This document shows positions 1 to 64,000 of a stretch of DNA of 64,000 nt, in pieces (position 1 is the stretch's first letter; each line of letters opens with the position of its first letter). A model generated the notes under the pieces. That model was not told the origin of the DNA and ran no database searches. It saw only the letters and a program-made list of their open reading frames with translations. This stretch comes from Neoconidiobolus thromboides FSU 785 (lineage: Eukaryota; Entomophthoromycota; Entomophthoromycetes; Entomophthorales; Neoconidiobolaceae), in the NCBI GenBank assembly GCA_025603075.1, contig MU626268.1:144796-208795 (forward strand), given 5' to 3'. A program made the translations under genes and the position numbers.

Positions 1-3000
1 CGTAAAATGAAATTCTTCCATTAAAATATTATTAGTTAATAATTTTATAATAATTGATTCACAAATCTAAATTATGAATAAGAATATATATAATTTTAGT
101 AACAAAATATATTATATTATATTATACTACCTCTTTGCTCACTTCTTTTCCTAATGGCAACACCAATTTCCCACTTTCTTTAGCTAATATAATTGGCTTA
201 GGTACCCCTCTATTACTTTTAACTTTTAATATATTTACTAACATGTTAAAAGTCACCCTATATTCTTTTATACCATCAATTAATTTCAATACATTTAATA
301 TTATCTTTGCTAATGTGGTACACTCCAATTTTCTAAACCTTGTATTACAATTATCACATTTATTACAATTTGGTATAGACTCATTATTGAAATATTCATT
401 AAAATAACTATTTCTACATTTATCAGTAATACCATATTCTATCATTCTATATAATTGATTTAATCCTGATACTTCAGTCACTACCATACCACTTATTTTA
501 AACAAATCGCTATTTTTATATAATAAAATACAATTGGATTCATTACCATCTCTACCTGCTCTTCCAGATTCTTGATAATAACCTATTAAATAATCGAATA
601 AATACACTATTATGATATTATTGTAGTTATTGAATAACAAATTACCATCAATAGATTTAGAAATTGTATGATGAATAACAAATCTTACATTTGGATGATT
701 AATCCCTAAACCAAACGCAATGGTTGCCACTACTATTTTTATCGTTCCATTTCGCCATAATTCATGAATTTTCAATTTTTCTTCCTAACAATATTATCAA
801 TATCAATCAAATAAGATAAATTATTATTATATCATTATATTATTATTAACTTACATCATTAACCCCAGCATGATAATAAGCCACTGAAATTTGATTGTTT
901 GATTCTTGAATTATATTTTTGGTTACTTCTTCTGTTTCATTTTTTGAAAAACAATAAATTATACCACATTGATTTTTTTGTTTAGTTAATATATAATTTA
1001 CTATCCATTGTATTACATGTAAAGATTTACTTTCTTTTTTTATTACTTGATATTTAAGATTTTCTCCTATTTTAATTTATGTTATTAATATTATTAATAA
1101 TGTTATTAGTATTTACTTATCAATGGTGCTTTAGTTATTATACATCCTTTATTATATCCATCACTACGTTTTAAGTTTAATATTTCTAATACTTGGTTTA
1201 AAACAATAGTAGAACAAGTAGCCTATAAATAACAACAATAATAATAAATTTATTTTTTGATACTAATTCAAAACTAATTATTTACTGTTAATGCCATAAT
1301 AGGAATCTTTGGAAACAAAGTCTATAAAAGAATAAATTTAATATATAAAATATTAAAAGTATCTTTTTAATTTTATACCTTCAATATATGTAATTTCTAA
1401 ATTTAGGATTTAAAATATTAATAAAAATGTTAATAAAGTATGTTATATAGTTTTTGTATTAAAATTACTCGATAATCTGGCCTAAAAAATCCATAATTAA
1501 TACCAATTAAACAATCAATCAGCATTTAAAATTACCTAAAATCATGTCCTAATTGAGAACAACAATGTGATTCATCAATAACAAATCTACTAATATTATT
1601 GATTTCATATCCTTTTTCTAATGCTCTTTTAAACATATTTCCTTTTACTACCTGTTCTGGTGTTACATAAATAAAGCTTGGAATTTTATTTAATCCTAAA
1701 ATTTCCAGTTGTTTCAATGTTATTTTCTTAGTGATACAATCCATCACTGCTTTTTTATACAATTTTTTGGTTGGCGTATTCATTTGTCCATATAATCCAA
1801 CACCAGGTATTCCTTTCAATTTTAAATCATATAATTGATCTTTAATTAAAGATATTAAGGGGGAGATTACTATTGTAATACGAGAATATTCATCTAATAT
1901 ACCAGGTAATTGATAACATAAACTTTTACCGCCACCTAAATAAGATATATTAATTTATTGAATTATATTTAATGTACTTAATTCTATTAATAATAATATT
2001 CTTTACCAGTGGGCATAATAACAAATAAATCTCTATTATCTAATGCTGCATTAATAATCAATTTTTGGTTCAATCGAAATTGATTTGTATTCCAATTTTC
2101 ATTTAATTTTAACATAGTTTCATCTTCCCAACAAAATTTGGTTATTGAATAATATTTGATTTCTTCTAAATACTTGTTAGGCTGTTTTAGTAAATTTAAA
2201 TCATTTAGTATCTTCTTTTTCTCTTTAATGAGGTTAGTTTTCTCAAAAGTCAATAATTCAATTTGTTTTTTTATATTAACTAATTCAATATCAATAGAAT
2301 CAATACGTTGGTTTAACAATTGATGTTTTTGTATTGTTTCTTGCTTCAATTCATTACTTGTTTTCATTTCATTATTGTTATCGTTATTTGATTTAATATT
2401 CGATGATGTATAACTAGTAATTAATTGATCTTTAATTTATTAAAAATAAATTCGATTTACTAAATAATAATATTATTAAAAATACCTAGATCTTCTTTGG
2501 TTTCTATTTCTTCTTTATTATTTCTCTTTCTTCTATTTTTCTGATTATTTTTAACCAAATCCACTCTTTCTATTTCTTCAATTTTTTTAATTTCCTCCAC
2601 CTCTCCCCCAAAACCACCTTTTATCTCTTCAATTTCTTCAATTTCTCCAAAATCGAATTCTATTTCCTCTATTTCCTCTATTTCCTCTATTTCCTCCATC
2701 TCACCAACACTATCTTCAATTTCTTCAATTTCTTCAATTTCTTCATCACTAATAACAATCTTCATCTTGACTTTTTTAACCTCTTTATCTCCATTCATCT
2801 CCTCTTTCTCCTCTTCATCACTTTCGATTACTTTTTTATGTTTCTTACTTTTCCTGTTTTTTCTATAATTAATAATTTCTTCTTCACTTTCTATCTTCTT
2901 TTTATCCTTCTTAAAATCAATAAAATCTTCATCGTCACTGTACACTACCACTTTATTTTCGTTAATTTCAGGTGAAGAGACTTCAATTAATTCCACTTGA

Positions 3001-3005
3001 TCCAT
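1..3005 (-). CDS. RecQ1-like ATP-dependent DNA helicase, 3' end outside the window
   Basis: RecQ helicases unwind duplex DNA 3'-5' in repair and replication. Exons (minus order): 3005-2486, 2429-2007, 1935-1536, 1481-1469, 1396-1379, 1321-1286, 1222-1117, 1066-855, 784-646, 582-131, 66-1; all phases agree, giving about 795 residues before the edge. Residues 1-173 are acidic and repetitive (Glu-Glu-Ile repeats, SIM-like VVVYSDDED and KIVISDEE). A coiled-coil stretch then resembles the N-terminus of human RECQL. Helicase motifs follow: [14 protein letters not shown] (Walker A, split by an intron), [38 protein letters not shown], then the zinc-binding cysteines CNKCDNC. The Trp of the usual HCCSQWGHDF is Leu here. 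The acidic exon joins through a 56-nt intron with an AAG acceptor, so it could instead be a separate gene, but the frame closes exactly. The winged-helix end lies left of the window. Confidence 0.85.
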
Positions 3006-3163
3006 GTATTAATTTAAAAAACAAATGAATTAAATAATCAAATCAAAAACATCAAAAATATCAAAAATTTAAAAATATAGTTTATATAATTAATTCAATT
3101 TTTTAGATTCAATTTTTTAGATTCAATTTATTTTAAATATTAAGAACCTTGATATTATGATAA

Positions 3164-5815
3164 TTATAATTCTTCTTCTTCAATAGCTTCTAACTCTTTT
3201 AATCGTGCTTCCAACTTAGGCACTTCGATAAGTTTATGCTCCAACTAAAATTTTAAAAAAAAGTTATTAATAATGCACATTTAATCTTAATATATCGACT
3301 AAAAACTACTTACATTTTGTTTTTCTTCTTGGAGTGCAAGTCTTTTCTCTGCATCTAATTCCGTAAAAACATAACCCCCTTGTCCGTCATATTGTAATAT
3401 GTAATTATGATATTTCCATAAACTAGGGCGATGAGATACAGTCAAGAAACTGATACCTAATTCTAAAATTACATGTTATTCCATTAATATCACATGTTAA
3501 AAAATGGGAGGAATTAGAATTAACTTACCAGATGCATGATTATACATAATTTCTTCTAATTCCATTGAAACTGCTGATGTACATTCATCTAAGATAGCAA
3601 ATTTAGGTTGATGATAATATAATCGAGCCATGGCGATCTAATTGAATTATTAATGATTATTTTATTATAAAACACTTTAACCTACCCTTTGTTTATCGCC
3701 ACCAGAAAGTGCATCTTTCCATTCTCTTTCAGTATCCCAACCACCTTCTCTTTTAACAATATCTTGAAGTTGTACCACTTTTAAAATATCTAATAAATCT
3801 TCATCTGATACTTTTTTTTCCATCATTTCTTTTTTAGTATCTGGATAAATAATTTGATCTCTTAATGTACCCAATGAAAGATATGGTCTTTGTGGTATAT
3901 AAAACATATCTTTTTTTTTAGGTCGAATTACTTTGCCCCCTTTAACTGGCCATAACCCACCAATAATTCGAAATAGACTTGATTTACCACATCCATTAGG
4001 TCCAACTATTAATAAATGCATACCTGGTTTCACTTGGAATGATAATGATTTTAATAACACTTCATCGCCTGGTGATATTATAGGTACATTTTCAAATTTA
4101 ATATAATCCCCTTCTTCCCATTCACCTTGACCATTTAAGTCAATTGATAAATCATCTTTATATTCATTTTGACTCACTTTTTTCTTTTCATATTTTCCCA
4201 GTTTAACTTCTTCAAATACATCTAACAAATCAATTACCTAATATAAAATATTATATTAATAAACATATTCAAACAATATTGTTATTATTTAGATTACTCT
4301 AGCAGTATATCCTGCCAACTCTGAAATTTCTTTATATGAATACAAAACTCGGCCAAAAGCATCTGAAGATTGGACTAATAACCTTCTATTAACCACAAAA
4401 TCTTTGGTACGTTCACCAACTTCAGCCATAGCATTAGCACCACTTTTACCAGTACCTAAAAATACTGGAGCGGAGCATAATACTAATCCTAAAGCTCCCC
4501 AAAGATATTTAATTATGAAATCTTCTAACATGCCATGGAAAATTCCAATTCTAAACGTTTGATTGACATGACGTATTAAGCTATAATATGCTTTTTCAAC
4601 TAATGTTTTTTCATTCTTTTGTCCATGATATAAGGCTATTTCTTCCACATTTTCTATAATTCTGGAATGACGTGATCGGAATTCTCCCTAAAAGAAATAA
4701 AGTTAGATCAAACAAAAACTCATACAACTAAATAATATCAATACCTCAAATATCTGTTCTTCAGCAGCCAATTTACCAAAGGGTGGGGTTAGTTTTCTTA
4801 ATAAACCAGAAGAAAGGTTGACCATTAAATTAACAATAAATAACCCCTCACCACCTACATTTCTAGATAGTTGAATATTATAAATTAATGTATCTAATAT
4901 TGGTTTAGCTAAATTAGAATAGATACTCGATAATGAATTGCAAAATTTATCAATATCCACAGTAATTAATTGATCTGCATTTTTAATTCGATCATCTAAA
5001 TTACTCATTGTATAAAATGTTTTATCACTTAAATATTGCTCATGCACATGATGAGTTAATCTAGTACGAAATTGTATAGCTAATTTACTTTGTAAATAAG
5101 TAAGCTAAAAATGTATGTCATTTATTTTAAATTTTTATATTAATATTAATTTCTACTTACCATACTATTGGTATAAGTAGCTGGTAAAGCAACACTCATC
5201 CAATAAAATATACCTTTAATAAAATCTTGACCTTGGCCACGAACCTATAATTTTAATAACTACATTAAAAACACTATCAAAGTCCAAAATAATATCATTA
5301 ATTACCAAAGCACCAACAATTCGACCATCTAAAGCAGCCACATAAACAGATAATATAGTTCTAAATACTAAAAATAGAATTAACATTAACTAGAATTAAT
5401 TTTTTGTAAATAAAATTTTAACTTACCTAAAAAGAAAGAATGTAACATCAATAAACCAAACTCTTGAGATCTTATACCAGGTATAACAATTTTTAACAAC
5501 CTTCTTAATCTCATTAAAAACAATTGATTAACCTAAATAAAAATTCATTGATCATCAATCACATCTACAACTCTCATAAAATAATTCGCTTACCTCATAT
5601 TTCTTTTTACCCAGCTTACCACTTTCAATTTCATGTTTTAGTCCTTTGATTTTTTTACTTGAAAATAAGTCTTTAATACGAAAGGTAATACCACTTAATA
5701 TACAAAATAAAACAAAACGTTTTAAATTCACTCGATGTTGAATATATTCTTGTATAAATCCACGCATCAATTCAGTAGCTACACTGAACTGGGGTTTCGA
5801 TTGTGTATTAGCCAT
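3164..5815 (-). CDS. Peroxisomal ABCD-type ABC half-transporter (fatty acyl transporter family), frameshifted
   Basis: ABCD half-transporters dimerise in the peroxisomal membrane and import long-chain acyl-CoA. Exons (minus): 5815-5594, 5532-5427, 5367-5306, 5244-5161, 5104-4745, 4687-4298, 4237-3686, 3638-3529, 3462-3314, 3244-3164. The start chosen is MANTQS; an upstream in-frame Met at 5917 exists. Family marks: [14 protein letters not shown] in the membrane domain, the EAA-like [11 protein letters not shown], Walker [10 protein letters not shown], the [19 protein letters not shown] segment, signature SGGDKQR, Walker [11 protein letters not shown], and H-loop VSHRPSLW. Exon 3638-3529 is one base too long: the frame of [13 protein letters not shown] runs into a TTTT tract (+ strand 3599-3602) and shifts before ILDE. 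All other exon phases agree. Corrected length is about 704 residues. It is either a recent pseudogene or an assembly indel. Confidence 0.85.
3597..3604 (-). other. One-base frameshift in homopolymer before Walker B of the ABCD gene
   Basis: The minus-strand read through this point is CCT AAA TTT TGC, where the family needs TTT GCT for Phe-Ala of the FAILDE Walker B strand. One T too many in the TTTT run shifts the frame to an early TGA. Every other exon of the gene closes in phase, so the extra base is isolated. Confidence 0.75.
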
Positions 5816-7716
5816 AGTTATTTTGCTTTCACTTTTATTGAGAATTTCAAATAGGAAGCAAAAACAATGTATCAAAAAAATCTTATTTTTTCTTAAACCT
5901 GAATCTCCAATCTTCAACGTGAAAATTGAATATATTCTATTCTTTCATTGATTTTTAGTGACTGCCCTTTTTCTCATTTTCAGATGCTTGACTCTTTTTG
6001 ATGCTCACTCTTCTAATTGCCATTTGAAGCTTTAATTTTCAACTGATTTGATGAAATTAAGTTTGAAAAGCCAATTAAAAGGTGTTAAATATTCAATATA
6101 GAATTTCGACTTCATAATGTTTTTATTAGAATAGTGCAATAAAACTATTAACAGTTTATTGAACTAGATGTATTTTTCAAAATACAATAATATAGTGTAT
6201 AAAAGGTCACAAAGTACGTCTTTTTATTATAGAAACTACTCAGTGTCCTATTTTGAGTGCATGTTTTTCTCATTCAACAATCTTTTCATTTCTTATCTAA
6301 CTTAAAATTTAAAATTAAACCTAGTTGAAATACTAAGACAAAAAGATAAAGGATTTCTTATTTGTCTATTTTTGATGGCTTAAAATCTGAAAAATTTCCC
6401 AGTTGAATCTTTAATTAAAAAAACATATTTTTTTAAAATAATGTATAAAAAACATTTGATAAAAGTTTATTGTCAACAATAATAAAAATTTATAATCTTA
6501 TACAATAATACTATAGCCATAAAGATCAAATTTAAATATATTAATATTAAAACCTTAAACCAAAAAATTAATGAACCTTCCATTCCCATTCTATTACAAT
6601 TTATCCATTTTTTAAGTAAATATAAATCTAGAAATTCACATCCATAAAACTCTACTATTTTTGATATTTATTAGTTTAGCCTTATAGCCCCAATTCATAA
6701 TACTTTCGGCTGTTTTATAGCTTTAATACTCACTTACATGGATTCTATTATACTCGAATTTTAACAGCTATTTCAGCCCTTTTTTAAAGCAGCTAACTAT
6801 TTATTTAGAAATAAAATTTAAACTAAAATTAAGGTGAGATATAAGGATTAGGCTTAGAAAAATTAACTTACAAATTATTTACTTATAAAAACTACTGCTA
6901 ATTATTTCTCAATAAAGCTGCAACAACTGAAACTACTTTCCCAAATGCTATTAAAATAGAAAACACTTTTTTATTCACCTCATCATACTTTAGGTTATTT
7001 CGCAACTTCAATATCCGCTTTCTTCAATTATACAACGCTTTAATATCCGTCCGCTTGGATTTATAACGCTTAAATTTTAATCTAATATTTTTAAAGTTAA
7101 TTAAAACGGAAATCACTTTTTTTAATATCGAGTAATTTGTCCACTTTTCACAAAACTTAGTTTCAAAGTACTTTTAAATTGTAAATAAAATAATATGCTC
7201 AAATGAAAGATTGTATTATTATCCGAAAGAGACTTTATTGATATGACTTACCAATTTCAATATTAAGCTTTATAGCATACCTTTGACTCTCAACATAATG
7301 CTAATTTTATTATTGCGGTTAAAAATATATTTATATTTTGTTTTATTATCTTAAGGATTGAATACTTTTTCAAAGGGTATAGTTTTTTGTTTGTTCACAT
7401 TCAAGTTCAATTAATAAAAATACAACCCCAAATAAAAACATTATTAAATATTATTAAAGTCAACTATATATTTACTCTATAACTCAACTCATAAATGTAA
7501 TGCTAAAATCCAAATAAATTTAAAATTAATTTTATTAAAATTTCTAATACTTCATTATTATCTAAGTTGAAATAAGGGTTAAAAAGAAAAAAACATGATA
7601 ATAAACAAGATTTGGGAATTCCGATCCTTCAATTTCATAATTAACTTTATTCTTTAAACAAATCGAGTATAAAAGCTCGATTAAGGGATTACAAAAGTAA
7701 AACAAAATCAACTAAA
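5816..7716. other. Intergenic, no gene seen
   Basis: About 1.9 kb of AT-rich DNA between two divergently oriented genes, so it should contain both promoters. I see no long frame, no recognised repeat copy and no RNA gene. Confidence 0.5.
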
Positions 7717-8457
7717 ATGGTGGGCTCAATAAAACCAAGTAAATTTCAAGTTAGAATGAAAAAATGGGATTGATACTAATATTAAAACTAATATGCTAGA
7801 AGAATGTAAACAAAATGAAATACCAAGTCATATGGGGGATGTTATGTCTTGTTTAGAGACTTCGTTAATTATTAAAGGTAATTACTCCCCAATAGAAAGG
7901 ATCGCATTGACAGCTAATGGTAATTTACAAAGGATTTTAAGGTAATGAGCTATTATTGTTTATGATGGATAGAGCTAATGCTTCTTTAGTGCTTTTTACA
8001 ATTCTAAAATTAAAGTCGAGATAGTAAAAAATGTACAAAGAGATTTAGAACAAGGTTCAGAATCGATTATATTTGATCGTGAAGTTGATTTGGTTTGTAA
8101 CGATAAGGTAAAATTGAAATTACAGAACTTTTTCTTATTCCATAGTTAATGAAATAGATATTATGTAGTGCTAAAAGTGTAATAACTGTTGAAAAAGAAG
8201 AATATAAATCAATGATTAAAAGTCAGCAAGTTGGTGTGGGTCAACTTTTTAGGTAATTTTATACTATTATCCTTTGTAAAATAGATCTTAATTATTTAAT
8301 TAGAGTTTTAAGTATTCTACCTAAATTTAGATTAATAGAAGTTGGAAGATTAGATTCAGACAATAGATTATATCGCACATATTCATTAAGTGCTGAAGGC
8401 GTTGATTGTTTAATTACTGAAACCTTCGCTAAAGATATCTTTCAATTCTCAGATTAA
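7717..8457 (+). CDS. Small protein resembling the DUF98/chorismate-lyase-like family
   Basis: Five exons: 7717-7738, 7800-7941, 7990-8107, 8158-8252, 8304-8457, with GT-AG introns of 48-61 nt. The first has TACTAAT just upstream of its acceptor, a textbook branch point. The joined frame is 531 nt, 176 residues. The protein reads YSPIERIALTANGNLQRIL near the start, REVDLVCND in the middle, then VGVGQLFR and LPKFRLIEVGR, ending at FQFSD. These blocks resemble, from memory, fungal uncharacterised proteins placed near DUF98 (chorismate pyruvate-lyase-like fold). The biochemical role is unknown, and lyase activity should not be assumed. The exon structure is well supported because every phase closes; the family name is less sure. 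Confidence 0.65.
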
Positions 8458-8751
8458 TTTTATGTAGTTTTTAAAAATTTCCTTTTTGATTTATACTAAA
8501 TTATATCAAATAAATTGTTAAATTTTATGTTTAATAAAAAAATTGGATTTCATATTAGTAATGAAATATTACATTAAAAGATGAGCAAAGGATTAGGTTT
8601 TAATAATATATAAATTATAAAGTAGACGTAAATACAAAAAAGTTATAAAGTTAGATAAAAGGATGAGGTATAGTTAGTAACTAATTCATTAAATGAACAG
8701 TATACTATTGAAATTCTAAGTCTTAATACAATTTTCTATTTAAACTTGTTA

Positions 8752-10720
8752 TTAAAAATATCGGTTAAGTACATCTTCTGCTCCTGGATTCAAACTATAT
8801 GGTTCCGGTTTCCTACTTGGATTCTTTTTAGGTGCTCCAAAAAATAACTTTTTTAAACTGGAACGTGAACTTCCTGAAAGTTCTTTGTTGCTACCCTCAG
8901 TTCGATTCGAACAATCGGAAGAAGTAGATGGCCTATGTCCATCCATCCTATTGGGACTTACATTCATATGATTTGGTGTATACGTTGGTATCTGTGTCGA
9001 TATCTGTGTTGATATCTGTGTTGATACCATTGTAGACTTTGGTTTGGGCTTAGGTTGTCTAATTTCCTTAAATGATTGAGGATTAATATCCAAACCCATT
9101 GAACCCTGTATTGTTTTTTCATATAAATTCATCAATGAACGTGATCGACGTCTAAATGCTTTAGAATCAAGCGGTACTACTGGAGGTGGACAACTCAACT
9201 CACCAAGCCCGTCCGCTTCAACTACTGTTGTTTTTGAAATATTAGGACTTTCTTTCATCTCTGGTTTATTTAATTGTTCATCCGAGTATCTTCTTAATTT
9301 AGGTCCTTCATAATAGTCGTAAGATTTATAATAATTTTCCAAATAAAGCATATCCACAGACATCTTTTTGGGATCTTTACTGCGCTTTGATGGTAAAGAT
9401 TCTAATGGATAATCTTCTAAAAGTAACTCTTCTAAATCATATGTCATATCAAAATTGTGTTTCTCTGAGCTAGGGCAGAAAGGTGGCCTTAACATCTTTT
9501 TCTCTAATAAATCCCATTCAATACCATTAAATAATGGCAACCTTTGAATTGAAAAGAACCCTGTTTTTCCACTTCCTAACCTTTGGTTCGGATTTTTATT
9601 TAATAACTTTTGAACAAACTCAAAAAACAATGGACTTAATTCAAGCACTGTATGAACATTAAAATCAATATGTTGTTCTAAGATACATTCCTTCTTCCTC
9701 GTCCTTTTGATACTATCATAAAATGGTGTTTTTCCATATATTCCTTCATAAAACGTAATTCCTAATGACCACCAATCTACCCCATAACTATATCCCTGAT
9801 CACCAACCATTTCAGGTGCTATTAAAAATACAATAAATAACTCATTCTTATTTAGCTGACTGAAAATATTCTTAGACTAATGAAATTTAAAATCTGACTT
9901 ACCCATGTATTGTGCTGTTCCTGAATGAGATTTCAATAAATGGTTTGGTTGAATATAAGCAGCAATATTAAAATCTGTTAAATGGGCATGACCTAATTAA
10001 TTAGTAAACTGGATTCAAAATTTTAATTTATTACCTTTTTCGTCTAACAATATATTATCTGGTTTAATGTCCCTAAGTTAATATGTATCAAATTTTCAAT
10101 TTTACCCTTAATTAAATTTACCTATGAATAATATTTTTTGAATGAAGGTAGCCAATAGCAGAAGATATTTCAGCAGCTAAAAAGATCAACTCATCTTCCG
10201 AAAATTTACGACGATGTAAATGAAATCTTAAATCACCTCCCAACATTAAATCCAAGGCCATATACAAATTATAATCATCTTGAAATGCATATCTTAAATT
10301 ACAAACAAAAGGATGTGATAGCCCTTCTAACATATTTCTTTCCCTTATAATATTTTTACTCATTTTTCGTTTGATCAAGTCTTCTTTTGAAAAATATTTT
10401 AGTGCCAACTTTGCTTTTGTTATCTTATGCTCAATTATCCGAACCTATATATTCTAATTTTAATACTCCAATACTTGTGATAGTCTTTAATAAATTTTTA
10501 GCTGCATGTATGTTGCTAATTTTTAGCCTTTTAGTATACTTACTTTTCCAAAGCTACCTCGGCCAATTGAACGTAACAATTTAAAATGGGTTAGATCCAC
10601 TTTATAAAATAAGAAGGGTTATTAAAATGTCCATAATATACAATGAATTTAAGAGTGTAAATTTAAGTAGAAATATATACCATCTTCATTCATATAAGAT
10701 TTATTCTGTTGATTACCCAT
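8752..10720 (-). CDS. AGC-family Ser/Thr kinase of the YANK/STK32 type
   Basis: Exons (minus): 10720-10681, 10599-10544, 10444-10122, 10072-10035, 9992-9903, 9818-8752; 1614 nt, 537 residues, phases all consistent. It starts MGNQQNKS, a plausible N-myristoylation signal (Gly2), as in STK32 proteins. Kinase motifs: IGRGSFGK glycine loop, LALKYFS catalytic Lys, HRDIKPDN catalytic loop, DFNIA in place of DFG, then APEM, and VDWWSLGITFYE. DFN is characteristic of the YANK group, so it is not evidence of a dead kinase. After the kinase domain the protein has about 200 low-complexity residues with a Thr-Gln-Ile-Ser repeat and many Ser, which looks regulatory and phosphorylatable. The substrate is unknown. 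Confidence 0.9.
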
Positions 10721-13700
10721 TTTATTGAAGGAGTTGATAAAAAAATGTAATGAAAAAAATGGTCTAATGAATATTAACTTTAATTAAAATACCCTTTAGT
10801 CTAAAAATAAATAAAAGCCATTAAAATGAATAAACTCTATCAACCAATTAAACTTGTTATTCACCCCTAGTCAGATCAAACTTAATTGGTTAGATCGGTT
10901 TTATCTGCTACACTCAAGTTGCCTAAGTTCCATGAATTATTATACCATGGTTATTTTAGTACTAAATTTACATATTAAGTAAATCTTCAGCTTACCGTTC
11001 AAATAAATTTCAATCTAAAAATTATGTTGAAAGAATTATACTTTTTTTGAATTTTATTAGTAGTTTTAGGTTTTTAGCTTAATAATGAACAGAAAACTGT
11101 AAGAAAAAAACATTACCATTGTTTTTTTTTGAGATTCTAAGTCTTCCCCTCATTGTTAGTTGTAAGTTTGCGTGACTTCAAGTTAATTTTCGATCTAGAT
11201 TTTAAAATTTCAAGAGGTCAATTTAAATAAAGTTAGTAGTAAGATATATAATATATTAAAAAATGGAGTTTATTTTATAAAGAATATATCTAATACATTG
11301 CTATTTTTTACTTTGGTTATTTTTTTGAAATGAAGCAATATTACATCAAATAAACTTCATTAAATTCTTAAAATAGCAATAAATTCACAAGTGGCTTATT
11401 AACAAAATAATACAAATGAAAGGTTAATAGAGGGGAGTTATGATTAAAGCGAAAATGTATCCAGATTTCTTTTGACAAGTTGATAAATTTAAGCTCCAGG
11501 ATCCATATAGCAGCCTTATAATACTCGAGTTTGTTAATTTGAATTGTATACTATGATGCAACAATGAATGAATTATACCTTATAGTATATTAAATAGCCA
11601 TAAAAAGCACTTCAATTTTTTTGATATCATTATCTCTTACTCCATTAGATCATAATTTATTTTTAATAAAGTATCTGGGCACATATCGCTTTCAAGCAGT
11701 TTGAAAATATAGTATGGCTCCAATATTTTAGATTTTATTATTGTGCTGAAATTTATAAAAATGCCCCTTATTAAGTATACTGAAGTACCAGCAAATAAAG
11801 TTAATGAAAACATAACTTCTGGTTTCATTTTTTGTCCATTTTTTATTCGAAAAATAGAAAAGCTATTAAATACTGAAATAAGGTGTTCCTGTACGTTGAT
11901 AACGATTTATTAAACATACATCGAAAACGAGTGTACAAGGTGGTAGAGTAAGTTACTGTGTGGCTATTAAAAACAATAAGCTGTAACTATATAGCAGCTA
12001 ATGAGATCCAATAAATTGTTATTGAAATAGAAGTAGAATAAAGCTCATTAAGACTATTATAGATAACTAGGTGATTGAAATGAATTTATAGGATAAACAA
12101 AGTGACTCTGAGCCAAAACGCTTTAATAACAAATGAAATATAGTACTAACTGCTCTTGATAAAAAATCATACAAATCGAGTAATTAAACATCACTTTTTT
12201 AACAAATTCTAATGTTAATATAAAATGAGCAGATGCTATTAAGAAATTCAATAATTTTAGAATTGTTAAAATGGCAAGGGTAATATTAATAGAAAGTTAA
12301 AGCAAAGATGGTTAATGAATTTGTAATTTATTAATAAGTTAAATCAAAAATGTAGTAGTCAGATTCAAGTATAAACGACATTGAAATCATAAATAACAGT
12401 AGTAAATGAGCTACAAAGATTAATATAAATCTTTACCATTAATCTTAGGATACTCTAGCGCAACCGAATTCATTAAATAAAGTAATTGCGACTCTGAGCT
12501 CCTAGACATTGTTAAGAGAAATACAGTTATTAGAATTTTGATTTATATACTTTTTTGAAAAGTAAATGTATTGTGATTGGCTATTACAATTTTGTAAAAA
12601 AACTGTGAATGAAATTGAAATCAATGGAGCCAATTAGAGTCGAGATTTGAAAAATTCAATCCCAAAGGGATTATTAATAGAAACGAAAAAGGGATTTTAA
12701 AATTTACTTGAAAATTTTTTCAAACGGAATTTCTATTCTTATGAATTGAAAAAATTTTCAATTCAAGTTAAAAATATCTTCAAATAGAAAAAATTGTTGG
12801 AAATTAAAACTCTGGAAACTATAATATGAGGATGTATTTTTGTGTTTAAGAATTTTACTAACAAAATTTCCGCTTAAATGGTGCTTAAAAAACGTAAAAA
12901 GTAACAAAGTCAGAAAAACATTTCCATATATAAAATTTAAAAAAAAAATAACTATTAAAATGTATAAAACTATATAGAAAAATAAGTTACAATCATATAC
13001 AATTTTTATTAAAAATGATGCTATCAAATACACTCCTTAATTATAGACTAATATGCTTTTAGATATATGGCTTCAAAAGTACATAATTCATAAAAATATT
13101 TTTTTGTCTAAACCCAAATATTCTAAGAAAAGTGTTGTAAATCTACTATTTTCCTGTGCTTTTTCAATATTATTATTTTACTGATTGTATAACTAGATAT
13201 ATACTATAGGATAAATAGTATTTAAATGATGATATATTTACAGATATATAATTCACTGAACTAATAACCTCAGATTATTGAATAGTAAGATATTGATGGC
13301 AATAACATTTGATAATTTTATTAATATTTCCAAAGGTTTTATATCGAACATTTAAATTATCAATAAAAATATATAGGATCACTGTTGTTAAAAGTATTAC
13401 AATGGCTACTGTAAAAGCTAAGCAGATTTTAAATACCCTTGTTACAATAGTAATATACATGCTAAAATTCTAATTTATATACACAAGGCAAAACTTAATA
13501 CGAAATATATTAAGTTGCCAATAATATTTTAAAAAATCAGGATAATCTAAGACATAAATAAGCTAAAATAAACAGTTTTATAAATCACAAATGCTATTCT
13601 AGAAATGGAATAGTTTAGTAGTATAGTGGTACTTTAACTTCAAATTTGTAAATCAAAGAAGGAGGATTATGTTGTTACTTCATATTTTGGGCAGACAGCT

Positions 13701-14795
13701 TGATGTTAGCCAAGTATTATAGGGCTGACCCAAAGATAATTGAATAATTAAAAAATATATAACGAAACTTGATAAAAGGTATATCTTCTCGGGTTTAAAT
13801 CAACATGATTTTATTAAAAGACTAATTAAATAAAGAAGGTACCAACTAAATATAACATTTTTTAATTTGAAAACAGTGATCTAAAGATCAAGCTTCTGGT
13901 CATCATTGATTGCAAGTATGACTGTATAATTAGCAATAGTTATAATGCTCAAACTATTTCCATACCTTATATGTTATAGTGATTTTTAATAAAATAACAA
14001 TAGCTCAATGGTTTGTAGTTTTTTTATATCAAATTTTACTGACCATTTTTAATTTGTCGCTTATTCTTGGAATACCCCTTTGATACATGAAGCCCATTGA
14101 CAAAGTTATACTTAGATAATGCCACTATTTAAATAAAATACAAGTAAATTATTATAAGCTACTGGAGATCTTAAGGAGTATGAAGCTCAGATAGTTTATC
14201 AGTATTAGTGCTCTGCTTTATGCTATCAGATGCCCTATCTGATATGTGGTTAAGTTATATGCTATAGAACTCTGATATTTAGATCATTCTTTTTGAAAAA
14301 AACTGTACTAGTTTTATAATATATAAGTAAAATTATAACTGCAATCAATAATATTGAAGCTTTCGTATGTCAATGTTTATTTTATGTTAAGGTTTTGCTT
14401 AATATTTAAACCTCAATATTACTATATTGAATACTTAAACTTTCATATTGTTATATTAAATAGTTTTTTGAATCTTTGGGTCTTTATATTGATCACACTT
14501 TAACTTGAGGAAAAAATTTTAAATCGGATTTTTAATGATTATAAAATTTAATGACGATACAGTAAAACAGAGGAAACAAATGAACAGCTCATAAAGCAGG
14601 TTTATAAAAAGGAAATAGCAGAAAGTGTAATATGGAGCATGACGATCATAAAATTACAGGGGTTGTGTTTTATTTTTTATAATTTGGTTTCTTAAAATCC
14701 TTCAAATAAAGAAGTTATATTTATATTATTACCTTTGTAGTAGTATGATATACAATCTTTGTTTTTATTGATTTTTTTAAATATTACCTTAAGGA
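10721..14795. other. Gene-poor intergenic stretch with one MITE copy
   Basis: About 4 kb without a gene I can support. It contains one full MITE copy (12825-12928). Short frames near 11637-11828 and 13275-13460 show no recognisable family and have no exon partners. Confidence 0.5.
12825..12928 (+). mobile_element. MITE copy (family TGGGGATGT...ACATCCCCA)
   Basis: Forward copy. It runs from TATGAGGATGTATTTTTGTG to AAAAACATTTCCATA, with the core TTTTACTAAC and the TTTCCGCTTAAATGGTGCTTAAAA segment. TA at both ends fits a TA target site. Confidence 0.85.
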
Positions 14796-14900
14796 TATGA
14801 GGATTTGTTTTTTGTTCAAGAATTTTACTAACAACCTTCCCATTCAAATAGCGCTTAAAAAGTGTGAAAAGTAATAAAGTATATAAAAATAAAAAAATAT
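14796..14900 (+). mobile_element. MITE copy, right end degraded
   Basis: Forward copy with a clear left end (TATGAGGATTTG) and core TTTTACTAACAACCTTCC. The right terminal repeat is worn to AAAAAAATATTTTAA. It abuts the start of the decayed MPO1-like copy that follows. Confidence 0.75.
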
Positions 14901-14913
14901 TTTAACCTCGAAA

Positions 14914-15484
14914 GGTAAAATCAAATAATAGTAAATTAGCTTATTTTGAGAAGCAATGTATATTTTATGGCTTAATTTATCATGGTAAACAGAACATATT
15001 AACTTATATCGTCTCTGTTCCCTCACCCTTTAGTCTAGCTATAGTTTATATCGAAAAATAGGGAATATGTTTCAAACTAGGGTATTTAATATTCAAATAG
15101 ATGTCAATTTGTTTTTACTAAGTATTCTTTTTTATATAGTATATTATCTAAAGTTAAGGTTTATTACCAAGTTATTTATCATCCCAACCCTAGTATTTTT
15201 TACTCCAGTGCAGGCCAGTTCAACAAAAGTTATCTAGTATTTTCTTTTAAATTAGAACTTTAACTATATCCGTAAAATTATATAGATCAATTTATTTTAC
15301 ATCATTACTTTGAGAAAAGATCACCAACCTTTATAGACAAGCTTTTCAATTATTTTCTGTAGCACCATTATTTATACCAAAAGTCATGCTTTACTTTGGT
15401 TATAATCCTTCTTATAAACATTATACCATGGATGAAGTTTCTAAAGAAATAATTGATTTTAAAAAGAGCAAGGACTACTATTAA
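14914..15484 (+). pseudogene. Decayed MPO1/YGL010w-family copy
   Basis: This stretch aligns base for base with the intact gene at 16884-17465: TCAAATAATAGTAAATTAG against CCAAATAATAAACTGACT at the start, TTATTTTGAGAAGCAATGTATATTTTATGGC shortly after, and ATGGATGAAGTTTCTAAAGAA at the end. The ATG is gone, the frame is broken by several stops and indels, and it ends at TAA 15482-15484. Homology continues into the 3' flank (gaagctcccgtttttg against aagcttcaacttttga), so it is a DNA-level duplication, not a retrocopy. A MITE lies directly upstream and another follows at 15635. Confidence 0.85.
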
Positions 15485-15634
15485 TTGTAAACAAATTTCC
15501 CCGAAGCTCCCGTTTTTGTTTTAATTACTGATGATAATGATATTGTTTAATAAGTTTAGTTCTTAAATAAAAAAATACGTCCCTATATGAAAAGTTAAAA
15601 AAACAGTTAAGAAATTAACTTCTTATTACATATA

Positions 15635-15737
15635 TATCACGATGTTTTTTTGTCTTCATTAATTTTTCCATTTTTAAGCCCTGTTTGAGTGGAAAGATTG
15701 CTACCAAAATTCTTAAATGAAAAGATACATCCTCATA
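15635..15737 (-). mobile_element. MITE copy
   Basis: Reverse-orientation copy, 3' of the decayed MPO1-like copy. It begins TATCACGATGTTTTTTTG and ends GATACATCCTCATA; the core reads GTTTGAGTGGAAAGATTG. Confidence 0.8.
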
Positions 15738-16883
15738 TATATTCTAAGTAGTTTAAAACAACTATAAATTTAACTCCTTTGGAAAAAAATAGCCCTCTAT
15801 TTTTTAGCATTTATGCGCAATTATCTTTTTTGCAATAAGTTAATGAGAAAAAAGTTTAGCCCTAGCTATAAATTAATTTGTTACAGTAGTTTATTTTAAT
15901 GACATAATGGTGACTTTAAAGCCGTATAATTTATTGTCACTTTATTAGATCTTCTTTGGTTAATTATTCATGAACTATATATTTGATACTTAATGTTTAT
16001 TAACAGAGTTACTCAGAAAGTATAATAAATTATTTCAAATATTCTTAAAAGCCATTAACTTTTGGCACTCCATCAGTACTTATACTTTGCTTTATTTAGT
16101 TAAATGTATAATATAATATATAAACATCCTATGTGTGACAAACTTCAACATTTGGAAAATTATATCTTTATACTGTATATCTTAGTTCAAATAAAAAAAT
16201 GGCTATATGTATATAACTTAAATAACTATAATAATTAAAAGTTACACAATTTTTGTATAATAAATTATGTTTTATGTAAGGCACTGTTTGGTATTTAGAT
16301 CCTAATATCGTTATAACGTATACTTTTTCAAGTATTAAGTTATATCAAATGTTTTTTTGAACCTTCCAGCAAAAGTTTGAGATTTTCTTAGGCGGTAGAG
16401 AATAGAAATAATACGACAAGGTGGGAGAATAAAGTGATGATCCATAAACAAATCCTTTAAATAAAGTCTACAGCAAAGGATGGTTGAAGAATGTTATATA
16501 AAAAATTATCGTAAGGTTTTATTTGGTCATTCTTAGATCTCCTTTTTTCTAAAATATCAAATTAAAAGCATTAATTTTATTAATAACATTTTTGTGACTA
16601 TATAGCTTATAATACTTACCCCTATTTGGTTTTCAAGATGTAAACATAAGAATATACTTTTAACATATTAGGTAAAATATGTAATTTTAATAATTGGTTA
16701 TACAGCGTTTATAATATTTATCACCATACTAATAACATGAAATGATTAACTCATATTGTAACTAATTTCAAAGGATAAAGAACTACTTATAGACTTTGAT
16801 TCTGAAACAAAGTCTAAGGGTGAATAAAGCGCATACTTCTGAAAACATATAAATATGTAAATTTTTATTTTAAATTTTAGAAA
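15738..16883. other. Intergenic, upstream of the first intact MPO1-like gene
   Basis: About 1.1 kb of AT-rich DNA with no supported gene. It presumably contains the promoter of the gene at 16884. Confidence 0.4.
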
Positions 16884-17465
16884 ATGAAACCAAATAATAA
16901 ACTGACTTATTTTGAAAAGCAATACATATTTTATGGCTCATTTCATCATGATAAATGGAATATACTGACCCATGTCATCTTTGTGCCACTGATTCTTTGG
17001 ACTAGCTTAGGTTTGTTTGAGAAAATTGGAAATATATATGAAACTAAAATATTTAATACCCAAATAGACATCAATTTGTCTTTACTAACAGCTCTTTTTT
17101 ATATTGCTTACTATTTAAAACTAGAATTTGTTGCAGGGTTACTCATTACACCAATCTTGCTATTTTTTAATTGGAGTGCAGTCCAGTTCAATAGAAACTA
17201 TCCTGTACTTTCACTTAAAGTAGAAATCGGGCTATTTATTGTTAGTTGGGTAGCCCAATTCGCTTCACATTATTACTTTGAAAAAAGGGCACCAGCCCTT
17301 TTAGATGGTCTTTTTCAAGCACTATCTTTGGCTCCACTATTTGTGTTTTTAGAAATTTTATTTTACCTAGGCTATAACCCTTCTTACAAAGACTATACGA
17401 TGGACATAATTTCTAAAGAGGTATTTGAGTATAAACAAGAAAAGGCTGCTATTTATTCTAAATAA
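16884..17465 (+). CDS. MPO1: MPO1/YGL010w-family ER membrane dioxygenase-like protein, copy 1
   Basis: Yeast Mpo1 is an Fe(II)-dependent ER membrane dioxygenase that shortens 2-hydroxy fatty acids in phytosphingosine breakdown. This single-exon frame of 193 residues has the family layout: the LTYFEKQYIFYGSFHHDKWN opening with its conserved His pair, a further His in THVIFVPLI, several membrane segments, then QFASHYYFEKRAPALLDG and LAPLFVFLEILFYLGY. Conserved His residues in these blocks are the expected metal ligands. The length matches the family (about 175-200). It is the middle member of a three-copy array: a decayed copy lies upstream and a clear paralogue downstream. Confidence 0.9.
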   Translation: MKPNNKLTYFEKQYIFYGSFHHDKWNILTHVIFVPLILWTSLGLFEKIGNIYETKIFNTQIDINLSLLTALFYIAYYLKLEFVAGLLITPILLFFNWSAVQFNRNYPVLSLKVEIGLFIVSWVAQFASHYYFEKRAPALLDGLFQALSLAPLFVFLEILFYLGYNPSYKDYTMDIISKEVFEYKQEKAAIYSK

Positions 17466-18021
17466 AATCCCCCAAGCTTCAACTTTTGAATTAGTAATGA
17501 TATTCATTGTTTAATTTAATTTAATTCACATGTGAGGTAATTTCATCTTTATTTTAAATTAACAATTTTAACTAGAAATTTTTAAATATTTTGTGTTGTT
17601 ATATGATATGGTTCACTTCTATTTCATACTTACATATTAATACATCTTGATTATACAATTATCTATAATTCTATTGATCTTAATAATATATGCTCATAGA
17701 ATGATTAAGTAATGTGAGTAAATCTTATTTAAATCAGAAACGAATTAATAAAAATGGAAAAGAATGTGACATAATATAAACGATATAATAATCTATTCTC
17801 TATAATATTATTGCAATTTAGATTCCACTCATTTTTTTAGTCATAGCGCTAGTTATGGTATGTATTACTATAGTGTAAATATATTAAATCCCAATATCAA
17901 AATATAAGCCATCATAAAATCATACTCTAAAAAAGGAAAGCAGCTACAATTCATCAACTTAGAAAATTATAAATAGATAAAAAAATCAATTTAATCTTTA
18001 TTTTCTTCAAAATATAATATC
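17466..18021. other. Intergenic between the two MPO1-like genes
   Basis: About 550 nt containing the 3' flank of copy 1 and the presumed promoter of copy 2. No repeat or RNA gene seen. Confidence 0.4.
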
Positions 18022-18612
18022 ATGTTAAAAAAGTATTCCAAAGATCAACTCTCTTATTTCGAAAAACAGTTAGTTTTTTATGGTGCATATCACAATACAC
18101 CTGGTAATGTAGTCATACATTGTATCTTTGTGCCTTTGATTGCTTGGACAACATTAGGTTTATTGTCTCAAGTAGGTGATGTATTTAGTATCCACCTATT
18201 TAATCAAGTATATAATATTGATCTATCAATGTTATTAACTTTAACTTATGTGACTTACTATATCAAGTCAGAATTTACTGCTGGGGTATTAATTACGCCA
18301 ATTTTAGTATTCGTGAACTGGAGTGTTATAAAATATAACCAAGCGAATCCTAAATCTAGTCTAAGTTTTGAGCTTTTATTGTTTATTATTAGTTGGTTAG
18401 CTCAATTTGCTTCTCACTTTTTTATTGAAAAGAGATCACCAGCATTAATAGACGGTTTCTTCCAAGCCGTATCTTTAGCCCCATTATTTGTCTTCTTGGA
18501 AATATTATTTCAATTAGGTTACAATCCTTCATATAAACCTAAGGTTATGTCTTTAATTTCATTAGAGATCGGGAGTTTTAAAGCAGAGCAAATAAAAAGC
18601 AATAAACAATAA
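18022..18612 (+). CDS. MPO1: MPO1/YGL010w-family protein, copy 2
   Basis: Single-exon frame of 196 residues, paralogous to the gene at 16884. The same blocks occur in the same order: LSYFEKQLVFYGAYHNTPGN, IHCIFVPLIAWT, FTAGVLITPILVFVNWS, WLAQFASHFFIEKRSPALID, and SLAPLFVFLEILFQLGYNPSYKP. The first His pair (HH in copy 1) is a single His here, and the other conserved His are kept. Divergence is well above that of a recent duplication, so both copies are probably under selection. Function follows from family only: alpha-oxidation-type removal of one carbon from 2-hydroxy fatty acids in the ER membrane. Confidence 0.9.
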   Translation: MLKKYSKDQLSYFEKQLVFYGAYHNTPGNVVIHCIFVPLIAWTTLGLLSQVGDVFSIHLFNQVYNIDLSMLLTLTYVTYYIKSEFTAGVLITPILVFVNWSVIKYNQANPKSSLSFELLLFIISWLAQFASHFFIEKRSPALIDGFFQAVSLAPLFVFLEILFQLGYNPSYKPKVMSLISLEIGSFKAEQIKSNKQ

Positions 18613-19136
18613 AATATGTCTTTAAAGGTATAATATTTAATATTCAATATTGAATTTTATTTTTACAATAAAATTTTGTCTTCGGAATAATCCACCCGCT
18701 CTTATAAGGATCTTATTTATTTTTAATAATATATTTGTGATATTTTCGTAAATTTAACTTTACTCGAAATTAAAAGAGTATAGTTGGATTTCCCACCTAT
18801 TAGTGAAAATTTTCCATAAAAAATTATTTTTCGCATCAGTAGTTTTTCAACTAGTTGTATGCTTGAGATAATCTTAGATTGATTGGATATCTGAGGTCCC
18901 CTTTTAATTATTAGATGACGTTTAATTTCACCTACAGATGTTAAAGTTCAATTATGCTCTATCTAGCGTTTACCTTATAATTAACATTTCTATTTAAGTA
19001 TATCCTTTAGAGATTGATATTTAACTTTATATTAAAATGAACCACTAGAAACTGCACAATTAAACTTAAAAATTGTATTAGGTACAAATTAAAGACAAAG
19101 CAATTGAAATGAATTAGTAATTAAGTTCAATTCCAA
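18613..19136. other. Intergenic, promoter region of the MscL-like gene
   Basis: About 520 nt without a supported gene or repeat. Confidence 0.4.
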
Positions 19137-20043
19137 ATGTCAGAAGAAATTGCTAAAAATAAAGAGATTGAAGAAAAGGCAACATTGACTCACCCAAAAG
19201 TTACTTCTTTAAAACAAGTACGATCCAGTGCTAGTTTAAGTGAAAAATTACCTGGAGAGGAAGATAATATCAATAATCCAGAAGAGCATCAGACTGAAAT
19301 TCAACATTTTAAAGATGAGATTAAAGCAGGAGTGAATTCAATTTCTAATTTTTGGGACGAATTTAAAGATTATTTGGAAGATGCTGAAATTTTTGATTCC
19401 TCAGTTATTATGGTGACTGGGCAAGCTTTTACTGAAATTGCTAATTCCTTTGTGCAAGATATTATTGTCCCCCTTTTTACTACTCTAATTGGTAATGTTA
19501 ATTTTCAATTCATTATCAATCTAATTTTTTTATAGGTAGACCAAATGCAACTAACTATTTTGTGGTATTAAAGAAGGGCAAGTCTTTTAACACCAACTAT
19601 CGCAGTGCAAAGCAAGCTATTGCCGATGGGGCCCATATATTTCATTATGGGAAATTTATTCAAGTAAAAAATATGCAAGTAATTATCTATTAGTTTTAAA
19701 GTTTCTTTATAGAAAATAGTCAACTTTGTATTCCTGGGTATAACTTTAATAGGCTTTGTTAGAGGTAAATATATGTTTCGATAATATCAAGTATTTTTAA
19801 GTTTTAGTATTTCGTACTATATTGTTTTTCCGTCGACTCCGAAAACTTAAGGAGGAAGAAAGTACTAAGAAATTGAAACAAAGAGAATGCCCTTTTTGTT
19901 TCTCAACTATTAATTCTAAAGCTTCTCGCTGTCCTAATTGTACTTCTGCTTTGCCAACTTCTTCACTTTCTAGGAACATATCTCCAACTTTGAAGCCTGC
20001 ATTGATGCCACCTATGTCTGATGATCCAACCTTATTGAATTAA
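19137..20043 (+). CDS. MscL-family mechanosensitive channel with C-terminal zinc ribbon
   Basis: Exons 19137-19491, 19536-19663, 19713-19764 and 19808-20043; 771 nt, 256 residues. MscL channels open under membrane tension and release small solutes. Residues 1-80 are a hydrophilic, Glu/Lys-rich extension absent from bacterial MscL. FWDEFKDYL precedes the first membrane helix (about 87-118, with FVQDIIVPL, the counterpart of the bacterial TDIIMPP region). A loop with NYFVVLKKGKSFNT and ADGAHIFHYGKFIQ follows, then the second helix (KIVNFVFLGITLIGFVR, about 162-178). The tail is basic and carries CPFC (206-209) and CPNC (220-223), a zinc ribbon, which I recall from other fungal MscL proteins. 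The channel probably sits in the plasma membrane or an organelle membrane; location is not shown by the sequence. Confidence 0.85.
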
Positions 20044-20183
20044 TACTCATAAAAGCGTGCTATTTATTCCTATCAAAAACAATTCATATTGATTATAATG
20101 AATTAAATAAATAACTATGTATAAATCACTAGGATATTTTATAAAATACTACAAAAATTTTATTTTGAAATTTTAAATTTAAA

Positions 20184-21752
<1,569 letters not shown>

Positions 21753-21778
21753 TGTGAAGTTCTAATAGTAAAATATAT

Positions 21779-21785
21779 TGAGTCA
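21779..21785. promoter_or_regulatory. Candidate Gcn4/AP-1-type site TGAGTCA
   Basis: Perfect 7-bp TGAGTCA about 27 bp upstream of the aspartate aminotransferase ATG. Gcn4-like bZIP factors bind this palindrome in amino-acid genes. A 7-mer can occur by chance, and the position could lie within the 5' leader. Confidence 0.3.
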
Positions 21786-22200
21786 TCTCTTTTACACTCA
21801 AATTTATAAAGGCTGACTTTGCATTTTAATTGGTTGGAATTATCCTTTTGATCGTTAACCATTTTTGAATTAACCCTATTAGCTTTTTAATTCATGTCAC
21901 TTTTTAGACCAGTAATATTCTTTTACCATTGTAAATAGGCTATTTTATTGGATATAATTTAGTCTAAAAGAACCATTTGAAATTTTATCATTTTTGATCA
22001 GATAAAAATTTTCACATTCCACCAATTAATTATCAGGAAATACTTGCATTCATTTGTTTTAGCAAACCATAGATCATTTAGTTATTATTGGCTAAAAATA
22101 TCACCAAACACAGTTTTCAGTTTATTGGTCGCGTTTTAAATGAATACAGAATATTTTAAAAAAAATTATAAACTGTTTAAACTCCCAGCCGAGCTTAATA

Positions 22201-22302
22201 TAGATATGTTTCTTTCGCCCAAGGATTCTACTGGCAGTCTTTCCACTCAATAGTACTTATACGGTAAAAATAAAATAAAGTAAAATAAAAGACATCTCCA
22301 TA
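22201..22302 (+). mobile_element. Degraded MITE copy, abutting the next copy
   Basis: Forward copy recognisable from GGATTCTACTGGCAGTCTTT, CCACTCAATAGTACTTA and the right end AAAAGACATCTCCATA. Its terminal TA is shared with the copy starting at 22301. Confidence 0.65.
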
Positions 22303-22403
22303 TGGGAATGTTTTTTTTGACTTCACTTTTTCTCTATTTTTAAGTACTATCTGAGTGGAAAATTTATTAGTAAAATTCTTGAACACAAAAATAGATCCTC
22401 ATA
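22301..22403 (-). mobile_element. MITE copy
   Basis: Reverse copy from TATGGGAATGTTTTTTTTGA to AATAGATCCTCATA, with core CTGAGTGGAAAATTTATTAG. It is back-to-back with the degraded forward copy. Confidence 0.85.
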
Positions 22404-22632
22404 TTTAATTTTTTGTAATAACTTAGTAAATTAAAAAATATCAATATAGGTTTGAGCTTGGAATTTACTGTGAGGATGATAATCATTTGCCTAGTTACTA
22501 TAGATATAGGAAAGTAGTTTACATCCTCATAATATTTTCCAAGCTCAAATCTAAGCCATATAAGATATTATTTTTGCTTGATATCACTCAGTTGCTAAAT
22601 AAAGGATTACATTTTAAACTACTGAATTACTA

Positions 22633-22730
22633 TATGAGAGTGTTTTTTTTGACCACTTTTTCTATTTTTTAAACACTATTTGAGTGGAAAGATTGTTAGT
22701 AAAATTTTTAAACAAAAACACATCCCCATA
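22633..22730 (-). mobile_element. MITE copy
   Basis: Reverse copy from TATGAGAGTGTTTTTTTTGA to ACACATCCCCATA, core TTTGAGTGGAAAGATTGTTA, with a few bases missing in the Ser/Thr-free A/T run near its left end. Confidence 0.85.
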
Positions 22731-23123
22731 TGTTGAAAGGTAATATTTAAATTAATTATATAACAATATAGTTAACTAATAAATACAAATTTGTAAAGAA
22801 AAGGCTTTAGAGTTAATTTATAAGACTAATAAGTATAAACAAATCGACATAAATAATAAATTAATAGCTAATAATTAAAATTAAATGAATTAACAAAATT
22901 GTTACTTTTATTTGTATATTAAATCTACGCTATTTACAGTTATTAATTTTATTATTTTATCATTTTTATTATATCTTTATAAATAACTAACTAAGAATTA
23001 TCATGATAAAATGTTTTTGTATAAAATAGCTATTCACTAAAGTTCTTATTTCCATTTATTTAGCTATTATTAATAAAAATAAAACAACTAAATTTTATAT
23101 AAATTTTAGTCTTATATTCAATA

Positions 23124-23219
23124 TATGAGGATATATTTGTGTTTAAGAATTTTATTAAGAATTTTTCCACTCAAATAGTGCTTAATGGAAAGTAATAAAG
23201 CCAAAAAAATACCCCTATA
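23124..23219 (+). mobile_element. MITE copy
   Basis: Forward copy from TATGAGGATATATTTGTG to AAAAAATACCCCTATA, core TTTTTCCACTCAAATAGTGC. Confidence 0.8.
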
Positions 23220-24670
23220 TTGTTTTATTTATGCAGTTTAAAAATAAATAGAAGTTCCTTAGAGTTTTTTATAAATAACCTTAGTTTTCTGATTTAAAAA
23301 ATAAGAAAGCTATTGACTATAAGAGCAAATATTATATGCTAAAATATTTATATTACACTTTCAAACTTATTAAATTGTAATTATAGGTTGATTGATTATA
23401 TAAAACAGTTTTGTTGATTAATTTAATATAATTATAAAATGGAATTTATACAAGCCGAAATAAAATTTACAAACCCATTTTTTTATACATATGTTCTTAT
23501 TAAAAGAAACAAAAATATTCATTCAAAATAACTACTTATAATAGTAACTAGATTAATGCAAACTTACTGTTTACAATTTATACCATTCTACGCTTTATTA
23601 ATCAATAGTGCTTCAATAATTAATTTTTTGAACTAATTTTATTCTCTTTTTGATGAATAATCCTTCATTTTTTGATAAGAACTTAACTGAAAATTCTTAT
23701 TAAAAAGTTAAATTCTTATGTGGTATGATAGTGAATTACTCACTATTCTTCAAGATAAAATTGAATCAAATCAATTACCTGTTAAATCAAAAGAAGTGGT
23801 ATATTTGCATTAATAATATACAATATACATTATTAATACAAATTAAGAGTTCATTCAATAACTTTATTCAATAAGTTCAATTTATCTTTAGTATATATAA
23901 ATTTTATTTCATCTAAAAATTACTCACTTTTTAATATCTCTATCTAGTATTTAACTACAACATACATTTATCAATAATCATATGAATGAAAAGTATTATT
24001 AAAATCCTCGTTTCCTCAAGCACAGTATAATTAACCGTATTATTAGGCTAGAATAACATGACAGTGATTGAATGTGTGTTTTGTCAAAAGTAATATACTA
24101 GACCAAATGGATAGTTGAATTATTTCATACCATAGAAGTTATTTATTTATTTGATTGTGGCTATTCTATTGTATTTTAAAATACGTTTTTTTAATAAAAC
24201 TAATTTAAAGCGATAATTAACCTATCATACTATTAATTTATTATGACTTGTAATACTACAATAAACAATCTAGTAGAAACAATAAAACTAATTCAAATAA
24301 TATAATTACTTTAGGTTAAAATTGTATATAAATAAATATTATATAATCTAGATTATCCGATGCCTAATATTTTATTAAAATTAAAACTCAAAATCAAAAC
24401 CACTAAGAATTCTATTATATTATTTATTAATATATTAAGATTAGGCTTAAATTTAATTTATTATACAATTATTTTATGGTTTTAAGACAAATAGCCTATG
24501 CCAAATTAAGTAAATATTTTTATCCAATGAATCAATATGAGTCTATAAAAGCAAAATATTTAACAATCAAATCAAATCAAATTCAAAACCAATCGAAATA
24601 ATTAGATAAATCAACTCTCAACTTTTAGACAATTACTCTTTTAATTTAACTTAAATTTTATATTGAAATA

Positions 24671-26209
24671 ATGAGCGAACATACTATCAATACTACTCAA
24701 GAAAACCTTCATGTCAATGGAAAATGTGCTCCATGGACTCCTTATTCTTGGAAATCAAAGCCAATTAAACAACATGTTGAATATGAGGATCAAGCTGCAT
24801 TTGAAAAAGCAAAAGCTAAATTAATTCAACTTCCACCTTTAGTTACTGTTGATGAAGTAATCTATTAACACAAAGATTAATGAAATTTTTTAAACTCTTT
24901 AATTAGGTTAAGAAATTGAAAGTACACCTTAGAAATGTTGCTCTTGGGAAAGCTTTCCTTTTACAAGGTGGTGACTGTGCTGAACTTTTTGATTATTGTA
25001 CTAAAGTATTATTTGATTTATAATATTATTTAGATATGTATTAACTGTTTATAGGATCCTATTGAAAATAAACTTAAAGTTCTCATTCAAATGAGTTTAA
25101 CTCTTATTTATGGTGCAAGATTACCAGTGGTTAGAGTAGCAAGAATGGCAGGACAATATGCTAAGCCACGTTCTAGTCCAACTGAAAAAGTGGATGGTGT
25201 TGAATACCCAAGTTTCCGAGGAGATAATATTAATGGTTTTTCAGTTGATGAAAGAAAACCAGATCCAGAACGTTTAGTTGATGCTTATTTTCATTCTAGT
25301 GCTACCCTTAATTATGTACGTTCTTTATTAGCTTCTGGCTTTGCTAATCTTACTCGATTTGATAAATGGGATCTTTCTCATGTTAAATGCTCCTCTGCTC
25401 GTAAAGAATTTCAAGATATTGTGGATCAAATTTTAAATACTATGGATTTTATGGAAGTTATTGGCGCTGTCAACAGAGAACATGAACTTCCACCAGCATT
25501 CAATACCATTGATATGTTTATGTCTCATGAAGGTTTAGTTCTTGATTATGAAGCTGCTCTTACTCGCCCACATGTTGAAAAACATAGTGGAGAAACACGA
25601 TATTATAATTTAAGTACCCATTACGTTTGGGTTGGTGATCGTACTCGTCAACCGGATGGTGCTCATATTGAATATCTTTCTGGTATTGAAAATCCAATTG
25701 GTATTAAAGTCGGTCCAACTACTGATCCAGATACCCTTATTGAACTCCTTGATAAACTTAACCCACATAAGGAAATTGGTAAAATTACCTTAATTACTCG
25801 ATTTGGTGCCGACAAAGTTCACAATCATTTATCTAAATTCATCAAAGCAGTTCAAAAAACAGATCATATTGTTGTCTGGGTTTGTGATCCAATGCATGGA
25901 AATACAGAAACTAGTACTTGTGGTGTCAAGACTCGTCACTTCAATAATATTATGTCTGAAGTTGCCTCTTGTATCCGTATTCATGCTGAAAACCAATCAA
26001 AATTAAATGGGGTTCATTTCGAACTCACTGGAGAAACTGTAACTGAATGTTTAGGTGGTGGTATGGAATTAGATCATCATAATCTTAATGAAAACTATCA
26101 AACTTATTGTGACCCTCGTCTTAATTATGAACAATCTTTAGATATGGCTTTCCTCATTGCTCGCTGCTTTGAAAAGGAGAGATCTGGTCTTAAGAAATGT
26201 TGCCCTTAA
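24671..26209 (+). CDS. Class II 3-deoxy-D-arabino-heptulosonate-7-phosphate (DAHP) synthase
   Basis: First enzyme of the shikimate pathway, joining phosphoenolpyruvate and erythrose 4-phosphate. Exons 24671-24856, 24907-25005 and 25055-26209; 480 codons, 479 residues, close to the class II norm. Motifs: PWTPYSWKSKP near the start, LQGGDCAELFDY, MSLTLIYGARLPVVRVARMAGQYAKPRS, SHEGLVLDYE, YNLSTHYVWVGDRTRQ, NPIGIKVGPTTDPD, ITRFGADKVHNHL, VWVCDPMHGNT, GVHFELTGETVTECLGGG, YCDPRLNYEQSLD. The metal ligands Cys, His, Glu and Asp lie in these blocks. Fungi such as Neurospora carry a class II enzyme beside the class I AroFGH-type isozymes, so this need not be a transfer. Codon usage is like its neighbours. 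Confidence 0.95.
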
Positions 26210-26444
26210 ATTTAGGACCAATCCTTCTATCCCTTTATTATTCAACGTTTCTATTCCCCCTTTACTATAGCCAACTCTCTTATTATCTAAAATAAAGTGA
26301 ATCATTGTCCTTTCAATTTGATTTTTTGAAATTTGAAATTTCGAATTTTTTTGTTAGTTTAAGAATTAGTTATAAAAAGATGACTCAGAATTAAAAATAT
26401 AAATTCAATTAAGGGGATAATTTTATTAATTAAAGATAATCAAA

Positions 26445-27680
26445 CTAAACAATAGGATTGAATCTTAACATTGTATTAAATTCAGTTCTTAATTGAACAG
26501 CTTCAGCTAAATTTTCCACAAACATACCATCAGCGCCCATTTTAAAAAAGTAATAAAATTCATCTCTGGTATCACCTTTAAAGCAAGTGGATTTACAACC
26601 AAAATTAGCAGGTTCTCTAGAATCATAAAAAGTATATGGTACTACTTTAAGATTTCTTTGATGACATTCTTTAATAAGATCTTTGGCTTTAATAAACCCA
26701 CCTAAACTTTCAACTTCTTTTGGATCATATGTTACATTACGTGCTTGAAATTCATCCGCAATTTCATTTAAATGAAAATCTTTACGTGTGGAAAACCAAG
26801 TGGCATATCGAGCTACAATATCTAACCCTTTAGGTGTATAAAACCAAGCATATTTATCTACGAGAGCAACATGTTCGACTTTAGATGGATGGGTAAATTT
26901 GGTGAGATATTTCAAACTTTCGAAATCAAAGTTTTGTAAAACTACTTTACCACAAGGAACTTTAACTTCTTTTTTAGGAGAACATTTGTCTTGAATATCT
27001 TTGGAAATTTTAGCTTGACAGTTTTCAACATCCCCTTCTTTAAGTGGGTACCCATTTTTTCTAAGTATTTCTAATACTTTATCTTCAAAATATCTTGGAT
27101 TTTCAGGTCGAAGTGAAGAATGAAGCGCTGCATGTTTAATTTCAGGTACGATTTTAATCGGCTTTTTAAAAAGATATGATAAATGATGAGCATTATCAAT
27201 AAATTGTTGAAATGATGGGATCTTAAAAATTTGATTATAAAATTGGGGTCGAGTACCAACAACTGCTTGTTTGACTCGAACTTTACTTAATTCTTTAAAG
27301 GTGAAATCCGAAATAAAATAAACATCTTTTAAAGTAACAGCAGTATTATCAATAACTCCAGTGAAGTTACGCTTAAGATGATCAAATTCAGGTAATTCTT
27401 TAACGTTAGTACCTTCTTCAATATGTAAATCATGATAACATACTGGTACCCCATCTTTTGTTAAAACTAAATCTGGTTCTAAATAATCCATACCATCCAT
27501 AACTGCATTCCAATAGCCTCCAATGGTATGTTGGGGTAAATGAGGCTTCACGCCTCGATGAGAGAAAAGTTCAGTTGGTTTTCCAGAGAGAGTAGGCCAT
27601 TTTACACCCGAAATATCTTCAATATGAGCGGAAACAAGGTTCAATGTGATAATACCAAAGAAATTAATAAAAGACTTCAT
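26445..27680 (-). CDS. Secreted glycerophosphodiester phosphodiesterase (GDPD)
   Basis: GDPD enzymes hydrolyse glycerophosphodiesters to glycerol 3-phosphate and an alcohol. Single-exon frame of 411 residues. A signal peptide is likely at the start (MKSFINFFGIITLNLVSA). Catalytic blocks: FSHRG, then MDYLEPDLVLTKDGVPVCYHD carrying the metal and catalytic Glu, Asp and His of the TIM-barrel GDPD domain. IVPEIK and ADGMFVENL close the barrel. The long insertion between strands resembles bacterial GlpQ-type enzymes. It is one of the few long genes here with no intron, which could reflect bacterial origin but is weak evidence alone. It converges on the DAHP synthase gene with 235 bp between stops. 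Confidence 0.9.
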   Translation of the reverse strand: MKSFINFFGIITLNLVSAHIEDISGVKWPTLSGKPTELFSHRGVKPHLPQHTIGGYWNAVMDGMDYLEPDLVLTKDGVPVCYHDLHIEEGTNVKELPEFDHLKRNFTGVIDNTAVTLKDVYFISDFTFKELSKVRVKQAVVGTRPQFYNQIFKIPSFQQFIDNAHHLSYLFKKPIKIVPEIKHAALHSSLRPENPRYFEDKVLEILRKNGYPLKEGDVENCQAKISKDIQDKCSPKKEVKVPCGKVVLQNFDFESLKYLTKFTHPSKVEHVALVDKYAWFYTPKGLDIVARYATWFSTRKDFHLNEIADEFQARNVTYDPKEVESLGGFIKAKDLIKECHQRNLKVVPYTFYDSREPANFGCKSTCFKGDTRDEFYYFFKMGADGMFVENLAEAVQLRTEFNTMLRFNPIV

Positions 27681-28857
27681 TTTTTTAATATTGTCAAGTT
27701 GATTAAGCTAGGTTGAACGATCAAATTGAAATTGTAAACTATTTATACATTTTTAAAAAAAAAGATTAATTGCACAACATAGAAATATTTATTACTGTGA
27801 TAATATTTTTGTTTTAATATTAATTTTGTACCTATTGTTTTATCATGCTCACCATCCGATTTACCAATCATATTTTAAGATGAATAATACAATTATGGGT
27901 CATAATTCTTAGTTATAAAATCTTGGGGTATTTTGAATGTTTATCGAAGTTAAGATTGGCATTTTTAATTAGAAAATCCTAAAGGTTGAAGACTGCAATG
28001 GTTGAAGTAATTATTGAAGTTTTGATATCAATTTTTAAATAAAATAAGTCTTAATTCTTAATATTTTTAACCAAATAAATAATTTACCATTGTAATCAAT
28101 AACTTTTACTTTTTTTTAAATCTTAAGATACAAGAACAATTTAAATTAACCATATAGTTAACTAAAGCTAATAACAAACTAGTAAAATTCTTAAAAAAAG
28201 AATAAATTATACTTCTATATAAAAAGAACATTATAAAGTTTTAAGTAATACAAACGGACTTTATTAGCTAATACAAAGTTGGAAAGTCCGAAGTTTTTAA
28301 AAGAGAGGTGGAAAAGTACTTGATACTTAATAGATAATAAATAGTGTAAAAGTCAATGAAATATTGAGGATTGTGTCTGTAAAAGGAAAGGAACAAAATT
28401 AAAAAAAGGTTCAATTAATTTATTTGATATATAACATTATATTTAGTATTTTAAATATTTCAAAAAAAAAAGGACATTAAAAGTAACAAAAAGATATTAA
28501 ATAAAGGATTATTCTATAGTAATTTAAATATTACTATTATTTAGGGTAATCTGGTTTGTGAAAATGATAACTATTAAATCATCTGAAGTTGAGATTGTAT
28601 TTTATTTTTTTAAATTATAAAGAGTACAAATATTGTTTTAGTTTTACGCTAATTGAATATTAATTGAGCTAAAAATAGATGAATAAATAAAATTAAATAA
28701 TTTGGATAGTTAATATAGAAGTTTAATAATATTGTGAATTGATTTATAGCAACATTCTAATTTTCTAAATTGAAAGTTTCGATAATTAGTATAGTTGATA
28801 ATCATTATCAAAAACAAAGTTTAGAATAGTTGAAAATTCAACTATCCGATATTATAA

Positions 28858-28964
28858 TATGAGGATGTTTTTTTTGGTTTCATTACTTTTTCTATCTTTT
28901 AAGCGCTATTTGAGTAGAAAAATTGTTAGTAAAATTCTTATATATAAAAATACCTTCCCACATA
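28858..28964 (-). mobile_element. MITE copy
   Basis: Reverse copy from TATGAGGATGTTTTTTTTGG to TACCTTCCCACATA, core AAGCGCTATTTGAGTAGAAA. Confidence 0.85.
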
Positions 28965-29580
28965 TATATAATAAGTTTCATAACAGATTAAATGAACTAG
29001 TTGTTTTCTGTATATAATATTAGCAACTTTAATTTGCTTAAATTAAAACATTAAAACATTAAATTATACTTTTAAATAATATAACAACTTTATTATATTC
29101 AAATATCTATATTTGATTAAATTGTTCTAGATAAATTCAATAATTATTTTTATCTTGAATGATGAATTTTCACCTTCTTCAATTTCAATAATAGAATTTC
29201 TAATTTAATATTAACATTATTTATATAGCTAAAAATATTTATTAAATTTAAACAATTTATAATATTATCTATTATAGCTATACACTCTATTAGGTTTTGA
29301 TTTTCAGTAACAAATTATTTTTGATAATACTAATTTCATTGTACCTCTTTTTAACATAAATTTTATAACATAAATTATGTTATTTAAATTAACATTTACT
29401 TAAAATTACAAATAAAAATATAAAATTAAATTTAAGTAATTTTTCAGATAGTAATAAACAAAATGTTACTATTAATAAAATATTAAGAGTAAAACAATAG
29501 AACTGGATTATAGTTAATTTTAGAATTTAATATTAATTAAGAGCATTTCAAAGTTACATATTTAAATAAAATGTAATAAA

Positions 29581-29687
29581 TATTGGGGATGTATTTTTTT
29601 GTATAAGAATTTTACTAACAATCTTTCCACTCAAATAGCGCTCAAAAATGAAAAAAAATAATGAAACCAAAAAAAACATCCCTCTTA
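29581..29687 (+). mobile_element. MITE copy
   Basis: Forward copy from TATTGGGGATGTATTTTTTTG to AAAAAACATCCCTCTTA, core ACAATCTTTCCACTCAAATAGCG in part. It lies about 320 bp upstream of the Swd1-like gene. Confidence 0.85.
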
Positions 29688-30010
29688 TTATAAAATTAAG
29701 TTTACATCTATCAAAATTAAGCTGGTTTTTCAAAAATCTTATTAAACTGCTTATTTTAACTTTTGATATTTTGATGTGTTTTTATTTCCACTTTTATTTG
29801 TATTGCATCTATCTAAAATTTCTAATAAATATCCTTTCTCATGATTGGTTGATAAACCTACCAATCAGGTTCAAGCTAACCTTCACAATGAGTGATAAAC
29901 TTCTCATAATCTAATTTTTTTAATTCATATTATGACCAAACAAAATTAAAATCATTATCCCCTCCAACGATCAATAATATATATAATAATAATAATAGTA
30001 ACAATAACAA

Positions 30011-33000
30011 ATGAATTATTCCTTACTTGATCCATTTAATATTGGGTTTCCAGATCATATTAAATCCAAAATAGTGTTTACAAATGCAGTGAAATTGAAG
30101 TTTAATCGTCTAGGTACCTATCTTGCAGCTGGCAATAATAGTGGGGAAGTTGGTATATTTTCTACTGATATATTTACACTAATTAAAAAAATTCAAATCA
30201 AAGAATCATTTATAACTACGTTGAGGTAGGTTGTTCATTATTGTTAAAGGAATTTGTTTTTAATAAGTGAAATATTGTTTAGTTTTTCTCAAGATAATGA
30301 ATATTTAGCTATTGGTACTAAAGAAGGTTATATATCTATTTTTAATTTAATATTGGAAAAAGAAATTTGTTTTATTGAACTAAATTATCCCATTATTGAA
30401 TTGGAAATTATACCGGGAAAAAAGTAATTTTAATTTTTTTAAAAAGTTAAGTGGAACTAAATTAATACGTTTTTAATATTTAGAAGTTTAGTTTTTGTTT
30501 TGACTAGAGAATTAGATCCTTTGATTTTAGATATTAAGAGTGATGTTCCAATTCAAACTTATTTAAAAGCAGAGTCGGAGCAAATTTTAGATATTGATTC
30601 TCAAAGATGGTGTGAGTAAGTTATTTCTTTATTATAAAGATTCAAAATATAAATTAAAAAATATTCACAAATATTAGTAAACTTAATTTGAGCTCTATCT
30701 AATCTATTTTTATTAGTCAAATGTTTGATTTTACTTCCGGTTGTATTGATCGGTTAGGAAAATTTTTAATAGTTGGAACAAGTAAAGGTTTATTAGCAGT
30801 TTATCATTTTGAAAGTGAGCGTTATGTACATATTGAAAGGAATTCAAGGACAACCATAAAACAAGTATTATTTAATAAAAATTTAAGGTAAAATTTATTT
30901 CTATTATTAAATAATAATAATTTAATTTAATTTAATTTATATAGTGAAATTTTATTAAATTGTAAAAATCATATTAAAGTAGTTAAATTTAATATTGAAT
31001 TAATTGAAAATGAAAATATCAAAGTATCATTCAATTATACAACAAAATATCAAAATCATCTTGATGCAGGAGAATGGCAGTATTGTAATTTTGATAATAC
31101 AGGGGATTATATAGTAGGAGTCTCAGACAAAGATATAGATCGTAAAATACATATATGGGAAAGAAGTTCTGCTCAATTACATTCGTTATTAGTTGGACCA
31201 GGAAATAAAGTATATGATTTAGTTTGGCATCCGTTAGCACCCACATTAGCCTCTTTAGGTATCAACGGTAAAATTTGGTTTTGGGCACCCACTTATTCAC
31301 AAAAATGGTCTGGATTTTCACCCTTTTTTTCTGAATTAACACAAAATTTAGTATTTAGAGAACCTGAAAATGCATATGATTTACCTTATTCTCACAAAAG
31401 TCACCAAAGGCATGATTCTACTAAAAAATCGTCACCTAAATATAAAGGTAATAGATTAGATACTAATGAAGAAGATGATATTATTGTTGATGTTTGTACT
31501 ATTGATAATCCATTTTCATTGAGTTTAAATCATGATTTCAAAGGTAATTTAAATCAAATTAATTATGATGAAGCATTTGAATTACCTTTGATACCTATTA
31601 CCGAAAATATTACATCGCCGGAGTTAAAGGATGAAAATAAATTAAATTTAGAAAATGAAGAACAAACAGATTTAGAAAATGAGAAGCATTTTGAATCTAA
31701 TAACAATAATAACAATAAATTATCAACTCAATCACCAGCTTCTTTGTCAAATGAAAATGATATTATAAAGGAAAATATTATTAAAGATAATTTACTTGAT
31801 AATAGTGAATATATTAAAAAAGAAGATGTATTAAAAGATTCAAATGAAAGTGATAAAGTAACAGATGTCATGAAAGAAACAAAAACAAAAATAGAAACAG
31901 AAACAGAAGTAATAGTTTCTAATAATAACGAAAAGAATCAAGATGAAACAACGTATAAGAGATCGCTGTACAATCATTATGATAGCAATGAAAGAATAGA
32001 TTATAATAATCGACGTAGTCCGATAGAAGATTATAATTATAGAAGCTCCTATTATAAAGATAGATATGAAAGAGATTACTATGATAGTTATTATTCTAAT
32101 CGTCAATCATATGATTATCGAAAATATAATAGGGAACGATATAATTTACCTCCAAGAAATCGACATAGATCAAGTTATTATCAATCTAATAGATATTTTA
32201 ATGGAGATCATTATAGTCCACAAAGAGATAATGATAGATATGATTATAATGATTTAAGAGATAATAGAAATACATCTGATAAATACAATAATAATAGGGA
32301 TTACTATAATCAACAAGATAACTATAGTAGAAATGATAAATTTTATTACAATTCAAGATACGAAGATAGAAATTATTATAAAGATAATTTAGAAGATAAC
32401 TATGAATTTGATGAGAAAGAGAATAAAACTAAACAACAAAACTCACCTTATAACATCAATAATAGTAATAAACAATCTTATTATGATGATTATAATTATC
32501 GAAAAAGAAGTTCAATAAATGAAACCCATAATAATAATGAAGAAGATGTAAATAATATTGATTATTCAAAAAGTTCTTATGGTGCATTATCAAAAGAAAT
32601 ATACTCTAATTTCAAATATAAAACAAGGGATGATAGTTATTATAATAAGAAATATAAAGAATATAATGATGAAGAGGATAAAAAAGAGAAAGAAAAACAA
32701 AAAGAAAAAGAGAAAGCTAATTTGAATAAAGAAGAGAATATCAAAAGTGATGAGGGAGAATATTCAGAAGAAGGAATTATTGATGATAACAAAAAAGAAA
32801 ATCATCAAATTGATGAAGAAAATGAAAAGAATCAAGAACATATTAACAAAGATAAAAAGATAGATGAACTTGATAGTTTTAAGAAGGATCATCTTGTTAA
32901 TAAAATCGAAGCTTCAATCATAGTCAATGAAAATCAAGATAATAAAGATATCGTTGAATCAACTAACACCAACATCAATACTAATAAAATGGAAGAATCA

Positions 33001-33270
33001 AAAATTAATTTAGATATTAATGATACTACTACTACCACTACTACTACTATTCCAATTAATACCTCTATAATTAGTAAATTTTATTCGCCTAATAAAAAAC
33101 AAGTTAAAGGAAGTGGGTTATTTATACTAAAAAACAAACAAAATCCATTAAGTAATAGTAATAATTTATCTCATGGAATTGGGAGTAGTAATGTTGTTGT
33201 TCAACGTAGTAAAGCAGTCCAAGAAGCTTTTGAAGATGGGGAAATTGAAGAGGGAGAAATTGAAGAATAA
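30011..33270 (+). CDS. SWD1: Swd1/RBBP5-like WD40 subunit of COMPASS with a long low-complexity tail
   Basis: Swd1/RBBP5 scaffolds the COMPASS (SET1/MLL) histone H3 Lys4 methyltransferase in the nucleus. Exons 30011-30225, 30283-30423, 30484-30615, 30717-30887 and 30945-33270; 2985 nt, 994 residues. The opening LLDPFNIGFPDHI matches the family N-terminus (LLDPF..P). WD-like repeats follow: YLAAGNNSGEVGIFST, YLAIGTKEGYISIFN, FLIVGTSKGLLAVYHF, YIVGVSDKDIDRKIHIWER, and LASLGINGKIWFWAP. After the WENFSAF-like region (QKWSGFSPFFSEL) and the acidic DDIIVDV stretch, a tail of over 400 residues begins. It is dominated by Asn, Asp, Tyr, Arg, Ser and later Lys/Glu runs and ends GEIEEGEIEE. Swd1/RBBP5 proteins are usually 430-540 residues, so the tail doubles the size. 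Confidence 0.9.
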
Positions 33271-33599
33271 GTTTGAATTAATAAATATTTAAGTTTTGAG
33301 AATTTTTGATTGAAATATAAGTTGCATCTCCACTTTTTTATTGTTGTTATTGCTATTGTTATTGAAAGTCGTTAAATTTTATGAGATGGAGGAGCTTTTT
33401 TATAAACATTAAGTGATTAGTAGTTAATAATTAATCAATTAATTAATTAATATTAGTTAACTGAAGAATTTAATATTTACAATAAAACAAATATTGTTTG
33501 ATTTTAATTACTTTTTCAGTTACTATCCTATTTGATATTTTAAATAAATTGAAATTATAAAGCTAACTCTAATAATATTCCAATTCTAATAACCTTTAA
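33271..33599. other. Short space between convergent genes
   Basis: About 330 nt holding the 3' flanks of the Swd1-like and phosphatase genes. Nothing else seen. Confidence 0.4.
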
Positions 33600-34713
33600 T
33601 TAGTGAAAGGGAGGTAACCCAAATAACTCAGGTTGAAACTCTTCCATTGAAGTTAAAATTTGAGTTGCACCGATATCACTACCTGCCATTTCTAAAAGTT
33701 TAGGATCTGGGATCCAAATGGTCTATAAATTTAACATTAATTTTTCAATAATAAAATAAAATAAAGTGGAAAAAGTTCTTACTTTCATTTGAGCATTAAC
33801 ACCCGCTTGAACTCCCGGTATAGCATCTTCAAAAACTAAACATTTTTTGGAATCTTTAGCTCCCAATTGTTGAGCCGCTTCTAAAAATATATCTGGGGCG
33901 GGTTTACCATGTAATACATTGGGATTATCACCACAAATAATTTGATCAAATAAACTAAAGAGTTCTTGATTATTTTGAGATTTGACTAAAAATGCTTTGT
34001 GATGGGAACTGGTGGCTACCTAATTGAAGAGAGGATTACTGACTATGGAGGGAGGGAGATACAAAATAATGAAACTTACTGCAATAGGTATTTTATGTTG
34101 TTTTAAATGTTTTATTAATCGCTAGAGTTTGAAGTTTGAGATGTTAATTTTATAATTGAACAGAATGAACAAATATAATGTTATTACCATAACACCAGGT
34201 AATGGTTTACAATGTGGAAATTTTTCATTCTATATTAATATTAATATTAATATTTGTTTAATATTTATTAGATAATAGTTATAAATAATAATTTACTTGT
34301 AATCGGTTTCTTTCAGTTAAATATTCCTCTGCTGTTATGGGTAAATTATGGGTGTCAATAAATAATTTAGTAGCCTAGAACGATGGGAATATTAGTTTTA
34401 TAATTCTAAAAACAGATGAAATACTATTTTATTTATTTTACATCTTTTTGATTTCTACCCATCATTTGAGCTTTCAATTCCCAAGTAAACTCTTTCCCAT
34501 AGCGACTAAGGATTTCATCTATGTACAAAAATATATTACTATTTTATAATCTAGTATTGGTAATTGATTTTACTTGATACTTCGGAATATACTCGTTCAG
34601 TATCCTATAGAATTTGAATTAATTGTTATTTAATCAGAAGATTTCAATTTTACAAGTAATAAACCATCCATATCAAAGATACAATATTGAATTGAGTTAT
34701 CCGATTCGGTCAT
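33600..34713 (-). CDS. PUDP: Pseudouridine-5'-phosphatase-like HAD hydrolase
   Basis: HAD phosphatase whose human counterpart (PUDP/HDHD1) dephosphorylates pseudouridine 5'-monophosphate. Eight exons (minus): 34713-34654, 34604-34574, 34518-34442, 34374-34297, 34229-34188, 34121-34080, 34019-33783, 33722-33600; 690 nt, 229 residues. Motif I is IFDMDGLLLDTERVYS, split by an intron between Leu and Asp. Further matches to the human protein: LMKAQMMGR-like WELKAQMMGRNQ, PLPGVMRLIKHLKQHKIPIAVATSS (motif II), FDQIICGDNP, HGKPAPDIFLEAAQQLG (motif III Lys), KKCLVFEDAIPGVQAG (motif IV), and the end FQPELFGLP. Length equals the human enzyme (228). Three exons are 31, 42 and 42 nt. Confidence 0.92.
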
Positions 34714-35728
34714 CTTGAATTTTATGAAAGAAAAAAACAATCAATAATCAATTTACATTCTTATTAAATTGATAATTTATTCGCTTTAATTTAGAAATTA
34801 ATCTTAAATTTAATTTATTACAATAATATATCATGTTTTTAGTATGTATGTGGACTAAATAAGCTCTCATTTAAGAGCTTTAATTGATTCATTAAGCGCT
34901 ATCTAGACACAAGAATTCCATTATTGATTCGAAAAAACATTACTACATAAAACATGTTTGAACTAAAATAACGAAATAATTTCGGTTTTAGAAATTCGAA
35001 TTATTGAATTAATACTGTTTTTGGAATCGAGTATTTCTAATATAGAAAAATCGCTTTATAGTCCTCATGTTGAACTAAAGCTGCTATTCGATTCTATGTT
35101 AAAAATATATAAAATGAAGATTGTATATGGGGATGTATTTTTGTGTTTAAGGATTTTACTAACAAATTTTCTGCTCCAAATAGTGCTTAGAAAATGGAAA
35201 AGTAATGAAACCAAAAAAACATCTCCCTATTATCTTGATTGTTCTATATTGAATTTTTTAAATGATTAGAAACTATTACTTTTTATTAAAATTAATTTGA
35301 GTTATTTCTTTATTGGTGTTTTTTATATATACAAGTTTGAATATATTTATTATCTTAATATAAACAATACAGAAATTATTCAAAATAATATATAGTTATT
35401 TAAATATTAGCATTAGTAGATAGTAATATATTAAATTTATAAAATTGAAATTAATTGAAATTAGACGCTGCGAAATTTGAACTAAATTTAAATTTTGAAC
35501 TCAAAAAAGAATAAAATTAAATCTGTAATAAGAGTAATAAGCTTCTTACAAAAATCAAGGTAAGGCTTGGGTCCTATTATATACCATGTCACATCCATTA
35601 AAGAATCAATATTGATTTCAACCAAGAAAATAAATTATGTTGGCAATAAATTAACTTTCTTTTTTATTAGCTTGTCTTTAAATTCGGGAGGACCCCTTGA
35701 ACACAAGTATTATAAATAATTAACCAAG
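34714..35728. other. Intergenic with one MITE, promoter region of P0
   Basis: About 1 kb between divergent genes. The frame at 35021-35269 runs through a MITE and is not a gene. Confidence 0.45.
35125..35229 (+). mobile_element. MITE copy
   Basis: Forward copy from TATGGGGATGTATTTTTGTG to AAAAACATCTCCCTA, with both TIRs nearly intact. It lies about 500 bp upstream of the P0 ATG. Confidence 0.88.
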
Positions 35729-36816
35729 ATGTCAAAGGGAGACAAAAAGAATGCCTATTTCGCTAAGCTTCGTCAGCTTTTTGATGAATACACTTCCGTA
35801 TTCGTTGTCAACGTTGATAATGTAACTTCTAACCAAATGCATCAAACTCGTGCTTCTTTACGTAAAGATGCCGTTATTCTTATGGGTAAAAACACTATGA
35901 TCCGTCGTGCCATGAAGAATTTCTTACCAGAACTTCCACAACTCGAAAAATTACTTCCATTCGTTAGAGGTAATATTGGTTTCGTATTCACTAACTCCGA
36001 CCTTAAATCTGTTCGTGATGTTATCCTTGCCAATAAGATTGCTGCTCCAGCTAAAGCTGGAACTATTGCTCCAGTTGATGTCTTTATCCCAGCTGGTAAC
36101 ACTGGTATGGAACCTGGTAAGACCTCTTTCTTCCAAGCTTTAGGTGTCCCAACCAAGATTACCAAGGGTACCATTGAAATTATCAATGAAGTCCACATTG
36201 TCAAGAAGGATACCAAAGTTGGTCCATCTGAAGCCATTCTTCTTAACATGATGAAGATCTCTCCATTCACTTACGGTCTTACCGTTATTCAAGTTTACTC
36301 TGATGGTAACAACTTCCCATCTTCCGTTCTTGATATTGATGATGAAACCCTTCTTAAGGCTTTCTTCTCTGGTGTATCTTCAGTTGCCGCTATTTCTCTT
36401 GCTATTGAATTCCCAACTGTTGCTTCAGTACCTCACTCTCTTGTCAATGTATACAAGAATGTTCTTGCTGTTTCCGTTGAAACTGAGTACACTTTCCCAG
36501 GTTCTGAAAAGGTAATTTATTTTTTTCTATTTTATTTGATATTTCAAATGATGAACTATAATTCTTTGAACTTTGTTTTGATATTTAAAAACACACACTC
36601 TAATTTTTTCCTGATCATATTGTTGTTTTTTAAATAATGTGAGAATTTGTTTATTTACTTTTTTATTTTTAGATCAAGGCTTACTTAGCTGATCCATCTG
36701 CTTTCGCTGCTGCCGCTCCAGCTGCTACTGAAACCGCTGCCGCTGCCGCTGCTCCAGCTGCCGTTGAAGAAGAAGAAGATTCAGATGAAGATGCTGACTT
36801 CGATCTTTTCGATTAA
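35729..36816 (+). CDS. RPP0: 60S acidic ribosomal protein P0 (uL10)
   Basis: P0 anchors the P1/P2 stalk to 28S rRNA and helps recruit translation factors. Exons 35729-36511 and 36673-36816, with a 161-nt intron between Lys and Ile; 927 nt, 308 residues (family about 312). Landmarks: [56 protein letters not shown], an Ala-rich hinge, and an acidic tail ending DFDLFD. The usual P-protein end is GFGLFD; here Gly-Phe-Gly is replaced by Asp-Phe-Asp while the final LFD is kept. Codon choice is enriched in C-ending codons compared with its neighbours, as expected for a very highly expressed gene. Confidence 0.97.
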
Positions 36817-37587
36817 GCACTTGATTAAAAATATTTAATCTTTTAATAGCATTTTCATTTATGAATTGTTAAACAATTTATTTTTCAAAACTTTTAATTT
36901 TCAGATCCTTTGTAATATTGCTATAAGTTCATTTACAATAAATATGGTAGATGATTGATTTATTAAGAACCTTCTATCATTTAAGATATACATTGAGTTA
37001 AAATGGCTTGATTACTCTAATATTTGGCATAAAAATTTAAAGTTTAATCTATGAGAGATTAATTTCTAATATATAAAAGCCATAGCTAAAACTATTGTTA
37101 ATGTAAAGCAATGAATGTCTTATCTATAAGTTGAATACTAATTCTACAATTATAATATCAAATTCTCTAATGTAATATAGCTATTTTTAGATTGAAATTT
37201 TAATTTAATTTACAACTATTTTTAAATTAAATATTTGTCAATTTAAAACTCCAACTGTGACTATTATCTTCTCTTAATAAATCTGCCACTTAGAAATTTC
37301 TTTTAAGCCAATCTTATACTTCCACTAGATTTTGAATTCAGCAAACCAATCAAGGAAGATTATCTATTGAGTGGAAATTAATGATTTGATACAAAAGTTT
37401 GGAAAGTAGTAGGAGAATTTTAACAGCAACCAATTGGGAGTATATAAAACTTAATATTCACATCAAAATTCAAATTAAAAAAAATCTTAAAAATTGCTTT
37501 TTTAGCAATTTAAATTTAAATTCTATTTAACAAACAGCAACACTTATTTTATCTCTATTACTTATTTAATCAGGTCAAGGAAACGCC
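36817..37587. other. Intergenic between P0 and the HAC1-type gene
   Basis: About 770 nt with the P0 3' flank and the bZIP gene promoter and leader. No repeat copy seen. Confidence 0.4.
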
Positions 37588-38625
37588 ATGTTCACTTCAG
37601 ACTATTCACAACCTATCACAAGCAATTGGTCTTTAGAGGACATGGTAGCCCTAGGACAAAACTATGACACCGATAATTATGCACAATACAACAACAATTT
37701 ATTCATTAACCCCAGCCCACAATTACCCTTGTCAGATCACTCCAATCCTATTGTAACCTCAGCCCCTTATTCTTTTGACCCAGTTTCAACAGAACTTATG
37801 AATATGTCCCAACCAGACTATAACTCTAATCTTTCTGCTTTATTACCAAGCACCGCCTTTGACCATGGCACTCCTAATGCTATGACTGAGTCCATTGCTT
37901 TAGGTAGTGAATCTAGAGACTATTCTACTAGTCCTAGTGAGCTTCCAGAACCCATCAAATTGAAGCCAGGACGTAAACGTAAAGATGAAAAAGTTGATCG
38001 AGAAGCTTTAAAGCGTGATCGTATGATTCGTAACCGTTTAGCCGCCCAAAGATCTAGAGAGCGTAAACGTAAAGAAGTGATTTCAGTTGAAAAAGAGAAT
38101 TTACAGTTAAAGGATCGCAATAAGGAGTTAGAGACCAGAGTAAGTACGTTAGAAGCATCCAATCTTGCCTTAATGGAAAGGTTGGATGCCCTTTCGCGTC
38201 AGATGCAAGCTATGCAAGGCCAAATGCAAATGAACAATTTAGGCTCGGTACTTTTCAATCGTTTCGGCGAGACAGCAGCGCTCGTTGATAGGGGCTTTTT
38301 ACCCCGTTCCCAGCAGCGGAAGCGATTGAACCAGTATCTAGTACTTCATTATCAAATACTATTAGCCATGCAAACAATGCTTCGGACTTACTTCCTGGTT
38401 TGGTGGACAACCCGTTTATGGGTCATCTCTTCGATCTCCAATGGCCCTCCATTAACGGAGGATATTCTGTGCTTGATAACTAGTGAAGGCAATGAATTTA
38501 ATTTTCATACCGTTTCTAAATATCTAGCTAAGTTGGAACCTACTGAGATTGAAGTAGAATTTAAAGACTTTGACCTTGAAGCTAGGGCCAGCTTAAATTT
38601 TCCTCAAAAATGGCTCCCGCCATAA
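37588..38625 (+). CDS. HAC1: HAC1/XBP1-type bZIP transcription factor, regulator of the unfolded protein response
   Basis: In fungi and animals Hac1/XBP1 turns on ER-stress genes after Ire1 removes a short intron from its mRNA in the cytoplasm. The basic region is at residues 142-165 (RMIRNRLAAQRSRERKRK, with the N-x7-R signature) and a leucine zipper follows to about 205. Unspliced, the frame runs to 38625 (345 residues). If 38276-38313 is removed, codon 230 joins GCA and the frame shifts; the CDS 37588-38275 + 38314-38483 is 858 nt, 285 residues. The new tail contains LLPGLVDNPF and MGHLFDLQWPSING and ends at TAG 38481-38483, like an acidic/hydrophobic activation domain. The unspliced tail is instead strongly hydrophobic at about 250-283. 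I see no spliceosomal intron. Confidence 0.9.
   Translation: MFTSDYSQPITSNWSLEDMVALGQNYDTDNYAQYNNNLFINPSPQLPLSDHSNPIVTSAPYSFDPVSTELMNMSQPDYNSNLSALLPSTAFDHGTPNAMTESIALGSESRDYSTSPSELPEPIKLKPGRKRKDEKVDREALKRDRMIRNRLAAQRSRERKRKEVISVEKENLQLKDRNKELETRVSTLEASNLALMERLDALSRQMQAMQGQMQMNNLGSVLFNRFGETAALVDRGFLPRSQQRKRLNQYLVLHYQILLAMQTMLRTYFLVWWTTRLWVISSISNGPPLTEDILCLITSEGNEFNFHTVSKYLAKLEPTEIEVEFKDFDLEARASLNFPQKWLPP
38265..38324 (+). promoter_or_regulatory. Ire1-type non-conventional intron (38276-38313) with its two splice-site hairpins
   Basis: Both junctions read CAG^CAGC, matching the Ire1 rule of CNG^CAGN in a loop. At the 3' site the loop CAGCAGC (38311-38317) is closed by four pairs (38310-38307 with 38318-38321), one bulge and two more pairs. 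At the 5' site CAGCAGC (38273-38279) sits inside an A-G mismatch closed by a 7-pair stem (38265-38271 with 38281-38287, two being G-U). Between them GGGG (38291-38294) can pair with CCCC (38302-38305). The 38-nt length is not a multiple of three, so removal changes the frame, as in HAC1 and XBP1. Confidence 0.88.
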
Positions 38626-38880
38626 CTTTGCTTAAATCTTCTCTTAAAAGTACTCAATTAATTGTAGTGCTCTATATTGTTGTATTAACTGTTATCTTTG
38701 TTAATCCTATGGCTACCATATTAAACTTAATAAAGAAATGCTTCTTAAATATAACATTTTTGATTTTATACTAGTAAAATTTATAAATAATATTGGTTAT
38801 TATTTATTATTAAAAGAATAGGGGCTTTATTAGATAAAATAAGTTAGTGTTAAAAAGAGTGAAATAAAATTTAAATAAGA

Positions 38881-39468
38881 TTAAGACCAACCACAATAAT
38901 CAGTTAACTTTTGAATGAGAGTTTGAGGATCAAACACATTATTATAGTACAAGGTAGGTAATCTACTTGTATCTGACCTGAACTCATCAAACATTTTTCG
39001 ATTACATGAAGTGCAAATACTTTTTCCAGCTCTTATACCAATATTATTAATATTAACTTCCAACTGCGTTGATATCCTTCTAAAATCATTAAGACACAAA
39101 GTTTTTCCATCATCTCCTAAACCACATACAACGCTTGCTGCTTTAGTATCTGCCCACTTTGAATACGCTTCATAATTGTGCGTTAAAATAGAAGCTCCTT
39201 GACCAATTCCAAGTTTGCAATGTTGATTAATATAGCTTGATGCATTAATTGTGGCTTCAAGACAAGTACTACTACAGACTGTGGTTAAACTGGTTAGGTA
39301 GAGAGTAGACTCGCCGTAACAATAGTCTAGGATCGGGTATTGTTTTTGAACTTCATCTTTGAGGTTAGAACGATCACACTGACTGTTTTCTATACCTCTT
39401 AAATCGCTACCAAATTGAGAGCTTTCAAGGAAGGTGATGAAGATGAATAACAAATAGATAAATAACAT
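38881..39468 (-). CDS. Secreted cysteine-rich protein of unknown function
   Basis: Single frame of 195 residues. The start MLFIYLLFIFITFLESS is a typical signal peptide. The mature part has ten or so Cys (CDRS, DYCYG, VCSSTCLE, HCKL, VCGL, LCLND, ICTSCNR, YCGWS), which suggests several disulphides, and two N-glycosylation sequons (NAS and none certain elsewhere). No domain recognised and no catalytic motif seen. A decayed second copy of its 5' part and promoter lies at 43199-43740, so the family duplicates locally. A small secreted effector or cell-surface protein is possible but unproven. Confidence 0.7.
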   Translation of the reverse strand: MLFIYLLFIFITFLESSQFGSDLRGIENSQCDRSNLKDEVQKQYPILDYCYGESTLYLTSLTTVCSSTCLEATINASSYINQHCKLGIGQGASILTHNYEAYSKWADTKAASVVCGLGDDGKTLCLNDFRRISTQLEVNINNIGIRAGKSICTSCNRKMFDEFRSDTSRLPTLYYNNVFDPQTLIQKLTDYCGWS

Positions 39469-39846
39469 GCTGATACTTGGTTTTAATGACTAAAGTATAA
39501 AGTATAAGAACTAAGTTTGAAATAATTTAGTTAAATAATTTTCATTTATACACTTACAATTTAAGGTTCAGTTTACTTATAATTGGTATAGTTTATTTTA
39601 ACGACTAAATATGGGTTAGTTCAAACTTAGTTGTTAAACGTTGGGTTTAATAAACTACTACCAATGATATTCAAACTAGACTTAATGAATGTCATAATTC
39701 AATCTCATTATTATAAAATTAATAAGAGTATAGTTTTCGAACCAAAAAAATAAAACTATAAAACTGGATGTTAAAATTATTAAATATTTTAATTATATTT
39801 AATAAATAAATAAGTTTGTAACCTTTACAAACTCTTCCTAAACGTC

Positions 39847-40697
39847 ATTTCTACTAGGGAGGATTCTGATCAATAAAGAAGTAGCAACAAAGCTACTTTG
39901 ACTAAAAGCACCAGTTAGGATAGCCATATAAAGATTGATTTTTTTAAAGTCTTGGGACAACGTTAACAGTTCGAAAAATTCATCATACATAGCTGAAATA
40001 GAACAAAAATTAATTCTACAAAAATGTATTTCCCTTTATTTCTCAATTCGTCAATACTATTTTCAAATCATATCAAAACTATAAAAGTTTTAATACTTTA
40101 TACTTTAGAAACTGTTCTCAAGAGATCACTTATAACATATAAAAATGATATATCTTTAACACGTCTAACACCTTTGTAAAATCGTAATTATCCTTTTGGC
40201 CTAGATAAAGTAAATTTATATTTACATCTTTAATTAATTTCATATACTCTGTATTTACATCATTGAATATGTATCTATTATACAAAACAAATACTCTTAA
40301 ATTAATTTATATTGCCAAAACATTTGAGAACACCAAAATCAAAACTTCCACATATTTTAAACAATCTCGATTTAAAGTTTGAAATAAAATTATTTACCTT
40401 AAATAGAATAAATTTCTCTATATCTAATGATAATTTTTTAAACCAAGATTCTTAGTAATATTTAAAACAGTGGAATCAATACTCTCAGATGAAGTTAATT
40501 TAAGAATTTCTAAATTATTTAAATTTAAAAAAGGTAAAAGATTTTCAATAATCATATTTTTTATATTTAGCTCGAATGTTTAATTTTATTTAAATAGAAA
40601 TTATGTTTTAAAGATATGATATTTAGACATAACTCAAAAAATTTCAACTCATTAAGTTCAATTAATTCCAAAATATGACGTGTAGTCATACTTTTCA
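39847..40697 (-). pseudogene. Decayed gene, possibly of leucine-rich-repeat/F-box type
   Basis: On the minus strand several coding-like pieces line up but do not join. At about 40697-40580 MKSMTTRHILELIELNELKFF runs to a stop. At 40552-40440 IENLLPFLNLNNLEILKLTSS runs to a frame break, and KKLSLDIEKFILFK follows with a donor-like GTAAAT. At about 40275-40150 DVNTEYMKLIKDVNINLLYLG continues to a stop. A last exon-like piece after TTTCAG (39997-39847) reads MYDEFFELLTLSQDFKK to SRNDV and a stop. Regular Leu spacing suggests repeats. Two or more in-frame stops argue for decay, but unseen introns could explain some of them. Confidence 0.45.
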
Positions 40698-40749
40698 TTC
40701 CCTATCTTATTTATTCTTTAATGTATTTAGTTTGATAAATCATATTTAG

Positions 40750-40854
40750 TAAATGGGAGTGTCTTTTTTGACTTCATTATTTTTTCCATTTTTTAAGTGC
40801 TATTCAAGTGGAAATTTTGTTAGTAAGATTCTTAAATACAAAAATACATCCCTA
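40750..40854 (-). mobile_element. MITE copy
   Basis: Reverse copy from TAAATGGGAGTGTCTTTTTTG to AAAATACATCCCTA, core TATTCAAGTGGAAATTTTG. Confidence 0.8.
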
Positions 40855-41377
40855 AATCATAAATTGAATAGGAAGTAAAACTTAACAGCATCTAGTACAA
40901 CACCAAATAAATGCCTACTTAAAAAAAATACCCCAAACAATTCTTTGGGTTGTATCAACTTAAAATTTTGAATAACGAATCCGTTGTTAAAATTTTAGTA
41001 ATTATTTTTAGTTACTTTGTTCTTATTACATTTATTCTTATTTAATGATTTGGCTATTGACTTTTATTTATTTCTAAATAAAATTTTAAATTTTGACTTA
41101 TTATTAACAGTTTACCCTCATATCTAATTAAATCTAGGATTTTACTTCTCTTTATATTAATAACATTATTTGTAGTCATATCTTCATCTTCAATCAAATG
41201 TACATCTTGTTATTTAATTATACTATTATTTTTAACTAATTCAACACTATTGGTAGCTAAACTCTTATTTTTGTCATTCCTAGCTAATTCGTCATCTTTA
41301 ATTATTTTTTTATTTTAACTAATTTAACGTTATCTGTAGTTGATTTTAGACTTTATAAAATATAAAGCTATTATCTT

Positions 41378-41474
41378 GTGGGGGATGTTTTTTGAAAAAT
41401 TTACTAACAATTTTTCCGCTTAAATAGCACTTAAAAAATGAAAAGAGCGATAAAACCAAAAAAACATCCCTTTA
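41378..41474 (+). mobile_element. MITE copy
   Basis: Forward copy with left end GGGGGATGTTTTTTG, core TTTACTAACAATTTTTCCGC and right end AAAAACATCCCTTTA. Several bases are missing after the left terminus. Confidence 0.75.
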
Positions 41475-42294
41475 TTTTTTAATTAATAGCTTATTTTACT
41501 TTTTTTTAGTTGTTTGATATTTTCTTTTTGGCTGTTTACATTTACAGACCATGTTGTTTAAATTGATAAAAAGCGTTGTAACTAAACTTTGTAGCTCACT
41601 AATACTAAATAATGTGTTATTTGAAAAATGATACAGCTTCTTTTTAGTTAGCCAATGAAATGGTATCTTCTTTTATCAACTAAAATAGTCTAAATGCCAA
41701 ATCATTTATTAATGTTCATAAGTTAAATGAAGTTATATTTGCTACTTAATCAATAAGCTAAATTTTCAATTGAATGTTGTATTAAGTCTATATGAATAAT
41801 TGAAGAAAGGTGTAATTTTGTTAGTCATAAATACCAAGCTTACAAGACTTGGGTAGTTTGAATTTTTTAAATATATTAAATATCATTTTTTAATTTAAAT
41901 TATCAAGTATTCTGAGGATATACCTTAATGTGAGGTGACAAATACGACCTATGATGAGAGACCCTTAATTATTCCCATGATTTGATAGATACTTTGTATT
42001 TGTTAGTTATATGAATTGTGAGTATCAACTTGTAATATTACATCCTTAGTTGTACAACTATAACCTGTTTGGGTATTTTAGATTAAAAATAATTTTGTTT
42101 TATAAACAAAAATACTAATAATTTTAATTATGTTACTAATATACATTTTAAATTGTTTTAATAAATTTATATATCAATAGTTAAGCAGTACCCTGTATTT
42201 TAAAAATCAGACTCCTTATATTTATTAAATATAAAATGAGTTGAGCTTAGTATATTCAAATAACTATCAAAGCAGGCGCTTTAGTAACTAAGAG

Positions 42295-42408
42295 ATGGGG
42301 GTGTATTTTTTCGTTTAAAAATTTTACTAACAATCTTTCCACTTTTAGGCGCTATTTGAGTGGAAAGATTGTTAGTAAAATTTTTAAGCAAAAAAGTACA
42401 TCCCCATA
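42295..42408. mobile_element. MITE copy rearranged into a long palindrome
   Basis: Both halves are the left arm of the element. The 5' half reads ATGGGGGTGTATTTTTTCG through ACTAACAATCTTTCCAC, and the 3' half is its inverse, GTGGAAAGATTGTTAGT through GTACATCCCCAT. The two arms (about 48 nt each) match except at about five positions and are separated by about 17 nt (TTTTAGGCGCTATTTGA). Confidence 0.85.
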
Positions 42409-42486
42409 TTAAAGTCAATAACCCATAAAAGTTAATTTGTATAAATTAACAAAAATCTTTTAAAAAAAAGTTAAATTTATGAATTC

Positions 42487-42640
42487 TATATCAATTAAAC
42501 AAGAACAATGATAAATTCAGTAACTTGGCTATGACTATATGGTACAGTCACTTAGTTTAAATCGTCTAACCTAAGAGCCTATCTTTAAGTTGAAGGATTA
42601 TATGCCATTAGTTTCTATCGCTTTTAAGATTCAACAATCA
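42487..42640 (+). pseudogene. Fragment of the FGAM synthase gene
   Basis: This piece aligns with 45376-45530 inside the intact FGAM synthase gene: TATCAATTAAA at the left, then CAGTCACTTAGTTTAAATCG against CAATCACTTAGTTTAAGCCA, CCTATCTTTAAGT against TCGATCTTTAAAT, and TTTTAAGATTCAAC against TCTTCAAGATTCAAC. Reading frame is lost. It is an internal gene piece without the start, about 2.3 kb upstream of its source and in the same orientation. Confidence 0.8.
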
Positions 42641-42776
42641 GAATAAACGGACATTGATCATAGTTTCAAAGCGTGAAATCTGGTACTTAGTGATTGGAGT
42701 CAAGAACAGCTATTGCTAGGTTGACTACACTATAAGTCGAAAGGTCTTAGTTTATGTGACTAAGATAGACTTGAGT

Positions 42777-43137
42777 TATGAAGAATAGCATGTAATAGGC
42801 TACGTACTATGTAAGACAAATAGAATAGACAATACTAATGTAAAACCTACGTAAAATATTATTAAGAAAACTTGGTGGCTTTATTAAATGTTCGAGATAT
42901 CAGGGAATAATTCAGTTAAAAAGCCTCGAACTACTATACTCTAAAATCTCTTTTATACTCTGAAAAATATAAATATCAAAATGAGAGGACAACATTCTTT
43001 AGGATGAAGCTAGAAATTCTTATAGCAAATCAAACTAAGAACGTGGGATTGATTTTCTCTAAATTCGAGAACACAACAGCTTAGACGATTATTATGCTAT
43101 AATTAACCATGGGGCTGACAAAGCGATATTTCACAAA
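42777..43137 (+). repeat. Dispersed repeat, left arm of an inverted pair
   Basis: About 360 bp that recur in inverse orientation at 63641-64000, roughly 85-90% alike by eye. Long shared runs include ACAAATAGAATAGACAATAC, TTCGAGATATCAGGGAATAA in part, and GACAAAGCGATATTTCACAAA in part. No coding frame survives in either copy. Confidence 0.85.
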
Positions 43138-43198
43138 AGTGCTACTATAAACTATTATTAAACTAGTGAGGCAGAGGATGAATCCTGCATAATAGTGT

Positions 43199-43740
43199 TT
43201 AGGATCGATTATTGTTTTTGAACTTTGTCCTTGAGGTTAGAACGATCATATTGACTGCTTTATATACATTCAAGTTACTGCCGAATTGAAAACTTTTGAA
43301 GAGAGTGAAGGAAATTAATAATATGCTAATGTTTAACTTTAATATATAATAAATGTAAGAAAAGGTAACAAAATTTGATTAATAATGTTCATTTAAATAT
43401 CTTTAATTAACCTTTATTTTTTTTAACGACCAAACAAGAATTAATTTAAATTTAATTATTGAATGCTAGGCTTTAAAACCATTATCAATAATCTTCAAAC
43501 TAAATTTAAAACGTATATTGTAATTTAATATTATCTAGCTTTAATTATAAGATATTTAAAAAAAGCTATTATCTATTGAACTACTAAAAACTACTTTTGT
43601 TAGTAATTAACAAATACAAAAAAATATTAGAACTAGGAAGTAGTATATATTTGTTTATCATGATTAAAGCATAATTGATATTAAAACCTTTACGAACTTT
43701 TCTAATATTCACTTTTAAATGAGTCATAAATAAATAATGA
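43199..43740 (-). pseudogene. Decayed copy of the secreted Cys-rich gene, 5' part and promoter
   Basis: Aligned with 39330-39875: AGGATCGATTATTGTTTTTG against AGGATCGGGTATTGTTTTTG, GAGGTTAGAACGATCA in both, then the signal-peptide region, and similarity continuing through the upstream flank as far as CCTTTACGAACTTTTC against CCTTTACAAACTCTTC. The coding part breaks at 43199, so only the first third of the gene was copied or survives. Confidence 0.75.
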
Positions 43741-44484
43741 AAGAATAGTACGGATATACTTACTCTGATTAATACTAATGATTGATACAACTATCTAAAA
43801 TTTAAGTTTTTCCTGTTTACGAAAAAAATAATCTAAAAGCTCCTTAAAGTGTTATATAGAATCAAGTATAAATTGTTTTATAAATTCTATTTTGGACTAT
43901 GTTTTAGTTACAAACATTTTAAAATCAAATGAGAAAGAAAGAAAGTCAAATTTACATGATTTCTGCAATTGAATTTATCTCTTGTTCAAAATGATGCTAC
44001 ACTTTCTCTCAACTTGATTAGTTATATATGGTATGAAATCCAAGTCTCCTTTTTATTGGATATAATCCAGTTTTTAGACTATAAATTTTATAGCATAAGA
44101 GTAAAAAGTATTTAAACTAACTTTGCTTCAAAGAATTTGCTTCATCGATCTTTTAGCAAGGATTCGAGAACAAAAATTAAGTTTGTGAAAATTATTAAGC
44201 TTTACTTTTTTTAGATTAAATTTGTATGCTTGGTTTAAATTATCGAGTATCCTGACGCCTTAACATACCCTTAAGCAGTCCAAAGGAGCACTATGTTTCT
44301 ATTTAAAAGTATATAGATATTTACATAACTTTAGTAGATATATTGTATTGTAAAAGCAGTGTAAATTGTGGATATTAATTTCAAAGTCCTCCATCGCATA
44401 GGTGGCGGTATATTTCATTTAGAAAAGTATTTGCAGTTTAATTTGAGCAATCCTGTTTTATAAATAAAAAATTGCTATTGACTA

Positions 44485-44517
44485 TATGGAGATATTTTTT
44501 GGCTTCATCGCTTTTAT
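44485..44517 (-). mobile_element. Truncated MITE end
   Basis: Only one end remains: TATGGAGATATTTTTTGGCTTCATCGCTTTT matches the reverse-orientation left end of other copies. The rest is missing. Confidence 0.55.
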
Positions 44518-44639
44518 GATAATAAATTAATTAATATTATATTTTGTCTTTTTGATAGATTTTGATTATAAGACTCAAATAATATCTTATTACTCAACAC
44601 AAAAGAATCCAAATTTTAACACTTATTATAAAAATATAG

Positions 44640-44646
44640 TGAGTCA
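44640..44646. promoter_or_regulatory. Candidate Gcn4/Bas1-type site TGAGTCA
   Basis: Perfect TGAGTCA about 285 bp upstream of the FGAM synthase ATG. In yeast, TGACTC elements bound by Bas1/Gcn4 drive purine genes. A chance match cannot be excluded. Confidence 0.3.
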
Positions 44647-44931
44647 GCCTTACTATGCTTTAGCCTAAATCCCAAAAGCAATCCTTTGATTAACAAAGGG
44701 ATGCTAATTTAATTTGCTAAAATTAAGAATAACTCATAAACAAGAGGTGAATCAAGAATAACTCATAAAAGTCAACTTCACAAAATTTAGTAAAAAAACT
44801 TTCTAATAAAGATAGTTTAACTTAAAAAAGTCCTAAGGGTAACTAATACATAATTTTATTATCATCAACTTACACTAGTTATTTAGCTTTTTAACCTTGA
44901 TATTAAATTTGAATTAAGCAATTACAAAATC

Positions 44932-47900
44932 ATGTTAGTACTTCCAGGGAACAGTTCACTTGCCGGTTTCCAAATTCAAAAGCTAGTAAATTCTGCACAA
45001 AAATGTGACCCAAGCATTGTGAACTTAGCTTCTTACTATGTCCATTTTTTAGATTTACATGAAAACTCAAGTAGTCAAATTACCGATGAAACTCACTCCA
45101 TTTTAGCAAACTTATTTAATTATGGCAACGGTTTGGAAGACAATTTTTATAAAAATTTACTAAATGAAATTATAACCAAGCAGGTAGAAGGTACTCAAGC
45201 AATTGATCAAGCTGGTCATAAAGTAGACTATTTTTGGGTACTTCCTAGACCAGGTTCCATCTCACCATGGTCCTCAAAAGCAACTAACATTTCTCAAGTA
45301 TGTGGCTTATCTGATAAAGTAAAACGTATCGAAAGAGGACAGCTCTTCTTTATTGTTCGTAAAGAAAGCGCTCAACCATATCAATTAAATGAAATCATCG
45401 AAAAATTTGGAGATCTGGTCTATGATCGTATGACACAATCACTTAGTTTAAGCCATCCAACCCAAGAGTCGATCTTTAAATCAGGAGATCATAAGCCTTT
45501 GATTCATATTTCTCTTCAAGATTCAACTATGGAGCCAAAAGAAGCATTATCAAAAGCTAACAGAGAGCTTGGTTTGGCATTAGCAGAAGATGAGATTGAT
45601 TATTTAATACAATCCTATTGTGGAGATGGTGTTTCAGGTACTGAAAGATTAAATAGAGACCCAACCGACGTTGAATTGATGATGTTCGCTCAAGTGAATT
45701 CCGAACATTGTAGGCATAAAATTTTCGGTGCTGATTGGACTATTGATGGTGTAAAAAAGCCAAACTCTTTATTTTCAATGATCAAAAATACCTATAAAAA
45801 AAACCCAGCTCATATTTTATCAGCATATTCCGATAATGCAGCTGTTTTAGAAGGTACAAAAGCAAATTATTTTGCTCCTGATGCTACTGCTACTACTCCT
45901 TATTCCTTCGTTGAATCCAAAAATGAAGATATTCACTTTTTAACCAAAGTTGAGACCCATAACCATCCAACCGCTGTTTCCCCATTTCCTGGAGCTGCCA
46001 CTGGTTCTGGAGGTGAAATTCGTGATGAGGGTGCCGTTGGTGTAGGCTCTAAACCCAAAACTGGACTTACTGGATTCACAGTTTCTAACCTAAATATACC
46101 AGGTCATGAACAACCATGGGAAATCAATGTAGGTAAGCCAAAGCAAATAGCCTCTAGTTTAGACATTATGCTTGAAGCCCCACTTGGTGGTGCTGCTTTT
46201 AACAATGAATTCGGTCGACCAAACACCGCCGGGTATTTTCGTACCTATTTACAACGCATCGGAGATACTGATGAGATCCGTGGGTATCATAAACCTATTA
46301 TGCTTGCTGGTGGTCTTGGTTCTGTTTTAGCTAGAAATGTTTTGAAGAGAAGAATAGCACCCGGAGCTAAGCTCATTGTACTTGGTGGTCCATGTATGTT
46401 GATTGGTTTAGGTGGAGGTGCTGCTTCTTCTATGGCTTCAGGTTCCTCAAGTGCTGATTTAGATTTTGCTTCAGTACAAAGGGATAACGCTGAAATTCAA
46501 AGACGCTGTCAAGAAGTTATCAATGCCTGCGTTTCATTAGGAGAAAATAATCCTATTCAATCTATCCATGACGTTGGTGCAGGTGGTTTATCAAATGCTC
46601 TTCCAGAAATTGTACATGATAGTGAATTGGGTGCTAAAATTCAAATAAGAGATGTTTTATGTGATGATCCAACCCTTTCTCCAATGGAAATTTGGTGTAA
46701 TGAATCTCAAGAACGCTATGTGTTAGCTTTAGACGAGTCTCGTATTGAAGAATTTAAAGCAATGTGCGTACGTGAACGTTGTCCATTTGCTGTTGTTGGT
46801 GAAGCCACCAAAGAATTGGTTTTAAGAGTTGAGGATTCATTACTTGGATCTGTATGTATAGACCTCCCAATGGATATGCTCTTTGGTAAGCCACCTAAAA
46901 TGAGTAGAGTTGATGACCAACGTCCACTTCCATTAACTCCATTTGATTCAACTCTTGCTAAATATTACTCTGAAACACCAAGTAATATGTTTGAAGATGC
47001 CTGTAAGCGTGTATTAAAGCTCCCTACCGTTGCTTCAAAGTCATTCCTTATTACGATTGGTGATCGTACTGTCACTGGTTTAATCACACGTGATCAAATG
47101 GTCGGACCTTGGCAAGTACCAATTTCGGATGTTTCTGTGACTTCTACCTCCTATTTCACTAAGACTGGTGAGGCCATGGCTATGGGCGAAAGAACCCCGA
47201 TTGCTCTTATTAACCCTGCTGCCTCTGCTCGTATGGCTGTAGCAGAATCAGTAACTAATATTGCTGCTGCTTCTATTGATGATATTTCAAAGATCCGTCT
47301 TTCAGCTAATTGGATGAGTTCAGCTAGCACTCCCGGAGAAGGTTATGCCCTTTATGAAGCTGTACAAGCCATTGGTATGGAGCTTTGTCCGGCTCTTGGA
47401 ATCACAATTCCAGTTGGTAAAGATTCCATGTCTATGAAAACTACTTGGTCAGATGAAGATGGAAAAACTAAATCTGTGATTTCCCCATTATCACTTATTA
47501 TTACCGCTTTTGCTTTTGTAAATGATGTTAAGAAGACGCTTACCCCTGATCTTAAAACATATCATCATAAGTCAGGCTCTGGGTCTACTCTTTTATTGTT
47601 AGATATTGCTAAAGGAAATAAGAGATTAGGTGGATCAGCATTAGCACAAGTTTATAATGAGGTTGGTACTGGATGTCCTGATTTAGAAGACCATAATATA
47701 TTAGCTTCTTTCTTTAAAGCTATCCAACAAGCCCGTAAGGAACCCTCCTCCTCCAACACTTATGACAGCTTAGTATTAGCTTATCATGATCGTTCAGATG
47801 GTGGTTTATTTGCTACTTTGGTAGAAATGGGTATTGGTGGTAGAGTAGGTTTCAACGTACAACTAAATACTTATTCTGAATCTTCAGAAACTAAAGATTT

Positions 47901-49077
47901 AGTTAAAGCTTTATTTAATGAAGAATTAGGTGTTGTAGTACAGGTTGAAAACGAAGATGTTAATAAGGTCATTAATATTTTCACACAAAATGGGTTTCCA
48001 GCTAACAATATCCATAATATTGGTCAAATTCATTCTACTGAAGATGAAACTATGAACTTTTCATTTAATGAAACTGTTTTCTACTCATCTAAAAGAGAAA
48101 CTTTACATTCTTGGTGGGCAGAAACCTCTTATTTACTTCAATCTTTACGCGATAATCCAGAATGCGCTAAAGAAGAATATGATTCCATTTTTGATACTAG
48201 TAACAAAGGTTTATCTTACAATGTCACTTTTGATCCCAGAGCTAATATTGATTTACCAACTCATCGCCCCAAAGTGGCTATCCTTAGAGAACAGGGTGTT
48301 AATGGACATGTTGAAATGGCTTATTCTTTCTATCGCGCAGGTTTCTTACCAATTGACGTACACATGAGTGATCTTGCTAGTGGCAAAGTATCACTTGGTG
48401 ATTACCATGGGTTAGCAGCCTGTGGTGGTTTCTCCTATGGCGATGTACTTGGAGCAGGTCGCGGTTGGGCTCAATCTTCAGTTCTCAATCCAACTATCCG
48501 TAAGGAATTTTATGACTTCTTTAACAACCGTAGCGACACTTTTGCTTTAGGTGTATGTAATGGTTGTCAGTTTTTATCAAATCTTAAAGAATTGATACCT
48601 GGTGCTGAGAACTGGCCCAATTTTGTGACCAATAAATCCGCAAGATATGAAGCTAGAGTATGTATGGTAGAAATCCCAGAAGTTGGTGCAAGTAATGTGT
48701 TTTTTAGTGATATGAAAGGCACCAAAATACCTATCCCTGTAGCCCATGGTGAAGGTTTTGCCAAATTTAAAGACGAAAATGTAGCTAAAGATTTCTTTGA
48801 TTCTGGATTATGTGCGTTGAGATACGTTGATTCCACTGGTGCTCCAACTGAATCTTATCCAGCAAACCCTAATGGTTCACCAAGAGGTTTGGCTGGTTGT
48901 ACTAGTTTAAATGGTCGTGTTTTGATTTCTATGCCTCACCCAGAGCGTGCTATTCGTTTACATGGTAATTCCTATTATCCTGATAATAAGGATCATCCTT
49001 TGTATGGTATTGAAGAAGGCCCATGGCTTCATATGTTTATCAATGCTAGGAAATGGTTGGCCCAAATAGGCATATAA
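44932..49077 (+). CDS. ADE6: Phosphoribosylformylglycinamidine (FGAM) synthase
   Basis: Converts FGAR to FGAM with glutamine and ATP in step four of purine synthesis, in the cytosol. One intronless frame of 1381 residues, close to the eukaryotic/proteobacterial large PurL length (about 1300-1350). Order: N-terminal PurS-like domain, linker with MMFAQVNSEHCRHKIFGADW, first PurM-like half (KVETHNHPTAVSPFPGAATGSGGEIRDE, GGPCMLIGLGGGAASSM, QSIHDVGAGGLSNALPE), second half (SANWMSSASTPGEGYALYEAV, IPVGKDSMSM, HDRSDGGLFATLVEMG), then a class I glutamine amidotransferase from about 1105 with GGFSYGDVLGAGRGWAQS, the catalytic Cys1209 in GVCNGCQFLSNL, and PHPER near the end. All key residues seen are intact. 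An internal fragment of this gene lies upstream at 42487. Confidence 0.97.
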   Translation: MLVLPGNSSLAGFQIQKLVNSAQKCDPSIVNLASYYVHFLDLHENSSSQITDETHSILANLFNYGNGLEDNFYKNLLNEIITKQVEGTQAIDQAGHKVDYFWVLPRPGSISPWSSKATNISQVCGLSDKVKRIERGQLFFIVRKESAQPYQLNEIIEKFGDLVYDRMTQSLSLSHPTQESIFKSGDHKPLIHISLQDSTMEPKEALSKANRELGLALAEDEIDYLIQSYCGDGVSGTERLNRDPTDVELMMFAQVNSEHCRHKIFGADWTIDGVKKPNSLFSMIKNTYKKNPAHILSAYSDNAAVLEGTKANYFAPDATATTPYSFVESKNEDIHFLTKVETHNHPTAVSPFPGAATGSGGEIRDEGAVGVGSKPKTGLTGFTVSNLNIPGHEQPWEINVGKPKQIASSLDIMLEAPLGGAAFNNEFGRPNTAGYFRTYLQRIGDTDEIRGYHKPIMLAGGLGSVLARNVLKRRIAPGAKLIVLGGPCMLIGLGGGAASSMASGSSSADLDFASVQRDNAEIQRRCQEVINACVSLGENNPIQSIHDVGAGGLSNALPEIVHDSELGAKIQIRDVLCDDPTLSPMEIWCNESQERYVLALDESRIEEFKAMCVRERCPFAVVGEATKELVLRVEDSLLGSVCIDLPMDMLFGKPPKMSRVDDQRPLPLTPFDSTLAKYYSETPSNMFEDACKRVLKLPTVASKSFLITIGDRTVTGLITRDQMVGPWQVPISDVSVTSTSYFTKTGEAMAMGERTPIALINPAASARMAVAESVTNIAAASIDDISKIRLSANWMSSASTPGEGYALYEAVQAIGMELCPALGITIPVGKDSMSMKTTWSDEDGKTKSVISPLSLIITAFAFVNDVKKTLTPDLKTYHHKSGSGSTLLLLDIAKGNKRLGGSALAQVYNEVGTGCPDLEDHNILASFFKAIQQARKEPSSSNTYDSLVLAYHDRSDGGLFATLVEMGIGGRVGFNVQLNTYSESSETKDLVKALFNEELGVVVQVENEDVNKVINIFTQNGFPANNIHNIGQIHSTEDETMNFSFNETVFYSSKRETLHSWWAETSYLLQSLRDNPECAKEEYDSIFDTSNKGLSYNVTFDPRANIDLPTHRPKVAILREQGVNGHVEMAYSFYRAGFLPIDVHMSDLASGKVSLGDYHGLAACGGFSYGDVLGAGRGWAQSSVLNPTIRKEFYDFFNNRSDTFALGVCNGCQFLSNLKELIPGAENWPNFVTNKSARYEARVCMVEIPEVGASNVFFSDMKGTKIPIPVAHGEGFAKFKDENVAKDFFDSGLCALRYVDSTGAPTESYPANPNGSPRGLAGCTSLNGRVLISMPHPERAIRLHGNSYYPDNKDHPLYGIEEGPWLHMFINARKWLAQIGI

Positions 49078-49580
49078 ATAGAAGTTTGTAAGGATTTGTG
49101 GTATGTAGAATTAATAAATAGAAGTTTACTTAAACTTGTTTTTAAGGATTTGAATTTTCCAATCATTTGATTTTGACATTTGACATTTTTAGTAAATTTT
49201 TACAATGAATTTAAAATCCAATTCAAAATTGTAATTGCTAACATTTTAATAAGACCTATGATTTAATATATAATAAAATGTTAAATTTATATAGATAAAA
49301 CATTGTAGACAGGTCATTATTTTCATTCATGATAATGGAGTCACCAATTCTAGTATGAGAATTACTACAATTACTATTCATTTTGCTATCAAAATTTTGA
49401 TTTAATCAGCTGTGACTATCGGTTTTTCTTGGCTTTTGATTTGTCCAATTTGATTTTAGCCAATTTAATTCTTAATAATCAATTACATTGCTCTACTGTT
49501 TGATAAACAAGATATACTTATGAAATATAAAATAATATATATAATAAACAAAAGCTAGATATCTGCTACTTAAATCAAAA
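49078..49580. other. Intergenic between FGAM synthase and lipase
   Basis: About 500 nt, promoter of the lipase presumably at the right end. Nothing else seen. Confidence 0.4.
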
Positions 49581-50957
49581 ATGAAATTAGTTTTTACATT
49601 ATTTTATTTAGGCGTCGTCCTAAGTATAATACAAGAAACGTTTTTATCAAAAGCGCTTGGTCAAACATTCACCAAATTAGAACCTATTCGAGCTGTTTAT
49701 AAAAGCTTGATTTTAGGTATACTTACAAAGAGAAAGGAGGAATCCAATACCCCATTAGGATATGATAATCCAAGCTCAAAAAGAGTCAACACTCAGCAGG
49801 AAAAAATCCTTCGTGACCAAATATCCCCACCAGCAAGTTTAGAGGAACTTCAAGGTTATGGATTGATATTGGCATCTAACACATGCTCTGATAAAAAGGA
49901 ACTTGAAACTTGGAGTTGCCCTGTACATTGTGAAGGGTTGACCAAAGGGGCGAAGGCTCATCACATTCATTTTGGTGAAGGCGATGACTTCCGGTTTAAT
50001 ATAGTATCACTCAGCGATAGAAAGATAATTGCTTTAGGAATTAGAGGATCTGGAAAGCCCAAAAAAATAGCAGAAACTTTTGCTGGAATGCATCCACACA
50101 ATATCAAAAATGCAACTCTTCCCTGGCACACGCTAAGAAGTGATATTCGAGTTCATCTTCCATTATATGAAAGCTCAAAAAAGATTACGAAAGAAGCAGA
50201 GCCGATCTTAACAGGATTACTAAAACAAGAGAAGTACAAAGGTTATAGATTAGTAGTACTTGGTCATAGTTTGGGTGGTGCATTAGCACCACTAGCAGCT
50301 ATGGACTTGAAAGATATTCTAAAATTAAAAAAATCGGAGATAGAGTTACACGTATTTGACACACCAAGGGTAGGAAATATAGTGTTTGCAAATATAGTAA
50401 ATTATCATTTTAATAAATTGACAAGAGTCACTCATGGTTATGATCCTATACCACGTAGCTTGTTAAAAATGGCTCACTATTCTCACTTTGCTAATGAACT
50501 TTACTATCCCCCAATCGACTATTTTGATCCAGATTCAAAAAATCCAAACTTACCTGAAGACAGACATGATTTTATCCAAAGCAAAGTCAGCAGGGTTTTC
50601 CTTGACTCTATTAGTTACTCCAAAGATAATACATTACCCTTAACTAAGCCTAGAAGAGGTAGAGAAAATCAAGATTTCACCTCAACACCTGTTTATTGCC
50701 AATCAAATCCACCATATGATCTAGAAGATTTAAGATGCCTTTCTGGAGTTAGAGGTAATTTTAACTTTACTTCCCATACTTTTGCTCCCACGGTTACTTA
50801 TGAAGATACCTGCGGTGGACCATTATCTGATATTTCTGCTACATTTAATCAGCTGATTAGTGAGATTGTAAAATTCGATATTCCTTTCTTGTTCCATGAT
50901 GAGATAAAAGAAGAACTTTTAACTCCTTTAAATCCTAATGCTTATAAGCAATCTTAG
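49581..50957 (+). CDS. Secreted class 3 lipase-like protein
   Basis: Alpha/beta hydrolase of the fungal lipase 3 family, hydrolysing acylglycerols or phospholipids. Single exon, 458 residues. The first 20 or so residues (MKLVFTLFYLGVVLSIIQE) look like a signal peptide. The nucleophile elbow is GHSLGG with Ser230, followed by ALAPLAAMDL. HVFDTPRVGN precedes the segment HGYDPIPRS with the likely catalytic Asp, and YSHFANELYY carries the likely catalytic His in the family's H-x-x-x-E context. The N-terminal 100 residues before the hydrolase core contain two Cys (CSDK, CPVHC). The C-terminal 100 residues have no recognisable domain. Intronless. Confidence 0.88.
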   Translation: MKLVFTLFYLGVVLSIIQETFLSKALGQTFTKLEPIRAVYKSLILGILTKRKEESNTPLGYDNPSSKRVNTQQEKILRDQISPPASLEELQGYGLILASNTCSDKKELETWSCPVHCEGLTKGAKAHHIHFGEGDDFRFNIVSLSDRKIIALGIRGSGKPKKIAETFAGMHPHNIKNATLPWHTLRSDIRVHLPLYESSKKITKEAEPILTGLLKQEKYKGYRLVVLGHSLGGALAPLAAMDLKDILKLKKSEIELHVFDTPRVGNIVFANIVNYHFNKLTRVTHGYDPIPRSLLKMAHYSHFANELYYPPIDYFDPDSKNPNLPEDRHDFIQSKVSRVFLDSISYSKDNTLPLTKPRRGRENQDFTSTPVYCQSNPPYDLEDLRCLSGVRGNFNFTSHTFAPTVTYEDTCGGPLSDISATFNQLISEIVKFDIPFLFHDEIKEELLTPLNPNAYKQS

Positions 50958-51250
50958 ATAATTATCTAATAAATGTTAAATAAAAGTTAAAATTTATTAA
51001 ATGTAGTTACCTGTTGAATTCCCTTGTTAATCGATATTAATTAAATGCTACCTAGGGTTTAATCATTGAGTAATTCATTATCTAGTTTTGTATTAAAGCC
51101 TAAAGTATTGAAATTTGAAAATATTTTAAAGAGTAATTATTAATTTTATACAATTTATTCATAACTATACAAATTGTCGATTATTAAGCTAATTTGATAC
51201 TTAAATATTAGGAATGTAAGGTTTATATTCTTGTGGGCTCCTCCCACTCA

Positions 51251-51473
51251 TCAATACTTGAGTATAATGTAACAGGCGTGGATGATACCTAATAATATTA
51301 GAAATATGACACTATTAATAAATAACTATAAATATACCTGGAATATAACCTAATAATGTTAAACCAATGTTAATAAGTAAGTCAACACCACAACCACGTT
51401 CAAAGAGTACACCTAATGGTGGAAGGATGATAGCGAAGATAAATTTAAAGATATCAGTACAAGTAAGAGCCAT
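51251..51473 (-). CDS. PMP3: Plasma membrane proteolipid 3 (PMP3/RCI2 family)
   Basis: Small two-helix membrane protein that influences plasma-membrane potential and salt tolerance. Exons (minus) 51473-51338 and 51288-51251; 174 nt, 57 residues, the usual family size. The start MALTCTDIFKFIFAIILPPLGV matches the family in DIF..ILA..LPP.GV form (read as two blocks: MALTCTDIFKF and ILPPLGVLFERGC), then DLLINIGLTLLGYIPG and IIHACYIILKY. The intron interrupts PG-IIHA, a common position in this family. Too short to appear as a long frame because of the intron. Confidence 0.95.
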
Positions 51474-52541
51474 TTTTTTATAATAAATCAACAAGAGAAT
51501 TTCAACTATTTATACTTTTTTTCCAATTTTATGACCTAAGGATGATCCTCCAATTGATATTATTTTATGCTAACTTAAAATTTTCGCTTGCCATTTTTCA
51601 TCCCTAAATAGTAAATACTGCACTAAATGATTTAAAGGTGACCAAATCGTTCCTTAATTGAAATTCTTCTAAATCTTAAAAGTAACGCCCAGTTAATTTA
51701 GCCAAACTTTTTATTCGCTAATCATGACATCAATAAATCTAAACAGAACTCAAAGGAATTAGTTTTAAATTTTTAAATTTAGTTAATAAAACATTAAAAA
51801 TTAATGATACTGTGTACTGATTAAATATTAAGTAGATTTTTAATTAAACTACTTGAGTTATATCTAAAATCCCAAACGGATGATATTAATGGCATTGGAA
51901 TTTCATAAGAATCAAGATTATAAATATCAGATTGAGTAAGTTTTAATTTCGAATTATAATTCAAATGTCATTATTATCCTTAAGGGCGGAGTATTTTTTT
52001 AATTTAGAATTTATACTTCATTAGGTAATTGGCTGGATAATTTCTATTTTTAAATACAGCTTCAACTTTGTTTCAAATTTTATTTGCTTAAATAGAAACC
52101 CTGTATTAAATAACTTAGTTAATTTTAAATAAAGAAATCAAAATGTAATCAAAGGTAATGATTCCTCTATAACAAACCACTTAATAATGTTATAACTCCC
52201 GTTTTTATAATCAAAGTAAAAGCGTCCATGTTTCTATTTAAAACCTTATTCAACATTTTTGAAATTCAGAGCTCAAAACAACCAATATGTTTAAGAAAAA
52301 GGGCCGAGGTACACAAATGCTCTGAGTAAAAAAGCTGTTAATGATCTTTGATGATAATATTTTTGTAACTATAATAATTAACAGATCATTATTATATTGA
52401 TTTTAATCTGATTTTGATTGTTAGATTATTTTAGAAGCTGCCATCATGTAAAAATTATTTACAATTTTGTAAAGCATTTTTCAAGTATACTAAAAAACTA
52501 TTTTAGTTCAAAAAATCAACAAGACATTTTTTTAAATAATA

Positions 52542-52643
52542 TATGGGGATGTATTTTTTGTTTAAGGATTCTCCTAATAAATTTTCCACTCAAATAACGC
52601 TTAAAAAATGGAAAAAGTAATGAAACCAAAAAACATCCTCATA
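52542..52643 (+). mobile_element. MITE copy
   Basis: Forward copy from TATGGGGATGTATTTTTTG to AAAAAACATCCTCATA, with CTCAAATAACGCTTAAAAAA in the core. Confidence 0.88.
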
Positions 52644-52857
52644 TCCTATAATCATACTTTACTCTTGAAATATTTGATGTAAACATTTCTAAAATTTTAA
52701 CTAAAGAAGCTTGTAAAAAGTTTATAGAATAGTAATAAATTTTAGAAAAATAAAAAAATCACATAATACTTGATGGTGTTATTTACTAGGCAAAAAAGAT
52801 CAGACCTTATTTTGAGTGATTTATTATTAAACAAAATCAATTTGTTGATTTTAACAT

Positions 52858-52961
52858 TTGGGGGTGTTTTTTTTGATTTCATCGCTTTTTCTATCTTTTA
52901 AGCGCTATTTAAGCAGAAAATTTGTTAGTAAAATTCTTAAACACAAAAATACATCCCCATT
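52858..52961 (-). mobile_element. MITE copy
   Basis: Reverse copy from TTGGGGGTGTTTTTTTTGAT to AAATACATCCCCAT, core AAGCGCTATTTAAGCAGAAAA in part. The flanking TA is not evident here (ATT on both sides). Confidence 0.82.
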
Positions 52962-52999
52962 TCTAGTTTTCTATATTAATTCTTTAACAGTTTTTTTTA

Positions 53000-53070
53000 T
53001 AAATCGGGATGTATCTTTTTTAAAGGATTTTACTAACAATTTTTCTGCTTAAATGACACTTAAAAAATGT
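53000..53070 (+). mobile_element. MITE copy, right third missing
   Basis: Forward left part only: TAAATCGGGATGTATC, TTTTACTAACAATTTTTCTG, CACTTAAAAAATG. The right terminal repeat is gone. It lies 40 bp from the preceding copy in opposite orientation. Confidence 0.75.
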
Positions 53071-53792
53071 CTCCAGACATTAATTTTTTATCAAACTATT
53101 AGTTTTTATATAAGTATGTTTTTTAGTTTTATTTAGGATTTAAACCCATAACTTTAATTATAAAGCTTAAATTTAAACTATTTGGTTATACAGAAATTGA
53201 CACAAATATATGTTTGAAAGTTATTTAAAATAATAATTTGTTGAGATAGTTTTATTTAATTTAAACTTTCTATATTTACAATAACTATTATAATTTTTAA
53301 GGCCTGGATTGATATATAGGAACGTTTTAGCTGATCATTTTGAAAAAAGTGCATGGCTATTTAGCAATATAGTGCAATATTTTTTAATGTTTTACACTGC
53401 CAAATGAAAGTTTTTAAAAAAGTTCTCCTTTTGATTCTTAGTTACATTTGATTTAGTACTATTTACTGCCATAGTGTCATAGCTTTATATCCGGATTTTT
53501 TAAAAATGTTTTGAATAGTAGGCTAAAATTAAGATAATTGTATTTTTGAAATACAAAACTATCACTTCTTATATTTGCATACAAAGTTGTATGATTTACA
53601 TAAAGTTAGTTGTTTAGATCAAAATCCTAAATTTTAAATATATTAAATGAAAAATTGCCCAAGTAATAACTATAAAGTGTTGAATAAAATTTTATGTATT
53701 TATTTTTTAGATACAAAATTATAACAAATAAATACAAGATCTGACTTTCTAAAGATATAAATATTCTTACTAACAACATTATTATCTAATAG

Positions 53793-53865
53793 GCTCCGTT
53801 AGCTCAGTTGGCAGAGCGTGGTGCTAATAACGCTAAGGTCATAGGTTCAAGCCCTATACGGAGCA
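53793..53865 (+). tRNA. tRNA-Ile (anticodon AAU)
   Basis: Full cloverleaf of 73 nt. Acceptor stem GCTCCGT pairs with ACGGAGC, followed by discriminator A. The D arm is GCTC...GAGC, the anticodon arm TGGTG-CTAATAA-CGCTA gives anticodon AAT, and the T arm is ATAGG-TTCAAGC-CCTAT. No intron. The stem has G-T and T-G pairs but no mismatch. The first anticodon base would be edited to inosine. Confidence 0.96.
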
Positions 53866-54061
53866 TTAATTTTTCTTTCATATTATAATAAACCAAGGTA
53901 TATATAAGATAAAATAAAGTTTAAATAAATTTGATATTTATAGTAGGTTCGTGAAAATTACCGATATCTAGTAAAGAATATTGTTCATAAGGGTTTGAGA
54001 TTTTTAAAAAAGTTGATATTAAAACAAATAAATTAAACAAACAATTAATAAAAGAACTCAT

Positions 54062-55586
54062 TTATAGATTTGAAGTAGTGTCAATAATAGAATTCAAACT
54101 CTGATCCATGGTTTGTAATCTTGAATTAACTTCCTCTTGAATCTTCTTGAATTTTTCGATAAGCTAACTTGTTAGTGATAATATTATAAATAAATGTAAG
54201 CAATTACCTCTCGAGTGTTCATGTTTTCTTGAACTGCTGTAACTTGATTGATAATATTTTCCATATTATCTAATACGTTATCAAAATCAGCCAACTTCTG
54301 ATGCATAGCAGAAACAATCTTTAATCTTTGTGCTATTTTTGGTGCGTTTGATATATATATATCAAACTTTTCATAAAGTTTATACATCTTATCAACCTAA
54401 AAATAATCAGCTTTAAACTACAAATAAGCTACTAAATTTACTTTGTTTTTAGTTTCTGAATCCAAATTGGTATCTGAAAATACAATTTTATCTAAAGTAG
54501 ACTGTTTGAAACTTGATTTGAGAGTAATCAAACGATCCAGCTCAGCTATTAAATTTTTGATACTTTTATTAATATCATCTAAATGATTTTGATCTTTTAT
54601 CTTCCTTAACATCTGTTGCATATCTTCAATCATTCTAGTTAAGCTTAATCCATTAGGCTAAGCAGTTAATTTATATTATTTTAGTCTGTTAAAAAGTTTA
54701 CCAAATCAGCCTTAACTAACGTTTCTGGACCTAATAATGCTTCCAGGCTTGTTACTCGTGCTTCAAGTTCTAACGCATGATTGACTTGCTAATTATAAAT
54801 AAACAGATCAATAAAGTAAGCAGTATAATACCTGTTCATAGCTTGGAGGTAGAAATTCCTTTGCTTCGTTATTGAAATAGGCTTTATTTAGTCGGTCTAA
54901 CAACTGGGTACCAGTAGAAGTCATAACTTTTGCGCCACCATCTTTTGATTTCATATTTAATTGACGTTGTATGCTAACAAGATTGTTTAGCATAGAGATA
55001 GCACTAGTTCCAGAAGTTTCATCAATTAGTTTCTTTTAAGGATTAGAAATGTTTGGTTATTAATTGTTTGAAACTTACGTTTTCTTTATTCATATCCTGC
55101 TCCAGTTCTTGAACCTCCATAATAATTCTCTTTAGCCTTTCATTTGGAGTTTCTATAGTATCATCGATTTCATCATCACTCTCAATTTCGATTGCATCAT
55201 TGCTGATATCTTTATGCTTATTATAAAAAGAGTAGTTAAACTTCTTTTCTTTTGTAACTAAAAATAAATAAATGGTTGGATATTTTAGTATAAAAACAAT
55301 TACATTTGGGGTGACCATCTCCTACTTTAGTTTTGAAGAACTTCAGGTTCTTTTTGCTATTGAGTTCACTTCGATCAATTTCTGGTAATTGTTTGTCCTA
55401 CAAAATTAGCTTTGTAACTTTATAAAAATACTCCGATATTACTTCAACAACTTTATAAGGTCTAAATTGAGGAACTACTACATCAGTGGATTCAAATACT
55501 TGAGGTTCTATCTATTTTCTATTAGCTTATTTAAATAAATTTCATCCTTTTACCTCCTCTTCAATTTTTAATATATCAATAACCAT
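54062..55586 (-). CDS. DCTN2: Dynamitin, dynactin subunit 2 (p50)
   Basis: Dynamitin forms the shoulder of dynactin, the dynein activator that moves cargo and nuclei along microtubules. Nine exons (minus): 55586-55554, 55511-55443, 55397-55304, 55257-55079, 55032-54832, 54788-54702, 54657-54442, 54396-54208, 54163-54062; 1170 nt, 389 residues, close to the human 401. Near the N-terminus QVFESTDVVV corresponds to the family's YET-D-P block. A central TPNERLKRIIMEVQELEQDM and then LEARVTSLEALLGPE match the family's ETP..RL..L..E and LE.RL..LE..LG signatures. VDKMYKLYEKFDIY and IAQRLKIVSAMHQKLADF follow in the C-terminal coiled coil. Nearly all the protein is predicted helical and coiled. Confidence 0.9.
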
Positions 55587-56425
55587 AATTTTAAGCCACA
55601 AACTTAACCAAAAAACTAACCTCTTTAAATTTACAAATTGATTTATCAAATAATTTTGTTCATAGCATTTTCAATACAACATTTTCTTTTTCAAGTTTAA
55701 AAACCTATATATGTAAATTATTTTGAATTTCATTTACTAGAAATTGTTTAATTATAGTGTTGGTTTTATAAAAAAAGATAGTTATACTATAATTGAACTT
55801 AACAGTTTAATTTATAAATTTATTATTTCAAAACATCGATATAGTAGTTAGATATATCGAAAATGTATTAAATAGTCTTAAAGTGTGAATCATTTTTGAA
55901 AAATAATATATTTTTCAAAATTTATCCTAATAATAAAAATTGTAAATTTTCGAATTCAAAATGGGGGGATGTCTTGTTGAAAATGTGATATTCGAAAAAA
56001 TTGCAAATCCTTGTTATCATATTCAAGTTGACTCAATAGACAGAAAGTATAAGATAATTAAAATGTCCCTTGGATATAAATTTAACTCATTTCAGAGATA
56101 TTTTGAGTATGCTGTTTTAAAATTAGCTTTTATAGGATTAAAATGTTAATCAAGTTGATTGAATGAATATGCAGTAGTTATTTCATGAAGTATTTATAAA
56201 GTGTGAACCATTTAATTTGAGTGGAAAGTATTGCAAACTTTAAATGTATATTATGTTATTAAAAAAATGTGTTGATTTAAAGTTTAGCTATAGTTGATTG
56301 AATTCGTATAGCTAATTATTTAATTCTATTAAAAAAAGTAATGATAAAAGTTAATTACTAATGTCTAAAAAAGTTAATCTTCCCTTTATTACCTCTATAA
56401 AAGTTGACAAAAGGTACTATTTTAT
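55587..56425. other. Intergenic
   Basis: About 840 nt. A 62-codon frame at 55961-56149 has no recognised family or partner exon and is left out. Confidence 0.4.
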
Positions 56426-56719
56426 TTAATTTGCAATAGCTTCACGGCTAGCTTTGCGTTCTTCTAATTTGGCACGACGCTTTTCGATGGTAGCAAATTG
56501 ACGTTCTTGGAGTCCATATAAAACATATCCTAAGGAAGCACCAACAGCGGCATAAATAAAGTAACCTGAAGGCTCTAATAATAATAAGCATTTCTATAAA
56601 ATTTAAATATTACAATTTTATTTACTTGAAGACATTGGTCTCATTTGTAACCCTAAAGAATAACTACGTATGCCAATACCAACTAAGGCACCTCCAATTA
56701 CTCGTGTAAATAAACCCAT
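56426..56719 (-). CDS. Small single-pass membrane protein, possibly mitochondrial
   Basis: Exons (minus) 56719-56626 and 56574-56426, 243 nt, 80 residues. The N-terminal MGLFTRVIGGALVGIGIRS is basic and Gly-rich, then PSGYFIYAAVGASLGYVLYG forms one membrane helix. The C-terminus LQERQFATIEKRRAKLEERK is a charged helix. The pattern recalls small inner-membrane subunits of mitochondrial complexes, but I cannot assign one. A second acceptor 15 nt upstream is also in frame and would add Leu-rich residues (KCLLLLE), so two isoforms are possible. Too short and split to be seen as a long frame. Confidence 0.7.
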
Positions 56720-57081
56720 TTTTTTAGTCTGTTTTTTTAGTTAGTTTATCACTTTTTGATGATCAGTTGTTGGTTACCTTGATTAGATATAGAATGATTA
56801 GATTAAAATTTAGTTTTTTCTTAAAATTCCATGTTACTTTTTGCAATGGGATTTCGAATTTGCGATAAAGCGAGATTATGCTGTTTTAGTCACTATTGAG
56901 GTAGTGTTCATTCTACAATTTGTAATATAGCTTTATACATAAAAATATATAAATATAAACATACTAATATTAAGATGTAGCTTAAAACTCGGAATAAATC
57001 AATCAAAGTTAAATGTGTTAATTGAAAAGTTATACTATGATAAAAATAAAGTGTAAAAATTAAACTTTAATATTAAGCAAC
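56720..57081. other. Intergenic
   Basis: About 360 nt between two minus-strand genes, with the small gene's promoter. Nothing else seen. Confidence 0.4.
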
Positions 57082-58437
57082 TTAGTTTCTGTCTTTCTTA
57101 ACTGCATTCCAATCTACTTGGTTGTAACCTTTATAAACACCCAAACGATGATAGACAGTAGGAGCTCTGACATAAGGATCCACCTTTTTGTATGCATCTC
57201 TCATCTCTGAGATAGTATCCTTTCTTTCTTGATCGAACTCATCATTTTCGCTATTTGCCCATTTCTTATTAATAAGGTCAAATTTATCCCAAGCAGCTAC
57301 AAACGCTTTATTGGCTACATTATAACCAGTTTGATCTTCTATTATTCTATCTTCTCCTTCAACAGGTCCTATATACTCATAGTCTAATTCCCCAGTTCCG
57401 CCTTGGGTTTCACGTAATTGAGAAGGATCAATAAACTCAGTCAATTCTTTGGTGCTTAAAAACTTAATCTTGGCCGCTACTACAGGGTCAATTAAAGGAG
57501 ACAACACTTTCCAAATACCTAAAAAAAATGTAAATAAAACCCTAATAAAAAGAATATAATCGTAATAAAATTACCATTGAAGAACCATGGGGCGTTTAAA
57601 GCTATAACACAGCCTAAGCACTCTGGATAATATTTTTCTAAACAACTGATCAAGAATTTTACAGAGTTATAATCCTAAATAATTATATTATTATATCAAA
57701 ACATTTTAATAAAGTTGTTATTACCATGTTATTCATACTCATATCGCTTAAATCAAAAACAATAGTAACTGTATCAGAGGGCTCAACTAATACAAGTCTA
57801 GCCGATTCCATCACGGTCAAAATAAAGTTTTGAAGTTCATCCATAGTGAGTGCTTTAGGATCATGAAGCTTTGCAATCACATGACTAACGAAAAGTCATA
57901 AATATAAGACAACAAACAAACCATAAAATTAACTTACCAGATAGGTCTACCAGCCTTATCATTTCCTTGCATGTAAAATTGGGATTTTTTAAATAGCTCC
58001 ATATTAATGTTTTTTTCTCCTTCCTTTTTAATCTTCAAAATTTCTACAGTATGAAACCATTGTATAGCATTAGTAAACATTTCAAAACTATCTTTGATGA
58101 CCCATTTTCTAGCTCTAATATAACGTAACATTACTGAGTCTGGATGATCAAATTGAGTTTGGCCCATAACCACGGCTCTAAATTCATTTTGCAATAATTG
58201 GTCTTTGGTATCCTTTACAGCGCCTTCACTGTTTGTTTTTTGCATCATTTTAGGTAATCGATTACGTAATGAAGCAAATCCTACCTTACTCGCTTTTTCT
58301 ACTTCTTCTTCTTTAACTACTGCCTCTACTCTCTCCTTAGGTAAGGTATCTAAATAGTCATAATATTGCTTATAGAAAGCTTTTAATTTGTTGGTCTGCT
58401 CTTGGTCTAAATTATGATATCTTCCGGGTTGCTCCAT
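57082..58437 (-). CDS. Sec14-like CRAL-TRIO lipid-transfer protein
   Basis: Sec14 proteins move or present phosphatidylinositol and other lipids between membranes. Exons (minus) 58437-57938, 57884-57725, 57674-57575 and 57518-57082; 1197 nt, 398 residues. The CRAL-TRIO N domain is at about 95-135 (DSVMLRYIRARKWVIKDSFEMF, shortened here to LRYIRARKW). The lipid-binding domain begins with GRPICHV, then VTIVFDLSDMSMNNMD (Sec14: DL.G.S), the LEKYYPECLG stretch, INAPWFF-like ALNAPWFF, and IKFLSTKELTEFID. The end (after GGTGELDYEY) lacks a GOLD domain but adds about 100 charged residues. An N-terminal 90-residue extension precedes the fold. The specific lipid cannot be read from sequence. Confidence 0.9.
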
Positions 58438-59017
58438 TCTTTGTTAAGTTTTTATTTTTTATGAAATGTGTTTTTGATTAATTTGTAATATGCTTAAATA
58501 TTGGTTTAGTAGTTGAATTTCATTGGTGGGTTTATTCTCGACTATCATTTTTTTCATATTATTCTTTTTTGATGTTCTGTAATTATTATAGTGAGATCAG
58601 TTTTAGCCAATAAGTTGTTGAAATTGTCAAATTCTACTTCTATTATTAAGCTATTTATAGCCGCTAAAAATAGACTTTTAATTAATTAATCTTTTGCCAA
58701 CTATTGTTTTACTATTATTACTATAAAACGATAATATCATCTTAATAAATACATTAAATTAAATCTTAATACTTTATTGTTCTAAAATTTTGACAATACT
58801 AATTGACTATTAATTAAAAACTGTTTACAATCTCTCACCAACAATCCACGTCAATTTACTTTGCTACTAAATATAGTAACTCCATTACCCAGAACTAAAA
58901 AATTAAATTGACGAGTCACATTTATACATTAATTTAATAACTATTAATATCAACAACAAATAGTAAGTAGCAACAAAAAAGATGAACAGCAAGAAAGTTG
59001 ACGAAATATACTTCAAA
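58438..59017. other. Intergenic
   Basis: About 580 nt with the promoter of the Sec14-like gene. It is too short to hold the ankyrin and membrane exons that the next gene would need to be a full Spt23/Mga2. Confidence 0.5.
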
Positions 59018-61807
59018 CTAATCTTTAGTGGGTGTTGTAGGTGGGGCGGGTGCTTCTAGCCCAGTCACCGTCACTGTGGTGCTCTGTGATAGCCCAGCAT
59101 ATTCCACCAACTGATTTTGATCTTGTATAATCCTTAAAGCTACTTGATTGGCAGGCTCGACGCGACCATTCTTTCTCAAGCCAACCACCTGTAAAGCAAG
59201 TTCCAATAGATCCTGTTCAGTCCCATCTTTATACGTAAACTTTGAAAGTTGATCCAAATATGGTTCTTCAGTTGCTTGATTAGTAGCTTTATAATTCGGT
59301 GGTCGAATTGTCACATTCACTATCCCTGCCATAGTCCTTGGTGGGACCAAACATAGGGCTGATTGATCTGACCATACATTACATATTGCTGACGGTATAT
59401 CTCCAAAGTAAACTATCATGCCCTCTAAAAATAATTTAATATAAATAAGATTACGTATAGAGTTAAAATTACCTTTGAAATTTGTACCCAAAATAGCTAC
59501 TTCCACACCACCATGTAATGGTGATTGTGATGGAACGATGCGTGCAATTTTAGGCATTGAAGATGGTTTAATTGTTTTTAAAAGTGGGGGTGGACGCAAT
59601 GTAACCTGAGAAAAAGGTTGTTGAACTGCGATATTCAACGAATGAGCTAGATTGGGTTGAAATGCTGAGCTAAGGGGCATTGTAGGCTTATTCATCATAT
59701 TGGGAGCAATTGAATAAAAGTTAGGCATTGAGCTATAAAGTTACAATTAATCTTAATTGAATTTAATACAATTCTATCTTACTTTATTGGTATATGTGGA
59801 ATCGCTTCTGGTATTGGTGCTAAAAACGACGAACTTTCAGCTTTAGTACTCTTTGGTCCACGTAGTTTTTTATTGTTGCTAGCTTCAAGCGCTTTTTGTT
59901 TGGTTTTATGATCATCTGTTATCATAATTGGGGGTGTTTCACCTACTGCCAACAATTTCAACTCATCATCATATAGTGAAAACTTAACAATAAACCCTGT
60001 AGTCTCTTTATGATGTCTACAATAACAAGTGATCCTTGAAGGCAGTATAACATCCCCTGTAGAAAGATCAATGATATTGGTGGTATTAAATGTTATGATT
60101 TTCTTTTGCTCTTGATCAACCGAATCACCTTCTAAAGTCTCTTCATATAATGAAGGTGAACCTGGTAAACTTGGGATAGGTGTAGTTGATGGGGTATTGC
60201 ATGACTTCGAGTGCCTCTTACTTTGTCTTTTTCTTTCCCTTTGAACGCATCCAATGCATACCTGTACTTTTTGTTTTGGGTTAGAAGCACAAGTAACTGT
60301 GGCTCTAAGATTTACTATTTTATCTTCCCTTGGTGAAATGCTTGCTACAGAATAAGTTAGAAGTTAATTAATGGATTTAATTATAATCATACTTTTGGGC
60401 GCTTTTCTTCTATCTTTTTGACCCACTATTAAATGAGGTGGTAATCTAAGATGGGTCCATGGTATCGAATTTGTCCCAGTTTTATTTATTAATTTTAAGC
60501 ATAATTTAACTTGTGTTTCTACTCGTGACCTTATTCCAGTAGGTGGTATTCCCATGATTAATATTTCATAACTAAAAAAACACATTTAATAAATTAAATA
60601 TCTAAAGTATTTTTTTTTACTTTAGAGGAATATTTTCATTTCTGGGAGGCGTAGGATCTTTAAAAAATGTGTAAATATTAACTGGTATATTCATGGACTC
60701 TTTTGGAGTATTTGGACTGCTAATTCCATTCTTTTGCTTCAATTCATTGATCCTTGGGATTTCGATTGGCTTCAAATAATCAACAGCTAAATTATTAACA
60801 TTTATTTTTGTATTCATTTCTAAGTCATTACTTTCTTTAGTATTTGTCTTTGGTCTGATTTCTTTAAATGAATTGCTTCTCTTTGGTGCCTTATTTACAC
60901 TTTCTTTTTTAATATTATTATTGATGCAGTTGGTGTTATTGTTATCCGCTATTTTATTATTGATGCTATTATTTGATGATTCAAGAGGTTTAGTTATAGC
61001 CACCATGGAGTTGTTGAATGTCTGATTAATGTTCATTACGTTTCCAGATCCTTGTTTAGTAGGCTATAAAATATAAATATGAATTTATTAATAGACAAAA
61101 TCCTATATTACCTGGGGATCTAAATTCAAATAACTTGAGCTACTGACTAAATTTGGGTCACTCATTGAAAACATCTGATTGTTAGTAGAACCTGTTTCAT
61201 TCATATTAAACGCTATAGTTGGAATCATTGGGTTTTTATATGAAAGTTCAAGCATATTATTATTTTCCTGAGGGTTAATATTCGTGAACGCCATACTATT
61301 AAACGGCTCCATTTGACCATTATTAGCTAACATCGGTTGAGTGTCGTTTGGATTATTCATTGGTAAGTTAGAGGCCACATCCTCAGCATACAGGTCGTTT
61401 AAATATAATGAAGCTTCATCTTGAAGCTGCTGTTGTTGCTGTTGCCTTGATCTTGGTGAAACAGGAGCTGAATAAATTTCAGTGTTCATTCTAGGCTGCA
61501 TAAAATTGTGATTAAATCCATTATTTGGTGTAGGTGCAGGCCCATTGAAGAAGGGATTATTCCTACTTCTTGGGGAATTTGGAGTAGATCGAAAGAAAAA
61601 GTTAGCTTCGTTAAGCATATTATCTGGGAATAAAGTCTGCCTTGGTAAACTAGCGTTATTAAACATACCAGTGTCAATAATGCTGCGGAAGGGTATATCA
61701 CCACCTTCAATAGGGGTATTGGTACCAGAATAATAAGGTGATATTGTATACCCTATTTCTGGATTGTGTACCATATATAAATATTCTGACGTTATTTCTT
61801 CATCCAT
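59018..61807 (-). CDS. Spt23/Mga2-like IPT/TIG-domain transcription factor, without ankyrin repeats or membrane anchor
   Basis: Yeast Spt23 and Mga2 are ER-anchored factors, freed by the proteasome, that induce the fatty-acid desaturase OLE1. Exons (minus): 61807-61112, 61063-60621, 60571-60393, 60305-59783, 59732-59473, 59424-59018; 2508 nt, 835 residues. The first 380 residues are Asn/Pro/Ser-rich with a Gln run and look like an activation region. The Spt23-type DNA-binding region follows: GIPPTGIRSRVETQVKLCL, WTHLRLPPHLIVG, VTCASNP, CIGCVQRERKR. The IPT/TIG domain is at about 675-760 (PKIARIVPSQSPLHGGVEVAILGTNF cut short here to PSQSPLHGG and VAILGTNF; MIVYFGDIPSAICN). LLELALQVVGLR then leads to a stop. 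Mga2/Spt23 continue with ankyrins and a transmembrane helix; here there is no room for them. Confidence 0.85.
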
Positions 61808-62722
61808 GTTATTTTGACAAGAAAGGATAAAAAGAACAATAACGTGACTTTAAAAAGAAGTTATTTATGCCAAAAAAAAGCAAATTCTTTAACTTCGGAA
61901 TCAATTGGTTACTTTTATAATTAATTGGCTTATAAATTATGGATTATTAGATGATGGGTTGAAATTAACTATGGTAAAAAGCTCAAACTTTAAGTTAAAA
62001 TTAAAACTTATTTTATTTGTTATTATTCTAATGGTAGGATTTTAAACTTAAAATACGTATAAATATACTTTTATTTATTCAAGTTATTTGAAATTTCATT
62101 TTCAATGAGAATGTACACTTTTTTTGATCAACAATTCTGAGAATAATTATTGCTCAAGGCATGAAAATTTTGACCTTTTTATACATATAATTTTACAGGA
62201 ATTTAATGTTTAATCAATAAAAACCGATTCATGTGAAATGTGGATTAAATGTTTGGATTTTTAAATTTTACTCGCGTTTTTATGTTATATCATGTATTGT
62301 AACTATAAAAATAGTAGAAGACTTAGCTTGTCAATATCTTGCTCATTTGTCTTTATAATTTAAGGGATACAATATATCAAAGTAAATAATAAATGTATAG
62401 TTGTATTAAAAACCACTTAATTTAGTATATTTTACGAATAAGGGGATTTTTTACTCCTTGTATCATAAAAAAACTTTTAATTGCCCATTTTAAGTTATAC
62501 CAAAGAATAGTGCTCAATTTAAATCTACATGTATTTAAATGTCAAGCTTATTTACATTTTGACCATTTTAAGCAGCTTAAAGTTTAGAATGCTTATTAGA
62601 ACTAAATGAAAAACGAGTGTCGAAACTTTAGTAGCTATCAACTACAGGAGTTATAAATTAATTTATCCGATAATTCCATTTAGATGTCAATTTTTAAATT
62701 AATAGAATTATTATAAAGTTGA

Positions 62723-62827
62723 TATGGTGATGTGTTTTTGTGTTTAAGAATTATACTAACAATTTTCCTGCTCAAATAGCGCTTAAAGATAGGAAAAATA
62801 ATGAAGTCAAAAAAAAACACCCCCATA
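62723..62827 (+). mobile_element. MITE copy
   Basis: Forward copy from TATGGTGATGTGTTTTTGTG to AAAAAAACACCCCCATA, core CTGCTCAAATAGCGCTTAAA. Confidence 0.86.
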
Positions 62828-62958
62828 TTTAAAAGCTTATAATTTATGTTTATTTAAGCTTAGTCAATAAAGCAATTTTAAAAAAAGTAGTTGAGCATTT
62901 ATAATATATATGTTTATAAAGGTAATGTAATTTTATAAACAGCTACTTTTAATATAAA

Positions 62959-63065
62959 TACATGAGGATGTCCAGACTGATTTCATTATCTAATTTTTAA
63001 ATATTCTGTATTTTAAAAACTTGTTTAAAATTCTGATGTTTTTATTAAAAAGCAAAAATACCTGA
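62959..63065 (-). mobile_element. Very degraded MITE relic
   Basis: TACATGAGGATGTCC at the left and TGATTTCATTAT, then AAAACTTGTTTAAAATTCT, follow the reverse consensus loosely; the right end reads AAAAATACCTG. The match is weak. Confidence 0.4.
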
Positions 63066-63420
63066 AAAATGGTTTTGAATTATTTTATTATAATTTATAT
63101 TATAAGTTGGTAGGATTTTATCAAGTTTTAAGGAAGTTTTTAAAATATAAAATACTTGAAGCTAATTAATTAAAAATTGCTTTTAATTCCAACTATTAAA
63201 CATTAATTTTTGTATTTTATAATTAACTATATCATAATAATCACTTAAATTATTTATAAAATTGATTATACTTTATATGACAAGCTTAATTAAATTTTGA
63301 TAATTCTATTACTAAGATTTAATACATAAAGATATCTAACTTAGTTTCATTTTCCTACCTAATTTAAGTTTAAAGCTCCTAGTTTATATAATTAAAATAA
63401 ACTTAAATTATAAAAAATAG

Positions 63421-63526
63421 TATTGGAGATGTTTTTTCTAGCTTCATCATTTTTTTCATTTTTTAACTACTATTTGAGTGGAAAGATTGTTAGTAAAATT
63501 CTTAAATCAAAAAATACATCCCCATA
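63421..63526 (-). mobile_element. MITE copy
   Basis: Reverse copy from TATTGGAGATGTTTTTTCTA to AAAAATACATCCCCATA, core CTATTTGAGTGGAAAGATTG. Confidence 0.88.
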
Positions 63527-63541
63527 TAATAAGCTATAGAT

Positions 63542-63645
63542 TATGTGGTGATGTTTTTTTGGCTTGATTACTTTTTCCATCTTTTGAGCATTGTTTGAGT
63601 GGAAAAATGATAGTAAATCCTTAAACACAAAGACACATCTTTGTG
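63542..63645 (-). mobile_element. MITE copy abutting the dispersed repeat
   Basis: Reverse copy from TATGTGGTGATGTTTTTTTG to ACACATCTTTGTGA. Its right terminus is altered and merges with the edge of the repeat that starts at 63641. Confidence 0.82.
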
Positions 63646-64000
63646 AAATATCGCTTTGTCAGTCCCATGGTTAATTATAACATAACAATCTCCTAAGCTG
63701 CTGTGTTCTCGAGCTCAGAGGAAATCAATCCCATGTTCTTATTTTGATTTGTTATGAGAATTTCTAGTTCCATCCAAAAGAATATTATCTTCTCATTTTG
63801 ATATTTATACTTTTCAGAGTATAAAAGAGTTTACAGAGTATAATAGTTCGAGGCTTTTTAACTGAATTAATCCCTGATATCTCGAACATTTAATAAAGCC
63901 ACTAAGTTTTCTTAATAGTATTTTACATAGATTTTACATTAGTATTGTCTATTCTATTTGTCTTATATAGCTAGTAACCTATTACATGCTATTCCTCATA
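63641..64000 (-). repeat. Dispersed repeat, right arm of an inverted pair, continuing past the window
   Basis: The reverse complement matches 42777-43137 along its full visible length, with scattered substitutions. It is cut by the window edge, so its true length is unknown. Confidence 0.85.

Follow-up and report, generated by a model that had tools for sequence, protein, structure and literature searches.

A predicted 38-nt Ire1-type intron in a HAC1/XBP1-type bZIP gene of Neoconidiobolus thromboides

A bZIP gene of the fungus Neoconidiobolus thromboides FSU 785, located in a window of 64,000 nucleotides (the whole stretch of DNA that was analysed, to which all coordinates below refer), is in all likelihood a HAC1/XBP1-type gene with a 38-nt non-spliceosomal intron, so that cutting by Ire1 and joining by a Trl1-type ligase would yield an active factor of 285 aa. 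The segment 38276-38313 of the + strand is very probably a genuine HAC1 Ire1 intron. This reading, first put forward in the original prediction, is supported by the motif at the two splice sites, the twin hairpins that present it, the coding frames on either side, the way in which a relative's protein (P0001) runs over the junction, the HAC1-type basic region of the gene, and the occurrence of both Ire1 and a Trl1-type ligase in the genome.

The gene begins with an ATG at 37588 on the + strand, and its continuous frame encodes 345 aa, ending at 38625. Exon 1 (37588-38275, + strand), which covers codons 1-229 plus the opening base of codon 230, is defined by the open reading frame, by a Pfam bZIP_2 match of 37.3 bits that lies upstream of the splice sites, and by codon use that is coding-like (LLR +56.1/+48.8). 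The bZIP domain, whose basic region reads RNRLAAQRSRERKRK, occupies 38008-38160 (+ strand), as given by a Pfam bZIP_1 match to residues 141-191. The splice sites had been described as lying immediately after the leucine zipper, which proved incorrect: the cut falls after codon 229, 38 residues beyond the last one in the Pfam bZIP match. The kinship of the gene to HAC1 was followed through the genome, of which 23.1 Mb in 392 contigs were searched. Eleven bZIP_2 matches were found, and this gene is the only one of them with a basic region of the form RNRxAAQxSRERKR, a pattern derived from the proteins P0002, P0004, P0007 and P0009. A reverse search with P0004, a HAC1-named protein of Pochonia, returned this gene first in the genome at an E value of 8.9e-9, the next one following at 1.0e-3; judged by these sequence comparisons, it is the most HAC1-like bZIP gene of the genome. 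A profile built from two sequences, the spliced product and P0001, retrieved 11 proteins at E values up to 10, with P0001 among them and with weak matches to the hac1-named proteins P0004 (8.7e-4), P0007 (1.4e-2) and P0009 (2.4).

A search with the spliced protein found no identical protein, and the gene may therefore be missing from public annotation, although the database searched does contain a BiP of N. thromboides FSU 785. That record is 100% identical, from end to end, to the 665-aa BiP encoded in this genome. The neighbouring frame on the - strand (38881-39489) would encode 202 aa that include a hydrophobic stretch close to the N-terminus and roughly twelve cysteines, and it may specify a secreted protein. 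The sole Rfam match above gathering score in the 64-kb window is a tRNA-Ile (AAT) at 53793-53865.

The heptamer CAGCAGC occurs at 38273-38279 and again at 38311-38317, and cuts after the third base of each would fall after 38275 and after 38313, releasing the 38-nt piece that lies between them; the two identical CAG^CAGC sites (the caret marks the cut), 38 nt apart, are thus confirmed from the sequence. Both fit the published motif for Ire1 sites, CNG^CNGN or CNG^ANGN (Li 2018, PMC6037481), the first form of which is also found in Li 2021 (PMC8104961). The 5′ splice-site hairpin (38264-38288, + strand), drawn from the sequence and from constrained folding, has the loop core CAG^CAGC on a stem of 8 bp (38264-38271 with 38281-38288). 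Of the earlier description of this hairpin, the 7-nt core and the A-G mismatch stand, but the stem is 8 bp long and not 7, and the loop is strictly 9 nt, since the mismatch A38272.G38280 adjoins the core, and would be 7 nt only if the A.G pair closes. The 3′ splice-site hairpin (38307-38321, + strand), drawn in the same way, is exactly as foreseen, a 7-nt CAG^CAGC loop on a 4-bp stem (38307-38310 with 38318-38321). Set against the rule for S. cerevisiae Ire1, by which loops are exactly 7 nt, the 3′ loop has the required size, whereas the 5′ loop with its 9 nt has it only with a closed A.G pair.

Two further elements complete the predicted structure. Inside the intron, the proposed GGGG/CCCC hairpin (38291-38305, + strand; 38291-38294 with 38302-38305) was recovered by folding, and it is present in the minimum-energy fold as well as in the two-hairpin fold. 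Outside it, constrained folding gives an exon-exon stem, zipper-like, with its 5′ arm at 38247-38262 and its 3′ arm at 38322-38338 (both + strand), in which 38247-38252 pair with 38333-38338 and 38254-38262 with 38322-38330, 15 pairs in all. When both splice-site hairpins are forced, the model produces a four-way junction of the outer stem, the 5′ hairpin, the GGGG/CCCC hairpin and the 3′ hairpin. Folded as two separate strands, exons 1 and 2 pair at -29.5 kcal/mol.

The rarity of this arrangement was assessed by counting CNG[CA]NGN loops that are closed by a stem of at least 4 perfect bp, or of at least 6 bp with one mismatch, thresholds that were chosen after the site was seen. The window contains five such loops on the + strand and two on the - strand, and only one pair of them is spaced by 15-60 nt, which is the site described here. 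No stemmed-loop pair arose in 100 dinucleotide shuffles of the window, with one strand scanned in each, and none was present among 20 other loci of the genome (L004-L023), which amount to 387,678 strand-bases; shuffling of the gene itself produced a pair in 2 of 5000 cases. Bare CAGCAGC pairs with a gap of 12-42 nt gave at least 17 matches genome-wide, at no fewer than 15 distinct places (against at least 5 for the reversed control), and stems on both loops were seen at one of the 15 places found, namely this one.

Folding energies tell a similar story for the region as a whole and a different one for the two hairpins. For the 96-nt region the folding energy is -36.8 kcal/mol, compared with -23.7 for shuffles (z -4.32), and its stability was matched by none of 200 shuffles and by none of 1000 synonymous resamplings that kept the unspliced protein. 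The folding check that the original prediction had called for came out divided: the region is far more stable than its shuffles, but its lowest-energy fold is a structure other than the two-hairpin one. The two-hairpin fold reaches -32.7 kcal/mol against the minimum of -36.8, has an ensemble probability of 0.0013, and lies above the best fold by 4.5, 4.5, 4.1 and 3.6 kcal/mol under four dangle settings. Thermodynamics alone, as modelled here, would not predict the two hairpins; RNA that is bound by Ire1 need not follow the energy model. Rfam gave no match over the intron, and three matches below gathering score elsewhere in the gene.

Excision of 38276-38313 alters the C-terminal coding frame, a hallmark of the HAC1/XBP1 mRNAs that are spliced by Ire1. 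It gives a product of 285 aa instead of 345 aa, with the stop of the spliced frame ending at 38483, and the two products diverge from residue 232. Exon 2 (38314-38483, + strand, up to the stop) is coding-like only when read in the spliced frame. Codon scores against the noncoding model and two shifted-frame models are +9.6/+8.8/+9.0 in the spliced frame and -0.7/-14.5/-1.7 in the unspliced frame, the codon model having been built from 35 ORFs of at least 250 aa taken from the 64-kb window and the loci L004-L023.

A protein search with the spliced product had one match, P0001, which is 261 aa long and comes from a 1167-base JGI contig. With the unspliced product, its BLASTP alignment goes no further than GETAA, where the 5′ cut falls; with the spliced product, its alignment continues ungapped across the junction, with seven consecutive identities (GETAAEA) and another E two residues on. 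Since P0001 reads on over the junction, the sequences on both sides of it are joined in the relative, whether by splicing of the transcript or because the gene has no intron. P0001 alone does not separate these two states, and it would equally represent the continuous state if there were no intron at all and the 38 bp were an insertion, or an assembly error, that interrupts an ancestrally continuous gene. Direct repeats of 8 nt (CAGCAGCG; 38273-38280, 38311-38318) also speak for such an event. It is nevertheless very unlikely, because both Ire1-type hairpins, each with the correct loop sequence, arise from the piece together with its flanks, an arrangement that is very rare in shuffles, because the genome has Ire1 and a Trl1-type ligase, and because the piece sits downstream of the bZIP in the most HAC1-like gene of that genome. 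A conventional spliceosomal intron that would produce the same frame switch was also considered; P0001, which agrees with the predicted junction, speaks against it. Such an intron could draw on 48 nearby GT/GC-AG combinations that yield the same frame change without a stop, yet there is no GT[AG]NG donor in 38150-38340 (a scan of GT donors only, with a consensus that is not the genome's own) and GT-AG or GC-AG ends are found in none of the nine equivalent ways of placing the 38-nt gap, which makes this explanation exceedingly improbable.

The Ire1-type intron would depend on two enzymes, and both are encoded in the genome, the ligase being identified through its kinase-CPDase part. Trl1 kinase and CPDase domains lie together in one frame piece, and the assignment to the Trl1-type tRNA ligases rests on these two; the frame piece preceding it contains KENG, which we take to be a ligase motif. 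A single ORF encodes the 971-aa Ire1 (L004, G000:C28:77000-82000), which has both a kinase and an RNase domain; over its kinase-RNase part it can be aligned with its yeast and human counterparts, and the catalytic His (yeast 1061) is conserved. The residues at yeast positions 992 and 1059 are D and K, an S. pombe-like pattern. According to the rule of Li 2021 (PMC8104961), two interface residues of Ire1 govern loop tolerance; the D/K pattern is reported there in 175 of 230 Ire1s, the human one included, and is linked to loop-size promiscuity and to RIDD. The D/K pattern of this Ire1 and a 5′ loop of 9 nt would fit together. The pattern alone is no predictor of cutting, since S. pombe Ire1 requires UG^C and leaves an AG^C site uncut (Li 2018, PMC6037481), and the sites here are AG^C.

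The same S. pombe-like pattern, through its link to RIDD in Li 2021 (PMC8104961), lends something to the idea that Ire1 cuts the hairpins for decay, with no splicing, and that the 345-aa form, whose frame is open for 345 codons, is the sole protein. This is extremely unlikely, as the two matched sites and the switch into a coding-like exon 2 point to ligation, and so does the junction in P0001. Human Ire1, moreover, shares the D/K pattern, and metazoan Ire1 both splices and carries out RIDD (PMC8104961), and the AG^C sites are unlike the UG^C of S. pombe (PMC6037481).

The promoters of the pathway were also inspected. The UPRE-like words TGACGTG, CAGNGTG, ACGTGTC and CCACG are all absent from the 1000 nt that precede each of BiP, HAC1 and IRE1; one ACGT lies upstream of BiP, at -625, and CCAAT boxes are found upstream of all three genes. 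At a separate locus, L028 (G000:C221:14163-16004), an HSP70-family match scoring 446 bits is interrupted by four in-frame stops, and the locus is either intron-bearing or decayed.

The unspliced frame was examined as well. Its C-terminal tail, residues 230-345, is an open frame at 38275-38625 (+ strand), and beyond the spliced stop it runs for 47 codons including its own stop, with codon scores of +7.3/+13.0/+9.7. Noncoding stretches of 47 codons are open in 191 of 7054 cases, and 6.1% of 7468 open noncoding stretches match all three of these scores, the stretches in both counts being overlapping and non-independent. After recoding, the unspliced frame stays open across exon 2 in 837 of 20000 trials with the codons of the genome, in 1475 of 20000 with the gene's own, and in 3998 of 20000 with permuted ones. 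These figures are only suggestive of selection on the unspliced frame, and a translated unspliced isoform is possible. A bolder scheme, in which the unspliced message is itself productive and gives, in addition to the spliced activator of 285 aa, a regulator of 345 aa whose separate C-terminal part overprints exon 2 and continues past the spliced stop, a relaxed Ire1 of the D/K type performing both the splicing of the unusual 9-nt/7-nt loop pair and RIDD in Entomophthoromycota, is speculative and on balance doubtful.

Two features of the tails were considered and set aside. The hydrophobic tail of the unspliced product was tried as an XBP1u-like ER-targeting region, and rejected since the shifted frames of recoded exon 2 are equally hydrophobic: upon synonymous recoding, with stops dropped, the shifted frame equalled or exceeded it in hydrophobicity in 2847 of 3000 cases under the codon use of the genome and in 2013 of 3000 under the gene's own. 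A frame shift in this genome yields such stretches, and the one seen here is consequently not evidence. The tail LFDLQWPS of the spliced product was compared with the ascomycete CDLQC, a comparison that was dropped, as CDLQC lies mid-protein, before a long tail, in P0003, P0005 and P0007.

The cutting, the ligation, the zipper step, the role of ER stress as inducer and the functions of both products are inferred. Under ER stress, Ire1 would cut after the G in each CAG^CAGC loop, and the outer exon-exon stem would keep the exon ends together as the intron departs; once the RNA is cut, this stem could extend into the GGAA that is freed from the 3′ hairpin. The Trl1-type tRNA ligase would then join the exon ends, and by the resulting frame shift the bZIP of exon 1 would gain the other tail (residues 232-285), so that the 285-aa active factor replaces the 345-aa product. 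The idea of a zipper is taken from XBP1, for which Peschek reportedly described an exon-exon zipper in 2015. As drawn here it may be lineage-specific, since in P0001 full pairing is impossible for two of the stem's four codon pairs. The other steps are those of the established Ire1-HAC1 pathway.

If this is true, the Ire1-HAC1 switch would extend to Entomophthoromycota, a phylum of early-diverging insect-associated fungi, with a compact substrate (38 nt, three hairpins and a predicted zipper) whose imperfect 5′ loop sets a test for the published loop-tolerance rule. Among the literature matches listed there was no report of HAC1 in Entomophthoromycota, where an earlier listing of related species is possible, and no mention of a 38-nt or 38-bp HAC1 intron; a survey of HAC1-type introns is said to have been made by Hooks in 2011. 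The gene is very probably a new case of a known mechanism, in a phylum without a HAC1 report among those matches.

The intron of metazoan XBP1 is 26 nt long and causes the same frame step as the 38-nt intron. XBP1 also has twin 7-nt loops, the size counted here for the 3′ loop and, if the A.G pair closes, for the 5′ loop; it differs in being ligated by RtcB, for which no match was found in this genome assembly, which may be incomplete. The spliced product of XBP1 is the longer form, whereas here it is the shorter one. The original prediction held that the frame moves exactly as in HAC1/XBP1, and for 38 nt (2 mod 3) this is so with respect to the fungal introns of 20, 29 and 56 nt, but not to the 252-nt intron of S. 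cerevisiae or the 19-nt intron of C. albicans. It had also regarded 38 nt as a distinct size. Published lengths include 19-22, 20, 29 (Yarrowia), 56 (Cryptococcus), 252 and 626 nt and reach almost 850 nt (PMC6222058, PMC3154848, PMC6627864), so the size is not distinct, and it represents no new kind, since it falls within the "small (<50 nucleotides)" group of PMC6222058.

In S. cerevisiae HAC1, with its 252-nt intron, Ire1 and Trl1 act as is proposed here (PMC6627864); the length of that intron is a multiple of three, unlike the 38 nt of the present one. The yeast type of translational block by pairing of the intron with the 5′ UTR has no counterpart in the duplex energies obtained, which were -15.8 for the intron against a shuffle mean of -16.8, with 309 of 500 shuffles pairing equally well or better; over the 288 nt that precede the ATG, Watson-Crick matches to the intron reach no more than 6 nt. 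Cryptococcus HXL1, described as phylogenetically very divergent from ascomycete Hac1, has CAG at both intron borders, stem-loops and a frame step that are all as here, and an intron of 56 nt as against 38 (PMC3154848). The short introns of HAC1/hacA in Candida albicans (19 nt), Aspergillus (20 nt) and Yarrowia (29 nt) likewise interrupt a bZIP gene and have their splice sites in two hairpin loops, and they are handled by Ire1 and a Trl1-type ligase, as would be the case here. Compared with these, the predicted intron of N. thromboides belongs to another phylum, Entomophthoromycota, and its 38 nt leave room for an intron-internal hairpin.
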